Shown here one piece after another: positions 1 through 64,000 of a DNA stretch of 64,000 nt (position 1 is the first letter of the stretch; each line of letters starts with the position of its first letter). Under the pieces are notes generated by a model. It saw only the letters and a list, made by a program, of their open reading frames with translations, did no database searches and was not told the DNA's origin. The stretch lies in contig CANGGP010000004.1 of assembly GCA_947453445.1 (NCBI GenBank), positions 43,484 to 107,483 of the forward strand. Direction: 5' to 3'. The stretch is from Sphingobacteriaceae bacterium (GTDB lineage Bacteria > Bacteroidota > Bacteroidia > B-17B0 > Aurantibacillaceae). The translations under genes were made by a program, and so were the position numbers.

Positions 1-630
1 ATCACTAAATCTTGCAAATCCTTTGGTGCTTCCTTTTTTAATTTTAATCGTTACAATTAATTCATTTGGCTTAGAACCTTTGGTCACCGTGCGGTTTAAA
101 ACAATATTGCCGGGAGGCTCTGCATTTGAGGCTACAGCAGCAGGTGCATTCACCAAAGTGGTATCTTTGGCTGCATTTTCAAAAGCCTTGGTCATTTCAG
201 TATTTTCAATTTCAACTTGTTTCGGACTCATGTCAACAAAAGCTTTGTCGTTGTTGTATATATAATAGAATCGTGATTTAAAACTCACATTACCTTGCAA
301 ATTCGACGCTACATTAAAAGTTAAATTAAACGGCACTTCATCATCCGAAGGCAAAGAAGCCCACACCCATTTCACAATATTTCCTTCAACAACATAACTC
401 ACAGCCGAATCAGGATTTTGAACCAAACTTACCCCATCAGGTAATTCAATCTGAAACATCCCAAAGCCTTGAATCGCAGGTTTGGTGAGCTTAAACTCTA
501 CCTGGTATTCTTTGCCGGCAACCATTTTATCAGGTAAATTATTTGTGATTTTTACTACGCTATCACCGGTAAATATGCCCAATAACATGAGGGATATTGT
601 GTTAAACAGAATAAAAAGTTGTTTCATCAT
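1..630 (-). CDS. Secreted protein of unknown function, C-terminus truncated by window edge
   Basis: Minus-strand reading from CAT at 628-630 gives MMKQLFILFNTISLMLLGIFTGDSVVKITNNLPDKMVAGKEYQVEFKLTKP..., signal peptide-like, open to position 1; absent from the ORF track because it has no stop in the window. Confidence 0.75.
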   Translation of the reverse strand, partial: MMKQLFILFNTISLMLLGIFTGDSVVKITNNLPDKMVAGKEYQVEFKLTKPAIQGFGMFQIELPDGVSLVQNPDSAVSYVVEGNIVKWVWASLPSDDEVPFNLTFNVASNLQGNVSFKSRFYYIYNNDKAFVDMSPKQVEIENTEMTKAFENAAKDTTLVNAPAAVASNAEPPGNIVLNRTVTKGSKPNELIVTIKIKKGSTKGFARFSD

Positions 631-1078
631 GTCCCGAAGTTACTCCAATTGACTTTGTTCAATAATCTGATGAACAGCATTTTAGTAACACAGGTTTGTT
701 AACTTCCTATAAAACCACCTCACCAATGCGCTTTTTTGATAGTTAAATAGAATCGTTTTAAGGATAAAAAAGTGATTCGCAAAATGGGTGAAATGTTGAT
801 GGGTCTAGGAAAGAGAAAAACTAATTAATAACTCGAAAAAAAAAATTAAATCAAAATTGACATATCAAAATTTACCCACAAATCCGATCCATTTAGGGGT
901 CATTTTAAGCCCAAACTGCATAAAATTTTAAGACATTTGTTATTTTTGGCTCCTTTTTAAATTGAGAAAAGAAATTTGGATGTGGGCGCCTGAAACAAAA
1001 ATTGTTCAAGCATTCGTAGCACGAACGATTGCTACACCCAAGGTATGGATGCAATTCAAAAATCTAAAATCCTTAGGT

Positions 1079-1168
1079 TTACAAGTTGCCTGTCCTGCCC
1101 CCATCAACCGGCAAATTAATCCTACTAAAGTTTACGGCAGCCTTCTTGCTCCAAGGATTTGCAATACT
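1079..1168 (-). pseudogene. Remnant of the 3' end of an SDR-family gene
   Basis: Minus-strand reading ...SKKAAVNFSRINLPVDGGRTGNL* matches the C-terminus ...AAAYITGINLPVDGGRTGNL* of the intact SDR at 5289-6077; 20 nt identical core cctgtcctgcccccatcaac at 1089-1108 and 5299-5318. Confidence 0.7.
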
Positions 1169-1266
1169 GCGGTAATAACAAAAGTAAAGACGCGTAAAAA
1201 CAAAATTAAAAATACTGAAGCATCACAAATGCTTAGGGGCTGTATACTAATTTCTGAAATAGAATC

Positions 1267-4200
1267 TTAATCTTTTATCAATTTAAAAATTTGTGAGTTA
1301 GAAGTATCATGAATTTTTACGATATAAATTCCTTTAGCAAAATCTCCCATTTCAATTGTGTGTTTGCCTGCATCGAAACTGCATGAATAAACTATCTGCC
1401 CAATGCTATTAAAAATAATTATTTCGCAATCTGAATCTAATTCTAGTTTTACAATGTTGGCGGTTGGATTAGGATATAATTTAATCACCGAAATACCTTT
1501 TTGATTTTCTTTAATTCCGGTACAAGCATCCACACTTTGTGTAATAACCGCCAAATTTATGCAACCGTTCGCGTTAGTGCCTGAAACAGTGTAGGTGGTT
1601 GTTATTGTTGGCGAAACACTAATATTTATACCGATACCACCAGGATTAAATGTAAATGAATTAGCACCACTTGCTGTTAAAGTGGCACTCTCTCCTTCGC
1701 ACAACAAATTATTACTTGATGAAGCGTTAATAATAGGTAATGGGTGTACGATTACATTCGAAATGGCAGTGTTGGAACCTAAACAACCTGCAGCACTGGT
1801 TCCTATAGCCGAAAAGGTGCTTGTAATAGCCGGTGAAACTACTGGTCCTGAAGAATAGGTATAAGTACTAGCGCCACTTGCAATCAGAGTGAACGATTTA
1901 CCAATACAAATTGCTCCGCTATTAATCGAGATAATTGGTATAGCGTTAACAGTTACTGTGCTTACTGCTGACCCGTAACAACCCAAAGTGTTTGTGCCCG
2001 TAACAGTATAAAAGCTTGTTATGTTGGGAGTAACAATTGGTCCACTCGAATAGGAATAGTTACTCGCACCACTTGCATTGATAGTGAAGCTCTGACCAGC
2101 ACAAATTGAACCATTGTTGACCATAACAGTCGGACTTTGGAGTACAGTAACTACACTAACTGCAGTATTGGAACTGATACAGCCGACCGAATTTGTCCCA
2201 ATAACAGAATAGTTACTGGTAGTAATCGGTGAAACAATCGCTGAAGCGGAACTATACGTGTAGCTTACTGCACCAGTGGGAACAATTGTGAAGGATTGTC
2301 CACTGCAAATTGTTCCGTTATTGACAGAAATAGTTGGACTTGTTCTAATTGTAACAGTATTAATAACTGTACTAGAACAGCCAAGTGTGTTCGTGCCAGA
2401 AACAGTGTAGGAAGTTGTTGCAGAGGGTGAAACCACAGATGAACCAGAACTATAGGTATAAGAAAATGCACCACTTGGATTAATTGTAAATGATTTGCCA
2501 GGACAAATGGAACCGCTATTAACTGTAATCGTTGGATCACCACTTCTTACAAGCACAGTGTTTGTTTCTACACAACCATTATTGTCTATATAGACAAAGT
2601 AAACACCAACATTGAGCGTGCTAATATTTGTAACACTTGGATTTTGCAAATTAGAAGTGAATGAATTTGGTCCGAACCAATTGTAAGTGGGTACAGTGGT
2701 GCCCGAAGTTGTTACACTCAAATTTATAACACCGCCAGTACAAACGCTGTTATTGCTTGATGCAATCGGATAAATAAGAGAGCAGTCTTTGAACTTTACT
2801 AAGAATCCATCAAATGGATTTCCACCATAAGTATTCTGATGACCATTGTATGAAGCAATTTGATTGGTAACCGAAGAGCTTGTTGTACCTGCTAAATACA
2901 CATCTCCAAAAACGTCGGCTGCACAAATGGGTGAATCAGCGCCTTCATCTTCGGATCCTCCATAATAGGTGCCATATTGCCGCACACCACTGCTATTGAA
3001 TTTTACTAAAAAAGCATCCCTTTGGCCACCGCCATAATTGGATTGATAAGCGCCAGAGGTTGCAACAAAATTTTGCGTTGTTGAATTAGAAGCAGTTAAA
3101 GCTGCCAAGTAAACATTGTTAAATGCATCTGTAGCGCAGTGTCCAGCGGTTTCATTGCCTGTGCCTCCATACCATGTTGCCCATTGTCTCACACCGTTTG
3201 TATTGAATTTTGCTAAAAAGGCGTCGCTTCCAAATGTACTAGCACAGGTAGGTTGATGGCTGCTTGCCGTAGCGATTACTGTTCCACTCACAGCGTTGGC
3301 GTATCCAGATAAATAAACATCGCCATTCGAGTCGGTTGCGCATCCAAAGGCATCGCTACAACTTCCTCCATAATAAGTTCCCCATTGTCTTACTCCGCTA
3401 GAATTAAATTTAGCTAAATAGGCATTAAAGCAAGTGGCCGTTGAACCATAAACTGCTTGGTGGCTTCCTGGCGTTGCAATATACGTACCACTGCTTGACG
3501 CAGTATGGCCGGCTAAATAAACATTACCGCTTATATCCGTTGAACATAGCGAATTCCATTCTTGGCTTGCTCCACCATAAAATGTTCCCCATTGTCGTAC
3601 ACCGCTGGAATTAAACTTTACCAAAAAAGCATCATAATTATTAGCCCCACTCATATTAGTTGTCTGATGGCTGCCAGATGAAGCTATCATTGTTGATGTT
3701 CCAGAAGCTGAAATCCCCGCCATAAACACATTACCGCTAGCGTCTGCTGCACAGCTAAAGCCCCACTCGGTGCCTGAATCACCATAATAGGTCCCCCATT
3801 GCCTTACGCCGCTTGAATTAAATTTTACTAAAAAAGCATCGCCATTTCCACCATTTAGTGGCTGATGACAGCCGGAGGTAGCGATTAAAGAGGAAGACGA
3901 GGATCCATTTGTAACACCTGATAAAAAGACATTGTTAGAAGCATCTGTACAACAACTATAGGCCGCATCTCCTGCTGCTCCATAATAAGTAGCCCATAAA
4001 CGTGTGCCATTTGTATTAAATTTAGCTAAAAAACTTGTTCCCGAAGCTCCCGTTGTGGTTTGATGACTTCCAGAAGTTGCTATGGTTGTACCATTACCAA
4101 TTGATATGCCGCATAAGTATACATCGCCAATAGCGTCGGTTGCGCATCCATAAGCCCGGTCATCACTAGAACCCCCATAATAGGTTCCCCATGATCTTGT

Positions 4201-4968
4201 TACAGGATCTATCAGTAATTCATATTCAGAATTGTAGTTTTCTATTTCAAAACTAACCTTCGTATTATTAATTATCCATTTTGCTTTTAACTGTTTCCCA
4301 TTTTGAAAAACTACAGGCGCACCTTCCTGCACCTTGCCAATAGGTGTTTCTAATACTAATGAACCGTCATCATTCAGGCGAAGGCTGGCACCTTCTACAA
4401 GGATTTGAATTTGTTTGTAATCAACATGCGGTGCAACAATGTAATCGTATTTTAACTCTCCATTTTTTTCATAGTAATGCAAATTGATGCCATTGTACAA
4501 ATTATTTAACGTAATGCCTTTGTAGCTTTTTACATTCATTGCACCTTCGGGGCAACTTTTTAAATAATAATTATTGAAACCGGGGAGAGTCTGGTCAGTG
4601 GTTGTAGTTAAATTTCTATTGGCATTTAACCAACTGATATCTATTCGATAAATGACCTCTTTATCAACTTCTTTTCGCTTTTGTTTTGTTTTAAAGTCTT
4701 CTACCTCCTTGTAACTTTCAGCGCGACACAATTGATAGCTAACGCCGTTCTTTTTTATGTACACAGCCATATTGCCCGACATTACGCCATACAATACATC
4801 CGGGCGGGCTTTGTAGTTTTGGTCATAAACTTGCCCTTTGTTTTCAGTGAAACTTATATTTGAATTTTGTTGTTTAACAGTTCTACTAGGCTCACTATAG
4901 GGTGTTGATTTTGCGAAAAGGGTTGCCGCAAATGTTATGGCTATTAATGATGAAAAAACTTTTTTCAT
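1267..4968 (-). CDS. SBBP beta-propeller / Ig-like repeat secreted protein with T9SS type A sorting domain
   Basis: 1233 aa ORF; signal peptide; repeats of WGTYYGGS...DxxGDVYLxG...FLxKFN; several TISVNNGTICxGxSFTI repeats; C-terminal LYPNPTANIVKLEL...GIYIVKI...KLIKD. Confidence 0.9.
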   Translation of the reverse strand: MKKVFSSLIAITFAATLFAKSTPYSEPSRTVKQQNSNISFTENKGQVYDQNYKARPDVLYGVMSGNMAVYIKKNGVSYQLCRAESYKEVEDFKTKQKRKEVDKEVIYRIDISWLNANRNLTTTTDQTLPGFNNYYLKSCPEGAMNVKSYKGITLNNLYNGINLHYYEKNGELKYDYIVAPHVDYKQIQILVEGASLRLNDDGSLVLETPIGKVQEGAPVVFQNGKQLKAKWIINNTKVSFEIENYNSEYELLIDPVTRSWGTYYGGSSDDRAYGCATDAIGDVYLCGISIGNGTTIATSGSHQTTTGASGTSFLAKFNTNGTRLWATYYGAAGDAAYSCCTDASNNVFLSGVTNGSSSSSLIATSGCHQPLNGGNGDAFLVKFNSSGVRQWGTYYGDSGTEWGFSCAADASGNVFMAGISASGTSTMIASSGSHQTTNMSGANNYDAFLVKFNSSGVRQWGTFYGGASQEWNSLCSTDISGNVYLAGHTASSSGTYIATPGSHQAVYGSTATCFNAYLAKFNSSGVRQWGTYYGGSCSDAFGCATDSNGDVYLSGYANAVSGTVIATASSHQPTCASTFGSDAFLAKFNTNGVRQWATWYGGTGNETAGHCATDAFNNVYLAALTASNSTTQNFVATSGAYQSNYGGGQRDAFLVKFNSSGVRQYGTYYGGSEDEGADSPICAADVFGDVYLAGTTSSSVTNQIASYNGHQNTYGGNPFDGFLVKFKDCSLIYPIASSNNSVCTGGVINLSVTTSGTTVPTYNWFGPNSFTSNLQNPSVTNISTLNVGVYFVYIDNNGCVETNTVLVRSGDPTITVNSGSICPGKSFTINPSGAFSYTYSSGSSVVSPSATTSYTVSGTNTLGCSSTVINTVTIRTSPTISVNNGTICSGQSFTIVPTGAVSYTYSSASAIVSPITTSNYSVIGTNSVGCISSNTAVSVVTVLQSPTVMVNNGSICAGQSFTINASGASNYSYSSGPIVTPNITSFYTVTGTNTLGCYGSAVSTVTVNAIPIISINSGAICIGKSFTLIASGASTYTYSSGPVVSPAITSTFSAIGTSAAGCLGSNTAISNVIVHPLPIINASSSNNLLCEGESATLTASGANSFTFNPGGIGINISVSPTITTTYTVSGTNANGCINLAVITQSVDACTGIKENQKGISVIKLYPNPTANIVKLELDSDCEIIIFNSIGQIVYSCSFDAGKHTIEMGDFAKGIYIVKIHDTSNSQIFKLIKD

Positions 4969-5288
4969 TAGTTCTTATGACATGTTTAACTCAAATATAA
5001 CATATATAACCATTAAAAAACAAAGTATAATGACGCAAGTCTTTGTTGTTTTTTTTATGTTTAGTTGCGCTTTGTGTTTAATATTTAATGGTAATATTAT
5101 TGACTTTATAGAAACAATCAGAGTTCACAAAACTACAAACAATATGTTAAATCGGATTGATACTAAAATAATAAAACTTATTGCAAATGTAGACAATGTA
5201 AAAGAAAATTGACATGCGAAAACGATGTAGATTCTCAGTCTTAAATTATCCAATTCAAATTCGGTAAACCTAAAGGGAAAGCTCTTTG

Positions 5289-6077
5289 TTACAAATTCCC
5301 TGTCCTGCCCCCATCAACAGGTAAGTTAATGCCGGTGATATATGCTGCTGCAGGCGAAACCAAAAAAGCAACAGCATTAGCAATTTCAGAGGCCTCAGCA
5401 AAACGACCCATTGGAATTTCATGCAACATTTCTTCCTTTACCACTTCATTGGCCACATTGCTTTTAACTGATTTGTTCTCAATGATATTGGCCAAGCGTT
5501 GGGTTGCCGTTGCTCCGGGTAAAACATTATTCACGGTGATGCCAAACTTACCCAATTCATTGGCCATGGTTTTGCTCCAATTGGCTACTGCCGCCCGAAT
5601 GGTATTGCTCACACCCAAATTCGGCAATGGCAATTTAACTGAAGTAGAAATTACATTTACAATTCGACCATAATGGGTGTTTTTCATTCCTTCCAAACAT
5701 GCTTGCACCAAAACATGGCTGCAAATTAAATGGTTGTTAAATGCCGATAAAAATTCTTCGGGTTTAGCCGCCACAATTGGTCCTGCTGCAGGGCCTCCGG
5801 TATTGTTTACCAAAATGTTTACAGGTCCGCTGCGTTGAATAAAACTTTCAACAAGTTCTTTTAACTGACTTGGATTCGAAAAATCAACGCAGATATAAGA
5901 ATGCAACTGATGTCCATTGTTTGGTAATTCAGCTTTGGTTTGTTTTAAAGCCGATTCATTTCGGGCAATTAAAGTTACTGCTGCCCCCATTTGAGCCAAT
6001 TCAATGGCAACTGCCTTTCCTATGCCTTGCGTACTGCCACACACAATGGCCCTTTTGTTTTTTAAATCAAGATTCAT
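5289..6077 (-). CDS. SDR family oxidoreductase (FabG-like)
   Basis: AIVCGSTQGIGKAVA Rossmann motif, NNTGG, C-terminal GINLPVDGGRTGNL. Confidence 0.9.
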   Translation of the reverse strand: MNLDLKNKRAIVCGSTQGIGKAVAIELAQMGAAVTLIARNESALKQTKAELPNNGHQLHSYICVDFSNPSQLKELVESFIQRSGPVNILVNNTGGPAAGPIVAAKPEEFLSAFNNHLICSHVLVQACLEGMKNTHYGRIVNVISTSVKLPLPNLGVSNTIRAAVANWSKTMANELGKFGITVNNVLPGATATQRLANIIENKSVKSNVANEVVKEEMLHEIPMGRFAEASEIANAVAFLVSPAAAYITGINLPVDGGRTGNL

Positions 6078-6540
6078 CGTTTTGTTCTCCTAATATTTTA
6101 TTTAATGCTTTTGAAATTTTATCGCTTTCATATCCTTTTGCAAAAAGATAATTCATTACGCTATAATACATTTTTCTTCGATCACTTTGTTTGCTTTGCG
6201 CAATTTTTTTTTCAATTAATCGCTTGAGTTCCTTCTCATAATCATCATCACCCAAAGAGGCCAAGGCTTTGTTGATGCAATAATCAGACACTTGGTGTTT
6301 TCGCAATTCGTTTTTTATTTTTTGTTTACCCCAGTGTTTTATTCGAAACTTTCCGCCGGCAAAGGCCAAGGCAAATCGCTCTTCGTTTAAAAAATTATCC
6401 TCAATTAACAACACAATGACTTCATCGATTTGCTCTGTGGGTAATTTTAAGCTTTGTAATTTTTTCCGCACATCAAATTGAGAGCGCTCTTGATAAGCAC
6501 ACCAATTTTGCATTTTCACCAAAGCCTCTTCTTTTTCCAA
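6067..6540 (-). CDS. recX: Regulatory protein RecX
   Basis: 157 aa, RecX-like pattern: RSQFDVRKKLQSLKLPTEQIDEVIVLLIEDNFLNEERFALAFAGGKFRIKHWGKQKIKNELRKHQVS. Confidence 0.85.
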   Translation of the reverse strand: MEKEEALVKMQNWCAYQERSQFDVRKKLQSLKLPTEQIDEVIVLLIEDNFLNEERFALAFAGGKFRIKHWGKQKIKNELRKHQVSDYCINKALASLGDDDYEKELKRLIEKKIAQSKQSDRRKMYYSVMNYLFAKGYESDKISKALNKILGEQNDES

Positions 6541-6542
6541 TC

Positions 6543-9500
6543 TTACTCCTTGCTAATTTTTTGGGTAAATCGTTGATCACCCACCTCAATTTCAACCAAA
6601 TAAATTCCTTTCGCCATCGTGGTTAAATCAATGCGTTGTTGTATCCCTCCTTTAAGGTTTGTTTGAATTAACAACCTGCCCAAAGCATCATAAACCATCA
6701 ACTTGGCCTGCTGAAGGCTTTGCGGACACTGAACAATGAACTCTCCGGAACTTGGGTTAGGGAAAATTTTGAATTGAGCTTTAATATAATTTGATTTCAG
6801 TCCTACTGTTGAAATGGCGTAACATGCACTTGTATCAACACAATTGTTCACCGTAATTTTTAGGGCATAGTGACCGTTTAAGCCGACTGTATAATCTTTA
6901 GCACTTGCCCCTGATATTTGCGCCATAGCGTTATCGCAGTCCAACCACTGATAAATAGCCCCAATGGCATTGGCCGATAATACTATGTCGTTAACTGTAA
7001 CAGCGGTGTCAACAGGCGGATCAACATTTACAATACTGTTCACCAAACTGTCACAACCATTTAATCCGGTTAACACATCGGTATATGTACCTGCAATGCT
7101 ATAACTGTTCGCACCGATGTGCAAAATTTCTCCGGCACATAATTGTACACTTTGTGAAATGGCCACCGAATGCTGAATCGCAATGGCGATGGTTCTTGAA
7201 TTCGATGTACCGCAAGCATTCACCGCGCTTACTGATAATATACCGCTATTGCTACTGCTTGTGATTGCAATACTGGCGTTTATCGAACTCCCAGTCCAAG
7301 CGTTTGGTAGCGACCAAGTATATGACGAAGCACCGGGTACAGGACTCACACTAAAAGTACTATTCTTACCTTCGCAAATGGCCGTTGAGCCAATGATGGA
7401 GAGCGGAATGCTTGGTGACGACACGGTGTTAATTGACAATATTGAACACGAGCCCTGATTCGCACAGCCGCCTTCTCCGCGATAATAATACACCTGCGAT
7501 AAACTTGGGGTCACCACTACACTATTACCACTGGCAATCAAAGTGCCACCACAACTACCCAAATACCATTTCCAAGTAGCATTATCATTTATACTTCCGG
7601 CGGTTGTTAAGGTAGACGTGCCAAATGCACACACACTTGCAGTTGCATTCGACGCATTGGCTTGCGCCGCCAAACAAGAATCTTTTGCAATTGTAAATTG
7701 TGTATTAAAATAATTAACAGCTGAGCCACTGTAAGAACTAACGCCATATGTACCACTGTTAACAGCCATGGCACTGTCAATTTTTGTCCATGATGCGGCT
7801 AAATAAGCGCCCGTGGCACGGCGGTATAACTTAAATTTATTGGGTGCTAAGCTTTGATTCACACTAATACTGCCATATCCTGAAAGTGTCATGGTATTAA
7901 TGGGTGAAAATGCTTGGGCACCATAATTATTGATTATCCAATACCTGGATGATGTGTTACTGAATGATTTATTTGTTGGAACCGAGTCGGGTTGAATGTT
8001 TAATCGGGTAACACATATTTCTCCATTGGGAATGGTTGCGGCCGGAAAATTAATACTGAGTCCTTCTGCCGAAAATGTTTTAATGCCCGGTGTGTTGATG
8101 GTTTGACGCTCGCTGAAACCGCCACCAACAGGCGCTGTTGAAAGGATGTGTTGTGCCGATGCATTTAAATGTGCATTGGCATTACCGGCCCGATCATAAA
8201 TTGAATTTCCCAATTCGTTACATTGATAATACGCAATTAATGAAGGATCAACAACACCATGGTTTCTGGTTAAATGCATCAATTCACGAATTTCATTTTG
8301 ACTTAAAGTTCGATTGTAAAAACAAACCTCATCAATTTGTCCGGTCATTGTTCGGCTTGCATTATTGCGATCATTTCCCAAATTAAAACCGCTGTTAAAA
8401 TTCACTGCTGCATTGGCAACACTGTTAACATAAGGCACGCCATTCACAAAAATGGTTGAGGCATTGGCACTTGTTACCAAAGCCACATGGGTCCATAGGT
8501 TATAGGGTATAATCGGACCTCCGCCATAATTATACGTTGCAGCGTTATCGTTGTAATGATAACCAATTTGATTTCCGTTTCTAAAATTTAAGCCGGTTGC
8601 TGATCCATTCGCCGAAAATAAGATACCTGCAAATGATGCTTGTGCCACATCAATTTTTATCCAAGCAGAAATGGAAATTGAATTGGTAATGCCCAATGCC
8701 AAAGGTGGCGTTGTTGCATAATTAGAAGGACTGCTAATGTTAATTGCTTTACCCGGAATCGTATCGCTATTACAAGGAATAACTTGTATGTATTTGGTAA
8801 TTGATTTTGTAGAAATATTGTTCAGTGCATCTTTCACAGTGAGTTGAATCGTATATAATCCACTTGCGCTATAAGTCACCGCTGCCGTTGATGTAAAAAC
8901 CAATGATGGCGTAGCACCCTGAAAACTCCAAGTATATGACAATGGCGCATTCACCGCTCCTACTGAACCATCATTAAATTGAATGTTTGGACTCGAACAG
9001 GTAATACTCGTGTCGTTGAATAATATTTCGGCACTGAAAGCTCTTAAATTATCGAAGCCACTTTCCCAAATGGCCCTTCCATATGAGGCGTAACGTATAC
9101 GTGATTGATTGGTGCCATCATCATACATCGAAAAACCGGTAGGACTTCTTCTTGAAGGCAAATTGGTGCCGTAATTTGTCCATGTGGTTTGTCCCGCTTT
9201 TTTATAATACACCGCATTATTTGTGGCGATTAAAACCAACTCTTGAGTGCCTCCATAAACTTCTGCCAAAATTCGACGGTGATTAACATTCGGTAGATTA
9301 TAGCTTACATTCAACCAAGAAGTGCCGGCATTGGCTGAACGATAAACAACATTATTGCAAGAAGCGTAAAGAATATCGGCATTATTGGCCATACTCACCA
9401 AACTGCCTAAACTGCTTGGTGCCGTGGGTATTGAACTCACCGAAAAACTTGGATTTGCAGACAAAGCATTGTTAGATACATACAATGTTCCGCTTGCTAA

Positions 9501-11063
9501 CAACACATACAAACGGTTTGGATTGGCAACACAACTATGCACAACTTTAATGGTTTGACTAAAAGAGGTAATGGCCGTCCAAGTTGGCGAACTTGAATTT
9601 AAATTTGTGCAACGGTAAACATCAGTAAAGCCCATAAAAGCCAAATTAGGATCGGTGCGGTTAAATGCAAATGAATTCCAATTTGTGGTAGGTAAATTAT
9701 AAGCGCCTACAGCGCCGGTATGATTTAATTGTCTGTTTGTTCCATCAAAGTAAATATGTCCGTTGTAATCCGCTTGTCGTTTGGCATAATCATCGCCTCC
9801 ACCAATGGTAAACCAGCCCGTTACATCGCTGTACAACTTCCCGTTGTCTTGCGTACCGATGCTCACAAAATCTTTTTTAATTAAACTGCTTATGCCTGTT
9901 TCATTGCCAATTTCATAAGCATACAAACCGTTACTTTTAGCAGTCCATGTATTACCGCCATCGTTACTTAACCAAACTCCCCCATCATTGCAACTGTACA
10001 ATTTTGTATTGTCGAATGGGGCTTGCATAATTTGATGCATATCAGTGTGAACAATTGTCGCCCAAAAGGTCAACATGGTCCATGTTGCGCCGCTATCGAC
10101 CGAAAACCAAGTATTATGTGCTTGTAACCAAACTTTTGCAGGGTCATTCGCATCAACCGTAATGGCATGGTTGTAGTTGCCCTGACTGCTTGAAGTAACC
10201 GTATTACTGTAATAAGTTAAAAAAGGACTACCTCCTGCTTTTTTCACATTAAAACTCAAACCACCATTGTTTGATTTATGCATAATGCCGCCATCACCAA
10301 TCACACTAAAATAAACCACATTGGTTGAACTCGGACAAACGGCTATGCGCGCGCCGCTTTGAATAACTGTTGATGAACTTACAATTCCGGCAGTAATTTG
10401 TGTCCATGTGCTGCCGAAGTCAGTCGACCTTAAAAATTTTGGTACACTTTCCATGCTTGCCGCATATAGGGTTTGCGAATTAACGGCAGCATTGCTTTTT
10501 AAATCACAAAAGGGAATGTTTGTGGCGGTGGTGGCCGACCAAGTTAATCCGGCATTGCTCGATTTGTAGATCCCCTTATTGGTAGCAGCAACAAACTCAG
10601 AAGCGTTAGTAGGATTTTGTAAAATTTCTATCACCAAACAGTTCACCAATGAAGTAGCACTAAAACTAATGCCCCCATTTGTTGATTTAAAAATACCTGC
10701 ACCATTGCTATAATAATTGGCATCACCTGTTCCTAAAAACAAGTTTTGATCATTGGTATAATCGATGCAAATGGCTGCACAACTGTTTGTGATGCTTTCT
10801 GTACCGGGCGCCACGGTCCAACTCGCTGCTTGATTATTACTTAAAAACAAACCCCCTTCGGCTGTAACACAATAATATTTTAAGGGATTACTTGGATGAA
10901 ATTTCATCTGAGAGATTCTCGAAAAACCATTAATCTGTCCCGACACATTGGTCGGAAAATTGGTGCCACCCGGAACCGGCGTCCAATTGGCTAATTGCGC
11001 CTTCAAGAAAAGACTTGAAAAAAACACAATTAAAAACACTGTTATGCCAAAAATCTTCTTCAT
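6543..11063 (-). CDS. Large secreted BNR/VPS10-like repeat protein with PKD, LamG-like and T9SS sorting domains
   Basis: 1506 aa; SxDxGxTW Asp-box repeats (STDFGSTWTQI, SNDGGNTWTA), PKD-like segment, LamG-like segment, C-terminal IFPNPSSGEFIVQ...KGIYLVEIEVGDQRFTQKISKE. Confidence 0.88.
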   Translation of the reverse strand: MKKIFGITVFLIVFFSSLFLKAQLANWTPVPGGTNFPTNVSGQINGFSRISQMKFHPSNPLKYYCVTAEGGLFLSNNQAASWTVAPGTESITNSCAAICIDYTNDQNLFLGTGDANYYSNGAGIFKSTNGGISFSATSLVNCLVIEILQNPTNASEFVAATNKGIYKSSNAGLTWSATTATNIPFCDLKSNAAVNSQTLYAASMESVPKFLRSTDFGSTWTQITAGIVSSSTVIQSGARIAVCPSSTNVVYFSVIGDGGIMHKSNNGGLSFNVKKAGGSPFLTYYSNTVTSSSQGNYNHAITVDANDPAKVWLQAHNTWFSVDSGATWTMLTFWATIVHTDMHQIMQAPFDNTKLYSCNDGGVWLSNDGGNTWTAKSNGLYAYEIGNETGISSLIKKDFVSIGTQDNGKLYSDVTGWFTIGGGDDYAKRQADYNGHIYFDGTNRQLNHTGAVGAYNLPTTNWNSFAFNRTDPNLAFMGFTDVYRCTNLNSSSPTWTAITSFSQTIKVVHSCVANPNRLYVLLASGTLYVSNNALSANPSFSVSSIPTAPSSLGSLVSMANNADILYASCNNVVYRSANAGTSWLNVSYNLPNVNHRRILAEVYGGTQELVLIATNNAVYYKKAGQTTWTNYGTNLPSRRSPTGFSMYDDGTNQSRIRYASYGRAIWESGFDNLRAFSAEILFNDTSITCSSPNIQFNDGSVGAVNAPLSYTWSFQGATPSLVFTSTAAVTYSASGLYTIQLTVKDALNNISTKSITKYIQVIPCNSDTIPGKAINISSPSNYATTPPLALGITNSISISAWIKIDVAQASFAGILFSANGSATGLNFRNGNQIGYHYNDNAATYNYGGGPIIPYNLWTHVALVTSANASTIFVNGVPYVNSVANAAVNFNSGFNLGNDRNNASRTMTGQIDEVCFYNRTLSQNEIRELMHLTRNHGVVDPSLIAYYQCNELGNSIYDRAGNANAHLNASAQHILSTAPVGGGFSERQTINTPGIKTFSAEGLSINFPAATIPNGEICVTRLNIQPDSVPTNKSFSNTSSRYWIINNYGAQAFSPINTMTLSGYGSISVNQSLAPNKFKLYRRATGAYLAASWTKIDSAMAVNSGTYGVSSYSGSAVNYFNTQFTIAKDSCLAAQANASNATASVCAFGTSTLTTAGSINDNATWKWYLGSCGGTLIASGNSVVVTPSLSQVYYYRGEGGCANQGSCSILSINTVSSPSIPLSIIGSTAICEGKNSTFSVSPVPGASSYTWSLPNAWTGSSINASIAITSSSNSGILSVSAVNACGTSNSRTIAIAIQHSVAISQSVQLCAGEILHIGANSYSIAGTYTDVLTGLNGCDSLVNSIVNVDPPVDTAVTVNDIVLSANAIGAIYQWLDCDNAMAQISGASAKDYTVGLNGHYALKITVNNCVDTSACYAISTVGLKSNYIKAQFKIFPNPSSGEFIVQCPQSLQQAKLMVYDALGRLLIQTNLKGGIQQRIDLTTMAKGIYLVEIEVGDQRFTQKISKE

Positions 11064-11064
11064 T

Positions 11065-11535
11065 TTATTTTTTTCCGTTTTTCAATTCTATTTCTTTTAA
11101 TTCTTCTTGTTGTTTTTTAATCAAATCTTGACGTTCTTGCTCAGTCATGATAAAGCCGTCGGGCTTTACCCATGCTTGATTACTTTGCATCCAACCTTTA
11201 AACGCACGCACCTCAGCAGCATAAGAAATGCGCTCTTTCTTTTTATCTTTGTCGTTTTCTTCACCTTCCTTTTCCATTAAACCCATTTCCTTTTCAAATG
11301 CATCCTCTCCAATATCAAAGGCTTCCTTAGGCAATTCTCGTTTTTGCCAATAAGCCTTAAATGCCTTGATGGTTTCGTAATAATTTGCATTCGCATCGTT
11401 CATCATTTCAATCCACATCGGGTGTTTTGCATAATAACGCGTACTGTGCTTTGCTTTATCTTCTTGCGCCTGCGTGATTGAACAATTTAATGCCAAAACA
11501 AAAAAAACGCAAAAGGACTTTATGTTGAATTTCAT
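11065..11535 (-). CDS. Secreted hypothetical protein
   Basis: 156 aa with signal peptide; 1 bp gap to the downstream BNR gene on the same strand. Confidence 0.65.
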   Translation of the reverse strand: MKFNIKSFCVFFVLALNCSITQAQEDKAKHSTRYYAKHPMWIEMMNDANANYYETIKAFKAYWQKRELPKEAFDIGEDAFEKEMGLMEKEGEENDKDKKKERISYAAEVRAFKGWMQSNQAWVKPDGFIMTEQERQDLIKKQQEELKEIELKNGKK

Positions 11536-11649
11536 GAGCTACTTTTTGCTGAAAGATAAAAATAAAAGAACAAAATAATGACCGGAAGCTTTTAACAATC
11601 TCCCTCTATTTTTAATATATTTAAGCCGACGCCCTGAATCGATAAATGC

Positions 11650-12984
11650 ATGATTAACTTTCCTCAATCTTTATTAAATCAACTTAAAAAACTGCCGCAT
11701 TTTGATGAGAATGCCTTTTTAGAGGCGCATGCCGCGGAGCGTTTGGTCACCTCAATCAGATTAAACCCTTTTAAGCCGGCAAAACTTGATTTTGAATTAT
11801 CAAATCCGGTACCTTGGAACCAACATGCATATTATCTAAATGAACGGCCATACTTTACGCACGACCCTATGTTTCATGCAGGCGCCTATTATGTGCAAGA
11901 AGCCGGAAGTATGTTTATTGAACAGGCATTGAGCCAAAGTTTAAATTTAACTGATGATCTCAAAATTCTGGACTTATGTGCAGCGCCCGGCGGAAAAAGC
12001 ACCCTTATCAATACACTTATTTCGAAAAATAGTTTATTGGTTGCCAATGAAATTGTAAAATCGAGGGCTGATGTATTGGCTCAAAATCTTAGCCGTTGGG
12101 GCACATCAAATACGGTTGTCACTAACAACCATCCGGATAAATTTATGGTATTAAAAGATTATTTTGATGCCATTGTTGTCGATGCCCCTTGTAGTGGCAG
12201 TGGGTTATTTAGAAAACAACCCGAGGCCATCAATGAATGGAGCGAACAAGCTGTTGCCGCTTGTGAATTACGCCAAAAAAACATCCTCGAAAACATTCTG
12301 CCTACTTTAAAAAATGACGGCATTTTGGTGTATAGCACATGCTCGTATTCCATTGAAGAAAATGAAAACATCGTAAACTGGCTTATTTCAGAGCAGGGCA
12401 TGACATATGTTCCCATAAAAATAAATGCCGAATGGGGTATTCAAGAGAATGCGCAAGGCTACCGTTTTTACCCGCACCTCGCCATGAGTGAAGGATTTTT
12501 TTGTGCTGTTTTAAGAAGAGAAAACGTTCAAAATAAGCACACAAAAACACACAAGTTTAAGAGCAATATTTCAAAGCAAGAAATCGATGTTACACACGAG
12601 TTTATTGATTCTTCTTATTTGACATTAAACAAAATCAATGGTCGTATTCACCTCATGAATCAGGAGGGATTTGATTTTTTGAATCAGCACGAAAAAAAAT
12701 TTTATTATAAAAAGGCAGGTACATTAATTGGTGAAATTAAAAACGGCAAATTAGTGCCTGAACAAGAATTAGCGTGGTGCACAGCTTTAAATAACAACAT
12801 TAATCGAATTGATTTAGAAAAAGAAGAAGCCATTCAGTTCCTGAAAAAAGAAAACTTCCAACACAAAAGCAATCTACAAGGCTTGGTGTTGTTTTCTTAT
12901 AAAAACTTGGGTTTGGCTTGGGCTAAAATTCTCAGCAACAGGGTGAATAATTATTTGCCGAATGAAATAAAAATACTTAGATAA
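11650..12984 (+). CDS. RsmF/RsmB-like rRNA cytosine-C5 methyltransferase
   Basis: VQEAGSMFIEQ, LDLCAAPGGKST, VDAPCSGSGLFRK, YSTCSYSIEENE motifs of the NOL1/NOP2/sun family. Confidence 0.9.
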   Translation: MINFPQSLLNQLKKLPHFDENAFLEAHAAERLVTSIRLNPFKPAKLDFELSNPVPWNQHAYYLNERPYFTHDPMFHAGAYYVQEAGSMFIEQALSQSLNLTDDLKILDLCAAPGGKSTLINTLISKNSLLVANEIVKSRADVLAQNLSRWGTSNTVVTNNHPDKFMVLKDYFDAIVVDAPCSGSGLFRKQPEAINEWSEQAVAACELRQKNILENILPTLKNDGILVYSTCSYSIEENENIVNWLISEQGMTYVPIKINAEWGIQENAQGYRFYPHLAMSEGFFCAVLRRENVQNKHTKTHKFKSNISKQEIDVTHEFIDSSYLTLNKINGRIHLMNQEGFDFLNQHEKKFYYKKAGTLIGEIKNGKLVPEQELAWCTALNNNINRIDLEKEEAIQFLKKENFQHKSNLQGLVLFSYKNLGLAWAKILSNRVNNYLPNEIKILR

Positions 12985-12988
12985 ACTG

Positions 12989-13801
12989 CTAGAACAATTC
13001 AAATTTGACACCAAAAAATAATTCATCATTGGTTTCAAATTTGTTATTGTTAAAGTATGTGGCATTGTTATGCTCATACTCTACACCAAAAAACACACCT
13101 CTTAATTTTTCGAGTGAAATCCAAAGTGAAGCTTGAATGACCATCTGATTGGTAGGAAAAGTTGCACGGCCCATGCCTGTACTCGATAATTTAAAAATAT
13201 GAAATAATTTAAGCTCTTGAGTTGTGTACTCATAACCAAAAACATAATCAGGAAACACTCTGCTAATTAATGAAACGCGTTTAAAGACTAAATTATCGTA
13301 TGCGGTTATTTGCGGCCCAATACTTAAAAACTCTTGGCCTGTAATACTGCCTACTTCTGCCCCTAATTGAAATATTTTGGTTCCGAAATAACCTTCAGTG
13401 TACATGATTAAATCTTTCATATCACGTGCACCTTCATAGTGTGTATTGGCGTCGGCAAAAAACCTAACCCCGCCCAATAACTTTTCATTATTTGAATACA
13501 AGTGATAATCAAACATGGCTTCATGCTTCACAACAGGGTCACCGGGACGGATAATGTTCAATGGATACAACTCGAGCTCAGTTTCCAAATCCTCATGTTT
13601 CCTGATTTCCCGCGACAATGAATCATCACCTCTCGGATGGATTAAGCTCAAGCCTTTGGCTCTTGAAAATCCATAACCATTTTGCGCATTGCCACTTGTA
13701 TTTGCGAAAAGTAAAAAGCTGATTAGAAAATAAATTTGAATAGAACTCAAACAGGTTAAAGAAAATCTGTTGATTTTGATACTGAATTCTTTTGCCTTCA
13801 T
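12989..13801 (-). CDS. Predicted outer-membrane/secreted protein
   Basis: 270 aa, signal peptide, alternating beta-barrel-like C-terminus ending NDELFFGVKFELF. Confidence 0.65.
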   Translation of the reverse strand: MKAKEFSIKINRFSLTCLSSIQIYFLISFLLFANTSGNAQNGYGFSRAKGLSLIHPRGDDSLSREIRKHEDLETELELYPLNIIRPGDPVVKHEAMFDYHLYSNNEKLLGGVRFFADANTHYEGARDMKDLIMYTEGYFGTKIFQLGAEVGSITGQEFLSIGPQITAYDNLVFKRVSLISRVFPDYVFGYEYTTQELKLFHIFKLSSTGMGRATFPTNQMVIQASLWISLEKLRGVFFGVEYEHNNATYFNNNKFETNDELFFGVKFELF

Positions 13802-13905
13802 AAACCAGGCGAATACCGATTAATTTAACCATGCTTTTAACCTAAAAAACAATCTCGTCAGGTATTCCGGGAAACAAAGTTATAAGTAAGGCCTATTTCA
13901 GAACA

Positions 13906-13917
13906 TGACATCCGTCA
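13906..13917. promoter_or_regulatory. Candidate Crp/Fnr-family operator TGAC-ATCC-GTCA
   Basis: Perfect palindromic half-sites; 105 bp upstream of the 13801 start codon; same motif at 22302 and 25436. Confidence 0.45.
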
Positions 13918-13968
13918 ATTAAAGGCATGACTTTATCGCAATCTTTCATCAAAATTAAACAAAAAAAA

Positions 13969-14006
13969 GCACTTTTCTATGGCGATAAACTGCATAGAAA
14001 AGTGCT
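13969..14006 (-). terminator. Rho-independent terminator of the cytochrome c/NrfD unit
   Basis: agcacttttctatg...catagaaaagtgct, 14 bp arms, T-run on the minus strand. Confidence 0.8.
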
Positions 14007-14036
14007 AAACTAAACGCACTCAACCAAACGATGAGC

Positions 14037-14465
14037 TTATTTCTTAAGGGTTCTCATAAAGTTAATAATGCTCCAGATCTCTTCGTCTTCAGTTATTTTC
14101 TTTTTGAATGAAGGCATATCTACTCTACCTTCTTTTATCTTATAAAATAATTCACCGTCAGTTTGATCAGCTACATCCTTGGCACTAAAATCACCACATG
14201 GGGTATCTAATTCTTTTGATTTAGGACCATCGCCCAAACCTTTAGCACCATGACATGATTTGCAATGTTTCATGAACAATGTTTTACCCGCCGCAATCGT
14301 TCCATCGTCGGATTTAACCGGGTTTTTCATTTTCTTAGAAGCATCAGGCACAACCCAAGGTTTCTTTTTTTCTTGAAACTTATTGTTAAATGACATTGTT
14401 ACAAATGCCAAAACAAACATTACAATTCCTGCAAGGAGGAAGTTTTTGTTGATTACAGTTTTCAT
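14037..14465 (-). CDS. Class I c-type cytochrome
   Basis: KHCKSCHGAKGLGDGP (CXXCH) and downstream Met ligand region VDMPSFKKKI. Confidence 0.88.
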   Translation of the reverse strand: MKTVINKNFLLAGIVMFVLAFVTMSFNNKFQEKKKPWVVPDASKKMKNPVKSDDGTIAAGKTLFMKHCKSCHGAKGLGDGPKSKELDTPCGDFSAKDVADQTDGELFYKIKEGRVDMPSFKKKITEDEEIWSIINFMRTLKK

Positions 14466-14531
14466 AAATTAAATTGATTTTAGGTTAATTGTTTGGTTAT
14501 ATATTTTTTTGTTTAGTTTTCAATCACTAAG

Positions 14532-15452
14532 TTAACGTAACTTTTTAATTTTAAATAAGAGTGAAATTAGGTAAAAAATAATTCCCCATATGGTAAAAAT
14601 GATGGTTACCGAAACAATTACTAAGGGCACAGGCGCATTTTGGCCTGAAGACCACAAAGTTCTTTTGGTGAATTTGTGCTCAATTGGTGGCACCGACCAA
14701 GGTATTCTTTTTGTTACTTCAATAATACCATCATTTTCTTGATCCTCATACCTGGCGGCAACTGTAATTGTTTTGTCGTTGTTACCCGGAATATCTTTCG
14801 GTAACACACCCGAAACTTCACCATTCTCATCGGTGCTTAAATTTTCTTCACCAAATGGTAAGGCACCAAATGTGCGTTTAATCAATAGCTTTATCTCAGT
14901 TTTAGCTGCCGGCGACTCAACACTGTCTTTAAACATCGAAAGTTTAGCCACAACAGTGGTTAAAGAATCAGCAACGCTGTTTGAAAGGCTTATTCTCACA
15001 TCATTCACTGTTATTTGCTCACTAGAGTTTTCAAATTTAGGATCTGTGCCAATGCTCGCAATAAAATTAAATACATGCGCCCCTGTTTTAATCCTTTTGA
15101 AATTATCACTCAAGTCAAACTCAACAACACCATCGTCGTCAGTTACCAAATTTCCCATCCAACCCTCTCCAGTAACAGGATTAAACTTTCTAACTTCCGA
15201 TAAATATAAATTCACAATGATGTTATTCACCGGAATAAACTTTTTTCCGTCTTTATAAGAAAGCTCAACCTTAATACTCGGTTTACCGTCAATAATCTTA
15301 TAACTTAATTTAAAGTTTGGCGTAATTTTGGTTGCTTCGCCGTCATTGCCTGCAAATGAACGTGCCACAAACACAAAAATCAAACTCAATAATAGCAAAA
15401 CCCTTTTGGTTTTTTTAAGCTGCAAATATGTTTTATTATGTATCATAATCAA
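14532..15452 (-). CDS. Membrane-anchored Ig-like protein of unknown function
   Basis: Signal peptide, beta-rich ectodomain, C-terminal TM VPLVIVSVTIIFTIWGIIFYLISLLFKIKKLR. Confidence 0.65.
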   Translation of the reverse strand: MIMIHNKTYLQLKKTKRVLLLLSLIFVFVARSFAGNDGEATKITPNFKLSYKIIDGKPSIKVELSYKDGKKFIPVNNIIVNLYLSEVRKFNPVTGEGWMGNLVTDDDGVVEFDLSDNFKRIKTGAHVFNFIASIGTDPKFENSSEQITVNDVRISLSNSVADSLTTVVAKLSMFKDSVESPAAKTEIKLLIKRTFGALPFGEENLSTDENGEVSGVLPKDIPGNNDKTITVAARYEDQENDGIIEVTKRIPWSVPPIEHKFTKRTLWSSGQNAPVPLVIVSVTIIFTIWGIIFYLISLLFKIKKLR

Positions 15453-15470
15453 TATTTTTTAGTTTGATTT

Positions 15471-16865
15471 TTATTCTTGCTCATTTAAATGTTTGTAAAT
15501 GGTGTAATGCGAAACACCTCTTTCTTCAGCCACTTCCCAAATTGAAATAATCGGAAAATAACGAATGAACAAGGTAATCACCAACAAGGCACCTGCCAAT
15601 GAAGCGCCTGTAATCGACCATTCGGCCAAAGTAGCTGTATAATGTTTAGCTGATTCAGGTACTTGTTGCAATGGTAAAAAAGGATGCAACATGGTTGGAA
15701 TTACAATCAAATAACGTTTAAACCATGCACCAATAATTACAAACACTGACATTAAAAAGATGGATCTCGGTTTACGTCCTTGCGGAAACAATAACACAAT
15801 AATTGGAATAAACATCCCGAAAATTTGTACCAACCAAAACATTGGTGCATAATGCCCAATAAACAATTCTTTTAAATGCGCGCCTTCATCACCTTTCATT
15901 TTATAACCCGGAATAAAATACTCGTTGATTGTAAAATACAAATAGATAAATGACAGCAACACCAATAAACGGCCCATTCTGTCGAAGTGTTTATCAGTGA
16001 TTAATTCGTCATATTTATTATAAAAATGACGTATCACATACATTCCCGCAATAACAGCGGCAGCTCCAACCATAAAGGCACCGGCCACAAAATAAGCACC
16101 AAAGTTGGTACTATCCCAACCCGGACGGTATGTAGTGGCAAATAACCATGATGTTACAGTATGTATACTTAAAGCCACCGGAATGATTAACACCGACAAA
16201 ATTGTAATGGCTTTTTTAACCATTTTGTATTGTGCAGGTTTATTGTTCCATCCCAAGGCTAAAATTTTATACATTTTGTGTTGCCATTTCGGAATGTTTT
16301 TCATCCGATCGCGGCAAAACGAAATACCCGGCAACAAAGGAAAATACAAGAACAACAAACTAATGGTCATGTATGTTGTTACCACAATCACGTCCCACAT
16401 AATCGGCGATTGAATCCTACCATGTATAAACATGTTGATGATTCTGTCAGGACGACCCATGTCAACGATAATGATTAAACCTGCAAAGATAATTCCTGCT
16501 ACCGCAATGATCTCAGCCATACGCGTAATTGGCGCACGCCAACTAACGTTTAACAAATTAAGCACGGCTGTAATTAATGATCCAACCAAACTCACCGCCA
16601 CAAAAAATACAAAGTTCGAAATGTAGATACCCCAAGAAACGGTATCGCTTAATCCGGTGATTGATAAGCCTTTCTTTAATTGAATCACATAATTGTATAA
16701 TCCAAATACAATCACCGCCACTAAAAATACAACCCAAATTTTTCCGGCTTTACCAAATTTTTGAGGTAACAAATCGTCGTTATAATGATGAAGCATTTCT
16801 ATTGCTTCTTTTTCACTCATATGTTTATTAGTTTCTTCCATAACTTTATTTTTTTTATGAATCAC
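15471..16865 (-). CDS. NrfD/PsrC-like polysulfide reductase family membrane subunit
   Basis: About 10 hydrophobic segments, VSWGIYISNFVFFVAVSLVGSL; overlaps the FeS gene by 11 bp. Confidence 0.85.
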   Translation of the reverse strand: MIHKKNKVMEETNKHMSEKEAIEMLHHYNDDLLPQKFGKAGKIWVVFLVAVIVFGLYNYVIQLKKGLSITGLSDTVSWGIYISNFVFFVAVSLVGSLITAVLNLLNVSWRAPITRMAEIIAVAGIIFAGLIIIVDMGRPDRIINMFIHGRIQSPIMWDVIVVTTYMTISLLFLYFPLLPGISFCRDRMKNIPKWQHKMYKILALGWNNKPAQYKMVKKAITILSVLIIPVALSIHTVTSWLFATTYRPGWDSTNFGAYFVAGAFMVGAAAVIAGMYVIRHFYNKYDELITDKHFDRMGRLLVLLSFIYLYFTINEYFIPGYKMKGDEGAHLKELFIGHYAPMFWLVQIFGMFIPIIVLLFPQGRKPRSIFLMSVFVIIGAWFKRYLIVIPTMLHPFLPLQQVPESAKHYTATLAEWSITGASLAGALLVITLFIRYFPIISIWEVAEERGVSHYTIYKHLNEQE

Positions 16866-17823
16866 TTTCTTTTTCTTCTCCGTTGCTATCTACAAATGGA
16901 AACAAGCGGTTAACCGGTGGTAAATAATACACACTAGGTTCAGTGCCTAAAGATTCCATATAACGGTAAGCAGCTTTGTCTTTCAACAATTGTTTGAATC
17001 GCAAAGTTTCATCACCATTGGTAACAGTATCTTCATTGGCATCGCCAAAATAATATACACCATTCGGGCAAGCAGTAACACAATGCGGTAATTTGCCTTG
17101 TTTCAACATATCCGGACAGAAATCACATTTTTCAACTGTACCTTTTTTACGCGGTGTGCTGGTTTCAGGCGAATACACCATCTCGTTTACATACTCAGGT
17201 TGTTGCGGTTCTTCCCAGTTAAAAGTTCTAGTTGAGTAAGGGCAAGCAGCCATGCAAAAACGACAACCAATGCAACGCTCATTATCAATCAACACCAAAC
17301 CATCTTCTCTTTTAAAGGTGGCGTCAACCGGACAAACCTTAACGCAAGGTGGCTTATCACAATGCAAACAAGGTTTAGGCATCCAATAAGGTGCTGTATC
17401 CTCGGTGTCTTGCATTTTATATACTTTTAACCACTTATCTTGTGCAGGCAACAGATGGTGTTTTTGACACGCTTTTTGGCATTTAAGTGCGTTTTTACAA
17501 CGCGACAAGTCAATCACCATTACATATTTTTTTCCCGGTACACCAACACGCGATTCATCAGGTGAAGCACCGCAATGGTGTTTAGGATGTGAATGTTCTT
17601 TTAGATAAGCTGAATCTACTTCTACCAATTTACCATCCGGTGTCAGTAATTTTACTTTCTCACCGGTTTCTTTGTTGGCCGGTTCTTCCTGATCGGATAA
17701 TACTTTTTGGATGCCACCACCTGCAATGGTTAATCCGGCTGTAAGAAATCCCAACTTGAGAAAATTTCTTCTACCGCTGGCCGCATCATCGTGTTTGTTT
17801 TGATCATCTGGCTTTTGAGACAT
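16855..17823 (-). CDS. Tat-exported 4Fe-4S ferredoxin subunit (DmsB/PsrB/NrfC-like)
   Basis: SGRRNFLKLGFLTAG Tat signal; CLHCDKPPCVKVCP, CIGCRFCMAACPYSTR, CDFCPDMLKQGKLPHCVTACPNG. Confidence 0.88.
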   Translation of the reverse strand: MSQKPDDQNKHDDAASGRRNFLKLGFLTAGLTIAGGGIQKVLSDQEEPANKETGEKVKLLTPDGKLVEVDSAYLKEHSHPKHHCGASPDESRVGVPGKKYVMVIDLSRCKNALKCQKACQKHHLLPAQDKWLKVYKMQDTEDTAPYWMPKPCLHCDKPPCVKVCPVDATFKREDGLVLIDNERCIGCRFCMAACPYSTRTFNWEEPQQPEYVNEMVYSPETSTPRKKGTVEKCDFCPDMLKQGKLPHCVTACPNGVYYFGDANEDTVTNGDETLRFKQLLKDKAAYRYMESLGTEPSVYYLPPVNRLFPFVDSNGEEKESDS

Positions 17824-18122
17824 ACGATTGATTTTTAAGGATAATTTATTTTATGAAAATTGAAAATTTGATTTGATTTTTTTGCAATGAAATTGAAGAA
17901 AATGGCGGTTTTATTTGATTTTTGATGCCTTCTAATTTTAGTTTCATAACAAACTCAAAGTACGCGCTGATTCTGATTTTTCAGCATGATGGCCATCAAA
18001 GAAACGTATGATTTTGATCAGTTGAAGAAAAATAATTTGCTCAAAAAAACATGTTGATCAAACAACTTAAACACTTGCCATTGCTTAAAAATCATCCATC
18101 GCAATCACTTTTTTCAAAAAAA

Positions 18123-18155
18123 AAAACTTCAGATGTAACACCTGAAGTTTTCTTT
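18123..18155 (-). terminator. Rho-independent terminator of redox module 1
   Basis: aaaacttcag...ctgaagttttc hairpin with A-run on + strand (T-run on minus). Confidence 0.75.
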
Positions 18156-18184
18156 GCCGAAAGGCAATATATTAATCGCTTAAA

Positions 18185-19087
18185 TTAGTAATTCCACAAA
18201 CGGGTCATGTTGAAGCCGATGCAAAAATCCATTTTAGCAAAATCATTTTTATTATACAACACATTGTATTGGTTGATAATCGATTGTCCGGTACTCACAA
18301 ACACTTGAAACACGTGCGATGATGTTGCAGCTTCTAAACCCAAACTTAAATTCGGCTTCACAGTAATCACCTTTGTATTTTGTGACGTTAAATTTTGTTC
18401 ATACTCAACAGTTACCGCTAAGGCTTCGGTAATTTTATAACGACCACTTACTGCCACCGCTATATTACCATGTTTCACCAATGAATCTACGATGTTGAAG
18501 TGAGAATAACTTGGTGCCAATTGTAAGGATAATTTTTCGCCAAATTTTCTCGCAATAATCAATTGATTAAAATAAGTCAAACGATCAACTGTTTTAGGGA
18601 AAACATCCTTTCTAACATCAATGGCGGCATTGCCAAAATAGGTAATACTCAAAGGAATACTTCCCGAACGAGTTTGCTTTAACAATGCATACTTAATGTT
18701 CACATCTTGCAATTTATTATTCTTTGTGGTTCCTAACCCAACTTGCAAATTTTTGCTCAAAGAATAATTAAACCCTATTCTAATATTCGATGGCGCATAC
18801 AATCCACCCAAGTCAAAATCCTTGCTGTTTAATAAACCAAATCGGTGTTGAATCACAAATTCCAATGTATTTGGGGTTGGAATAATCGCCGTTTGACTGT
18901 TCATCAAATAACCACTTTCAAACATGTTTTTTACCGGTCGGTTATCTTTTTTAGGTTTCTCTTCCGCAGCAGCAGTAGAATCAGCTTGTTGAGCACTTAC
19001 CATGCCTGTGCACAATTGTAACGATGCGAATACAATTAATGCTTTATTTAAAAAATTTGGTTTCATAATGATTGAGATATTCTTCAT
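18185..19087 (-). CDS. DUF5777-like beta-barrel protein (copy 1)
   Basis: FEFVIQHRFGLLNSKDFDLGGLYAPSNIRIGFNYSLSKNLQVGLGTTK...; paralogous to 22609-23514. Confidence 0.8.
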   Translation of the reverse strand: MKNISIIMKPNFLNKALIVFASLQLCTGMVSAQQADSTAAAEEKPKKDNRPVKNMFESGYLMNSQTAIIPTPNTLEFVIQHRFGLLNSKDFDLGGLYAPSNIRIGFNYSLSKNLQVGLGTTKNNKLQDVNIKYALLKQTRSGSIPLSITYFGNAAIDVRKDVFPKTVDRLTYFNQLIIARKFGEKLSLQLAPSYSHFNIVDSLVKHGNIAVAVSGRYKITEALAVTVEYEQNLTSQNTKVITVKPNLSLGLEAATSSHVFQVFVSTGQSIINQYNVLYNKNDFAKMDFCIGFNMTRLWNY

Positions 19088-19106
19088 GCTTTTTATTATT
19101 TACAGA

Positions 19107-19472
19107 CTAGTTTAATTTTGTTCCTTGTTTAATCCAACTCAACACCTTGTTAATTTCACTTGCGGGAAGTTTATTGGGCGGCATATTCGTATTCAACTTC
19201 ACCATAATTAGGCTTGTTGATGGATTTAGTGTATCGGTGTAACCACCATCAATCAAAGAATTATAAGCTTTTTCGCTTGTTAAATCGGGCTTAACATTTC
19301 CATTGTGGCATCCGCTCAAAGTACAATTGGTGGTAAACAAAGGTTGAATATCCTTCGAAAAACTAATCGTCGCATTCGGATCAATAACCGGTGGTTTAAA
19401 ATATTTCTTTTCGCATGAGGCAAACAAAATTGCCAAAACGAATATTTTGATATGAACAGAAGTGATTGTCAT
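19107..19472 (-). CDS. Small cytochrome c-like lipoprotein with CX4CH motif (copy 1)
   Basis: Lipobox LFASC, CTLSGCH, MPPNKLP; paralogous to 23526-23924. Confidence 0.82.
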   Translation of the reverse strand: MTITSVHIKIFVLAILFASCEKKYFKPPVIDPNATISFSKDIQPLFTTNCTLSGCHNGNVKPDLTSEKAYNSLIDGGYTDTLNPSTSLIMVKLNTNMPPNKLPASEINKVLSWIKQGTKLN

Positions 19473-19474
19473 AA

Positions 19475-20860
19475 TTATTTCAATTTAAATGTGAGCATTT
19501 GTTTTAAGGATCCTATATGGTTCTTTCCATCAGCATTCATTAATGCGATGCCAAACGGATATGATTTTCCTTCAGGAGTTGTAAACTGAACGTCATCCGC
19601 ATTTCCGGTGTTTAATTTACGCACCAAAATCACTTGATACAAAGTATGTGGTGTTACATTAATCCTGCTTCTGGTAACATTCGATACCGACCAAACATCG
19701 GCATGACTGCCGCTTGGAGGCGACAACAATACACCCGGTACACCACCCAATCCTTTGATATAAGCAATTAAATCATTTACACTGGCTGCTGGTACTTGCG
19801 ACCAATAAGTATTACCTTCATGGTTGCCGCTCGAAGCAAAACTAATTAAACTTGCACGTGAATATTTTTTCGCAAATCCAACTGCTGCAAAAGGTGTGGC
19901 TGAACCACTTGGACCATCACCTCCACCTTCATCGCCATGACAGTGACCACAGCCATAAACACTATTGTGATAAACCAAATCACCTTTATGATAATCGCCA
20001 ATAAAAGGTGTGATATTTGTGGTTGCAGTTGTATTCAATAAATAATAACCGGCATCCAACAATGTTGTTTTACCGTCGGGTCTGGTAAAAGATTGATCTA
20101 CACCGCTCCATTCGTAAGCCGGTTGCGATCGTGGGTTACCGGGTACCTTTTTATTTGAAGTAACCATGGCATTACCTGTATCTTTAACAAGGCCTTTGTT
20201 GGCATCTGTTACCATATCAGCAGCATAACCCAAAGCATCTGTCGTAGCAACATCCCACGACCAAATATCAACAGATCCTGCAGCCGGTTGCATTTTTCCT
20301 TGGTGACAAGAAGCTGCACAACCTTTGTCAACAAAGGTGCCTTCTGAACTTGAAGAATTATTTAAATCAAAGGCAATCGCCATCTTATCACTATTCCCTT
20401 GCGATGTCCATTGTCCTGTTGTATCTGATTTTAAAGGATCCGACGCGCCTAACAAAGTGGCCAAAGCATTGGTGGCATCCAAATTATTATCAACCCACTC
20501 AACATAAATATAAAGTTTAGAATCATCGTATGCCGCTTTCATGGTCAACTTAGGATCACCACCGGCATTAAAAGAACTTGTACCACCATATGTACCGGTC
20601 ATGTTTAAATAACCATTCGAATACAGGGCATTCTTGTTTAAATTTCCAACCGATACTTTTAAGTAATCGGCATTTTTCCAATAACTATCACTCAAAGTTA
20701 ATGGCGCTGTGCTAACGTAAGTAGCCTCCAGTGCAGTGGTTTGTACCGCCACTTTTGGTCCCGGAGGTTTTACAAAATATTTTTTCTCGCACGCAACAAT
20801 CAAACTTAATGTGATTGAAACGATGACGAATAGTGCTTTATGTCTTAGTATGATTTTCAT
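19475..20860 (-). CDS. Ethylbenzene-dehydrogenase-related heme lipoprotein (copy 1)
   Basis: ORF runs to 20935, but lipoprotein start MKIILRHKALFVIVSITLSLIVAC at 20860 is preferred; YVEWVDNN, CAASCH (CX3CH), CGHCH (CXXCH). Confidence 0.8.
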   Translation of the reverse strand: MKIILRHKALFVIVSITLSLIVACEKKYFVKPPGPKVAVQTTALEATYVSTAPLTLSDSYWKNADYLKVSVGNLNKNALYSNGYLNMTGTYGGTSSFNAGGDPKLTMKAAYDDSKLYIYVEWVDNNLDATNALATLLGASDPLKSDTTGQWTSQGNSDKMAIAFDLNNSSSSEGTFVDKGCAASCHQGKMQPAAGSVDIWSWDVATTDALGYAADMVTDANKGLVKDTGNAMVTSNKKVPGNPRSQPAYEWSGVDQSFTRPDGKTTLLDAGYYLLNTTATTNITPFIGDYHKGDLVYHNSVYGCGHCHGDEGGGDGPSGSATPFAAVGFAKKYSRASLISFASSGNHEGNTYWSQVPAASVNDLIAYIKGLGGVPGVLLSPPSGSHADVWSVSNVTRSRINVTPHTLYQVILVRKLNTGNADDVQFTTPEGKSYPFGIALMNADGKNHIGSLKQMLTFKLK

Positions 20861-20950
20861 AACTTTTTTATTGAATGCTTTAATCCTTATGGAAAGATAA
20901 TACTTTTTATCAGTTTCCTTTTTCAATCTCAACAAAAATTTTTCAAGAAT

Positions 20951-20979
20951 ACGGCAATCCGATTTGGATTGCCGTATTG
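20951..20979 (-). terminator. Intergenic hairpin/terminator after the YceI unit
   Basis: atacggcaatcc-gattt-ggattgccgtat perfect 12 bp stem. Confidence 0.75.
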
Positions 20980-21025
20980 ATTTTATTTACTCAATTGGAT
21001 GAATTCCAATCGAATGATATTTAAT

Positions 21026-21433
21026 TTATTGTACAGTTAAATCAGCAGTAACAGTACCTTTCTTGTCGCCAATTGTTGCATGACCACCGCCTGAGGTAAA
21101 AGTTTGACCGCTTGCATTGGTGTATTCTGCTGTTACAAAATAATCACCTCTTAACAAACCACCAAATGAATAGTTTCCGGCATCATCGGTAATGGTTGTA
21201 GCGTTGTGTGTGCTGCTTGCTGATGTAGCATTAAAAGTTATGTATACAATGGCTTTATTCACTGCCGCACCTTTTAAAGTTACTGTTCCTTTAATGGTTG
21301 CGCTTCCACCAAAATCATTGGTTTTTTTGCAAGATGTTAGTCCTAATAAAAACACGATGGCTATTAGGGCAATATTTTTGATTGTTTTCATTTGAATTTG
21401 TTTTTTAAGTTTTATTACTATTTCTATTTTCAA
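21026..21433 (-). CDS. Carboxypeptidase-regulatory-like lipoprotein
   Basis: Lipobox GLTSC; ATIKGTVTLKGAAVNKAIVYITF...DDAGNYSFGGLLRGDYFVTAEY. Confidence 0.8.
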   Translation of the reverse strand: MKIEIVIKLKKQIQMKTIKNIALIAIVFLLGLTSCKKTNDFGGSATIKGTVTLKGAAVNKAIVYITFNATSASSTHNATTITDDAGNYSFGGLLRGDYFVTAEYTNASGQTFTSGGGHATIGDKKGTVTADLTVQ

Positions 21434-21436
21434 TTA

Positions 21437-22204
21437 TTAATAAGTGTTGTTGACCATGTTACAGTCGACCCTTATTGTTACCACATCATTGATTGAAGTT
21501 GAATTTACCCCAAACACTGTATTCGCATTGATATCAAACGAACCATATAAACCTGCTCTGTCGGTTTTTTTGCCTGTAGTTGCATTGGTTAAGGTAGAAA
21601 TACCGGTATAAGACATTGGCATCGAAATTGGAACAGTTACACCACGGAAAGTAAAGTTACCTTTTACCATGTATCCGCTACCAAATCTTTCAACGCTGGT
21701 ACTTACAAACTTAGCAGTATCTGTTGTTGCTCTAGGCGCTAAAGTAAAGGCAGTTGCAGATGTTTTAGCAGTGGTATCAAATTTAATGCCCATGTAACCA
21801 GGACCGCATTTTCCGTAAGCATCTCTACCTGGTTCGCCGGTGTTAAAGGTTGATAATTGAACCCATGAACTAATTGACGAGTTGCCTGGATTTGCAGCGT
21901 CAAATTTTACTTTGATTTCAAAAATGTTAAAACGACCTGTTAATGGAGCGCCTGTTGCATAATATTTTGTTTCCCACATCACATTACTATGTGCTTTGTC
22001 TACCTTCCAAGCACCCGCTGTTGTATAACTTGCTGGTGGATAGCCCCCAATGCTGGCATTAATTACATCAGTTGATGATGTTGTGCTACTTGCTGTTAGT
22101 TGTTCATACTTGTTGTCTTTTTTACAACTGGTTACAAATACAATGGCTGTAACACCAATTCCTAAAATGGCAGTTAACAGTTTGCTTGTTGCTTTAGTTT
22201 TCAT
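21437..22204 (-). CDS. YceI family lipoprotein
   Basis: Likely start MKTKATSKLLTAILGIGVTAIVFVTSC at 22204; WKVDKAHSNVMWETKYYATGAPLTGRFNIFEIKVKFDAANP; the 22345 start in the ORF track includes promoter sequence. Confidence 0.85.
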   Translation of the reverse strand: MKTKATSKLLTAILGIGVTAIVFVTSCKKDNKYEQLTASSTTSSTDVINASIGGYPPASYTTAGAWKVDKAHSNVMWETKYYATGAPLTGRFNIFEIKVKFDAANPGNSSISSWVQLSTFNTGEPGRDAYGKCGPGYMGIKFDTTAKTSATAFTLAPRATTDTAKFVSTSVERFGSGYMVKGNFTFRGVTVPISMPMSYTGISTLTNATTGKKTDRAGLYGSFDINANTVFGVNSTSINDVVTIRVDCNMVNNTY

Positions 22205-22301
22205 AATTGTTATTGTTTGTTGGTTATTAATTGGTTTTAGTTTATCAGGTTTGTTATTCCTTTCGGTTGTAAAGGTACTCCCAAGACAAAATAAGTTGTA
22301 C

Positions 22302-22313
22302 TGACAGATGTCA
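22302..22313. promoter_or_regulatory. Candidate Crp/Fnr-family operator TGAC-AGAT-GTCA
   Basis: Perfect palindromic half-sites 98 bp upstream of the preferred YceI start. Confidence 0.5.
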
Positions 22314-22530
22314 GGATGTGAACTGACTCTAATCATCAAAAACATCTTTTTTTAACTAGCAATGAACTATTGCAGAGCGCCCGAAACTCAGTCATAGAAA
22401 GACTTCTGCGCAACTTTGAATGCACCATGCGATTAGCTTCGTTCACCAAGCCATCGAAAAATAAATCTTAAACACCAAAAAAAATATTCATTTTTTGCTT
22501 CATAAAATCAAAGTGCATCCTTCAATTAAA

Positions 22531-22562
22531 AAAAAAGCCAAATGGATTTCCATCTGGCTTTC
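22531..22562 (-). terminator. Rho-independent terminator of redox module 2
   Basis: aaagccaaatgg-attt-ccatctggcttt with A-run on + strand. Confidence 0.75.
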
Positions 22563-22608
22563 TTAAAAGTGAAATAGTCTGTTAAATCAACTTAGGCTCA
22601 ACAATCAT

Positions 22609-23514
22609 CTACCTTTTAGCAATGTTAAACCCTATTAAATACATACCCTTGGTATAATCATTATGATTGAAGAAACTGTTGGTTTGTGGCACTATGCTAT
22701 GATAATTGGTTAAGAATAATTGAAAAGTGTGAGTTGCTGTACCCATTTGCAATCCAAAACTCACATTCGGATTCGGATTATCACTCATGTGCTCAGTAAG
22801 CGGTTGATCATAATCCACAATCAACGAAAGCTTGTCGGTAATGGCATAAGCGCCCATAAACGATAGTGCAAAATGTGCATTTTTCATTTTTGGTTTAATG
22901 GTACCGTTCGAACTCACATAACCTTCTACATTGTTGTACCATGATAAACTTGGTGCCACTTGAACCGAAATAGCATTGTTGATTTTTCTGGCTATAATCA
23001 ATTGATGAAAGTATGACAATCGGTCGTAATCATTCACAAAATTGTCTTTCTTCGGACGTGTATCTACAGCCGCTAAGCCATAATAAGTAACACTTACAGG
23101 CGATCCGCCGGTTTTACCTTGCTTCAGTAATGCGTACTTTAAATTTGCATCCCATTGCATACGCTCCTTTGTAAAACCAAATCCCAATTGCAAATTTTCA
23201 ATCGGCGTATAGTTAAACCCTAATCGAATATTTGAAGAGGCATACAGGCCAAAAAAGTCTGAATAACCATTGTTCACATTGCCAAAGCGATGCTGCATGA
23301 TAAATTCAAAAACACCTTTTACGGGTACCATCACCGATTGGTTATCGATGATTAAATTTCCGTTAAATGTTTTTTTCACAAAATTAGATGCAGGTGCAGG
23401 TTTAGCTGCTGTGCTGTCTTGCGCTTTTATCGTAGAATTCAAAAGTACCAAGGCCATAAGCACACAAAGATACTTTGTTCCGTTTTTTATATATTTTACT
23501 GATTTATTTTTCAT
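22609..23514 (-). CDS. DUF5777-like beta-barrel protein (copy 2)
   Basis: FEFIMQHRFGNVNNGYSDFFGLYASSNIRLGFNYTPIENLQLGFGFTKERM aligns with copy 1. Confidence 0.8.
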   Translation of the reverse strand: MKNKSVKYIKNGTKYLCVLMALVLLNSTIKAQDSTAAKPAPASNFVKKTFNGNLIIDNQSVMVPVKGVFEFIMQHRFGNVNNGYSDFFGLYASSNIRLGFNYTPIENLQLGFGFTKERMQWDANLKYALLKQGKTGGSPVSVTYYGLAAVDTRPKKDNFVNDYDRLSYFHQLIIARKINNAISVQVAPSLSWYNNVEGYVSSNGTIKPKMKNAHFALSFMGAYAITDKLSLIVDYDQPLTEHMSDNPNPNVSFGLQMGTATHTFQLFLTNYHSIVPQTNSFFNHNDYTKGMYLIGFNIAKR

Positions 23515-23525
23515 ATGCTTTTTTT

Positions 23526-23924
23526 TTAATTGTTTGGGGCTCCTTGCTTAATCCAGGCCAATACCAAATTATTTAAGTTAGAAGGATTTGCACCGGCCGG
23601 CGGCATTGGAGTTGTTTTTTTACCGGTAATCCATAAGTAAATATTGCTGTTTTCAGGATTGCTAACATCAATATAATTGCCTCCACTCAGTACGCTATAA
23701 GCCTTCTCTGCAGATAAATCCGGACTGCGTCCTCCGGCGGCATGACAACCCGTTACACTGCAATTGGCAGTTAAAATGGGTTGTATGTCGGTTGCGAAAC
23801 TCACATTCGCTGTTACTTCTTCCACTGTACTTTTAGGCACAGTAGCCACCTTGTAACAACTTTGCAAGCCTACTATAGCGCCAACAATGGCAACCATAAT
23901 AATTGTTGTTTTTTTAATTGACAT
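23526..23924 (-). CDS. Small cytochrome c-like lipoprotein with CX4CH motif (copy 2)
   Basis: Lipobox GLQSC, CSVTGCH, TPMPPAG. Confidence 0.82.
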   Translation of the reverse strand: MSIKKTTIIMVAIVGAIVGLQSCYKVATVPKSTVEEVTANVSFATDIQPILTANCSVTGCHAAGGRSPDLSAEKAYSVLSGGNYIDVSNPENSNIYLWITGKKTTPMPPAGANPSNLNNLVLAWIKQGAPNN

Positions 23925-23979
23925 GATTTCAGTTTTTTAATCAATAATTCAATGAATTAATTCTTCAAAATAATGACCC

Positions 23980-25335
23980 TTACTTTTGAAATTTCAATGT
24001 CAAGTTTGGTTTAATACCGTGTTGATAATTAGATTTATTAAATATTGCCACACCAAATGGCTGATCTTGCAAGGATGAAAAATCAACATCTTGTTTCAAC
24101 GCATCGGTTGTTTTAAGCAAACGTTTCCATTCAATTACCCAACCACTACCGGTATAATTTACCATACAGTTAATGTCAGCACGACCTTTGGTTAAAGGCA
24201 TAGATACATAACTTGGTATGATTTTAGGACCACCGCCACCATAAATTGGATCTCCTACTCTTTGATAATCTGTACCAACATTTGGATCAATTTTGCTGCC
24301 ATCACTGAGGGTTAATACACCCAAGGTATCTAAGCCTTTAATTTGTTTCGCCACACCTGCATCAATGTCTGTTTGCAAGATGTAATAATAATCGGTTTTA
24401 CCGGGAATTAAATATTTTGGTGCAGTAGTAGTTAAAGTTTTACCCATAACAGTTAGTGTAAAAGTTTGTGAATTGTTGCTGGTTCCACCAACATTGGCCG
24501 AATACACAGGACCATAAGGGTAACTAGTAGAAGAACCGGTTACTACTTGATCATCTTGGTGACGACCATTACCGCTACCACCTACTAGATTCGTAATCGA
24601 TGGTCCACCGGCCCAATCTTGATACTCATCCGAAAACTGCCCGTTAATTGGATCTCTGCCAATTTTTAACCACCACATGTCAATTTTTTCGTTTGCACCA
24701 TTGGTATAGTGATTACCGCTAGCATTCGACTTCACAGTAGCAGGGGTTGTTGTAGGATCGAGATATGGTGTAAATGTATGACAGCTTGCGTAACATGTTT
24801 GCGCTGCAAATTTAGAAGTTGAATTATCGATGTTCCATAAAAACGCCAATTTATCTTCACCCCATCCATCTCTGGTGATATTGCCATTCGAATCGAATGT
24901 TTTTGCTGAAGGTTCTTGCGCCCATCTTTTTGTTGTTGGATTAAAATACCAAGGTGAAACCTGCACACTTTTATCATTATCGGCGTACTGTGCCAAAAAA
25001 TAAACATAGGTGCCATCATACATCGATTTTAACGACACAGGGTATTGTGTGCCTACATAACCGTTAAACAAACCATTGCCCGGATCAGGCACTTGTGTTG
25101 TTGTGTTTAATTGTGTGGCATTGTCCCATACTGCATCCACAATTCCGTCAATGGTAGGCGCATTATCCGTTTTAGCACATAATAAGTCTGCCGGATTAGT
25201 TACCACGGCCGGTAAATCGGCTGTTTTTACATCTAAAGTTTGATTGGTTTTGGTACAACTCACCATCAAGGCGATTCCTGTAAATCCGATGCCAAGTACT
25301 GTGGCCATCAGTTTTTTTGCTCCTTTTGATTTCAT
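23980..25335 (-). CDS. Ethylbenzene-dehydrogenase-related heme lipoprotein (copy 2)
   Basis: Lipobox LMVSC, APTIDGIVDAVWDNA, YFLAQYADNDKS, CYASCH (CX3CH), WVIEWKRLLKT. Confidence 0.82.
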   Translation of the reverse strand: MKSKGAKKLMATVLGIGFTGIALMVSCTKTNQTLDVKTADLPAVVTNPADLLCAKTDNAPTIDGIVDAVWDNATQLNTTTQVPDPGNGLFNGYVGTQYPVSLKSMYDGTYVYFLAQYADNDKSVQVSPWYFNPTTKRWAQEPSAKTFDSNGNITRDGWGEDKLAFLWNIDNSTSKFAAQTCYASCHTFTPYLDPTTTPATVKSNASGNHYTNGANEKIDMWWLKIGRDPINGQFSDEYQDWAGGPSITNLVGGSGNGRHQDDQVVTGSSTSYPYGPVYSANVGGTSNNSQTFTLTVMGKTLTTTAPKYLIPGKTDYYYILQTDIDAGVAKQIKGLDTLGVLTLSDGSKIDPNVGTDYQRVGDPIYGGGGPKIIPSYVSMPLTKGRADINCMVNYTGSGWVIEWKRLLKTTDALKQDVDFSSLQDQPFGVAIFNKSNYQHGIKPNLTLKFQK

Positions 25336-25435
25336 AAATTTTGAATTATATTAGTAATTGAATGAATTAAAATTCTTGGGTCAAAGGTATTTGTCATTGA
25401 ATTGTCATTGTACTGAGATGTGTCATTTTCTTGCA

Positions 25436-25447
25436 TGACGTATGTCA
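25436..25447. promoter_or_regulatory. Candidate Crp/Fnr-family operator TGAC-GTAT-GTCA
   Basis: Perfect palindromic half-sites 101 bp upstream of the 25335 start codon. Confidence 0.5.
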
Positions 25448-25797
25448 ACTTTTACCTGACCATGGATACTTTAATAGCAAATATCCGCAATTACTGTTTA
25501 CTGAACTGCTGATGTTCAAACCCGCACCATGATTGATTTATTCTACCGAATATATTTTTTAATTATTCAATTTTGTCGTATTATTGGTAGCAAAATTGTA
25601 ATCTTCTCCGCTGTAAATTTTTGTCAAGCGAAAGTCAATTACCGCGCCGTACTAAACATCCGACGTAAATAACACGGAACTAATTTTTTATACCAAAAAA
25701 AATATCAATTTTTTTTATAGATTTTTTGCTCGTTCCAAAAGTATTATTACCTTTGCAATCCCTTTTTAGGGGCTTGTTCTTTAACATAACATTAAAA

Positions 25798-25870
25798 GCC
25801 GGAGTAGCTCAGCTGGTAGAGCAGCTGATTTGTAATCAGCTGGTCGGGGGTTCGAGTCCCTTCTTCGGCT
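25798..25870 (+). tRNA. tRNA-Thr(TGT)
   Basis: GCCGGAG/CTTCGGC acceptor; anticodon loop TTTGTAA; T-arm ggttcgagtcc. Confidence 0.95.
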
Positions 25871-25883
25871 CTTTTTTTGTAAA

Positions 25884-25964
25884 GGGGATATACCAGAGTG
25901 GCCAAATGGGACAGACTGTAAATCTGTTGTTTCGACTTCGGAGGTTCGAATCCTCCTGTCCCCA
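25884..25964 (+). tRNA. tRNA-Tyr(GTA)
   Basis: GGGGATA/TGTCCCC acceptor; anticodon loop CTGTAAA; long variable arm. Confidence 0.95.
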
Positions 25965-26018
25965 CGGCTATTGGTCAGTACACACATTCACTGCAGTGTT
26001 TGTTGGCTGTACAAATTA

Positions 26019-26091
26019 GCGGAAGTAGCTCAATTGGTAGAGCTCCAGCCTTCCAAGCTGGAGGTTGCGGGTTCGAGACCCGTCTTCCGCT
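26019..26091 (+). tRNA. tRNA-Gly(TCC)
   Basis: GCGGAAG/CTTCCGC acceptor; anticodon loop CTTCCAA. Confidence 0.95.
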
Positions 26092-26120
26092 CAAAAGATT
26101 GAGAGACGAATTGAGATTTA

Positions 26121-26136
26121 TCCCGATGCATCGGGA
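26121..26136. repeat. Perfect palindrome TCCCGATGCATCGGGA inside a tRNA-Gly tail duplication
   Basis: 16 bp palindrome between two copies of TCTTCCGCTC (26083-26092 and 26144-26153). Confidence 0.8.
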
Positions 26137-26302
26137 GGAATTTTCTTCCGCTCTACAAAAAATGAAATTACGTTGACATGTTTCGACATATCAACAAAAA
26201 GCACTAAAGCATTTTAGTGTTAGGTTAAGTGAAGTTGAAAAATACGCCTACAGAGGCAACAAAAACAAAATACGGCTTGATGATTCGGCTTAAAAGTTTT
26301 TG

Positions 26303-26326
26303 AAAGTCCCAAACAGAGGGACTTTT
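26303..26326 (+). terminator. Hairpin aaagtccc-aaacaga-gggactttt
   Basis: 8 bp stem followed by T-run, between tRNA-Gly and tRNA-Thr(GGT). Confidence 0.65.
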
Positions 26327-26399
26327 GGCATGTGTGGTGGGTCGTTCATTAAAAGACTGAAATTTGAGCAGATTGTAAAGAAATTTACAATGAATATAA

Positions 26400-26471
<72 letters not shown>

Positions 26472-26556
26472 CAAAAAAAGAATATCCTTTATAAGGAGAG
26501 GCTTTATTTAAAAAAACAAACAAAACAATAAATAATACAATTAAACAATAACAACT

Positions 26557-27744
26557 ATGGCAAAAGAAAAATTCGACCGTTCCAAACCACACGTAAACAT
26601 TGGAACAATTGGTCACGTAGATCACGGTAAAACTACCTTAACTGCAGCAATTACAACCGTATTAGCATCTAAAGGCTTATGCGAAATCCGTGATTTCTCT
26701 TCAATTGACAATGCTCCTGAAGAAAAAGAACGTGGTATTACAATTAATACTTCACACGTTGAGTATGCTACGGCTAACCGTCACTATGCTCACGTTGACT
26801 GTCCGGGTCACGCTGACTACGTTAAAAACATGGTTACAGGTGCGGCTCAAATGGATGGTGCTATTTTAGTAGTAGCAGCAACTGACGGACCTATGCCTCA
26901 AACACGTGAACATATCCTTTTAGCACGTCAGGTTGGTGTGCCTAAATTGGTTGTTTTCATGAACAAAGTTGACATGGTTGAAGATGCTGAGTTATTAGAC
27001 TTAGTTGAAATGGAAATCCGTGAATTATTGACTTTCTATAAATTTGATGGTGATAACACCCCTATTATTCGTGGTTCTGCTTTAGGTGGATTAAACAACG
27101 ATGCAAAATGGGTTGATAAAATCATGGAATTAATGGATGCAGTAGATACTTACATTCCACTTCCTCCACGTGAAAAAGATAAGCCATTTTTGATGCCGGT
27201 TGAAGACGTGTTCACGATCACTGGTCGTGGTACTGTAGCTACAGGTCGTATCGAAACAGGTACAATCAACACTGCTGATCCGGTTCAAATCATTGGTATG
27301 GGTGCAGAAAACTTAACTTCTACTATTACTGGGGTTGAGATGTTCCGTAAAATTTTAGATTACGGTGAAGCCGGAGATAACGTAGGTTTATTATTACGTG
27401 GTATCGAGAAAAAAGATATTAAACGTGGTATGGTAATCTGTAAACCAGGTTCAGTAAAACCTCACACCAAGTTCAAAGCTGAAGTGTACATCTTGAAAAA
27501 AGAAGAAGGTGGTCGTCACACACCATTCCAAAACAAATACCGTCCTCAATTCTATTTCCGTACAACCGATGTAACCGGTGAAATTGAATTAGAAGCAGGT
27601 CGCGAAATGGTTTTACCTGGTGATAACGTAACAATCACTGTTAACTTGATTAATGCCATCGCTATGGATAAAGGTTTACGTTTCGCTATCCGCGAAGGTG
27701 GACGTACCGTAGGTGCTGGTCAAGTAACTGAAATTTTAGACTAA
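26557..27744 (+). CDS. tuf: Elongation factor Tu
   Basis: [52 protein letters not shown]. Confidence 0.99.
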
Positions 27745-27762
27745 GCCATAGTCATAAATATA

Positions 27763-27798
27763 GGCGAAATGGCTCCCATAACCGGGTGCCATTTTGCC
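27763..27798 (+). terminator. Terminator downstream of tuf
   Basis: ggcgaaatggc...gccattttgcc stem followed by atttttag. Confidence 0.75.
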
Positions 27799-27839
27799 AT
27801 TTTTAGTCGGGCTTTAAAAGCGTTAAAAATTCACAAATT

Positions 27840-27910
27840 ACGGGCGTAGTTCAAGGGTAGAATTACGGTCTCCAAAACCGCAGATGGGAGTTCGAATCTC
27901 TCCGCCCGTG
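27840..27910 (+). tRNA. tRNA-Trp(CCA)
   Basis: ACGGGCG/CGCCCGT acceptor; anticodon loop CTCCAAA; between tuf and secE as usual. Confidence 0.95.
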
Positions 27911-27977
27911 CGAAGAGATAGTTTAAGGTTAAATTAAAACCAAAAACTAAAATAAGTAACGTTAATTAGAAATTAAA

Positions 27978-28172
27978 ATGAGCAAAATAGGAACCTATCT
28001 TTCTGAAACAAAAAACGAACTGCTTAACAAAGTTAGCTGGCCAACTTGGCCCGAATTGCAAAGCAGCGCAATTGTTGTAATGATTTCATCAGTAATTATT
28101 GCCTTGGTTGTGTTTTCAATGGACTTCATTTTTGAAGTATTGATGAAACAAGCTTACGAAATGATTAAATAA
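27978..28172 (+). CDS. secE: Preprotein translocase subunit SecE
   Basis: Single-TM 64 aa protein LNKVSWPTWPELQSS between tRNA-Trp and nusG. Confidence 0.95.
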   Translation: MSKIGTYLSETKNELLNKVSWPTWPELQSSAIVVMISSVIIALVVFSMDFIFEVLMKQAYEMIK

Positions 28173-28195
28173 TCAGGGTTTAAAATTATTATAAA

Positions 28196-28762
28196 ATGGC
28201 AGAATTAGTTAAAACCGACAACTCGAGCAAAAAATGGTACGTTGTACGTGCTATTAGTGGGCAAGAGAAAAAGGTAAAACAATATATTGAAGTTGAAATT
28301 ACACGTTTAAAATTAAACGATTACGTGTCGCAAGTGTTGATCCCTACTGAAAAGGTTATCCAAATCAGAAACGGAAAAAAAACCACCAAAGAACGTTCGT
28401 TTTATCCGGGTTATGTGCTGATTGAAGCCAACTTAGCAGGTGAAGTACCTCACGTGATTAAAAACATCACCGGTGTGATTGGCTTTTTGGGTGAAACCAA
28501 AGGCGGAAACCCTGTACCAATGCGCTTGAGCGAGGTGAATCGTATTTTAGGTAAAGTAGATGAATTGGTTGAAAGCGAAGGCACCATCACTACCAACTAC
28601 ACCGTTGGCGAATCAGTAAAAGTAATCAACGGTCCTTTCAACGGCTTTAATGGCGTTATTGAAGAAGTGATGGAAGACAAACGTAAGATTAAAGTAACAG
28701 TAAAAATATTTGGACGTAAAACACCGGTTGAATTAAACTTTGGTGAAGTAGAAATTGAATAA
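28196..28762 (+). CDS. nusG: Transcription termination/antitermination protein NusG
   Basis: KKWYVVRAISGQEKKVKQYIE; KOW VGESVKVINGPFNGFNGVIEEV. Confidence 0.97.
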   Translation: MAELVKTDNSSKKWYVVRAISGQEKKVKQYIEVEITRLKLNDYVSQVLIPTEKVIQIRNGKKTTKERSFYPGYVLIEANLAGEVPHVIKNITGVIGFLGETKGGNPVPMRLSEVNRILGKVDELVESEGTITTNYTVGESVKVINGPFNGFNGVIEEVMEDKRKIKVTVKIFGRKTPVELNFGEVEIE

Positions 28763-28880
28763 TAAGAAATTGATGGTTGACTAGCCAACTGAGGTGCTTT
28801 GCTGCTTCCAACTCAAAGTACTCCGATAGTTATTGGAGCTCAGGCGAAAAACCACAATAAACAAATAAACAAACAATAAA

Positions 28881-29318
28881 ATGGCAAAAGAGTTATCGGC
28901 AATTGTAAAATTGCAAATTAAAGGTGGAGCTGCTAACCCCTCGCCTCCTATTGGTCCTGCATTAGGTGCCAAAGGTGTAAACATCATGGAGTTCTGTAAA
29001 CAATTCAACGCCCGTACACAAGAGAGCGCTGGAAAAGTTTTACCTGTAATGATTAATGTTTATACCGATAAGTCGTTCGATTTCGTTATCAAACGTCCAC
29101 CGGTTGCAATCCAAATCATGGAGCATGCTAAAATTAAAGCCGGTTCGGCTACCAGCAATCGTAAGAAAGTGGGTTCATTAACTTGGGACCAAGTTCGTAA
29201 AATTGCGGAAGACAAGATTGTTGACATGAACTGTTTTACAATCGAATCAGCCATGAACATGGTAGTTGGTACAGCTCGTAGCATGGGTGTTACCGTTAGC
29301 GGTCAAAAACCGTATTAA
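28881..29318 (+). CDS. rplK: 50S ribosomal protein L11
   Basis: [37 protein letters not shown]. Confidence 0.98.
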
Positions 29319-29353
29319 TCAATTATTAATCAATTAAAAACAAAGCTTAACAA

Positions 29354-30046
29354 ATGGCAACGTTGACTAAAAAAAGAAAAGCAGCTATCGGCAAATACGA
29401 CGCTAGCAAGCATTACTCCGTTGCAGACGCGTCAAAGATTGTGAAAGAAATCACAACCACTAAATTTGATGCCTCTGTGGATCTCGCGATCCGTTTAGGA
29501 GTTGACCCACGTAAAGCTAATCAAATGGTACGCGGTACTGTTACCTTACCTCACGGTACTGGTAAAACCTTGCGTGTTTTGGCGATTGTAACTCCTGATA
29601 AGGAAGCAGAAGCTAAAGCAGCAGGTGCCGATTACGTTGGATTAGACGAATACATTGAGAAAATCAAGGGTGGATGGACAGATGTAGATGTAATTATCAC
29701 CATGCCTTCGGTAATGGGTAAAGTAGGTGCTTTAGGTCGTGTATTAGGCCCTCGTGGTTTAATGCCAAATCCTAAAACAGGTACTGTAACCATGGAAGTT
29801 GGTAAGGCTGTTCAAGACTCAAAAGGCGGTAAAATCGACTTTAAAGTTGACAAGGCTGGAATTATTCACGCAGGTATCGGCAAAGCATCTTTTGATGCTA
29901 ATAAAATTGCTGAAAACGCGCAAGAATTGTTACAAACCATCGTTAAATTAAAGCCTTCTAGCGCAAAAGGTACATATGTAAAATCTGTTACCATGAGTTC
30001 AACCATGAGTGCTGGTATTACAATCGACCCTAAATTATTTACCTAA
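29354..30046 (+). CDS. rplA: 50S ribosomal protein L1
   Basis: [20 protein letters not shown]. Confidence 0.98.
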
Positions 30047-30060
30047 AACACTGCTAAAAA

Positions 30061-30561
30061 ATGAATAAAACCGAAAAAACACAGGTGATTGAAGCGTTGG
30101 TTGAAAAATTAAATGCCAACGATAAAATCTATTTAGCAGATTGTTCAACCTTAACAGTTGAAAAAGTTAACGCTTTCCGTAAACAATGTTTCGAGAAAAA
30201 AATCTCTGTAACCGTTGTTAAAAATACCTTATTAAAAAAGGCCATTGAACGTGCTAACGATAGTCGTTTAGCTGAGTTAATTCCTGCTTTAAAAGGCGAA
30301 ACAGCCTTAATGTTTACCGACACATCGAATGCACCTGCCAAGGTGATCAAAGAATTCCGCAAAGCCGATAAAAAACCCGCTTTAAAGGGTGCTTATGTTG
30401 AAGAAATGATCTTCTTAGGCGATTCGCAATTGGATGCTTTGGTTGGTCTGAAATCTAAAAACGAATTAATTGCTGATGTAATCATGTTATTACAATCGCC
30501 AATTAAACGCGTAATAGGTGCTTTAGAAAACAAAGGCGGTAGCGAAGACGCTGCAGCATAA
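30061..30561 (+). CDS. rplJ: 50S ribosomal protein L10
   Basis: Position between rplA and rplL; VTVVKNTLLKKAIERA, SPIKRVIGAL. Confidence 0.97.
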   Translation: MNKTEKTQVIEALVEKLNANDKIYLADCSTLTVEKVNAFRKQCFEKKISVTVVKNTLLKKAIERANDSRLAELIPALKGETALMFTDTSNAPAKVIKEFRKADKKPALKGAYVEEMIFLGDSQLDALVGLKSKNELIADVIMLLQSPIKRVIGALENKGGSEDAAA

Positions 30562-30577
30562 CTGTTAAAAAACAATC

Positions 30578-30603
30578 TGATGAAGGAAAACATCGCTTCA
30601 TCA
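30578..30603 (+). promoter_or_regulatory. Intergenic hairpin between rplJ and rplL
   Basis: tgatgaag-gaaaacatcg-cttcatca perfect 8 bp stem. Confidence 0.5.
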
Positions 30604-30646
30604 CAATTAAACAAATAAATAAACAAACAAATTAAAATTAATTAAA

Positions 30647-31015
30647 ATGGCAGATATAAAAGCAATCGCTGAATCATTAGTAAGCTTAACAGTAAAAGAA
30701 GTACAGGAATTAGCAACTGTATTAAAAGATCAATACGGAATCGAACCTGCTGCTGCTGCAGTAGTTGTTGCAGGTGGCGGTGGCGCAGAAGCCGCAGCTG
30801 TTAAAACAACTTTTGATGTAATCCTTAAAGAAGCAGGTGCTGCTAAATTAGGTGTTGTAAAAGTTGTAAAAGACTTAACAGGCTTAGGCTTGAAAGAAGC
30901 AAAAGATTTAGTTGACGGTGCTCCAAAACCGGTTAAAGAAGGTATTGGTAAAGAAGAAGCTGAAGCAATTAAAAAAGCTTTAGAAGAAGCTGGTGCTAAA
31001 GTTGAAGTGAAGTAA
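30647..31015 (+). CDS. rplL: 50S ribosomal protein L7/L12
   Basis: Ala-rich hinge; [36 protein letters not shown]. Confidence 0.98.
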
Positions 31016-31051
31016 TTCACCCAAACAATTTTTGGGTAGCCAAAATGAAAT

Positions 31052-31082
31052 ACCGCCATATTGCAACAATCAATATGGCGGT
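31052..31082 (+). promoter_or_regulatory. rplL-rpoB intergenic hairpin (attenuator or processing site)
   Basis: accgccatattg-caacaat-caatatggcggt perfect 12 bp stem, with cccttttttaat downstream. Confidence 0.65.
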
Positions 31083-31156
31083 TATTCAACCCTTTTTTAA
31101 TAAAATAGCCGGAACTAATTAAGTCATAATTGTATTAACGTAATAACTAATTTACA

Positions 31157-34100
31157 TTGGCTGCAAGTACAAAAAATTTAAAACGAGTAAATTTCTCGTC
31201 AAACAAATTTCCAATCGAATATCCAGATTTTCTTGATATTCAGTTAAAATCCTTCCAGGATTTTTTCCAACTCGAAACAACACCTGAAAACCGTAAAAAA
31301 GAAGGGTTATTCAAAGTGTTTGCCGAGAATTTCCCAATTTCCGATGCACGCAACAATTTCGTGCTGGAATTTAAGGATTATTACATTGACCCGCCTCGCT
31401 ACGCCATCGATGAGTGTATCGAACGCGGATTAACCTATTCTGTTCCTTTAAAGGCTAAATTATACCTTTATTGTACAGATCCTGAACATGAAGATTTTGA
31501 ACCTATTATGCAAGATGTGTATTTGGGAACCATCCCTTACATGTCGCCTAAAGGTTCATTTATTATAAACGGTGCCGAACGCGTAATTGTATCTCAATTA
31601 CACCGTTCTCCGGGTGTGTTTTTCGGCCAAAGCCGTCACGCCAACGGAACAAAATTATACAGCGCACGCGTTATTCCATTTAAAGGCAGCTGGATCGAAT
31701 TCGCAACCGACATCAACAATGTGATGTACGCATACATCGATCGTAAGAAAAAGCTTCCGGTAACCACATTGTTACGCGCCATTGGTTTTGAGAGTGATAA
31801 ACAAATTCTCGAAATTTTTGGTTTAGCCGATGAAGTGAAAGTTAGCAAAGCCGGTCTTAAACGTGAAGTGGGTCGTAAATTAGCCGCCCGTGTTTTAAAA
31901 ACATGGTTGGAAGATTTCGTTGACGAAGATACCGGAGAAGTTGTTTCAATTGAAAGAAATGAAGTGGTATTAGACCGCGAAACTTTGTTGGAAGATGAAC
32001 ACATCGACCTTATCGTTGACGCTGGTGTAAAATCAATCATCTTACACAAACAAGATGTAAATACAGCTGATTTTGCCATCATCTACAACACCCTTCAAAA
32101 AGATTCAACCAATTCTGAAAAAGAAGCCATTGAATTTATTTACCGCTTATTACGTAACGCCGAACCACCTGATGAAGAAACAGCACGCGGCGTTATCGAT
32201 AAATTATTTTTCTCCGACAAACGTTACGATTTAGGTGAAGTTGGTCGTTACCGCATCAACAAAAAGTTGGGCTTAAACATCCCTGCCGAAATTCGTGTAT
32301 TAACGAAGGAAGACATGATTTTGATTATTAAATATCTAATTGAATTAATCAATTCAAAAACAGATGTTGATGATATCGATCACTTGTCGAACCGTCGTGT
32401 ACGTACCGTTGGTGAACAATTGTATTCTCAATTTGGTGTTGGTTTAGCCCGTATGGCTCGTACCATCCGCGAACGCATGAATGTGCGCGACAACGAGGTG
32501 TTTACGCCTACCGACTTAATCAACGCAAAAACATTAAGCTCTGTTATTAACTCTTTCTTCGGAACCAACCAGTTATCTCAGTTCATGGATCAAACAAATC
32601 CATTGTCTGAAATTACCCACAAGCGTCGTTTATCGGCACTCGGGCCAGGTGGTTTAAGTCGCGAACGCGCGGGCTTTGAGGTTCGTGACGTTCACTACAC
32701 CCACTACGGTCGTTTGTGTACCATCGAAACACCTGAAGGTCCAAACATCGGTTTGATTTCGTCTTTGTGCGTTTACGCCAAAGTGAACAAGTTAGGTTTC
32801 ATTGAAACCCCTTACCGCAGCGTTACCAATGGTAAATTGGACATCAACAAACCAATTACTTATTTAACAGCTGAAGAAGAAGATCAAAAAAATATTGCGC
32901 AAGCAAACGTTGATTTAGATGATAAAGGAAATATTAAAACCAAAAAAGTAACTGCACGTTACGAAGGTGATTTCCCTATTCTAGAGCCTGAAAAAGTGCA
33001 TTTGATGGACATTGCGCCAAATCAAATTGCATCCATCGCGGCTTCTTTAATTCCTTTCTTGGAACATGATGATGCTAACCGCGCCTTAATGGGTTCAAAC
33101 ATGCAACGTCAAGCTGTTCCATTATTGCGTCCACAAGCCCCAATCGTTGGTACCGGTATCGAAGCACGTGTTGCTGAAGATAGCCGCGTATTAATCAATG
33201 CTGAAGGCGAAGGTATAGTTGAATATGTTGATGCACGCGAAATCGTGATCCGTTACAACCGCAACGAAGAAGAAAAATTAGTAAGCTTCGAAGGTGATGT
33301 AAAAGCATACAAGCTCACCAAATTCCAAAAAACCAACCAAAGCACCACCATGAACTTAAAACCAATCGTGAAGAAAGGTGATAAAGTTTCAAGAGGTCAG
33401 GTATTGTGCGAAGGTTATGCTACACAAGATGGTGAATTGGCCTTGGGCCGTAACTTAAAAGTGGCCTTCATGCCATGGAAAGGTTACAACTTTGAAGATG
33501 CGATCGTAATCAACGAAAAAATTGTTCGTGATGATATTTTCACTTCAATTCACATCGATGAATATACTTTAGAAGTTCGCGATACCAAACGTGGTATGGA
33601 AGAACTTACACCTGATATCCCTAACGTAAGCGAAGATGCTACAAAGGATTTAGATGAAAAAGGTATTATCCGCATTGGTGCTGAAGTAAAAGAAGGCGAT
33701 ATCTTAATCGGTAAAATAACCCCTAAAGGTGAAACCGATCCGTCGCCGGAAGAGAAATTATTACGTGCCATTTTTGGTGATAAAGCCGGTGACGTGAAAG
33801 ATGCTTCATTGCGTGTTTCTCCTTCTATCAAAGGTGTTATCGTTGATAAAAAATTATTCTCACGCGTTATTAAAGATAAAAAAGCCAAAGCCGAAGAAAA
33901 ACCATTGGTTGAAAAACTGGATTCTGACTACGAAAAAAATAATTACAACTTAAAATTAAAATTAGTTGACAAATTATTCGTGTTAGTAAATGGCCGTACT
34001 TCACAAGGTGTTACCAATATTTTGGGTGAAGAAGTAGTGCCTCGCGGTACCAAATTCACACAAAAATTATTGGAGCGTATTGATTATAGCGAAGTAAATC

Positions 34101-34969
34101 CGGGTAACTGGACAACGGATAAAGATAAAAATGAACAAATCGAAAGATTGTTGCATAACTTCTTAATCCAATACAACGATTATTTAGGAAAATACAAACG
34201 CGAAAAATTCCAAATTACTGTTGGTGACGAGTTACCAAATGGTATCGTGCAATTGGCCAAAGTTTACATCGCTCAAAAACGTAAGTTAAAAGTGGGTGAT
34301 AAAATGGCGGGTCGTCACGGTAACAAAGGTATCGTTGCCCGTATCGTAAAAGAAGAAGACATGCCTTTCTTAGAAGATGGCACTCCGGTTGATATCGTTT
34401 TAAATCCATTGGGCGTACCTTCGCGTATGAACTTGGGTCAGATTTATGAAACTGTACTGGCATGGGCCGGTGATAAGTTAGGTTTAAAGTTCTCAACACC
34501 TATTTTTGATGGTGCAACCGTTGACCAAATTGACGAATACACCAAAAAAGCAGGCTTACCACAATATGGTCGTACTTACTTGTACGATGGTGGAACCGGA
34601 GAGCGTTTTGATCAACCTGCAACAGTGGGTATCATTTACATGCTTAAATTGGGTCACATGGTGGATGATAAGATGCATGCCCGTTCAATCGGACCTTACT
34701 CATTAATTACACAACAACCATTGGGCGGTAAAGCACAATTTGGTGGTCAGCGTTTTGGTGAGATGGAAGTTTGGGCTTTGGAAGCATACGGTGCAGCCAA
34801 TGTGTTACAAGAATTATTAACTGTTAAGTCGGATGATGTGACTGGCCGTGCAAAAGCTTATGAAGCCATTGTAAAAGGTGAAAACATCCCTACTCCGGGC
34901 ATACCTGAGTCATTCAACGTATTGCTCCATGAGTTAAAAGGCTTGGCATTAGATATTACTATGGACTAA
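31157..34969 (+). CDS. rpoB: DNA-directed RNA polymerase subunit beta
   Basis: [56 protein letters not shown]; start codon TTG. Confidence 0.98.
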
Positions 34970-34976
34970 AAAGTTC

Positions 34977-35013
34977 ACTTAAAGCGATGCTTGAATAAAG
35001 TATCGCTTTAAGT
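34977..35013 (+). promoter_or_regulatory. rpoB-rpoC intergenic hairpin
   Basis: acttaaagcgat...atcgctttaagt perfect 12 bp stem; a second smaller hairpin tcatgc...gcatga at 35017-35040. Confidence 0.6.
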
Positions 35014-35090
35014 AACTCATGCTTCGCTAACTCAGCATGACAAAAAAGAGTGAGAAAAAATTTCACTAACGAAAAATCATCATAATTAAC

Positions 35091-38000
35091 ATGGCGTTAA
35101 GAAGAGATAACAAACAAAAATCAAATTTCTCAAGAATCACCATCAGTTTAGCTTCGCCAGAAACCATTCTGCGTCGTTCAAGCGGTGAGGTTTTGAAACC
35201 TGAAACCATTAACTACCGTACTTACAAGCCTGAAAGAGATGGTTTGTTTTGCGAACGTATTTTTGGTCCGGTAAAAGATTACGAATGTCATTGCGGTAAA
35301 TACAAGCGCATTCGTTACAAAGGCATTGTTTGCGACCGTTGCGGAGTTGAAGTTACAGAGAAGAAGGTTCGTCGCGAGCGCATGGGTCATATCAACTTGG
35401 TAGTGCCTGTTGCACACATTTGGTATTTCCGTTCATTGCCTAACAAAATTGGTTACTTGTTGGGCTTACCAACAAAAAAATTAGACATGATTATTTACTA
35501 CGAACGTTATGTAGTAATCAATGCCGGTATTGCAGCCGAAAACGGTGTAAGTTATTTGGATTTCTTAACGGAAGAAGAATACCTCAACATTGTTGATACC
35601 TTGCCAAAAGAAAACAATTTGTTGGATGAAAATGATCCAAATAAATTTGTGGCGAAGATGGGTGCTGAAGCCGTTCAAGATTTATTGGCCCGCTTAAATT
35701 TGGATGAATTATCTTACGATTTACGCCACAAAGCCAACACTGAAACTTCTCAACAACGTAAAAATGAAGCCCTTAAGCGTCTTCAAGTAATTGAAGCCTT
35801 CAGACAAGCCAATCAAAACGTGGTGAATAAGCCTGAGTGGATGATTGTTAAAGTTGTGCCGGTTATTCCGCCTGAACTTCGTCCTTTGGTGCCATTGGAT
35901 GGTGGTCGTTTCGCCACTTCCGATTTAAATGATTTATACCGTCGTGTGATTATTCGTAACAACCGTTTAAAGCGTTTAATTGAAATTAAAGCGCCCGATG
36001 TAATCTTACGTAACGAAAAACGTATGTTACAAGAATCGGTTGATTCATTGTTCGATAATTCACGTAAATCCAATGCCGTTAAAACCGATAGCAACCGTCC
36101 TTTAAAATCATTATCTGATTCATTAAAAGGTAAACAAGGTCGCTTCCGTCAAAACTTATTGGGTAAACGTGTAGATTATTCGGCACGTTCGGTAATTGTT
36201 GTAGGACCTGAATTAAAATTACACGAATGCGGATTGCCAAAAGAAATGGCAGCTGAATTATTCAAACCATTTATCATTCGTAAAATGATTGAGCGTGGTA
36301 TTGTTAAAACAGTAAAATCAGCAAAGAAAATAGTTGACAAAAAAGAACCAATTGTTTGGGATATTTTGGAAAACGCTTTAAAAGGACATCCTGTTTTATT
36401 AAACCGTGCCCCAACCTTACACAGATTAGGTATTCAAGCTTTCCAACCAAAATTAATTGAAGGTAAAGCCATTCAATTACATCCATTGGTTTGTACAGCC
36501 TTTAATGCCGATTTCGACGGTGATCAAATGGCGGTGCACGTGCCATTAGGAAACGCAGCCATTTTGGAAGCGCAAATCTTAATGTTGGCATCGCATAACA
36601 TTTTAAATCCTTCAAACGGTGCGCCGGTTGCTGTACCTTCTCAGGATATGGTGCTTGGTTTATATTACTTAACCAAATCGAAAAAGAATTTACCGAACGA
36701 CGTTGTAAAAGGCGAAGGTAAAATTTTCTATAGCGCTGAAGAGGTAGTAATTGCTGTGAATGAAAAGAGTGTGGATTTACATGCTCAAATCAAAATAAAA
36801 ATCACCAATGCTTTGGAAGGCGATAAATTGGTAAACAAAATTATTGATACCACTGCCGGCCGCGTGTTATTTAACATTGTAGTGCCTCATGAAGTAGGTT
36901 ATATCAACGAATTATTGACCAAAAAATCTCTTCGCGACATCATTGGTATGGTGGTGAAGAAAACAGGTATGGCTAAAACAGCCAAGTTTTTAGATGATAT
37001 TAAGGAATTAGGTTTCCGCACAGCCTTCAAAGGTGGTTTATCATTTAACTTGGGTGACATTCAAACGCCTCCTGAAAAAATGAAAATTATTGATGAATCA
37101 CAAGTGTTGGTTGATGAAGTAATCAGCAACTACAACATGGGTTTCATCACCAACAACGAGCGTTACAACCAAATTATTGATATTTGGACGCATACCAACT
37201 CGAAAGTAACCAAAAAAGTGTTGGATACTTTGAGCAACGACCGTCAAGGCTTTAATCCGGTGTTTATGATGTTGGATTCAGGTGCTCGTGGTAGTAAGGA
37301 ACAAATTAAGCAGTTGAGCGGTATGCGCGGTTTGATGGCAAAACCTCAAAAAGCAGGTGATACCACCACTTCAATTATCGAGAATCCTGTATTATCGAAT
37401 TTCCGTGAAGGTTTATCCATTTTAGAATACTTTATTTCAACCCACGGTGCACGTAAAGGTTTGGCCGATACGGCCCTTAAAACAGCCGATGCGGGTTACT
37501 TAACCCGTCGTTTGGTTGACGTTGCACAAGATGTAATCATCAACGAATCTGATTGCGGTACCCTTCGTGGTTTAAGCATGACAGCTTTGAAAAATAACGA
37601 TGATGTAGTTGAAACATTATATGATAGAATTTTAGGTCGTACTTCTGTTTCTGATGTATTCCATCCAACAACAGGTGAGTTAATTCTTGCCGGTGGTGAA
37701 GTAATTACTGAAGACATTGCAGCCATTATCGACAAATCGCCTATTGAAACTGTTGACATTCGTTCGGTATTAACCTGCGAAAGTCGCTCTGGTGTTTGTG
37801 CTAAATGTTATGGCCGTAACTTGGCTAACGGACGCATTGTTCAGTTAGGTGAAGCAGTAGGTGTAATTGCAGCACAATCAATTGGTGAGCCGGGTACACA
37901 GTTAACATTGCGTACATTCCACGTGGGTGGTACAGCAAGTAACACGGCTGCATCAAGCAGCTTGGTTGCAAAATACGATGGTATCCTTGAAATCGATGAA

Positions 38001-39386
38001 TTACGTACTGTTGAGCGTGTAAACGCAGAAGGCAGCAAAGTAAACATCGTAATTGGCCGTTCAACCGAAATGCGCATTATTGATCTTAACACTGGTATTA
38101 CCTTAACAACCGGTAACGTTCCTTATGGTTCGAACTTGTATGTTAAACCGGGTGCAAAAGTGAAAAAAGGCGACTTGGTATGTGATTGGGATCCATACAA
38201 CGCTGTTATCGTATCCGAATTTGGTGGTACAGTTGAATTCGAACACATTAAAGAAAACGTAACCTTCCGTGAAGAAAGTGATGAACAAACAGGTTTCCGC
38301 GAAAAAGTAATTATTGAAAGCCGCGATAAAACCATGAGTCCACTCATTCGTATCGTAGATAAAAAAGGTGAATCATTAAAATCATACAATATTCCGGTAA
38401 GTGCCCACATCATTATTGCTGAAGGCGCGAAAATTGAACCGGGTCAAATTTTGGTGAAGATTCCTCGTGTTACCGGTAAAACAGGTGATATCACTGGTGG
38501 TTTACCGCGTGTAACTGAATTATTCGAAGCACGTAACCCAAGTAATCCTGCTGTAGTAAGTGAGATTGACGGTATCGTTTCTTTCGGAAAAATTAAACGT
38601 GGTAACCGTGAAGTAGTAGTTGAAGCGAAAACAGGCGAACAACGTCGTTATTTGGTGAACTTAAGTAAACACATTTTGGTTCAAGAAAACGATTTCGTGA
38701 AAGCCGGTGATGCTTTATCTGATGGCGCTATCAGCCCTGGTGATATTTTAGCAATTAAAGGCCCTACAGCTGTTCAAGAATATTTGGTGAATGAAATTCA
38801 AGAGGTATACCGTTTACAAGGTCAAAAATTAAACGATAAACACTTCGAAACCATTGTTCGTCAAATGATGCGTAAGGTTGAAATTGTTGATCCGGGCGAT
38901 ACCATGTTCTTAGAACAACAACTAATTAACAAAGCTGATTTTATGTCGGAAAACGACGCTATTTTTGGTAAAAAAGTAGTGATTGAACCGGGCGACAGCG
39001 GCGAAGTAAAACGTGGTCAAATTATTACTGCGCGTAAATTACGTGACGAGAACTCTGTTCTAAGACGTAAAGACAAGAAGTTAATTGAAGCCCGTGATGC
39101 AGTTCCTGCAACAGCGAACCCAATTTTACAAGGTATTACACGTGCCTCTTTACAAACCAACAGTTGGATTTCTGCAGCCTCTTTCCAGGAAACAACCAAG
39201 GTGTTAAACGAAGCCGCTGTAAACGGAAAAGTAGATACATTGTTAGGATTAAAAGAAAACGTAATTGTTGGACATTTAATTCCTGCTGGTACCGGCTTAC
39301 GTCAATACGAAAAATTAGTGGTTGGCAGCAAAGAAGAATACGAACGCTTAATGGCCAGCAAACAAGAAGTTGGCGAAGAAGTATAA
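35091..39386 (+). CDS. rpoC: DNA-directed RNA polymerase subunit beta'
   Basis: [41 protein letters not shown]. Confidence 0.99.
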
Positions 39387-39407
39387 TTCATTTCTAAATT
39401 ATATTTT

Positions 39408-39438
39408 AAAAAACCCCACTTAATAAGTGGGGTTTTTT
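39408..39438 (+). terminator. rpoC terminator
   Basis: aaaaaaccccactt-aat-aagtggggtttttt. Confidence 0.9.
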
Positions 39439-39494
39439 TATTGTGGTTTAATTGAAGAGTATTAATTTCGTTAAAAATTTCAATTGTTTAAACG

Positions 39495-40178
39495 ATGAAT
39501 TCGCAGCTTCATCCTTTAGAAATAATCATTACCGGCGACGGATCGCCAAGCCTTATCAACAAAGCCTTACAAGCCACTTACCATTCGAAGCATGGGGCCA
39601 TACAAGAAAGCAAACATATTTTTATTCAACATGGACTAATACCTGCCATTGAAAAATTTGGGCACAAACTGTCGTTATTTGAACTAGGCTTTGGCACCGG
39701 TTTAAATGCGATTCTAAGCGCCATAGAGGCTTCAAAAAACCATTGGCAATTGCATTACACAGGTATAGAGAAATTTCCGCTTAATAAAGACCTTTATAAG
39801 GCTTTACATCTCGAAAAACAATTTGATATGGAGCAGCACCACATTGTGCAAAATATTTTGGAGAGTAAATGGCAACAATGGCAAAGCGTTTCGTCGCATT
39901 TTCAAATAAAAAAAGTACAAGGCGACATTTTGGATTATCCATTCGATACAAATTATCACCTCATTTATTTTGATGCCTTTGCCCCTGAAACAAATCCTGA
40001 ATTATGGTCGAAAGATATTTTGGAAAAAGTGTATAGGTTTATGCTTCAGGGCGGCATCATGGTTACTTTTTGTGCCAAAGGCAGTTTTAAACGGCAACTT
40101 AAAGATATTGGCTTTAAAGTTGAATCCATAAAAGGTCCGCCGGGCAAACGCGAAATGACCAGGGCCATTAAAATTTAA
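39495..40178 (+). CDS. mnmD: MnmD-like tRNA (5-methylaminomethyl-2-thiouridine)-methyltransferase
   Basis: LFELGFGTGLNAILS, YFDAFAPETNPELWSKDIL, TFCAKGSFKRQLKDIGF; no FAD oxidase domain. Confidence 0.85.
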   Translation: MNSQLHPLEIIITGDGSPSLINKALQATYHSKHGAIQESKHIFIQHGLIPAIEKFGHKLSLFELGFGTGLNAILSAIEASKNHWQLHYTGIEKFPLNKDLYKALHLEKQFDMEQHHIVQNILESKWQQWQSVSSHFQIKKVQGDILDYPFDTNYHLIYFDAFAPETNPELWSKDILEKVYRFMLQGGIMVTFCAKGSFKRQLKDIGFKVESIKGPPGKREMTRAIKI

Positions 40179-40244
40179 TCTGCTTTTATTCTGCTGAAAA
40201 AAAGGGTAATCAATAATTATGTTGTTTATCCTTACCTTTGTTAG

Positions 40245-41096
40245 ATGTTAACGATTCAACCAAAAGACCTTACGGTAATGCAAATTCAGAAGTATTTGCA
40301 AAACGCCATCGCCCCCCGCCCTATTTGCTTTGCCAGCACCATTAGTTTGAATGGCGAACCGAATTTAGCGCCATTCAGTTTTTTTAATATGTTCTCCTCA
40401 AATCCCCCAATTTTGGTTTTTTCGCCGGCTTACAGCGGCAGAACCGGGGCGCCAAAGGATACCCTTTTAAATGTAAAAGAAGTGCCTGAGGTGGTGATTA
40501 ATGTGGTGAATTATAACATGGTTCAACAAACGAGTTTAAGTAGTAGTCCTTTTCCAAAAGGCGTAAATGAATTCCTTAAATCAGGCTTCACCCCTATTCC
40601 ATCGGAAGACATTAAACCATTTCGGGTAAAAGAAAGTCCGGTTCAAATTGAATGCAAAGTAATTGAAGTAAAAGAGCTCGGAAAACAAGGAGGAGCAGGC
40701 AATTTGGTGATTTGTGAAGTGCTTAAATTTCACATCAGCGAAACGGTGCTCAACGAAAACAATCAAATCGACACCCACAAGATAGATTTGGTGGCCCGCA
40801 TGGGCGATAATTGGTATTGCCGTGCCAATGGTGATGCCTTGTTTGAGGTTCAAAAACCCATCACCAGTATTGGCATAGGTTATGATGCCATCCCTGATTC
40901 TATAAAACATAGCAAGGTGTTAAGCGGAAATAACTTAGGTTTGTTGGGCAGTGTTGAACAATTACCAAGTGCAGAAGATGTAAGTGCTTTTAAAAAGGGC
41001 TTAAAAAGTTTTAGCAATATTGAAGAGCAACATCGTTATGCGCAAACGCTTTTAGAAATGAATCAAGTGAAGGAAGCATGGATGGTGTTACTTTAA
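40245..41096 (+). CDS. Flavin reductase family protein
   Basis: IAPRPICFASTISLNGEPNLAPFSFFNMFSSNPPILVFSP. Confidence 0.88.
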   Translation: MLTIQPKDLTVMQIQKYLQNAIAPRPICFASTISLNGEPNLAPFSFFNMFSSNPPILVFSPAYSGRTGAPKDTLLNVKEVPEVVINVVNYNMVQQTSLSSSPFPKGVNEFLKSGFTPIPSEDIKPFRVKESPVQIECKVIEVKELGKQGGAGNLVICEVLKFHISETVLNENNQIDTHKIDLVARMGDNWYCRANGDALFEVQKPITSIGIGYDAIPDSIKHSKVLSGNNLGLLGSVEQLPSAEDVSAFKKGLKSFSNIEEQHRYAQTLLEMNQVKEAWMVLL

Positions 41097-41177
41097 TTTA
41101 ATAAAAGTGTTTCTTGCGAATTGATTAATTTGTATAAATTAGAAGCTATTATTTGTAATTCATAAAATCAATATATC

Positions 41178-41564
41178 ATGGAAGTAACAGGAACACTTAA
41201 AGTAAAATTCGATACGCAGAAAGTAAGCGATCGTTTTCAAAAAAGAGAATTTGTATTAACAACGGAAGCCAACACACCCTATCCGCAACACGTTAGTTTT
41301 CAAGTCACACAAGATAAATGCAGCATGTTGGATCAATTTTCGGAAGGCGATGAAATTAAAATCCAATTTAATTTACGTGGCAGAGAATGGAATGGTCCGC
41401 AAGGCGTAAAATATTTTAACACGCTCGAAGCATGGCGTATTGAGCGCATGGCAGCCGGTTCGGCACCTAGTGCAAGCAACACTGCGCAAACTGCATCAAC
41501 AGGTGCAACACCGCCACCGGTGTTTACTGCAAACATTAACGATAACGACGATTTGCCGTTCTAA
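41178..41564 (+). CDS. DUF3127-like ssDNA-binding-fold protein
   Basis: MEVTGTLKVKFDTQKVSDRFQKREFVLTTE...ISFNLRGREWNG-type pattern (IQFNLRGREWNGPQGVKYFNTLEAWRIE) and acidic tail NDNDDLPF. Confidence 0.8.
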   Translation: MEVTGTLKVKFDTQKVSDRFQKREFVLTTEANTPYPQHVSFQVTQDKCSMLDQFSEGDEIKIQFNLRGREWNGPQGVKYFNTLEAWRIERMAAGSAPSASNTAQTASTGATPPPVFTANINDNDDLPF

Positions 41565-41574
41565 CAATTTAAAA

Positions 41575-41627
41575 AAGAGGCAGTCAACAGCAAGAAGAAT
41601 TTATCTTCATTTTGTTTTCTGCCTCTT
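41575..41627. terminator. Long-loop hairpin between DUF3127-like gene and ansA
   Basis: aagaggcag...ctgcctctt followed by aatttttt. Confidence 0.55.
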
Positions 41628-41653
41628 AATTTTTTCCGATTTCCAAAAAAAAT

Positions 41654-42682
41654 ATGCGCAAAAAATCCTCTGTCCTTTTAATCTATACCGGTGGCACCAT
41701 TGGCATGATGCAGGATGCAAAAAGTGGTGAGTTAAAACCATTTGATTTTAAATCGCTCAGCAAACAAATTCCTGAACTTCATAAATTTGATATTGATTTA
41801 AGTGCCATTGCATTTGAAGAACCGATTGATTCGTCGAACATGAATCCTGACATATGGATTGAATTGGTGCAAATCATCCAAAAGAATTACAACAAACACG
41901 ACGGTTTTGTGATCCTGCACGGCAGTGATACCATGAGTTACACAGCTTCAGCTTTAAGCTTTATGTTAGAAAACTTAAACAAACCTGTTGTGTTAACCGG
42001 CTCACAATTACCCATAGGTATTATTCGTACCGACGGAAAAGAAAACTTAATCACAGCCATTGAAATTGCAGGGGCAAAAGAAAAGGGTGAATCCATTATT
42101 CGCGAAGTATGCGTTTATTTTGAATATAAATTATACAGAGGCAACCGAACATTTAAATACAACTCCGCACATTTCGACGCGTTTAAATCCCCAAACTACC
42201 CCGCTTTAGCAGAAGCAGGCGTAAACATTCATTACAATAAAAACGCACGCTTAAAACCCACTAAAAAAGCTTTAATCAGCCATACAAAATTAGATAACGA
42301 CATCACTGTTTTAAAACTGTTTCCCGGTATCAGTAAAAAAATTACTTCAGCCATTTTAAATACACCGGGCATTAAGGCGGTGATCCTCGAAACATTTGGT
42401 GCCGGTAACGCCAGTACCGACGCCTGGTTTACCGATGAATTAAAAAAAGCCATTGCAAAGGGCATCATTATTTTAAACATTACCCAATGTGCCGAAGGTT
42501 CGGTTATACAAGGCATGTACGAAACCAGTGCCCATCTTAAAAAAATTGGGGTGGTGAGCGGAGCCGATTTAACTTTCGAAAGTGCCGTCACCAAACTGAT
42601 GTTTGTACTCGGACAAAAACTAACGCATCAAAAAACAATCGCTTTACTTCAAAAAAATTTGAGGGGCGAATTAAGCAATTAA
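41654..42682 (+). CDS. ansA: Type I L-asparaginase
   Basis: LLIYTGGTIGMMQD, ILHGSDTMSYTASALSFM, VVLTGSQLPI. Confidence 0.93.
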   Translation: MRKKSSVLLIYTGGTIGMMQDAKSGELKPFDFKSLSKQIPELHKFDIDLSAIAFEEPIDSSNMNPDIWIELVQIIQKNYNKHDGFVILHGSDTMSYTASALSFMLENLNKPVVLTGSQLPIGIIRTDGKENLITAIEIAGAKEKGESIIREVCVYFEYKLYRGNRTFKYNSAHFDAFKSPNYPALAEAGVNIHYNKNARLKPTKKALISHTKLDNDITVLKLFPGISKKITSAILNTPGIKAVILETFGAGNASTDAWFTDELKKAIAKGIIILNITQCAEGSVIQGMYETSAHLKKIGVVSGADLTFESAVTKLMFVLGQKLTHQKTIALLQKNLRGELSN

Positions 42683-42684
42683 CC

Positions 42685-44055
42685 ATGAAAGCTTGTAAAA
42701 ACATATTAGAAACCATTGGCAATACACCATTGGTAAGATTAAACCGCATTACAAAGGATTTACCTTGTGAGGTATATGCCAAAGTTGAAACCTTTAATCC
42801 CGGTAATTCAATCAAAGACCGCATGGCCATTAAAATGATTGAAGATGCCGAAAAAGACGGGCGCTTAAAACCGGGCGGCACCATTATTGAAGGAACCAGT
42901 GGTAATACCGGCATGGGCTTAGCCATTGGAGCGGTGATTAAAGGATACAAATGTATTTTTACCACCACCGATAAACAAAGCAAAGAAAAAGTAGATGCCT
43001 TGCGTGCCTTTGGTGCCAATGTAATTGTTTGTCCTACTGATGTTGAACCTGAAGATCCTCGCTCATACTATTCTGTTTCGTCGCGTTTGGTGAGTGAAAT
43101 CCCGAATGCTTGGAAACCCAACCAATACGATAATTTAAGTAATTCATTGGCGCATTACGAATCAACCGGACCGGAAATTTGGGAACAAACAGAAGGCAAA
43201 ATTACGCACTTGGTAGTTGGTGTTGGCACCGGCGGAACCATTTGTGGCACGGGTAAATATTTGAAAGAAAAAAATCCGAACATTAAAATATTAGGCATTG
43301 ATACCTATGGTTCTGTTTTTAAGAAATACAAGGAGACAGGCATCTTCGATAAAAACGAAATTTATCCATACATCACCGAAGGTATTGGTGAAGACTTTTT
43401 GCCTGCCAATGTTGATTTTAGTATCATCGATCATTTTGAAAAAGTAACCGATAAGGATGCTGCGGTGATGACCCGTCGTATTCCGCGTGAAGAAGCCATT
43501 TTTGCCGGTAACAGTGCAGGATCGGCAGTGGCCGGATTAATGCAAATGAAAAACATGTTTAAAAAAGGTGATGTTGTGGTTGTAATTTTTCACGATCACG
43601 GCACGCGTTATTTGGGTAAAATGTTTAATGAAGACTGGATGCGCGACCGCAATTTTATTGAGCCAAGTAAGCCCAAAGCCATTGATTTAGTGGCCAATCA
43701 TAAAAACCAAAAATTACTAACGGTTGATGCGCACAGCAGCATTAATGAGGCCTTGCTCTTGTTGAACAAATATAACATTTCACAATTACCGGTAACACAC
43801 AACAACGAATTTGTAGGTTCTTTAAACGACAATTATTTGTTCAACAAACTCATTGAAAACAACGAGATTAAAAAAGAACCTGTGATTAGTGTGATGCAAA
43901 CAGCCTTTCCGATCGTTTCTGAAAACACAAGTATTGAAGAAGTGAGTAAGTTGATTAACAAGGATAACAATGCTGTATTATTGCGCGACATGGGCGGTAA
44001 CATGCACATCATCACCAAACACGATATTATTGAGGCAGTGGCAAAGATGGCTTAA
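42685..44055 (+). CDS. Cystathionine beta-synthase (PLP domain plus CBS pair)
   Basis: IGNTPLVRLNRI, FNPGNSIKDRMAIKMIEDAE, EGTSGNTGMGLA, C-terminal CBS domains. Confidence 0.92.
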   Translation: MKACKNILETIGNTPLVRLNRITKDLPCEVYAKVETFNPGNSIKDRMAIKMIEDAEKDGRLKPGGTIIEGTSGNTGMGLAIGAVIKGYKCIFTTTDKQSKEKVDALRAFGANVIVCPTDVEPEDPRSYYSVSSRLVSEIPNAWKPNQYDNLSNSLAHYESTGPEIWEQTEGKITHLVVGVGTGGTICGTGKYLKEKNPNIKILGIDTYGSVFKKYKETGIFDKNEIYPYITEGIGEDFLPANVDFSIIDHFEKVTDKDAAVMTRRIPREEAIFAGNSAGSAVAGLMQMKNMFKKGDVVVVIFHDHGTRYLGKMFNEDWMRDRNFIEPSKPKAIDLVANHKNQKLLTVDAHSSINEALLLLNKYNISQLPVTHNNEFVGSLNDNYLFNKLIENNEIKKEPVISVMQTAFPIVSENTSIEEVSKLINKDNNAVLLRDMGGNMHIITKHDIIEAVAKMA

Positions 44056-44066
44056 GGTAATGTTAT

Positions 44067-44903
44067 TTAGTCTTTAATAAACTTTAGAATACCATTACCA
44101 TCTCGAGATTTAATTTCAATCAAATAGTAACCGGCTTTGAATGACAAGGTATTAACCTCAAGAACTGAATTTTCTGCAATGTTAGAAAACATTAAATTGC
44201 CATACATATCAATTATTCTAACATAACTTTTTTCCTGTACGTTTTTTACCTTAAGTTCTTGACTAGAAGAATTAAACAATAATTCAAAATTTGTCTTCAT
44301 TTCATCCTGATTATTTTGTATTCCCGTGCAATCGTTCAAAAACATTGTAAGCGAATTACTATAGGAACATGGCCCCATACTGATATTTATTGTAAAAACT
44401 GTTGTTGTTGTAAGATTTGCTACCACATTGCTCGAAGAAGATGTTAACAAAACATTTGAAGGGCTCCATGTATATTGTGGTACAAACCCCCAATTAGAAT
44501 TGGCAACAACTATATTTATTTGTGTTGGTGTGCTTGGTAATGTTTTACACAATTGATTAGAACCAACTAAAGAAAAAGTTGGTGTGTCGAATGCTATAAC
44601 AGTTTTTGATTCAATTGCACTTGAACCCTGCGAATTGGATGCTGAGCACATAATTGTATAAATCTGAGTTGAGGGATTAAAATCAATTTTAATTAATTGC
44701 GGATTCATAATCGTGACATTCGCCATTGGAATAACTGACCATGAAAATGTACTTGGTGAATTAGTAGCCGTTACGCTGAATACACTACTTGAAGACGGAT
44801 ATGCACAAACAGAGGAAGGTCCTACAATGGGATTTAATACAGGCGTTTGAGAGTAGAAAAATATGTGACATAGAATAAAAAACAGAAAACTAATTTTTTT
44901 CAT
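44067..44903 (-). CDS. T9SS sorting-domain secreted protein
   Basis: Signal peptide, PKD-like GPSSVCAYPSSSSVFSV, C-terminal SFKAGYYLIEIKSRDGNGILKFIKD. Confidence 0.82.
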   Translation of the reverse strand: MKKISFLFFILCHIFFYSQTPVLNPIVGPSSVCAYPSSSSVFSVTATNSPSTFSWSVIPMANVTIMNPQLIKIDFNPSTQIYTIMCSASNSQGSSAIESKTVIAFDTPTFSLVGSNQLCKTLPSTPTQINIVVANSNWGFVPQYTWSPSNVLLTSSSSNVVANLTTTTVFTINISMGPCSYSNSLTMFLNDCTGIQNNQDEMKTNFELLFNSSSQELKVKNVQEKSYVRIIDMYGNLMFSNIAENSVLEVNTLSFKAGYYLIEIKSRDGNGILKFIKD

Positions 44904-45038
44904 AACCTTAAAATTTATTTTTTAAAGTTAAGTTTAAGAAAACTAGAAACCCATCACAATGAGTAAATTGCCTCTAATACTTATTAAATTTAGTTCATAA
45001 ACAGTTTATTAATCAGGCTATTTTTTAAATGGCCGGAT

Positions 45039-45713
45039 TTAATCGACGATTAATGTTTTTAAAATAGTATCCGATTTATTGACATAAATTTTGTCTTGAT
45101 ACTGATGCGTTATTTCTGTATAAGAACTTGTGGGATTTAAATTTTCTGTCACCATCCACATTAAATCAGTTTCCTTTAAAGCGGCAACATTGTATACTTG
45201 GGGCAAAATGGTATCCAGTTGATTCAGTACTGTTAAGTCGATAATATAAATGTGCCAGCCAAGGTTATAAACACTTATTCTTTTGCGATTGGATACTGAG
45301 TTTTTTTTAATTCTAAATTTTACATAACCAAAAGGATTTGCAATAAAATCGTGTTTCACGTTTTTTTCAGATAATTTAAAAAAGCTCTCATCACTTGCGT
45401 GTTGCGGTGTTGAAAGTAAATTTAATTGATATCCTCTGCCAAAGTGTTTTCGAAAATACAATTGGTATTCACCTTTACTATCGGTAACAGTAGATGCCAC
45501 CGTTTTATATGAACGGTGACCACTTGTGATACCCCCTCCGGGCTTAAAGCGCTCTTCCTGAATTTCAATTTTTGCATCGGCGATTGGTTCGTTGGTACCC
45601 AATTCTAACACATGGCCATTCACGCTGCCATGTCCGAATTTTTGGCAAGCAGAATTGACAAAAAGTAAGATGACACTTAGTATGAAATAAAAACCAAAAA
45701 GTTTCTTTTTCAT
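45039..45713 (-). CDS. Carboxypeptidase-regulatory-like secreted lipoprotein
   Basis: Lipobox FVNSAC; GSVNGHVLELGTNEPIADAKIEIQEE. Confidence 0.75.
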   Translation of the reverse strand: MKKKLFGFYFILSVILLFVNSACQKFGHGSVNGHVLELGTNEPIADAKIEIQEERFKPGGGITSGHRSYKTVASTVTDSKGEYQLYFRKHFGRGYQLNLLSTPQHASDESFFKLSEKNVKHDFIANPFGYVKFRIKKNSVSNRKRISVYNLGWHIYIIDLTVLNQLDTILPQVYNVAALKETDLMWMVTENLNPTSSYTEITHQYQDKIYVNKSDTILKTLIVD

Positions 45714-45722
45714 GATATGGAA

Positions 45723-47432
45723 TTATTCTTTAATGAATTTTACCAATTGACTTGATTCCTTATTTTGAATCTCCAAATAATACAAGCCAGCATTCAATGT
45801 TTTTAATTCTAATTGCATTGTATCGGCATCGCTTTTTGTAAGAATACATGTTCTGCCTAACAGGTCTTTGATGCTAACAACACTGCCAATGGCAATGTGT
45901 TGAATGGTTAAGTTTGATTGCACCGGATTTGGAAAAACGGCGATGTGATTTTCCGACTGATCCAATCCTGAAATTCCGGTGGTATTATTATTTACAACAA
46001 GTTTATTTAATCCAGCTTTGGCAACAAAATTATTTTGACAAGGTGAACATTGTGATTTTAAGGTGTCCTTCATGACAATTGAATTATCGTAAAAGTAGCC
46101 CATCACATAATCGTTTCCGAAGGCATCGGCTGACAAACAATAAATCTCGTCATTTAATGCGCCACCTGCTGTTAGTGTACTCTTAATATTGCCTAAACTA
46201 TCTATTTTTGTTAAGAAAACATCGCTCGTTCCACTTTGGTCATTTAAAATGGTGTTCGAGCCCATCAACATTTGTGGCCCGCTAAAATTTCCGGCAATGC
46301 TCAATTCTTTTCCAAACGAAATGGCAGTACTTTTGTCATCATTGATAGAGCCAAATGACTTGATGTTCAACAAGACCCCATTTACGTCAAATTTGGCGTA
46401 AAACACATCGCTGCTGCTTCCTGTAGTATCAACATTGGCCAATTGAATGCCGCCATAATTTAAATACTTACCGCTAAAATGTCCGCTTAAATAAAAAGCC
46501 CCTTTATTATCAACTGTTACAGCCGAAGTTTGCATATTGCTTAAATTATTTGACAAAACTTTTGCCCACATCTCGTTACCGTTATTGTCGAGCATAGCAA
46601 TAAATGAAGCCACTCCGGCTGTTCCACGATACAAGGTATCATTTCCAAAAACAAAAGTTGGACTTTTAAAATAACCAGTTAAAAAAGCGTAGCCTTGCTT
46701 ATCGCATGCAACACTCAAGATGCGCTCATCGCCGTTTGATCCGTAAGCCTTTGCCCATTGTGTTTGACCATTGTAATTGTATTTAGCAACAAACACATCT
46801 TCCGACAATACAGCGGCCTTGAAATAATTACTTCCTGAAAACACAGCAGTGTCGCTAAAATAGCCGGCCAATACAATGCCATTGTTGGCATTTGACATGG
46901 CGGTTGGAATGGTGTGTGAGCTTAAATTATTTGAACAAGCCCACATAACACTGCCAAGTGAATTATACTTTGTAAGAAACATATTTCGTGTACCACCTGA
47001 TTGGGTTTTGGTGCTTTCGATAATAATATTTGGTCCGTCATAAAATCCACTGACATATATATTACCAGAGGCATCAGTGCAAATAGCGCCCGGATTATCC
47101 TTCCCCCATCCATGCATGCGTGAAACCCATTGAATTTTACCGCTTGGATTGTATTTGAGCACAAAAATATCTTCATCATTATACATACAATTGGTAAGCA
47201 TGTGCTCAATGGTGTTATCCATGTTAATTGACGTGCATTTGAAATATCCGGTCTCAATTACATTGCCTTGCGGGTCGGTGCTTAAACAATTTGGATTCGA
47301 TAAAATACAATATTGGTATTTCGACCACAACCAATCTTCATTTGTTGCTGTTGGAGGATTTACAATAACTTGTGAGATTGCTGTTCTGGCAGAAATAATC
47401 AAAGCAAATAAAATGACAACTTTTGTTTTCAT
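45723..47432 (-). CDS. SBBP-type repeat secreted protein with T9SS sorting domain
   Basis: Repeats such as AKAYGSNGDERILSVACDKQGYAFLTGYF; C-terminal VFPNPVQSNLTIQ...AGLYYLEIQNKESSQLVKFIKE. Confidence 0.87.
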   Translation of the reverse strand: MKTKVVILFALIISARTAISQVIVNPPTATNEDWLWSKYQYCILSNPNCLSTDPQGNVIETGYFKCTSINMDNTIEHMLTNCMYNDEDIFVLKYNPSGKIQWVSRMHGWGKDNPGAICTDASGNIYVSGFYDGPNIIIESTKTQSGGTRNMFLTKYNSLGSVMWACSNNLSSHTIPTAMSNANNGIVLAGYFSDTAVFSGSNYFKAAVLSEDVFVAKYNYNGQTQWAKAYGSNGDERILSVACDKQGYAFLTGYFKSPTFVFGNDTLYRGTAGVASFIAMLDNNGNEMWAKVLSNNLSNMQTSAVTVDNKGAFYLSGHFSGKYLNYGGIQLANVDTTGSSSDVFYAKFDVNGVLLNIKSFGSINDDKSTAISFGKELSIAGNFSGPQMLMGSNTILNDQSGTSDVFLTKIDSLGNIKSTLTAGGALNDEIYCLSADAFGNDYVMGYFYDNSIVMKDTLKSQCSPCQNNFVAKAGLNKLVVNNNTTGISGLDQSENHIAVFPNPVQSNLTIQHIAIGSVVSIKDLLGRTCILTKSDADTMQLELKTLNAGLYYLEIQNKESSQLVKFIKE

Positions 47433-47498
47433 GATGGGTTGTTTTGGTTTTATAAAAATAGCAAAAAAAAACTATTCTGCAATTCTAACTTAGTAAAA

Positions 47499-48554
47499 TC
47501 ACCAGCTATAGGTTAAACCAATCATGTTTGAATTACCCGGAAAAGCAATTTTTGTAAAGGCATAGGAGAAAGAAAAATGTTTCAGTTTTAATCCAAATCC
47601 TATACTTAAACCATTTACTCCTCTTCTTTCGGGCAAAGTCATTTCGGCTTGGCGACGAATATTATAAGCGAACCTTAAATTAAAATTCTTGCTCATCACT
47701 ATTTCTGTGCCAATCACAAAATGCCTCAAAAAATTTCCTCCTTGGGAGGCAAATCTTGCCCCAAATTTTTGAAAGCCGGTTGAATCTTTTGGTGTGTCGC
47801 CGGTTGTTAAAACTGAGTTTTTACCCGTGGTGTCAACCGGACTAACATATTTTAAATTCCATTTCAACAATTGGTCGTATACCATAAAAAATTTAAATGG
47901 CGCTTTCGAAGGTTTATAACTAAATCCTAATTGCACAGTTTGCGGCAACGACTCTTTGGCGCCATTACTGGTATAGGGCTTCCAAATAAAGCCAACATTT
48001 TTGGCCAATAAACTGGCGGTAAAGTTCTTTTTGTTATGATAAGTGATGCCAAAATCGATGGCATTGCCAAATGATTTATATACATCGTACTGCGAAATGA
48101 TGGTCTTTAAACAGAGGCCGATGTTAAACATGGAGTCTGCCATGGCTTTTGCAAAGGCAAGATTCATTGAATAATCATTGGCTCTAAAACTATTGGTTTT
48201 GTTACCCAATTCATCATATCCATCGAATTTACCATAATTAAACGCCTGCATGCTAAAGGCCGCAGTGCCTGTTTGTTTTATTTGACGGGCATAAGAGAGG
48301 TAATACAGATTGATATCCCCTACGTAATTGCAATAATTAAAGGCCGCTTGTTTATCCATTGTAGGATTTAACAAGGAGGGATTGGAATACACCAAATTCA
48401 AATCATTACCCCACAAGGCCATGCTATTGCCGCCATTAGCCGCTGTGCGGGCTGTCATGGGTAAATCTAAGAAACGGTAAGATTTACTACCGCCAATTTG
48501 TGATTTGGAAGCTGTTGAAATAAGCAATATGAACAAGAGACTTAACTTTTTCAC
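47499..48554 (-). CDS. porQ: Type IX secretion system protein PorQ
   Basis: SKSYRFLDLPMTARTAANGGNSMALWGNDLNLVYSNPSLLNPTMDKQAAFNYCNYVGDI, beta-barrel C-terminus. Confidence 0.87.
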   Translation of the reverse strand: MKKLSLLFILLISTASKSQIGGSKSYRFLDLPMTARTAANGGNSMALWGNDLNLVYSNPSLLNPTMDKQAAFNYCNYVGDINLYYLSYARQIKQTGTAAFSMQAFNYGKFDGYDELGNKTNSFRANDYSMNLAFAKAMADSMFNIGLCLKTIISQYDVYKSFGNAIDFGITYHNKKNFTASLLAKNVGFIWKPYTSNGAKESLPQTVQLGFSYKPSKAPFKFFMVYDQLLKWNLKYVSPVDTTGKNSVLTTGDTPKDSTGFQKFGARFASQGGNFLRHFVIGTEIVMSKNFNLRFAYNIRRQAEMTLPERRGVNGLSIGFGLKLKHFSFSYAFTKIAFPGNSNMIGLTYSW

Positions 48555-48590
48555 GCGAGTATAACGCCAAAGTTAAAATATTATTGCCGT

Positions 48591-49304
48591 TTACAAACTC
48601 ATCATGTCTTTTAATTTTACCGCTTGTCGACGCGAAATCTCAATTTCCTTACCATCCTTTAATTTCACGTTTAAGCCCCCGTTAAACCAGGTTTCGATAC
48701 CGGCGATGTAACTTAGGTTAATCATATGTTTTCGGCTGGCTCTAAAAAACTGCTTTTCGTTTAATCGGGTTTCAAGGCTATTTAAGCTGCGTAAGATGAG
48801 TGGCTTAAAGTTTTCGAAGTAAACGCGTACGTAATTGCCTTCCGACTCAAACAAACGTATGTCAGAAAGACGAACAAACCAACACTTATCACCATCCTTG
48901 ATAAAAACCATGTCCTTTTCGCTTAAAGGACTATTGTTTTCGAGTTTGTTGGCAGTTTCCTTAATCGATAACTTTTTAATTGTTTCACTCAGGCGTTCGG
49001 GTTGAACAGGTTTTAAAAGATAATCAAATGCGTTTAGCTCAAAGGCTTTAATGGCGTGTTCATCATATGCTGTTACGAATACCACATCTATGGTTCCTGA
49101 AATTTCTTCCACCAATTCTAAACCACTTTTTCCGGGCATATGAATATCACAAAAAATGATATCGGGTTTTAGTTCATTGATTTTTTCCTTTGCCTGGGTT
49201 GCATCAACACATTCGGCAATGATCTCAATTTCTTTGTGTTCGGCTAATAAATTTTTTAGCTCTTGTCGCGCTAAACGTTCATCATCAATGATTATGGCTT
49301 TCAT
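48591..49304 (-). CDS. LytTR-family response regulator
   Basis: KAIIIDDERLARQEL...CDIHMPGKSGLELVE...AFELNAFDYLLKPV plus LytTR domain RASRKHMINLSYI. Confidence 0.95.
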   Translation of the reverse strand: MKAIIIDDERLARQELKNLLAEHKEIEIIAECVDATQAKEKINELKPDIIFCDIHMPGKSGLELVEEISGTIDVVFVTAYDEHAIKAFELNAFDYLLKPVQPERLSETIKKLSIKETANKLENNSPLSEKDMVFIKDGDKCWFVRLSDIRLFESEGNYVRVYFENFKPLILRSLNSLETRLNEKQFFRASRKHMINLSYIAGIETWFNGGLNVKLKDGKEIEISRRQAVKLKDMMSL

Positions 49305-49426
49305 ATAAAATACCTTTGTACAAAGCTATTTACTCTTAAACAAATAACATAAGCCTTTACATTTAAAATCAACCACTGACACCAATTTTTGACAATTCAT
49401 CATCCTTAAATTAAAGATTGTAAGAT

Positions 49427-50491
49427 TTAGGACTTGGCAATAGGGATACTGATTTGAACAAAAACCTCGTTCCCCGACTCTCCTATAGAGATCTTACTTT
49501 GTTTCCCATATAACAATTCCAAGCGTTGCAAAGAATTTTTAAACCCTACACCGGTCAAGGGCTTATCATTCGATAATTTGCCGGTATTGGCCACCGAAAT
49601 ATATAATTCATCGGAACGTTTTTCGGCAATTACAGTAATTTTACCAATGCCCGGCCACTTCGAAATACCATGTTTTATGGCGTTTTCAACCTGTGTTTGA
49701 ATAATAAAAGGCGGTATTAAACACTCCCCTGCTTCAGCGCTAATCAATAATTCATAGTTGAGGCGTTCTTCATAGCGAATTTTTTCAAGCTGAAGATAAT
49801 CACATACCAAATTGATTTCATCTTTAAGTGCGATTTCAGGGCTTTTATCAATCAGCAAAGTGTTTCTTAAAATATTCGATAATTGCGTAACCGCCACTTT
49901 TGCCTTATCTGGATTTTCGTCAATTAAGGCCCTGATGCTATTCATGCAATTAAAAATAAAGTGGGGATTTAACTGTGCTTTTAAATTATTTAACTCCGAT
50001 TCCTTGCTGGCCGCTAAATAACGAAGCGCATTAATTTCGGAGCGCTTGTAATTTTGAAAATAATGGAAACCAAAATAAATCACATTCCAAATGGCAAACA
50101 CCACTGAAAAATTAATGACCAACTCGGTGATGTTCACCAAATTTAATTTCACAATGGATAAGCCCATTGTTTTTAGAAGTAAGATGTCGATGATAAAATA
50201 CAAGGAGCCGTTTAAAAAACTAAACACTACAACCGCCAGTAATTGGGTTGGGATATTGTATTTAAACAAATCGAGTCGTTTAATAAACAATCGGTAAAAA
50301 TGTGAGATGGCAATACCCGTTGGTAACATTAAAAAATACACCACGTACTCCCTAAAATCGGGTTCGGCATTTAATCCAAAAAAAAGTGAATTGATTAAAA
50401 TATAAAATGCCCAACCTAAAACTTGGCAATACCAATATATTTGAAGTCTATTGAGCGACAAAGGATTTTTTTGAACGAATGTAACAATCAA
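49427..50491 (-). CDS. LytS-like sensor histidine kinase (His_kinase family)
   Basis: LKAQLNPHFIFNCMNSIRALI; IPPFIIQTQVENAIKHGI. Confidence 0.94.
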   Translation of the reverse strand: MIVTFVQKNPLSLNRLQIYWYCQVLGWAFYILINSLFFGLNAEPDFREYVVYFLMLPTGIAISHFYRLFIKRLDLFKYNIPTQLLAVVVFSFLNGSLYFIIDILLLKTMGLSIVKLNLVNITELVINFSVVFAIWNVIYFGFHYFQNYKRSEINALRYLAASKESELNNLKAQLNPHFIFNCMNSIRALIDENPDKAKVAVTQLSNILRNTLLIDKSPEIALKDEINLVCDYLQLEKIRYEERLNYELLISAEAGECLIPPFIIQTQVENAIKHGISKWPGIGKITVIAEKRSDELYISVANTGKLSNDKPLTGVGFKNSLQRLELLYGKQSKISIGESGNEVFVQISIPIAKS

Positions 50492-51822
50492 TTATTGATT
50501 GTCCAATCGTTATCGAATTGACATTTGTAATCGGGATCCAATTTGATATAGGTTATTTTTGAACGCCTTTTAATCCAAAGTTTTAAATCACTTTTATTTT
50601 TTTCTCTGGTGGCCATTTGCATCAAACGCTGGTAATCGTCTTTTAAATTGGCTTTATGTGGATCGATGCGGTTTTTTAATTTCACAATTCTGAAAGCCGG
50701 ATGCCCATCGCGTTCTGAAAACTGCATGGGTTTCGACACATCATTCACCTTCATACTATTGAGGGTTACCACAAAATTTTGATCTATTTGAATTAAATCC
50801 TCATTATCGAATTTGGTGCTTGCTGTTACAGGATTTACCATTAAGCCATTGTTTTGCTTGGTATCAACATCATCACTAAATTTCTTAACAGCCTCTTCAA
50901 ATGTTATTTTACCTTCAGTAATAGCAGTATGAATTGAATCCAATTGTTTTTTTGCGCGAATAAAATCCTCATTGGTCATCTTCGGCATAATGAGTATATG
51001 CCTTAAATCGAGCAATTCACCCCGACGTTCAACCAATTCAATAAAATGGTAGCCAAACATCGATTCAAAAACATTTGAAATTTCACCTTTCTTTAATCGA
51101 AATGCAACTGCTTCAAAGCTAGGATCCATCATGTTTTTAGCCACATTGTTAATCAAACCTCCGTCTTTTGCCGAACCCGGGTCTTCGCTGTACAAACGGG
51201 CCATGATACTCATGCTGCTCTTTCCGCTGATGACGCGCTCACGGTATGATTCTAATAATTCCTTCGCTTCCTTTTTGGCATCTGCACTAAATTTGGGTTT
51301 TTTCACCAATTGCTGTAATTCAACTTCAGAATTAATATACGGTAAACTATCTTGTGGTAATGAATGATAAAAATTTCGAATTTCGGCCGGGGTTAATTTC
51401 GATTCAGAGGTTATATGTCCGTTCATTTTTTCGGCCAATAAACGCTCATGGACTTCGCTTCGCATTTCATCTTTTAAAACATTGGTACGCTTACCGTAAA
51501 AACGTTCGAGTTTTTCCTCACTGCCAAATTGCTGAATAAAATGCGCCATGCGTCGGTTCAACTCAGTTTCAACTTCTGCATCAGTAACAGTAATACTATC
51601 ACGTTCGGCTTGTGCGATTAATAATTTTTGAAACACCAACATCTCAAATGTTTTGCATTTATCAGGCACCCCATACTCAGTTTCTTGCTCTAACATTGCG
51701 TTTTGCAAATCACTTAATAAAATAGGGGATTTGCCTACAACACCAATCACCTTGTCAATCACCTGACTTTGTGAAAAACCCAATTGCGACAATAAAATCA
51801 AAAGCAGGCAGATTTTTTTCAT
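50488..51822 (-). CDS. SurA-like peptidylprolyl isomerase
   Basis: DKVIGVVGKSPILLSDL N-terminus; two parvulin-like regions (YSEDPGSAKDGGLINNVAKNMMDPSFEAVAF; DLRHILIMPKMTNEDFIRAKKQLDSI). Confidence 0.9.
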   Translation of the reverse strand: MKKICLLLILLSQLGFSQSQVIDKVIGVVGKSPILLSDLQNAMLEQETEYGVPDKCKTFEMLVFQKLLIAQAERDSITVTDAEVETELNRRMAHFIQQFGSEEKLERFYGKRTNVLKDEMRSEVHERLLAEKMNGHITSESKLTPAEIRNFYHSLPQDSLPYINSEVELQQLVKKPKFSADAKKEAKELLESYRERVISGKSSMSIMARLYSEDPGSAKDGGLINNVAKNMMDPSFEAVAFRLKKGEISNVFESMFGYHFIELVERRGELLDLRHILIMPKMTNEDFIRAKKQLDSIHTAITEGKITFEEAVKKFSDDVDTKQNNGLMVNPVTASTKFDNEDLIQIDQNFVVTLNSMKVNDVSKPMQFSERDGHPAFRIVKLKNRIDPHKANLKDDYQRLMQMATREKNKSDLKLWIKRRSKITYIKLDPDYKCQFDNDWTINN

Positions 51823-51885
51823 TGCGGTAAATTTAATTATTAATTAAGCGAAAGCTGGTGTTTATTTCTTAAAAAAGCTTAACAA

Positions 51886-52188
51886 TCACCTTTTAATTTC
51901 AAAGGTTTGGTATCCCATTAATTCCTGCTCTTCGGCATTCACTTCAGTAACATCGGCCCATCGCGGTCCCACATAACACCATTCAATAAATTGATTGATA
52001 GATTCTTCTTTACCTTCAACATGAATCAGCACAGTTTCGTCGAAGCTGTTTTTAACGAAACCGGTTAAATCTAATTGATGCGCCTTGGCCTGTGCATTAA
52101 AGCGATATCCTACGCCTTGCACCTTGCCTTTCACAACTATTTTGTAACTGTGTCGACGAATTTCAGGTTTCTGTTTAGTTGTTTTCAA
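51886..52188 (-). CDS. Acylphosphatase
   Basis: YKIVVKGKVQGVGYRFNAQAKAHQLDLTGFVKNSFDETVLIHVEG. Confidence 0.92.
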   Translation of the reverse strand: MKTTKQKPEIRRHSYKIVVKGKVQGVGYRFNAQAKAHQLDLTGFVKNSFDETVLIHVEGKEESINQFIEWCYVGPRWADVTEVNAEEQELMGYQTFEIKR

Positions 52189-52254
52189 TAGAAAGTTTTA
52201 AGCCACGAAAGTAAAAATAATTATCATTCCATTAAAAAACAGATATTTGTATAC

Positions 52255-53166
52255 ATGACAATCGATACCAACGAACTCAGCAGTTTTAAAAAACTCGAAC
52301 TTCTTTCAAAAAAAGTTGTTGAAGGTTTTATTACAGGTTTGCACAAAAGTCCCTTTCACGGCTTTTCGGTTGAATTTGCTGAACATCGTCTATACAACAA
52401 CGGCCAAAGCACGCGCCACATCGATTGGAAGTTATTTGCCCGTAGCGATAAATTATTTGTAAAACGTTATGAGGAAGAAACCAATTTACGTTGTCAGATC
52501 ATTATCGACACATCTTCAAGCATGTTGTTTCCGAAAGATGCCAAAAACAACAAACTTAGCTTTAGTATTTATGCCGCCGCTGCTTTGTGCGAATTATTAA
52601 AACAACAACGCGATGCATTTGGACTCACCTTGTTTGATGCCGATATCACCAAACACCTTGCTGCAAAAGGTTCACCCATGCAACAAAAATTGGTGTTAAA
52701 TGAATTATCAGAATTACTTGACAGTAAGCATGAAAAACACATTACATCTGCCGCCAATGCATTAAATCAAATTGCGGAAATTATTCACCAACGCTCATTG
52801 GTTGTTATTTTCAGCGACATGTTTGAGAGCAATACCAATAACGACGAATTGTTTTCTGCTTTACAACATTTAAAATACCGCAAACATGAAGTGGTATTAT
52901 TTCATGTGACCGACATGGCGCAAGAAATAGATTTTAAATTCGACAACCGGCCTTACCACTTTATTGATATGGAAAGCGGTGAAGAGATAAAACTCAATCC
53001 CACCGAAATTAAACAACAATACCTTGAATCAATGACGAAGTTTAGAGAAGAATTGGTTCAAAAATGTGGCATGTATCAAATCGATTTGATTGAAGCCGAT
53101 ATAAACAAAGGATTTGACAATGTGCTTTACACTTATTTGGTTAAACGTCACAAAATGATGAAGTAA
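52255..53166 (+). CDS. DUF58 domain protein (VWA-like)
   Basis: GLHKSPFHGFSVEFAEHRLYNNGQSTRHIDWKLFARSDKLFVKRYEEETN; IIIDTSSSM. Confidence 0.92.
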   Translation: MTIDTNELSSFKKLELLSKKVVEGFITGLHKSPFHGFSVEFAEHRLYNNGQSTRHIDWKLFARSDKLFVKRYEEETNLRCQIIIDTSSSMLFPKDAKNNKLSFSIYAAAALCELLKQQRDAFGLTLFDADITKHLAAKGSPMQQKLVLNELSELLDSKHEKHITSAANALNQIAEIIHQRSLVVIFSDMFESNTNNDELFSALQHLKYRKHEVVLFHVTDMAQEIDFKFDNRPYHFIDMESGEEIKLNPTEIKQQYLESMTKFREELVQKCGMYQIDLIEADINKGFDNVLYTYLVKRHKMMK

Positions 53167-53196
53167 TTTTCTATCGAAGCTATATTCTCAAACAAA

Positions 53197-54195
53197 ATGA
53201 AATCTTACTTTTTTCTTTTACTTCTTTGTTTTTCAATTCAAGTCAATGCGCAGGAAGTCATTAAAATCAGTGGTTACGCCCAAGGCACAACCTACCACAT
53301 TAGCTATTACGATTCTTTAAACAGAAATTTTTTTGAAGACATAGAAAAACTATTGCATGACTTTGACTTGTCGGTTTCAACTTATGTACCCAACTCAATC
53401 ATTTCAAGAATAAACAGAAACGAAAAAAATGTAGTGCTCGATGATTGTTTCATTACCTGCTTTAACAAAGCAAAAGAAGTATGGAAAAACACTGATGGCG
53501 CCTTTGATCCAACCGTTTACCCGATTGTGAATATGTGGGGTTTTGGTCCTGGTAAAAAACAAAAAATAGAAAAAGCAAAAGTCGACAGTGTATTACATTT
53601 TGTTGGATTTAATTTAATTAAGATAAAAGGAAAGCACATTCACAAAAAAGATTCGCGCGTAGCCTTAGACTTTAACGCATTCGCACAAGGCTATTCTGTT
53701 GATGTGGTTTCAAAGTTCTTAAAATCAAAAGGCATCACAAGCTTTATTGTTGAAATTGGCGGAGAATTATTTGCTTCGGGTAAAAAACCGGATGGCGAAA
53801 ACTGGACGGTTGGCATCGAAAAACCCATCGACAATAAAGAAGGTGGAAATCCCTTAAAAGCCATTGTGAAACTCGAAAATTTAGCGCTGGCCACATCAGG
53901 TAACTACCGTCGGTTTGTGATAGAAGATGGTGTTAAATATGTGCATCACATTGACCCTAAAACAGGTTATCCTACAAAAAACAATCTGTTGAGCGCTTCC
54001 ATCTTTGCAAAGGATTGCATTTCGTCAGACGCCAATGCTACCGGTGTTTTGGTAATGGGGCTTGAAAAAGCAAAATTATTTTTAATTCGCCATCCTGAAA
54101 TGATGGCTTATTTAATTTACTCTGATGAAAATGGTCATTACCAAGTTTATGTTTCAGAGGCCCTTAAAACACTTATCACTGAAGTGAACGAGTAA
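53197..54195 (+). CDS. apbE: FAD:protein FMN transferase
   Basis: GYAQGTTYHISYY; ALDFNAFAQGYSVDVVSKFLKSKGI; VEIGGELFASGKKPDGENWTVGIEKP; HHIDPKTGYP; CISSDANATGVLVMG. Confidence 0.94.
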   Translation: MKSYFFLLLLCFSIQVNAQEVIKISGYAQGTTYHISYYDSLNRNFFEDIEKLLHDFDLSVSTYVPNSIISRINRNEKNVVLDDCFITCFNKAKEVWKNTDGAFDPTVYPIVNMWGFGPGKKQKIEKAKVDSVLHFVGFNLIKIKGKHIHKKDSRVALDFNAFAQGYSVDVVSKFLKSKGITSFIVEIGGELFASGKKPDGENWTVGIEKPIDNKEGGNPLKAIVKLENLALATSGNYRRFVIEDGVKYVHHIDPKTGYPTKNNLLSASIFAKDCISSDANATGVLVMGLEKAKLFLIRHPEMMAYLIYSDENGHYQVYVSEALKTLITEVNE

Positions 54196-54258
54196 TTTTT
54201 AACCCGGCAATAAGCTTCATTAAAAGCATTCACTAAGCACATTTTTATTCACAAAAAA

Positions 54259-54282
54259 AACAGCCTTTATTCAAAAGCTGTT
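54259..54282. terminator. Bidirectional terminator between apbE and the DUF2271-like gene
   Basis: aacagc...gctgtt stem flanked by A-run and T-run. Confidence 0.7.
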
Positions 54283-54304
54283 CTTTTTATTTTAGTGTAA
54301 AAAA

Positions 54305-55225
54305 CTAAGGATTAATAAATACTTTTTGTGTTACTGTGCCATAAGCATTCGACACTTTTACCAAATAGATACCACTTTTAAAAGTGGATACATCAATACT
54401 TTTTAATCCATTCACATTATAAACTTGTTTTTCGTCAAAAACAATGGCGCCGGTTGAATTCATGATGCTAATACTTTTTGCTTGAGCATAATCAACAAAC
54501 AACCATCCTTCGCTTGGATTAGGGAATACATTGATGATTGGAATCAATGCGTTTTGCTGTGATAAACCAACCAAATTTGGCGGCGGGGCAGTTGAACAAG
54601 TGTAATTTACAGATGGTGACAAATTACATGTAATCGGATCAGGACCACAAGTATCAACCAGTGTGGCTTTCCAGCTGATGCGAACACCAGTAATGTTGGT
54701 ATTATCGGGAGGTGTTTGCAAATCATCACAAGGCCCTTTATAAAAAGTATAGGAATACATTGCTGTTTGATTCGAGAGATGCCCCCATGTTTGTTGCAAT
54801 GTTACTTTATAAGTACCATCAGGCACTACAGTACCATTCACTGTGCCGTTAACGCCTTTTCCATCCCAGGTAAAAGATTTTGCGGAAAAACTTGGCAGTG
54901 TTGCGCCAGCAGTAGCATCCACTCTATTACAAAGCGCCGACAATGCATTGTTTGATGGACCACCCGAATTAACGGCCCAAGCGGGCAAGTGATCGTTGGT
55001 TCCTCCACCAACATAACGTAATTTGGTTTTTACAAATCCGCCAATACTATCTTGAATCCAAACAGCCAATACATTGCGTGGAATTTGGTAGCCTGAAGTT
55101 TGTGTAACAGGCAAAAAAGAACAAGTTAACACCCCTTGCGTTTGCGCTGAGGCAAGTGTAATTGAAGCAAGAATGATGAATAAAAATTTTGATGTTTTGT
55201 TGAGCATAAAAAAAATCTGCCGCAA
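54305..55225 (-). CDS. DUF2271-like protein with T9SS sorting domain
   Basis: VLAVWIQDSIGGFVKTKLRYVGGGTNDHLPAWAV...VDATAGATLPSFSAKSFTWDGKGVNG...GTYKVTLQQTWGH; C-terminal VFPNPSEGWLFVDYA...GIYLVKVS. Confidence 0.8.
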   Translation of the reverse strand: MRQIFFMLNKTSKFLFIILASITLASAQTQGVLTCSFLPVTQTSGYQIPRNVLAVWIQDSIGGFVKTKLRYVGGGTNDHLPAWAVNSGGPSNNALSALCNRVDATAGATLPSFSAKSFTWDGKGVNGTVNGTVVPDGTYKVTLQQTWGHLSNQTAMYSYTFYKGPCDDLQTPPDNTNITGVRISWKATLVDTCGPDPITCNLSPSVNYTCSTAPPPNLVGLSQQNALIPIINVFPNPSEGWLFVDYAQAKSISIMNSTGAIVFDEKQVYNVNGLKSIDVSTFKSGIYLVKVSNAYGTVTQKVFINP

Positions 55226-55324
55226 AGTACAAAATTCATCCTAATCTAAAACAACTAGTTTCAAATTGAATAAATTTTGAGGTAAATTGTGATTTATTTT
55301 CAGGAAAGACGTTAAATCAAATAT

Positions 55325-56155
55325 TTACTTGTATTTGGAAACTGTTTGGTGAATGTCAAGGAGCGGTTTTAAAAACTCTTCCAAATCATACACACAAAGC
55401 TGAGAAGCCGCATCACACAGTGCTTTTGCCGGTTCAGGGTGTGTTTCAATAAAAACACCATCAACGCCACTGGCTACCCCTGCTCTGCTTAATACTGGTA
55501 AAAATTCACGCATGCCACCTTTGGCATCCGAACTTGGAATACCATATTTGCGCACACAATGGGTAACATCAAAAACCACCGGATAACCCAAATTGTTCAT
55601 GTGAAAAAAACTGCGTGGATCAACAATTAAATCGTTATAACCAAAAACATAGCCTCTTTCGGTCAATATCAACTGGTCGTTACCGGCCTCTATACACTTA
55701 TTTAAAGGATGTTTCATGTTATCTGGAGCCAAAAATTGACCATGCTTAATGTTCACAACCTTTCCTGTTTTGGCTGCAGCCACAATTAAACTGCTCTGCA
55801 TACACAAATAAGCAGGTATTTGTAATACATCACATACTTCACCCGCAATTTCTGCCTGATAACTCTCGTGAATATCGGTTAAAAGCGGAAAACCAAATTG
55901 CTCTTTTACCTTGGCCAATATTTTCATGCCCTTTTCTAAGCCCGGACCATCGTAATACTTTAAACTACTGCGGTTATCTTTTAAAAAACTAGATTTATAA
56001 ATCACTTTAATTTTTAAGCGCTCGCTTACTTCTTTTAACTTTTCGGCGGTTTGCATCATGATGCTTTCATCTTCAATAACACAAGGACCGCTGATTAAGA
56101 ATAAATCATTTGATCCACATTCAATGTTTCCGACCTTAACTATTTTTTTTTGCAT
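55325..56155 (-). CDS. kdsA: 3-deoxy-8-phosphooctulonate synthase
   Basis: FLISGPCVIEDE, YKSSFLKDNRSSLKYYDGPG, LLTDIHES, HGQFLAPDNM, VFDVTHCVR. Confidence 0.95.
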   Translation of the reverse strand: MQKKIVKVGNIECGSNDLFLISGPCVIEDESIMMQTAEKLKEVSERLKIKVIYKSSFLKDNRSSLKYYDGPGLEKGMKILAKVKEQFGFPLLTDIHESYQAEIAGEVCDVLQIPAYLCMQSSLIVAAAKTGKVVNIKHGQFLAPDNMKHPLNKCIEAGNDQLILTERGYVFGYNDLIVDPRSFFHMNNLGYPVVFDVTHCVRKYGIPSSDAKGGMREFLPVLSRAGVASGVDGVFIETHPEPAKALCDAASQLCVYDLEEFLKPLLDIHQTVSKYK

Positions 56156-56252
56156 GTTTAAGCGATTTAAGACAGCAAAATAAACACATTTATGTGTATA
56201 ATAAAAGTGGCATTAACATAAATAAACCTTATTAAACATCTTTCTTTAATGT

Positions 56253-57623
56253 ATGAATCAAAAGAAAGTACATTTAATTGCCATTGGCGGAAGTGCCATG
56301 CACAACATGGCCTTGGCATTACATGAAAAAGGATTTGCAGTAAGCGGCAGCGACGACGAAATTAATGAGCCCAGCAAAAGCCGATTGGCAAAGGCAGGTC
56401 TGTTACCTGTTGAAATTGGCTGGTTTCCTGATAAAATAAGCGGTGATTTAGATGCAGTGATATTGGGTATGCATGCCCGTGAAGATAATCCTGAGTTAAT
56501 ACGTGCACGACAAATGGGTCTTAAGATATACTCCTATCCGGAATACATTTATGAGGCCACAAAGGACAAAACACGCATTGTAATTGGCGGCAGCCATGGC
56601 AAAACAACTATTACCGCCATGATTTTGCATGTAATGCAAAGCTTGGGCATTGAAACCGATTACATGGTAGGTGCGCAACTCGAAGGTTTTAACACCATGG
56701 TTCGTTTTAGCAACACATCGAAATACGCAGTGATTGAAGGAGATGAATACTTGGCATCTCCCATCGATCGCAGACCTAAATTTCACTTATATAAACCCAA
56801 CATCGCCATCATCAGCGGTATTGCATGGGACCACATCAATGTTTTTCCAACTTTCGACATTTATGTTGATCAATTCAGAAAATTCATCAATTTAATTGAA
56901 CCCAATGGTAGTTTGGTTTATTGCAGCGAAGACAAGGTATTAAAGGAACTCTGCGAGTCGATTAACGACAGGAAGATTGAAAAAACAGCCTATTCGGTGC
57001 CTGCACACAACATTGTGAATGGTACAACCAATTTGATTTCGAATGCTGAAGTGATTCCCTTGCAAATATTTGGTAAGCACAACCTCATGAATTTAAATGG
57101 CGCCAGATTGGTGTGCAATAAAATTGGCATTAGCAACAACCAATTTTACACTGCGATACAAAGTTTTAAAGGTGCGGCAAAGCGCTTAGAGTTGGTTTAC
57201 AAAAACGAAACATTTAATTTTTATAAAGATTTTGCCCATTCCCCTTCTAAGTTAAAAGCCACTACTGATGCGGTAAAACAACAATTTCCAAACAGAAAAA
57301 TTGTGGCCTGTATGGAACTGCATACTTTTAGCAGCTTGAATGAAGAATTTTTAAAACAATACAAAGATTCGATGAATTTAGCAGATGAAGCAATTGTTTA
57401 CTTTAATCCGCACACCATTGCGCATAAAAAGCTCAAAGAAATCACCAAAGAACAAGTGCATGCCTGCTTTAACCGTTCTGATTTAATTGTATTAACCGAA
57501 AGTGAGGCCGTATTGCAACATCTCAAAGCGCAAAACTGGAACAATGCGGTTTTATTGATGATGAGCAGCGGTAATTTTGACGGAGTGGATTTTAATGCAT
57601 TGGCCAAATCACTCACAATTTAA
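56253..57623 (+). CDS. mpl: Mpl-like UDP-N-acetylmuramate peptide ligase
   Basis: IAIGGSAMHNMALALHEKGFAVSGSDDEI; IGGSHGKTTITAMILHVM; SPIDRRPKFHLYKP; DFAHSPSKLKAT. Confidence 0.92.
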   Translation: MNQKKVHLIAIGGSAMHNMALALHEKGFAVSGSDDEINEPSKSRLAKAGLLPVEIGWFPDKISGDLDAVILGMHAREDNPELIRARQMGLKIYSYPEYIYEATKDKTRIVIGGSHGKTTITAMILHVMQSLGIETDYMVGAQLEGFNTMVRFSNTSKYAVIEGDEYLASPIDRRPKFHLYKPNIAIISGIAWDHINVFPTFDIYVDQFRKFINLIEPNGSLVYCSEDKVLKELCESINDRKIEKTAYSVPAHNIVNGTTNLISNAEVIPLQIFGKHNLMNLNGARLVCNKIGISNNQFYTAIQSFKGAAKRLELVYKNETFNFYKDFAHSPSKLKATTDAVKQQFPNRKIVACMELHTFSSLNEEFLKQYKDSMNLADEAIVYFNPHTIAHKKLKEITKEQVHACFNRSDLIVLTESEAVLQHLKAQNWNNAVLLMMSSGNFDGVDFNALAKSLTI

Positions 57624-57836
57624 TTGTTCCTTAACCATCGCTTCACAATGCATCATTGAATATCACTTATTTTTGGTGCTACAAAGCGATGGTAGATTTT
57701 TATCAAAGTAACAAAGAGCAAATACGACAAAGTTTCTTACTGATTGTATTATTGATTTTGATATCCTTGTCTTCACTCAATAATTAAGCTTGCTGAACAT
57801 CGGCTAAATGCTTAATTTTATTGGTGCAGACCAAAG

Positions 57837-58409
57837 ATGAATTACCTTGCACACGCCTTTTTATCGAACAATGACAGCCACTTGCTAGTAGGTAACTTTA
57901 TTGCTGACCATTTACGGGGCAATAATTTTGGTAATTTACCTTCGGGCATTATAAAAGGCATTCATCTGCACCGAAAGATTGACACTTTTACGGATACCCA
58001 CCCCGAATTTAAAAAAGCAAAGCGTATTTTTTACAAAGGATTTGAAAAGCACAGCGGCATTTTGGTAGATATTTATTTTGACCATCTTTTGGCTAAAAGT
58101 TTTGAAAAATATTCGTCTACCCCATTGCACGAATTTTCGCACGCTGTTTACAGGATATATGCCGATCATACACATCACTTGCCCCAAAGCAGCAGCCGCT
58201 TTTTGGACTACGTGATGAAAAACAACGTGTACCATGCTTATGCCAGTAGTGAAGGCATTGAAAAGGTTTTGTATCACCTATCGCACCGCATTCAACACAA
58301 TGTTCAATTAGATGCATCGATGCGTTTATTTGAAGCCAATGAATCTGAACTAATAAAATCATTCGACATTTTCTTTACAGATGCCTGCAAAACTTTTTTG
58401 ATTGATTGA
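57837..58409 (+). CDS. Acyl carrier protein phosphodiesterase (AcpH-like)
   Basis: MNYLAHAFLSNNDSHLLVGNFIADHLRG...GIHLHRKIDTFTDTHPEFKKAKRIF. Confidence 0.92.
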   Translation: MNYLAHAFLSNNDSHLLVGNFIADHLRGNNFGNLPSGIIKGIHLHRKIDTFTDTHPEFKKAKRIFYKGFEKHSGILVDIYFDHLLAKSFEKYSSTPLHEFSHAVYRIYADHTHHLPQSSSRFLDYVMKNNVYHAYASSEGIEKVLYHLSHRIQHNVQLDASMRLFEANESELIKSFDIFFTDACKTFLID

Positions 58410-59113
58410 TGCAAACCCGCTTTAAAAATAACTTTTCATTTTACTTGCTTTTTTGTGCTTTGCTAATCGTCTTTGGCTGTAAGAAAAACCTTAGCAACCC
58501 TCCTCCACCTTCACCTGTGGCGTGTTTCAACACATCAAGCAATTTCCAAAAAATCAATGAGAGTATCAATTTTAGTAATTGTTCCGAAAATTTCGAAACC
58601 GTGAAATGGGATTTTGGTGATGGCAGCACTTCTGCGGAAAGTAATCCAACTTACCGATATGCCCGGATTGGACAATACAATGTTACTTTAGATGTATTTA
58701 AAATCAATCAATCGGCACGCATTTCGAAAAAAATATTGATAGCCAATCAAGTACAGATGGACTTTAATGTCCTCATGAAAAATTTTAAAGGTGCTGTTAC
58801 CAATGGTACTTTTACTTGTCAATTTTATGCCATCAATGGCTCAGATAGTCCAAAAGACCTGATTCGTTTAAATTACCCAAGTATCAACAGCAGCAATTAC
58901 ACCATAAAAGCAGATTTGAGCGGTTTGTATATAGTGAACAATGCACTAATAACGCAGCGCTTTAAAATGATTGCCTTTAATGCACAGGGCGCGATTGATA
59001 GTATAGTTACACAGCCAATCAACATCATTGATTGTGATGCATATTTAAATTACTCCGCTAAACTTAATTTTTGTGATGTAGATTACGCAATAAGCTTAAA
59101 ATACCTTAACTAA
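58406..59113 (+). CDS. PKD-domain lipoprotein
   Basis: Lipobox IVFGC; VKWDFGDGSTSAESNPTYRYARIGQYNVTL; 4 bp overlap with the upstream gene. Confidence 0.8.
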   Translation: MMQTRFKNNFSFYLLFCALLIVFGCKKNLSNPPPPSPVACFNTSSNFQKINESINFSNCSENFETVKWDFGDGSTSAESNPTYRYARIGQYNVTLDVFKINQSARISKKILIANQVQMDFNVLMKNFKGAVTNGTFTCQFYAINGSDSPKDLIRLNYPSINSSNYTIKADLSGLYIVNNALITQRFKMIAFNAQGAIDSIVTQPINIIDCDAYLNYSAKLNFCDVDYAISLKYLN

Positions 59114-59262
59114 TTTTGAAAATTAGTTGCTTTGCGAGGCAAACAATGCTACAATTATTTTTTTACTCATAACAGGTGACATGTGTAAGGATGCAATTCT
59201 GTCGATTTTGCTAACTTGTATATGCGATAAGGGAAGATTATTTTTACAAAAAGTAATTCCAC

Positions 59263-60480
59263 TTGAAGAAAACAAAAAATTGGTCTACCAAAAAATTAGT
59301 ACTATTCTCTATAATTAGTATTTTATTAGCCTTATTTGTGGTTGAATTAACTTGCAGGGCCATTTTTTGGTTGCAATATGGCCAACATCACACCACATTA
59401 ACTGTGCAATGGCAACCCCGATGGATTTCGGATACAAATTTGATTTGGACCAACCGACCACTTTACATGGAAAGTAGGCAACAATTTCAATACAATGAAG
59501 TGGGCATGCGTGTAAGACTTGGTGATGTGCGAATGCCTGTAAAACAAAAAAACGATTTTTGGGTGTTTCTATTCGGTGGCTCCGCAATGGCAGGAATGGG
59601 CTCAAATAAAGATGGCGATTGGATAAAAATAACTGGTGTTTATGATCATTCAATTGATGAATCTATCGACGGCTACTTAGAAAAAATATTACAAGCCAAA
59701 ATGAAGGGTAAGAGAGTATTGGTTTTCAATGCCGCCGTTTCGGGTCATAGCACTTATCAAAGTCATTTACGATACCATTTATTAAAAACTTTCAAGCCCG
59801 ATTGGATTATTTCAATGGACGGGGTGAATGAACCTTATTATTTAAATGAAACTGAAAGTGTAATTGACTATTTAAAAAAACAATGGGATAAAAATCCAGC
59901 ACAAAATTTCATAGAAACCACTTGGACACAAAAGATATTACATACTGCCTTTTATTTTTTATTAAATCGTAGTATATACAATATCCATGAAAATACGCGC
60001 ATTGCAAATGTGCGTGACTCACTTCCATTTTATCAAAATAAATGGTTGCAACACAAAACAATTGTTCCCTCGGAAACCCTTGTTAATAAAGGCCTCATTA
60101 AGGCTATTGATTCATACTCAAATCAAGTCACCGGCTTTATTCATGAATTAGAAATGGATAAACAAAGGTATCTGCTGTTATTACAACCACACTTATCTTT
60201 AAGAGACACCAGTAAACTGAGTGTTACAGAAAAAGCCACGTACAATTATTATTATAGCATTGCGAACGATACATCCGTCACTTTCTTAAAATCAATTTAC
60301 CGCTCATTTCAACATCAAAAAACGAATTATGGCGAATATTGTAGCATGGAACAAGTGTACAGTTGGCAGCACCAAGTTTTTGTAGATTATTGTCATTTTA
60401 GCAAGTTGAGTAATGAAAAAATCGCAAAAGAAATTTGCACCTATATTCTTTCAAACAGCACTGTTAGGCCATTTAACTAG
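59263..60480 (+). CDS. SGNH-hydrolase-like membrane-anchored protein (TTG start)
   Basis: N-terminal TM, FLFGGSAMAGMG, VFNAAVSGHSTYQS, C-terminal VDYCHFSKLSNEKIA. Confidence 0.7.
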   Translation: MKKTKNWSTKKLVLFSIISILLALFVVELTCRAIFWLQYGQHHTTLTVQWQPRWISDTNLIWTNRPLYMESRQQFQYNEVGMRVRLGDVRMPVKQKNDFWVFLFGGSAMAGMGSNKDGDWIKITGVYDHSIDESIDGYLEKILQAKMKGKRVLVFNAAVSGHSTYQSHLRYHLLKTFKPDWIISMDGVNEPYYLNETESVIDYLKKQWDKNPAQNFIETTWTQKILHTAFYFLLNRSIYNIHENTRIANVRDSLPFYQNKWLQHKTIVPSETLVNKGLIKAIDSYSNQVTGFIHELEMDKQRYLLLLQPHLSLRDTSKLSVTEKATYNYYYSIANDTSVTFLKSIYRSFQHQKTNYGEYCSMEQVYSWQHQVFVDYCHFSKLSNEKIAKEICTYILSNSTVRPFN

Positions 60481-60724
60481 TAGACAATACTTGAAATTAA
60501 TTTATCGCGAAACAGATATAATTCAACCCCGCAGCATCGACTCAGAAAATAGAATTGCATTTAAGTTTTAATGAATGTTTAAAGCTCCGGTTTTCACTAG
60601 GACTTCATTTTGCGAAATATTTTAGCGGATTTGTTTAAAATGCTTCCAATTAAAATTCAAAGTTGGTGTTAGACTCAATTAATTGATTCAACCAAAGGTG
60701 CCATTTGGGTAATACACACATTCA

Positions 60725-62128
60725 TTACATTTTAATTTTTATTATTATTCTAAATCCAATTTTTGGAGATGCTTTAGGATTGAGTTCAAATTCGTCTTCA
60801 CTATTTAATACTAAATGTTCAAAATCACTTGCCCAATTGCCACCTTTTGTTTTAATATTTTTATTTTCATCAGCGTAAACAAGTTCCGACACATTGCCAC
60901 TCATTGCATAAAGACCAAAGGCGTTGGGATTGTAACACCAAACCAAGACTGATGCTGTTCCCGGGTCGCGTAACATCATGCCTGCTGTGGTGTAACAACT
61001 TTCATCCACTTTTTCATGATTATTGCAAATAGGGAGTCTTATTTTTTCTTTCAACTTTTGGAAACAACAATTAGCCATAAAACAATTAACACGATTTTGA
61101 ATTGAATCATGTGGCCAAGGGTACATGGCATTTTTTCTTCCGGCGCTTGCTGCTATCATCCATTCAGTTTCATTGGGCAGACTGATTTTTACTTTTGGTG
61201 CTTTGTTATCCTTTGCATTAATTAGTTCAAGTTCAGATTCCAACCAATTGCAATACATTTCTGCTCCTTGCGGTGAGATATTTACTACCGGATAGTCGTT
61301 GTATTTTTTCTCCGTAAAATAATCCTTGGCTAAATAATTAAATGTGGTTTGATCGGCTGCATTTATCCATAAATCTTGTGAAGGTTTAGCTTTTAAAAAA
61401 TCTTCTTTTTTACCCTGTATTAATAAGTCGAATAAAAAGGTACGATATTCTAAATTCGTTATTTCAGCTGCCTGCATGTAAAACGAGGGCATGCCATCAG
61501 TTGTTTTAATTTTTGGATAATAAGCGTTATTAAGTTTTGTGATAAGCCTCAACATCCGCTTCTTTTGTTTTTCGTTATACTTCATTTCTTTTTCAGTAAG
61601 AACTGGGAATACATATTCATCGGTCTTTTCTTGAGAGGTGTTTGAAAGCATTGCAAAATTTTGCGCTGGTTCACTTGGCTGTGTTTGGTTTACTTGAAAT
61701 TCTTGCCATTGATAGTTGCGTCCTTCTACTTGAGTGACGAGATCATCGGCTTCAGCGCTCAAAACAGTTCTCTCTGCCTTTGTTTTAAGAGCAAACACTT
61801 TTTTAATTTCCTTTTTGGGTGCGGTTTCGACTAATGTTTCTTTTTTAATTTGTGAAACCATGTTGTTATTTACATAATTGTTGTGACTATCGGTGTTGTG
61901 ATTAAAAAATGCAAAAGCACAAAAAACAAATCCTGCAAATACAATCCCTAAAAGAAGTGCTTTTTTAAAAGTTGTGAAAGTTTGATGATTTTTTACAAGC
62001 GTATACTGAGCAACTGTTTCCATGACTTTTTCGGTTTTATTATGGTTTTTATCAAGATTTAAAAATGCCCTTGCAAGCAATGCGTTTAATTCTGTTTCAG
62101 AAATTATACTTTGTTCATCTCTTTTCAT
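60725..62128 (-). CDS. Single-TM protein with C-terminal FGE-sulfatase/SUMF1-like (GldK-like) domain
   Basis: N-terminal cytosolic segment, TM ALLLGIVFAGFVFCAFAFF, then FYMQAAEITNLEYRTFL...YPVVNISPQGAEMYCNWLE...LPNETEWMIAASAG...GLYAMSGNVSELV...TKGGNW...KIGFRI. Confidence 0.8.
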   Translation of the reverse strand: MKRDEQSIISETELNALLARAFLNLDKNHNKTEKVMETVAQYTLVKNHQTFTTFKKALLLGIVFAGFVFCAFAFFNHNTDSHNNYVNNNMVSQIKKETLVETAPKKEIKKVFALKTKAERTVLSAEADDLVTQVEGRNYQWQEFQVNQTQPSEPAQNFAMLSNTSQEKTDEYVFPVLTEKEMKYNEKQKKRMLRLITKLNNAYYPKIKTTDGMPSFYMQAAEITNLEYRTFLFDLLIQGKKEDFLKAKPSQDLWINAADQTTFNYLAKDYFTEKKYNDYPVVNISPQGAEMYCNWLESELELINAKDNKAPKVKISLPNETEWMIAASAGRKNAMYPWPHDSIQNRVNCFMANCCFQKLKEKIRLPICNNHEKVDESCYTTAGMMLRDPGTASVLVWCYNPNAFGLYAMSGNVSELVYADENKNIKTKGGNWASDFEHLVLNSEDEFELNPKASPKIGFRIIIKIKM

Positions 62129-62678
62129 TGTTTGATTTTATTAATTCGTTTTCCATATCCTCCAGTAATTGCTTTTTGAGCCTGGCATAATACACTTTAA
62201 GTTGTTTTTCGGGTTTTTGTACAAATTTGCTAATTTCACTATATGGCATATCTTGCCCTCGCATGAGTAGCAAAATACGTTGCCATTCTTCCATTCTGTC
62301 AAGTAACAGCTGTAATAATTTCAATTTTTGATTGGGTATTTCTTCGCTCTCATCTGTATTGGCAACAAAATCAACCAAGGTTATTTCCTTGTTTTTTGTT
62401 TCAAAAGTTTTTGAGTCTCTGAAATAATTGCGCAGGTAATTGATATGTGTTTTAAAAACAAAGGCCGCTTGTTTGTTTTCGTTTTCAAATTTGTAATTAT
62501 CCTCAACATCAGCGATTTTATAAATTGTTTTATAAACTAAACTTTGTGCATCATCTTCATTAATTTGGTATCTATTTTTTGTGTATGCAAGCAGCTTTCG
62601 TGCATACAGTTCATGAAGCTTTTTGACTCTCTTTTGGAGTTCTAAATCATTCACTTTATGTTTTAATAAAAAATCCAT
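62115..62678 (-). CDS. Sigma-70-family RNA polymerase sigma factor
   Basis: About 187 aa; EDDAQSLVYKTIYKIAD region 2-like, LDRMEEWQRILLLMRGQDMPYSEISKFVQKPEKQLKVYYARLKKQL region 4-like; overlaps the next gene by 14 bp. Confidence 0.75.
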   Translation of the reverse strand: MDFLLKHKVNDLELQKRVKKLHELYARKLLAYTKNRYQINEDDAQSLVYKTIYKIADVEDNYKFENENKQAAFVFKTHINYLRNYFRDSKTFETKNKEITLVDFVANTDESEEIPNQKLKLLQLLLDRMEEWQRILLLMRGQDMPYSEISKFVQKPEKQLKVYYARLKKQLLEDMENELIKSNNEKR

Positions 62679-62942
62679 TGTTTGTTATTAAGTATAACAC
62701 CAATTGGTAACAATTTAGTGCTTCATCAGCAAGTAATAAAGAAATGGAAAAAGTTTATATAAAATAAAAAGGTGGTAATAGTACTTTGATATCAGAAACA
62801 AAGAATAAAAGAAGCTGGTAGAGATAGTTAATTTGACACAAACATGGCGATGAATTCTAGAATCCATTTCTTATGTGATCTCATCTTGAGCGTTTCGCCG
62901 TATGCCGGATACTAGAAATATTACAAAGGTTTATAAACGCAA

Positions 62943-62971
62943 AAACCCCCACTAAATAAATAGTGAGGGTT
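62943..62971 (-). terminator. Terminator hairpin, outermost of the rrn tail
   Basis: aacccccact...agtgagggtt followed by 5S-tail copy. Confidence 0.7.
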
Positions 62972-62973
62972 CT

Positions 62974-63255
62974 TTTCTTTAAAATTGGCATCTTAGTAAT
63001 CTCTTAGCAATTGCGAGAGCATTGCTCGAAGCAATCTGCTTAGAGATTACTAATCCCGAGCTTGCCTCGGGAGACATACTTTACAAAATGATATAAAACA
63101 AAAAACCCCGTGTATTTCTACACAGGGTTCTTTTCTTTAAAATTGGCATCTTAGATAGCGCTTAGTTTTTGCAAGAGCTTGTCTCGCCGCAAAGACTTAG
63201 CGCTATCTAATCCCGAGCTTGCCTCGGGAGACATACTTTACAAAATGATATAAAA
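62974..63255 (-). repeat. Two tandem units downstream of 5S, each with a copy of the 5S 3' tail, a 60 bp palindrome and a TCCCGAG palindrome
   Basis: tttaaaattggcatc + TTAG[..]CTAA palindrome + tcccgagcttgcctcggga + gacatactttacaaaatgatataaaac repeated twice, separated by the same terminator. Confidence 0.85.
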
Positions 63256-63312
63256 CAAAAAACCCCGTGTATTTCTACACAGGGTTCTTTCCCGATAATT
63301 ATCGGGATTTAA

Positions 63313-63425
<113 letters not shown>

Positions 63426-63620
63426 AAGGGATCATTATTTCGGGTTGTTTATTTAATATTTCGGGTTCAGAACCCGGAATAAACAACTCGTAATAATTAA
63501 TAAATTAAATACAATATTGAAAAAAGACACAAGAGATTCGAGTTGAAAGTTTAGAAAGTTAATCGGTTTAGAAAGTTGAACTTTCTAACTTTTTGAACTT
63601 TTAAACTTTCAACTCTTTTT

Positions 63621-64000
<380 letters not shown>

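Follow-up and report, generated by a model that had tools for sequence, protein, structure and literature searches.

Several described electron-transfer systems have parts in common with the locus reported here. Alternative complex III (ACIII), for which a menaquinol:cytochrome c activity is expected, contains a pentaheme cytochrome (ActA), a protein with a molybdopterin-like domain (ActB), two NrfD-family membrane subunits (ActC and ActF) and a cytochrome c partner; the cluster adjoining ActC is [3Fe-4S] (PMC8076601). The DsrMKJOP complex has an FeS subunit, DsrO, and an NrfD-family subunit, DsrP, together with DsrM, DsrK and the triheme DsrJ, and the Qrc complex has QrcC and QrcD together with QrcA and QrcB. 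The gamma subunits EbdC and NXR-C share a heme-binding family; of the two, NXR-C serves in electron transfer and binds a heme b ligated by Met and Lys (PMC8387239). MtrCAB consists of an outer-membrane barrel, a lipoprotein cytochrome and the decaheme MtrA. An island of 12 minus-strand genes (14037-25335), lying in a stretch of 64,000 nt from a Sphingobacteriaceae bacterium that is referred to as the window, is by family placement and gene content a variant NrfD–FeS module, and not a type II DMSO-reductase complex, ACIII or DsrMKJOP.

From the promoter end, the genes encode EB_dh1, a small cytochrome and DUF5777a; then YceI, a lipoprotein with a CarboxypepD_reg-like domain, EB_dh2, a second small cytochrome and DUF5777b; and finally FeS, NrfD, MG and cytochrome c. 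A preliminary description of the locus had named the Tat-exported FeS protein, NrfD, the class I cytochrome c, two EB_dh proteins, YceI and small cytochromes, and every one of them is present. The order FeS–NrfD–MG–cytochrome c, the core, recurs throughout the 79 loci examined from 405 candidate Bacteroidota loci found by a search with FeS. It usually lies beside a cassette of the form X–cytochrome–DUF5777, in which the X position is taken by EB_dh, YceI or a multiheme cytochrome resembling MtrC, and several loci carry two tandem copies of the core. Carriers in culturable species include Ferruginibacter paludis, Ancylomarina salipaludis and Aestuariivivens insulae. Given this recurrence, the arrangement is far beyond chance. 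Within the window's genus an extra NrfD was found only in three (G000, G041 and G032) of about 40 genomes, so that the island is accessory there. No paper matching the gene set was found in the literature searched, which likewise returned nothing relevant for EB_dh with Bacteroidetes and no paper naming DUF5777.

The core has the composition of an NrfD–FeS (CISM-type) module, with a membrane NrfD and a periplasmic four-cluster FeS protein. NrfD (15471-16865; PF03916, 8e-37) is a quinol subunit of the ActC/DsrP group. Its best PDB match is ActC of ACIII (6lod_C, 2e-52; 6btm_C, 6e-50), there is no PsrC among the PDB matches passing 1e-5, and the DsrP score is 140 bits against a cut-off of 350; a PsrC/DmsC-type NrfD is rejected on these PDB and family scores. 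In a tree of 53 NrfD proteins the core proteins form a clade apart from ActC, with 100/100 support and two subclades. Alignment to R. marinus ActC, read with the residue table of PMC8076601, places the quinone-site residues Ser164 and Asp169 at S148 and D153 of NrfD and the gate residue Arg395 at R379, all of them invariant in the NrfD alignment (A3). The other two of the four quinone-site residues are changed: His139 is replaced by Asp, as listed for both DsrP and QrcD (PMC8076601), and Asp253 by Leu. In relatives, the His139 position holds other residues in some proteins, and the Asp253 position holds Leu or Ile.

The Tat-exported FeS subunit (16855-17823; twin-arginine motif GRRNFL; Fer4_11, 1e-21) has DsrO as its top NCBIfam match at 193 bits (cut-off 200), followed by QrcC at 148 bits, also below the equivalog cut-off. 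It has 15 cluster cysteines, one being absent from the first motif (C-x2-A-x2-C-x3-C), and none of the 41 relatives with a readable motif has Cys at this position. The shortfall of one cluster cysteine is shared with ACIII, and the motifs are compatible with three [4Fe-4S] clusters and one [3Fe-4S] cluster, the latter being the type reported next to ActC. The MG protein (14532-15452) has a signal peptide, Ig-like domains and a C-terminal transmembrane segment, with a weak match to MG4 (0.004). In 16 Bacteroidales-type loci MG is fused to NrfD (226-259 bits), and it is therefore very probably a subunit of the core complex. The membrane-anchored class I cytochrome c (14037-14465; PF00034, 4.8e-12) keeps its CXXCH motif in 71 of 71 relatives. 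The core resembles ACIII in an NrfD that matches ActC best, its FeS protein and its cytochrome c partner, and the same menaquinol:cytochrome c activity is predicted for it. It differs in having neither ActA, the molybdopterin-like ActB domain nor ActF, in the separate clade of its NrfD, in its Fnr-type operators and in its outer-membrane cassettes. The island is likewise without DsrM, DsrK and DsrJ, and without QrcA and QrcB.

The cassette proteins are barrels or carry lipoprotein-type signals, the latter called from lipobox-like sequences judged by eye and with a crude pattern. EB_dh1 (23980-25335; PF09459, 1.1e-18) has a lipoprotein-type signal (VSC) and an EB_dh heme domain with a CX3CH motif (CYASCH), which is present in all 18 full-length relatives. 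In EB_dh2 (19475-20935; PF09459, 1.8e-17), whose most likely start is the ATG at 20860, the motif reads CAASCH and a monoheme CXXCH cytochrome domain is fused to the protein (Cytochrome_CBB3, 3e-4). Both match the Pfam EB_dh family, and they are the only EB_dh proteins in the whole genome. The nearest PDB chain to the family profile is NXR-C (3e-13), EbdC being much weaker (0.88). In contrast to these two subunits, the island proteins are lipoprotein-type, carry CX3CH, come without an alpha subunit and stand beside a small cytochrome and DUF5777; the motif and the signal show that they are not ordinary gamma subunits. A His in the C-terminal region of EB_dh1, H439, is nearly invariant in the EB_dh alignment, and in combination with CX3CH it suggests that the heme of EB_dh1 is covalently bound and six-coordinate, with a role in electron transfer and not in catalysis.

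The small cytochromes are lipoproteins with a CX4CH motif (CSVTGCH, 23526-23924; CTLSGCH, 19107-19472), followed by the outer-membrane beta barrels DUF5777a (22609-23514; PF19089, 6e-72) and DUF5777b (18185-19087; PF19089, 7.8e-74). A terminator-like hairpin with a 15-bp stem and a T run (22531-22564, minus strand) comes after DUF5777a. In the related loci, 48 of 56 DUF5777 genes come directly after a small cytochrome gene. The gene before this pair is EB_dh (25), YceI (11) or another, and among the others are lipoproteins that carry 6-9 CXXCH motifs and match cytochrome c7 as well as MtrC/MtrF domains (PF22113, 7e-18). As in MtrCAB, a barrel is thus accompanied by a lipoprotein cytochrome, although in the island a monoheme protein replaces MtrA, and the AlphaFold2 model of DUF5777a (pLDDT 91.5) has 12 barrel strands. 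The barrel of MtrB has 26 strands; being far narrower, DUF5777 is on this model unlikely to form an MtrB-like sheath around a cytochrome. The YceI lipoprotein (21437-22345, most likely starting, on comparison with relatives, at the ATG at 22204; PF04264, 5.8e-20), a frequent occupant of the X position, has no heme motif. It is followed by the small lipoprotein with the CarboxypepD_reg-like domain (21026-21433, most likely starting at the ATG at 21391; PF13620, 2e-7, slightly below the cut-off).

The preliminary description had taken the parts for accessory subunits of a DMSO-reductase-type enzyme, which could act as a system that delivers electrons from quinol to the periplasm or outer membrane with no molybdenum enzyme of its own. 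A family search of the 11 kb (14037-25335) found no molybdopterin gene, as had been claimed. The idea of a delivery system is supported; the assignment of the parts is not, since NrfD matches ActC, FeS is nearest DsrO, and the EB_dh proteins have CX3CH and a lipoprotein-type signal. FeS scores 79.8 bits with TIGR03478, the type II FeS beta family (cut-off 480.7), and EB_dh2 14 bits with TIGR03477, the EB_dh gamma family (cut-off 169.9). In the genome assembly, a 3.7 Mb draft of 153 contigs rated 100% complete, only two molybdopterin-family proteins were found: FdhA (905 aa; Fdh-alpha, 805 bits), encoded beside a NuoF-like protein, and ActB of ACIII. ActB and ActC are encoded on another contig (C61), away from the island, and ActC and the island NrfD are the only NrfD-family proteins of the genome. 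Queries with FdhA and with a type II alpha subunit from another genome of the phylum (L146) found a molybdopterin ORF in none of the 79 core loci. With none in the genome or in these loci, the island is complete without a molybdopterin subunit, and it appears never to have had the molybdenum enzyme that its parts recall.

The promoters of the island carry a common palindrome, TGAYnnnnRTCA, assigned from its sequence as an FNR/DNR box. It occurs nine times in the window against 4.1 expected, and six of the nine copies lie in island promoters, counting that of a neighbouring gene. A pattern scan places one box (TGACGTATGTCA, 25436-25447) before EB_dh1, a tandem pair 22 bp apart (22324-22335 and 22302-22313) before YceI, a second such pair (18009-18020 and 17987-17998) before FeS, and a single box (13906-13917) before the neighbouring gene. 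The latter (12989-13801, minus strand) lies directly outside the island, 105 bp downstream of its box, and encodes a probable outer-membrane protein with no family assigned; its homologue (L037, 2e-94) adjoins the island in the closest relative. The shared operator and this adjacency make it probably a member of the island's set and regulon. Of the 250 boxes in the 79 loci, 106 fall in the promoters of island genes (1.9% of the sequence; expectation 2.8), 56 loci carrying them, and 20 of 22 close box pairs are spaced by exactly 22 bp. TGAT-N4-ATCA ranks first when every four-base palindrome with a spacer of 4, 5, 6 or 8 is counted. The TGAC form of the box resembles HcpR sites (PMC1274295).

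Many relatives have Crp/Fnr genes next to the island. The box also stands twice, at a distance of 44 bp, ahead of the nosC–nosZ operon in the window's genome, and further boxes are found upstream of ccoN and ccoI. Two Crp/Fnr genes on the nos contig are candidates for the regulator (L127: 1526, 2305, beside nos). With palindromic TGA-type boxes upstream of its transcription units, as in a Crp/Fnr regulon, the island appears to be controlled by an Fnr-type regulator and to respond to low oxygen.

The respiratory complement of the genome includes ACIII with an aa3 oxidase, a cbb3 oxidase, a Sec-type NosZ (925 bits) and a NorC–NorB-like pair. Of the enzymes that the preliminary description proposed to look for, NosZ was therefore found, NirK gave no match and there is no full-length NirS. 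The search for Nor succeeded in part: the NorB-like protein is divergent and paired with a NorC-like cytochrome, and its canonical cNOR identity is rejected because the ligands His207 and Glu211 are not conserved, so that it is called NorB-like only. Among 395 Bacteroidota genomes the FeS gene occurs in 10, from six families, and nosZ is present in all 10 of these against 129 of the 395 overall (p=1e-5, by Fisher tests which here and below ignore shared ancestry). The core also co-occurs with EB_dh (6 of 10 core genomes against 19 of 395, p=1e-6), and the NorB-like gene is found in 4 of 10 against 8 of 395 (p=1e-5). In two genomes of one family the genes are linked on the same strand: cytochrome–DUF5777–FeS–NrfD–MG–cytochrome c, four genes, then NorC–NorB-like in L133, and EB_dh–cytochrome–DUF5777, two genes, then NorC–NorB-like in L138.

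We propose, with middling confidence, that the island encodes a menaquinol:cytochrome c oxidoreductase under Fnr control, together with heme carriers tethered to the outer membrane, and that it serves NO, N2O and low-oxygen respiration. The ActC/DsrP-type NrfD would oxidise menaquinol at its periplasmic face, and the electrons would pass through the three [4Fe-4S] and probably one [3Fe-4S] clusters of FeS to the anchored cytochrome c, MG being a structural subunit. The cytochrome may then feed a periplasmic cytochrome pool from which NosZ, the NorB/NorC-like enzyme and the cbb3 oxidase are supplied. The EB_dh, YceI and small-cytochrome lipoproteins and the DUF5777 barrels would be partners tethered at the outer membrane, which may carry electrons or serve substrates there. 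Several points count against this proposal. Many more genomes have nosZ (129) than have the core (10); N2O reduction therefore does not require the core, and nosZ may be no more than a marker of life at low oxygen. Furthermore, half of the ActC quinone-site residues differ in NrfD, and the genome's ACIII could supply the same cytochromes.

An alternative, which we consider unlikely, is extracellular electron transfer, in which the core oxidises menaquinol and the X–cytochrome–DUF5777 cassettes shuttle electrons to or from surface acceptors or donors. The MtrC/MtrF-like lipoproteins that can occupy the X position speak for it, as do the barrels and lipoprotein-type signals of the cassette proteins and a CXXCH protein with a T9SS sorting domain at its tail, which in L047 sits between DUF5777 and FeS and has relatives in L044 and L046. 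However, the 12-strand DUF5777 barrel is judged too narrow for an MtrB-like sheath, YceI has no heme motif, and the regulatory and genome associations point to nosZ. A conduit of the Mtr type is disfavoured on the barrel model and the monoheme partner, a large barrel with a multiheme cytochrome not being found. It is a comparably doubtful suggestion that DUF5777 and the CX4CH lipoprotein cytochrome together make up a previously undescribed unit for electron transfer at the outer membrane, whose surface partner is exchangeable (EB_dh, YceI, an MtrC-like multiheme cytochrome or one exported by T9SS). Such a unit would connect a menaquinol oxidoreductase that is free of molybdenum and under Fnr control with donors or acceptors outside the cell, in Bacteroidota that reduce N2O.

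Somewhat less probable still is a reading in which the core stands in for ACIII at low oxygen, as a reserve complex III that feeds cbb3 and serves oxygen alone, with nosZ a passive correlate. The ActC-like NrfD and the boxes before ccoN and ccoI agree with this, whereas the presence of nosZ in every core genome, and the core or an EB_dh cassette lying a few genes from norC/norB-like genes in L133 and L138, argue against it. It is very improbable that the EB_dh proteins are unrecognised N-oxide reductases, for example the nitrite reductase absent from the genome. Such a role would suit a genome that has NosZ and the NorB/NorC-like pair but, in a search covering NirK, NirS and molybdoenzymes, showed no NirK match, no full-length NirS and no nitrate-reductase-type molybdoenzyme, and the nearest solved relative of EB_dh is NXR-C. 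That relative is, however, an electron-transfer subunit (PMC8387239), and H439 with CX3CH suggests a six-coordinate heme. Finally, it is scarcely credible that the island is part of a split operon, with the alpha gene of a type II DMSO-reductase-family enzyme encoded apart from its beta, NrfD and gamma subunits. Such enzymes do have members of the EB_dh and FeS families, and their ordinary arrangement (an alpha gene, FeS and an ORF where EB_dh matches) is seen in L146, yet NrfD is not of the PsrC kind and the orphan alpha, which the preliminary description had named as its refuting case, was found neither in the genome nor in the 79 related loci, which rejects the reading unless the draft assembly has lost the gene.

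A recent survey attributes the majority (53%) of genomes with nosZ but no nitrite reductase to Bacteroidota (PMC12569097). For nosZ-bearing Bacteroidota without nitrite reductase, the proposed menaquinol:cytochrome c oxidoreductase is a candidate for a regulated route from quinol to cytochrome. It is built of genes that annotation treats as leftovers of other enzymes, and it supplies a concrete regulon, a conserved complex and named genes.

Locus L146 (8665-14293), from a different Bacteroidota genome, has the usual alpha-beta-gamma arrangement, with genes for a molybdopterin alpha subunit and an FeS subunit lying adjacent to each other and to an ORF that coincides with the EB_dh match. The organism's own genome carries a second FeS gene (L128, contig C14, 9071-10000), 56% identical to the one in the window, which encodes the Tat-exported four-cluster FeS subunit. 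No NrfD gene lies beside it and no non-ActC NrfD was found in this genome beyond the window's copy; the paralogue is an orphan or remnant.

In Bacteroidales-type loci (L052, L053, L057 and 13 others), NrfD and the one-TM Ig-like protein MG form a single fusion protein of 738-751 aa, and a divergently transcribed Crp/Fnr gene adjoins FeS in most of these. At locus L119, an FNR-type box (TGAYnnnnRTCA) lies about 70 bp upstream of a homogentisate-dioxygenase-like gene, assigned by eye (378-1550). The same locus contains a divergent NorC/NorB-like pair (13256-14988) lacking residues that align to His207 and Glu211 of the cNOR FeB site. Pairs of this type occur in 8 of 395 sampled Bacteroidota genomes, all eight with nosZ.

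A second kind of cassette, comprising DUF5777 and larger CX4CH lipoproteins of about 400 aa (PSCyt1-like in L089), flanks the FeS-NrfD-MG-cytochrome c core on the opposite strand in L085, L089, L099, L104 and L106. In L044, L046 and L047 (9068-9895 in the last), a gene for a CXXCH protein adjoins the DUF5777 and FeS genes; a T9SS sorting tail was detected on the L047 protein, and these proteins may be exported cytochromes.

Follow-up and report, generated by a model that had tools for sequence, protein, structure and literature searches.

A tRNA-Gly tail copy beside a palindrome as a likely remnant of a tRNA-anchored GIY-YIG element in Bacteroidota

Why should the 3' end of an intact tRNA gene recur a short distance downstream, next to a perfect palindrome? 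The window, by which we mean the whole stretch of 64,000 nucleotides analyzed, contains an intact tRNA-Gly gene (anticodon tcc) at 26019–26092 on the + strand, which is recognized by ARAGORN and by Rfam (RF00005, 72.5 bits). A repeat search of the window places its 3' tail, the 10-nt sequence TCTTCCGCTC, at just two sites, 26083–26092 within the gene and 26144–26153, both on the + strand; the latter, by the repeat search and by comparison with relatives, is a broken copy of the tail. The 51-nt spacer between them (26093–26143, + strand) consists of a degraded T-loop fragment, a hairpin and flanks, as judged by eye against three loci (L056, L057 and L061) that keep a longer version of it. The palindrome TCCCGATGCATCGGGA, located at 26121–26136 by a palindrome search, occupies what the relatives indicate to be the T-loop place of the broken tRNA-Gly copy. 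The duplicated tail and the intervening palindrome described in an earlier sequence-only reading are therefore confirmed. Taken alone, the 10-nt repeat is weak evidence, with a chance expectation of 0.05 in the window. A run of genes for exported proteins, several with CxxCH haem-binding motifs, adjoins the tRNA cluster (19475–25335, − strand).

The order tRNA-Thr, tRNA-Tyr, tRNA-Gly, tRNA-Thr, tuf defines a synteny set of 28 genomes of the family, including the window genome. A unit follows tRNA-Gly in four of these, the window genome and three relatives, and 24 lack it. In the three relatives a T-loop fragment, GAGAAGTTTAT or similar, leads into a palindrome and then into an exact copy of 13–17 nt of the tRNA tail. 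The palindromes differ among them (CCCGACGCATGTCGGG, CCTGAGCTTGCCGAAGG and ACTGAGCGAAGTCGAAGT) and each stands at the position of the former T-loop. In two relatives a broken copy of the 5' part of tRNA-Gly also lies upstream, its D-loop containing a palindrome. Because longer tail copies occupy the same place in three relatives and the other 24 genomes lack the unit, the tRNA-Gly unit exceeds what chance would give. At locus L052, the interval between tRNA-Gly and tRNA-Thr contains tandem copies of the tRNA-Thr head, in which nucleotides 9 and 10 are separated by hairpins such as CCTGCCTGTCGAAAGACAGG.

The same reading had taken a frame through the tail copy to be the degraded end of a coding sequence, reminiscent of GIY-YIG nuclease ORFs near RNA genes. 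At the tRNA-Gly site this does not hold: 26093–26153 contains no GIY-YIG-like remnant, the 51-nt gap is too small for a gene, and the three relatives that bear the unit do not keep the frame. The xPxASxG look of the proposed peptide (IYPDASGG) arises because the peptide is the palindrome in translation. Since none of the 27 syntenic relatives has an intact GIY-YIG ORF between tRNA-Gly and tRNA-Thr, any link of this site to a nuclease is by analogy. The suggested link is borne out elsewhere in the same genome, where all four ORFs of one GIY-YIG subfamily, here called type B, lie at tRNA genes with broken tRNA copies. Three of them are complete. Each begins about 45 nt downstream of a tRNA gene (Arg-tct, Arg-ccg or Ser-gga) and has behind it an incomplete copy of that tRNA, interrupted by hairpins. 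The fourth (L020) is truncated by a contig end that has an 18-nt overlap with the end of the contig downstream of tRNA-fMet (L116), a gene with hairpin-marked head copies upstream. In all, the pattern recurs at five tRNA genes of the genome other than tRNA-Gly; at tRNA-Met (L104) the marked copies are found without an ORF.

The intact layout, in which a tRNA gene, a terminator and a GIY-YIG ORF of ∼80–100 amino acids are joined by a broken copy of that tRNA, interrupted by hairpins at its D-loop, its anticodon arm or its T-loop, extends well beyond this genome. Profile A2 was used for the collection scan, profile A1 being too diverse. The protein scan of public genomes yielded 33 loci in Bacteroidota, Calditrichota, Neomarinimicrobiota, Magasanikbacteria and Moraniibacteriota, most of which adjoin a tRNA gene. 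Together with the family-level loci these form a set of 140 distinct type-B ORFs, of which 100 have a tRNA gene within 500 bp, on the same strand in 100 of 100 cases, where ∼1.2% would be expected per ORF; the search profile was seeded with tRNA-linked members, and the set includes tandem copies and near relatives, which are not independent samples. The linked tRNAs represent 15 nominal isotypes. The ORF follows the tRNA in 77 cases (median gap 48 nt) and precedes it in 23. For type-B ORFs without a nearby tRNA, an Rfam scan for other RNA genes gave one weak tRNA match and nothing else. Another small GIY-YIG subfamily (type A, KKWSRxKKEAL; loci among L070–L094), which is common in the family, has no tRNA gene within 500 bp at any of ∼20 loci, so the tRNA linkage is not general to GIY-YIG genes. 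Tandem ORFs were seen as well: four nearly identical copies downstream of a tRNA-Met (L241; G042:C5:146100–150600), and three in a Mesonia sp. (L136), with hairpin-marked tRNA-Asp tails and terminator copies between them. A further Rfam match, to the Rhizobiales sRNA family Atu_At1, lies in a Bacteroidota genome (L018, 65–171, − strand) and may reflect a shared repeat.

A broken copy of the linked tRNA, with at least 12 nt exact and within 700 bp, accompanies 84 of the 100 tRNA-linked ORFs, compared with one on the reverse strand and three for another isotype. A hairpin abuts the break in 56 of these 84 copies, a situation expected by chance at 2.7% of positions. The breaks cluster in the D-loop, at nucleotides 27/28, 36–38 and 44–51, and in the T-loop, and in many unrelated genomes palindromes exactly replace the anticodon arm. 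Head copies end in or near the T-loop at nine loci (L104, L116, L137, L140, L148, L149, L151, L157 and L197). The notion of a coding end that overlaps an RNA tail, which fails at tRNA-Gly, finds its counterpart in other genomes, where intact GIY-YIG ORFs sometimes read through the tRNA copy and the palindrome. The ORF stop codon falls within a tRNA copy in 27 of 99 cases (control, 1) and is often the TAG of TAGAGC; examples of such ends are ...GLEHPDFQSGGS in L145 and L148 and ...SSSAGSEHPDP in L197.

Type-B proteins belong to the GIY-YIG superfamily PF01541, with Pfam E values of 6e-13 to 1.5e-20. Y5, Y16, G18, R26, H30 and E63, which comprise the GIY...YIG motif, the conserved Arg and His and the catalytic Glu, are invariant in eight seeds, and dN/dS is 0.05–0.2 in most diverged pairs, a mark of purifying selection. 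With catalytic residues invariant and dN/dS low, these are working genes. The catalytic domain covers the ORFs, and a separate DNA-binding region after it is absent. Matches are to the GIY-YIG DNA nucleases UPF0213 and SLX1 and to phage homing endonuclease families. In phages themselves the GIY-YIG matches were all distant, at <60% identity, and no type-B relatives were found in viral contigs. On a tree of 126 type-B ORFs the isotype labels require 27 changes, against a mean of 59.7 for shuffled labels and with none of 200 shuffles as low. Lineages thus tend to stay with one tRNA isotype across hosts, as exemplified by a tRNA-Ala lineage found in Flavobacteriaceae and in the window's own family.

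Occupied and empty versions of one site can be compared directly. The orthologous tRNA-Val site, empty in the window genome, is occupied in four relatives (L128/L161, L197, L242 and L244), with conserved neighbor genes. At L244 the marked head copy comes after the native leader, which indicates that the cassette, a second leader, an intact tRNA, a terminator and the ORF, sits within the old tRNA, whose two halves flank it. L197, from a closed chromosome of the same genus, has ten 89-bp repeats of tRNA-Val nucleotides 1–53, in which TCCCGACTAACGTCGGGA takes the place of the anticodon arm; every repeat stops in the T-loop and is followed by the leader. The array leads into an intact tRNA-Val with a terminator behind it. 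Two GIY-YIG ORFs come next, each with a marked tail after it and the first tail followed by another terminator, and then a degraded third ORF; a tRNA-Cys called by ARAGORN inside this locus is probably false. A tRNA-Val locus of the same design is present in Caldithrix (L148).

The sequence-only reading had also paired the tRNA-Gly site with the 5S locus as sharing one architecture of RNA gene, spacer, palindrome and tail copy, and the 5S locus is as it described. The 5S rRNA gene (63313–63425, − strand; Rfam RF00001, 82.9 bits) has a palindrome directly 3' of it (63290–63307, by palindrome search). Two copies of its tail follow on the − strand, each with the sequence GATGCCAATTTTAAAG, each preceded by AGTATGTC and two hairpins and each followed by a terminator, which behind copy 1 is a duplicate of the original one. 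Copy 1 (63135–63150) is interrupted by hairpins at 63151–63229, namely TCCCGAGGCAAGCTCGGGA at 63211–63229 and then a long one, and copy 2 (62977–62992) by hairpins at 62993–63072; the short hairpin is identical in both, and the stem of the long one is different in each. The 5S site is probably likewise a remnant or derivative of the element proposed below. Across the genome, TCCCGA-N-TCGGGA palindromes number 31, compared with 1 for the reversed control pattern, and 4 are in the window where 0 are expected. Nine of the 31 lie at RNA genes or tails (one at tRNA-Gly, three at 5S, three on contig C42, which starts with the same array as the 5S locus, and one each at tRNA-Met on C23 and tRNA-Arg on C50), and the others are not at RNA genes by the tests run. 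Three genomes (G001, G046 and G047) contain 76 to 128 such palindromes each, against 0 to 5 in many relatives, and G001 has no type-B match.

We consider it somewhat probable, by analogy with the loci above, that the tRNA-Gly site is an ORF-less remnant or non-autonomous derivative of a tRNA-anchored selfish element that carries a small single-domain GIY-YIG nuclease gene and spreads by a SegB-like cut-and-copy process. SegB of phages T4 and T6, the nearest studied system, is a GIY-YIG homing endonuclease of the free-standing type from the tRNA region of these phages (PMC13096335, citing Brok-Volchanskaya 2008). It cleaves tRNA genes internally at RAWTSGAAC, the T-loop complement, and through recombination causes tRNA plus segB to be amplified in tandem (PMC13096335). 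The proposal draws on the fact that SegB cuts at the T-loop complement and that head copies here end in or near the T-loop, as do many of the broken copies. The two also share a nuclease gene beside tRNA genes of many isotypes, on the same strand and within 500 bp for 100 of the 140 type-B ORFs, and tandem copies of tRNA and nuclease gene. The element here differs in its residence in bacterial chromosomes, its domain of ∼80–100 amino acids alone, its hairpin-marked broken tRNA copies and its isotype-faithful lineages, and in that its cleavage activity is putative.

In such a process the type-B nuclease would cut the DNA of tRNA genes, its probable target being a conserved loop region, for example the T-loop, and recombinational repair would copy the cassette of leader, intact tRNA, terminator and ORF into the cut gene, where it could be amplified in tandem as with SegB. 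One intact tRNA would always be retained, which would render the insertion harmless, and the old tRNA would be left split in two. Its halves would be marked by hairpins in the D-loop, the anticodon arm or the T-loop, which would inactivate the halves and disrupt homology that could delete the element; the hairpins may be cut-site scars, a means of inactivating orphan halves, or a shield against recombinational deletion. Several points speak against the model. None of the 27 syntenic relatives has a nuclease ORF at tRNA-Gly. The intact tRNA inside the element should itself remain open to cutting, and how the donor escapes is not accounted for by the model; in addition, type-B proteins lack the DNA-binding region normal for homing enzymes. 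It is also conceivable, though we regard it as unlikely, that this is a wholly new kind of selfish element, in which the nuclease holds the sole intact essential tRNA hostage in its cassette and disables every other copy by a hairpin that replaces the anticodon arm or a loop, so that loss of the cassette would tend to kill the cell.

Other known systems resemble the element in part. Integrative elements with a tRNA 3'-end copy likewise leave the target tRNA intact with a partial copy at the other end, whereas here the broken copy is overwritten by hairpins and the cassette holds a whole intact tRNA rather than an attachment-site tail. No integrase is present in the unit, and in the loci read the sole ORF between the tRNA and the tail copy is the GIY-YIG gene. 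Group I introns in tRNA genes with GIY-YIG endonucleases also tie a nuclease gene to tRNA-gene loops, but the tRNA here is duplicated, not spliced, and Rfam matched no group I intron core in the scanned loci.

The most substantial rival treats the palindromes as REP-like mobile repeats in their own right, which a Y1 (RAYT) transposase, or nothing specific, would move. They would insert anywhere and persist only in tRNA fragments that the cell can spare, and would have no connection with the GIY-YIG gene. Like REPINs, the palindromes are short and dispersed, most of the 31 TCCCGA copies lying away from RNA genes; the genome has a strong Y1_Tnp gene, palindrome and Y1 counts correlate weakly (11 genomes, rho 0.57, p 0.07), and several unrelated palindrome families occupy the same sites. 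Unlike REPINs, the palindromes here sit in loops of RNA-gene copies. Hairpins abut breaks in tRNA copies far above background and replace anticodon arms exactly in many unrelated genomes, the flanks of four strong Y1 loci lack the TCCCGA palindrome, and palindrome counts also follow type-B counts (rho 0.70, n = 65), a correlation confounded by the elements' own hairpins and by ancestry. We regard the REP-like account as possible but doubtful.

An RNA-level system, in which transcribed hairpin-marked tRNA copies serve as decoy or antitoxin RNA for the nuclease in the manner of type III toxin–antitoxin pairs, seems improbable. The corresponding layout of tandem RNA repeats, a terminator and a nuclease is seen in L197, L148 and L242, with an intact tRNA before the terminator in the first two, and the repeat unit gives a better fold than shuffled sequences do (z = −3.4); the layout is nevertheless absent from many loci, which have no upstream array, a single downstream copy or the reverse order. 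The protein matches to DNA nucleases and homing endonucleases, and the single weak match given by PADLOC, also count against it. Finally, a chance 10-nt match beside an ordinary palindromic repeat could be entertained for a copy so short and an ORF so plainly absent, yet the three relatives contradict it, since their copies at this position are longer and come with T-loop fragments and with palindromes that differ, and the pattern recurs at 5S and at five other tRNA genes of the genome, making coincidence highly implausible.

In the open literature searched we found SegB and no published description of the bacterial element proposed here, which looks like a widespread and apparently undescribed kind of tiny selfish element. 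If the proposal is true, a class of selfish elements of ∼350 bp per unit would be common at tRNA genes in Bacteroidota and would also occur in Calditrichota, Neomarinimicrobiota and two candidate phyla, as a chromosomal counterpart of SegB. It would account for the hairpin arrays and the broken tRNA copies that adjoin tRNA genes, and would make the intron-free life of a homing nuclease on an essential RNA gene testable. It would also supply a concrete setting in which short palindromes may get written into the loops of RNA genes.

Follow-up and report, generated by a model that had tools for sequence, protein, structure and literature searches.

Behind the only 5S rRNA gene assembled in a 3.72-Mb draft genome of the Bacteroidia (G000; 153 contigs), two tandem units follow one another, each with an exact copy of the 5S tail and a composite palindrome, hp1 plus hp2, of a kind seen again behind the chaperonin gene groL. 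We see about even chances that this array, instead of being a free-living mobile element, came about by rrn-flank turnover, in which a composite palindrome peculiar to the lineage moved into pseudo-copies of the 5S tail. The window, meaning the whole stretch of 64,000 nucleotides that was analysed, corresponds to C4:43484-107483 of this genome, and coordinates given without a contig refer to it. The 5S 3' end reads ...GAGAGTATGTC-GATGCCAATTTTAAA on the minus strand; after the 5S come the tail, an 18-bp palindrome, the terminator T0, a T-rich spacer and the two units, which run on the minus strand from AGTATGTC through hp1, hp2 and the tail copy to a terminator. The features are as follows.

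63313..63425, minus strand: 5S rRNA gene (Rfam RF00001, 82.9 bits); the helix I 3' strand GATGCC continues into the tail
63308..63322, minus strand: 5S tail GATGCCAATTTTAAA, intact proximal copy
63290..63307, minus strand: 18-bp palindrome TCCCGATAATTATCGGGA of the hp3 type in the interval between tail and terminator
63257..63290, minus strand: 5S terminator T0, AAAGAACCCTGTGTAGAAATACACGGGGTTTTTT
63230..63237, minus strand: AGTATGTC, start of unit 1, sharing 8 nt with the 5S segment that immediately precedes GATGCC
63211..63229, minus strand: hairpin hp1 of unit 1, TCCCGAGGCAAGCTCGGGA, 19 nt
63151..63210, minus strand: long palindrome hp2a of unit 1, 60 nt, with 22-nt arms and an A.A mismatch in CTAAG/CTAAG (R1 model match, 93.4 bits)
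63136..63150, minus strand: tail copy 2, exact GATGCCAATTTTAAA
63100..63133, minus strand: terminator of unit 1, identical to T0
63073..63080, minus strand: AGTATGTC, start of unit 2
63054..63072, minus strand: hp1 of unit 2
62993..63053, minus strand: long palindrome hp2b of unit 2, 61 nt
62978..62992, minus strand: tail copy 3, exact GATGCCAATTTTAAA
62944..62971, minus strand: distal terminator stem AACCCTCACTATTTATTTAGTGGGGGTT, unlike the two proximal terminators and below the threshold of a simple terminator scan

An initial annotation of this region had described the recurrence of the 5S tail and a tandem of two units, and both are borne out, with exact GATGCCAATTTTAAA at 63150 and 62992 and AGTATGTC-hp1-hp2 before each; its layout of the unit holds as well, to which the proximal 18-bp palindrome, the divergence of hp2a and hp2b, the differing distal terminator and a further copy on contig C42 are added here. 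From base composition the tail 15-mer is expected about 2e-6 times in the window and 0.025 times in the whole genome, and the exact 15-nt copies cannot be chance. One extra exact match to the 15-mer at C12:37223 has nothing resembling 5S around it and could be accidental at the genome-wide expectation. The motif AGTATGTC starts at 63330 (within the 5S), 63237 and 63080 on the minus strand; its chance expectation is 0.006, its local-alignment score equals that of shuffles, and taken alone the match would be weak evidence of a 5S origin. Beyond AGTATGTC, the interior of the window units holds no detectable 5S likeness (score 16 against a shuffle mean of 16.2). The units are about 157 nt long and contain no credible open reading frame, and the predicted RNA folds of both lie 6-7 standard deviations lower than those of shuffled sequences. 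A closed 5S-like three-way junction, in which GTGTC and GATGC would pair around hp1 and hp2, appeared only in the predicted fold of G012, was absent from the window units and was dropped as a candidate structure. Elsewhere in the same operon, the 23S-5S spacer at 63540-63615 holds another long imperfect palindrome (GAGTTGAAAGTTTA...TAAACTTTCAACTC), the sequence of which differs in relatives such as L132, and an inverted repeat with 20-nt arms of 90% identity lies immediately upstream of the 5S (63434-63497).

Within the window, hp2a and hp2b are identical in 42/62 columns, with paired differences in the arms, while an 84-nt run spanning T0, the spacer, AGTATGTC and hp1 is 100% identical between the 5S-proximal (T0) segment and unit 1. 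This identity indicates that the last step in the window was a local duplication or a homogenisation. The same type of array is met on contig C42, which starts within it and holds T0, an hp2a unit, an hp2b unit and a decayed third unit, followed by a convergent methyltransferase gene, which we take from its sequence to be of the trmN6 type. Judging from a contig start inside the repeat, C42 is apparently a second rrn flank, and C42 itself contains no 5S. In comparison to C4, the C42 copy of hp2a carries 3 changes and that of hp2b 2 changes and a deletion, unpaired changes being present among them, and its unit 3 follows GTTGCCA. The order of hp2a and hp2b is the same on both flanks, but terminators have been shuffled, the CACTATTTATTTAGTG type standing after unit 1 in C42 and after unit 2 in C4. 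Shuffled terminators together with the 84-nt identity, in spite of only 42/62 identical columns between the palindromes, imply that duplication or homogenisation took place in the flanks, around a pair of unlike hp2 palindromes.

Aligning 11 units, 94% of the cells in the hp2 stem pair and 7/14 pairs are changed on both sides. The covariation score is 0.400; shuffles give 0.142, and slid partners no more than 0.082. The central A.A mismatch of CTAAG/CTAAG is kept in all aligned units but one (G038). This pairing pattern would fit selection on the stem or arm-to-arm correction of the palindrome, and the decay of the C42 copies argues against a strict constraint on hp2. TCGGGA-T(T/C)A precedes hp2 in nearly all units. 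According to the model and pattern searches from which all genome-wide hairpin counts derive, 18-bp TCCCGA..TCGGGA palindromes are dispersed in the genus, each genome giving 18-41 matches per strand, where a reversed control gives 0-5. To these short dispersed palindromes of the family, TCCCGATAGCTATCGGGA, belongs the hp3 of the 5S tail and of the unit tails, and hp1 shares their TCCCGA/TCGGGA ends, whereas hp2 is separate, longer and carries CTAAG/CTAAG. In the single-contig relative G001 (G001:C1:2150527-2151345), ten copies of TCCCGACGTTAGTCGGGA follow one another at a regular spacing of 89 bp.

The distribution of the composite was followed by covariance, DNA and pattern searches that took in about 90 family genomes, the covariance model R1, consisting of hp2 and GATGCCA, being run on 100 relatives and 89 family genomes. 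Across the roughly 90 family genomes, the hp1-hp2 unit is patchy and occurs in two genera. Clear R1 matches lie only behind 5S, namely in G000, G012, G040, G021, G038, G017 and G037 of genus g1 and in G047 and G104 of genus g8; the unit in G037:C21 probably stands behind a 5S as well, its contig, like C42, ending inside the repeat. Of the 5 R1 matches of G000, four are units and the fifth reads one of these on the reverse strand, and remnants are found in G018 and, degraded, in the single-contig G001. Relatives differ in the units they carry, so the uniform pair of units in all relatives that the initial annotation had named as speaking against insertion is not what is seen. On the groL tree, the basal forks of which are weak, presence of the unit is scattered, with 4 changes, no better than shuffled. 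The trmN6-linked rrn locus has zero units in G007, G026 and G038, one degenerate unit in MAG009 and three in G000, and in the MAG L132 it holds two copies of the 5S 3' half. A few hundred bp behind the 5S in L086 (G047:C6), a stretch resembling a tRNA 3' end (TTCGAATCCCTTTGCGTCCGCA) and a second tRNA-like sequence follow a truncated unit remnant, possibly as an integration scar.

In G021, G003, G017 and G026, weaker R1 matches follow immediately on the groL stop codon, and the pattern search adds G019 to these genomes. Among the groL 3' regions inspected, the same architecture, a long CTTAG palindrome with a short palindrome, is seen in many congeners, as tandem arrays of 3-4 copies in G000, G009, G003 and G030 and of two full and one partial copy in G017, and none of these palindrome arrays contains 5S sequence. 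The hairpin pair is therefore not tied to the 5S tail. In the groL 3' region of G000 (L248 2959-3320), four near-identical composite palindromes of about 65 bp come right after the stop codon, and L247, L250, L255 and L244 have groL arrays of two to four composite palindromes, copy number and sequence of which vary by species. Within the 826 kb examined, a biased set chosen largely by similarity, the hp2-type pattern is restricted to 5S and groL loci, and many congeners lack the composite at 5S, at groL, or at both.

The initial annotation had proposed aligning rrn loci to find differences in unit number. Alignment of matching rrn flanks yielded three clean pairs of an empty and a filled state, each differing by one block at the 5S tail.

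G053 (empty) and G047:C2 (filled): close species
G038:C34 (empty) and G038:C11 (filled): operons from a single genome that have about 130 bp of downstream flank in common
G040:C14 (empty) and G012:C165 (filled)

In all three pairs, the block that is present or absent consists of tail, new terminator, spacer and hairpins, the 5S with its tail is whole whether the site is empty or filled, and the filled state has a new, different terminator proximally and the old one distally. The distal terminator is near-identical to that of the empty allele in G047 and G038, and its stem has diverged in G012; the distal tails of G047 and G038 have the 18-bp palindrome in place of ATT. The same order of terminators is seen by inspection in G017:C10/C18, where automatic alignment did not recover it. 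A gain, or else a loss by recombination between tail copies, would be equally compatible with these pairs.

Partial copies of the 5S are also found in plain form, with their own terminators, behind the 5S of G011, G030 and G031, with local-alignment scores for 5S likeness of 44, 57 and 31, respectively, which were reached by 0/200 shuffles. Such plain copies mean that tail copies arise without hp1-hp2. The positions at which palindromes have settled in pseudo-5S copies vary: the copy in G011 has one of 18 bp in its interior, and at two contig ends of G003 hp2 is immediately followed by 34 nt from the 5S 3' end. A full-length tandem, with a complete second 5S, was looked for in the filled genomes and none was seen.

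A full-length element with a nuclease or transposase, which the initial annotation had suggested looking for, did not turn up: neither a transposase nor a matching RAYT was found for the units, target duplications were not found either, and the short flanks that were read hold no linked integrase. Mobilisation of the RAYT/IS200 type was considered and rejected, as the 24 PF01797 (Y1_Tnp/RAYT) loci, located in 9/10 genomes searched, are flanked by unrelated hairpins or by none, hp1 and hp2 being absent within about 520 bp. Nor does the array belong to a known RNA family, only the 5S and 23S passing the Rfam gathering threshold. Tail copies are lacking behind the window's tRNAs, where one 17/20 match behind tRNA-Thr proved to be the neighbouring tRNA-Gly gene. 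A literature search, subscription journals lying largely outside its coverage, returned nothing relevant on 5S-tail elements or on palindromic repeats at groL in Bacteroidetes.

Under rrn-flank turnover, tandem pseudo-copies of the 5S 3' end and its terminator would arise via duplication and inter-operon rrn recombination, and the composite palindrome would have settled between GTC and GATGCC inside these pseudo-copies, as it may have done behind groL. With a second tail present, recombination between tails or slippage, together with conversion of rrn flanks, could add, remove and homogenise whole units, through all of which the 5S would be left with an intact tail and some terminator. Recombination would thus act as the mover in this order of events, and the units would presumably have no transposition function of their own. 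The 84-nt identity beside two hp2 palindromes identical in 42/62 columns is expected from flank duplication or conversion. Turnover is also favoured by the shuffled terminators of the two rrn flanks, the plain pseudo-copies in G011, G030 and G031, the palindromes set in 5S pseudo-copies in G003 and G011, the terminator order at the filled loci, and the groL composite with its lack of a 5S tail. Against turnover, the arrangement TGTC-hp1-hp2-GATGCC in two genera needs either old vertical descent with many losses or targeting, and filled genomes show no duplication intermediate, nor do unit interiors resemble the 5S beyond AGTATGTC. A structure kept and amplified for a role would be the BIME-like alternative, with palindromes at the 3' ends of the heavily transcribed rrn and groL genes that might bind a protein such as gyrase, protect RNA 3' ends or insulate; this is an unlikely reading, if one to be taken seriously. 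It draws on the confinement of the composite to sites behind 5S and groL in the pattern, model and examined-sequence searches, on tandem arrays at both, and on the hp2 stem with its 94% pairing, two-sided changes, covariation far above slid partners and retained A.A mismatch, but many congeners do without the composite at one or both sites, the C42 copies carry unpaired changes, and arm-to-arm correction can keep a palindrome paired as well.

The reading of the initial annotation was successive insertion: a non-autonomous mini-element of about 160-300 bp, running from the GATGCC tail over terminator, spacer and TGTC to hp1 and hp2, would insert precisely at GTC/GATGCC of the 5S, restore the tail and donate a new terminator, repeats stacking up with the oldest farthest away. 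Its geometry stands, as the three empty/filled pairs have the 5S intact, the old terminator distally and a different new one proximally; the decayed tails are the distal ones (the palindrome for ATT in G047 and G038, unit 3 after GTTGCCA in C42), and a patchy distribution over the tree fits too. The transposition it presupposes has fared worse, with no linked transposase or integrase, RAYT-type genes next to other hairpins or none, the hairpin pair behind groL without a tail, plain pseudo-copies, window tRNAs free of tail copies, and an identity of unit 1 and T0 that makes the stacking look local, so that we hold the mini-element to be rather unlikely, though it too deserves to be taken seriously. 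Unlikely as well, in our estimate, is a tiny non-autonomous DNA element specialised for the 5S 3' end that would insert between GTC and GATGCC with a new tail and terminator each time while being moved in trans by a putative enzyme recognising hp1-hp2. Collapsed or chimeric rrn flanks in the draft assembly might be suspected from 153 contigs, a single assembled 5S and a contig, C42, that starts inside the array; however, genomes assembled independently in two genera have the unit, among them G047 with 6 contigs, and G001, a single contig, retains a degraded trace of it, by which an assembly artefact is largely refuted and has become very improbable.

Compared with known systems, REP/BIME sequences are closest in kind, being composite imperfect palindromes that are extragenic, form tandem arrays and have stems kept by paired changes, with a GT(A/G)G head as part of the REP definition (PMC2817692). 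The composites of the window and its relatives are likewise imperfect extragenic palindromes in tandem with paired stem changes at gene 3' ends, but they occupy two kinds of locus only, in contrast to more than 100 REP/BIME sites per genome, hp1/hp2 has no GT(A/G)G head, and no RAYT/Y1 gene is flanked by hp1/hp2 hairpins. As these three defining features, copy number, head motif and RAYT linkage, fail, we describe the composite as working like REP/BIME sequences and not as a member; at the 5S, the tail and terminator of the gene are also part of what is repeated.

Some integrative elements, among them tyrosine-recombinase islands and satellites at tRNA and tmRNA genes, rebuild the 3' end of the RNA gene they enter. 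Similarly, the inserted block here brings its own version of the 5S 3' end, the gene is intact with the old tail displaced, and empty sites exist in three pairs; unlike such elements, the units measure only about 157-300 bp, lack an integrase and target the 5S, they show clear tandem duplication and homogenisation, and their hairpins are also met at sites that have no tail. In rrn operons, 5S genes can be tandem or duplicate, and 5S pseudogenes occur too. The extra 5S sequence that follows the main 5S and has a terminator of its own, plain to see in G011, G030 and G031, is of this sort, whereas the window units keep only the last 5S nucleotides, the rest being replaced by palindromes.

It is usual to regard the 3' end of an rrn operon as fixed. 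In the genomes studied here, a block made up of 5S trailer and terminator is swapped among close species and even from one rrn operon to the other within a single genome, and away from the rrn flanks the composite involved turned up only at groL. Were the composite under selection, Bacteroidia would have in it a lineage-specific equivalent of BIMEs, gathered at genes of high expression; were it mobile, it would be a 5S-specific mini-element. On either reading, the pairs of empty and filled flanks make the mechanism testable.
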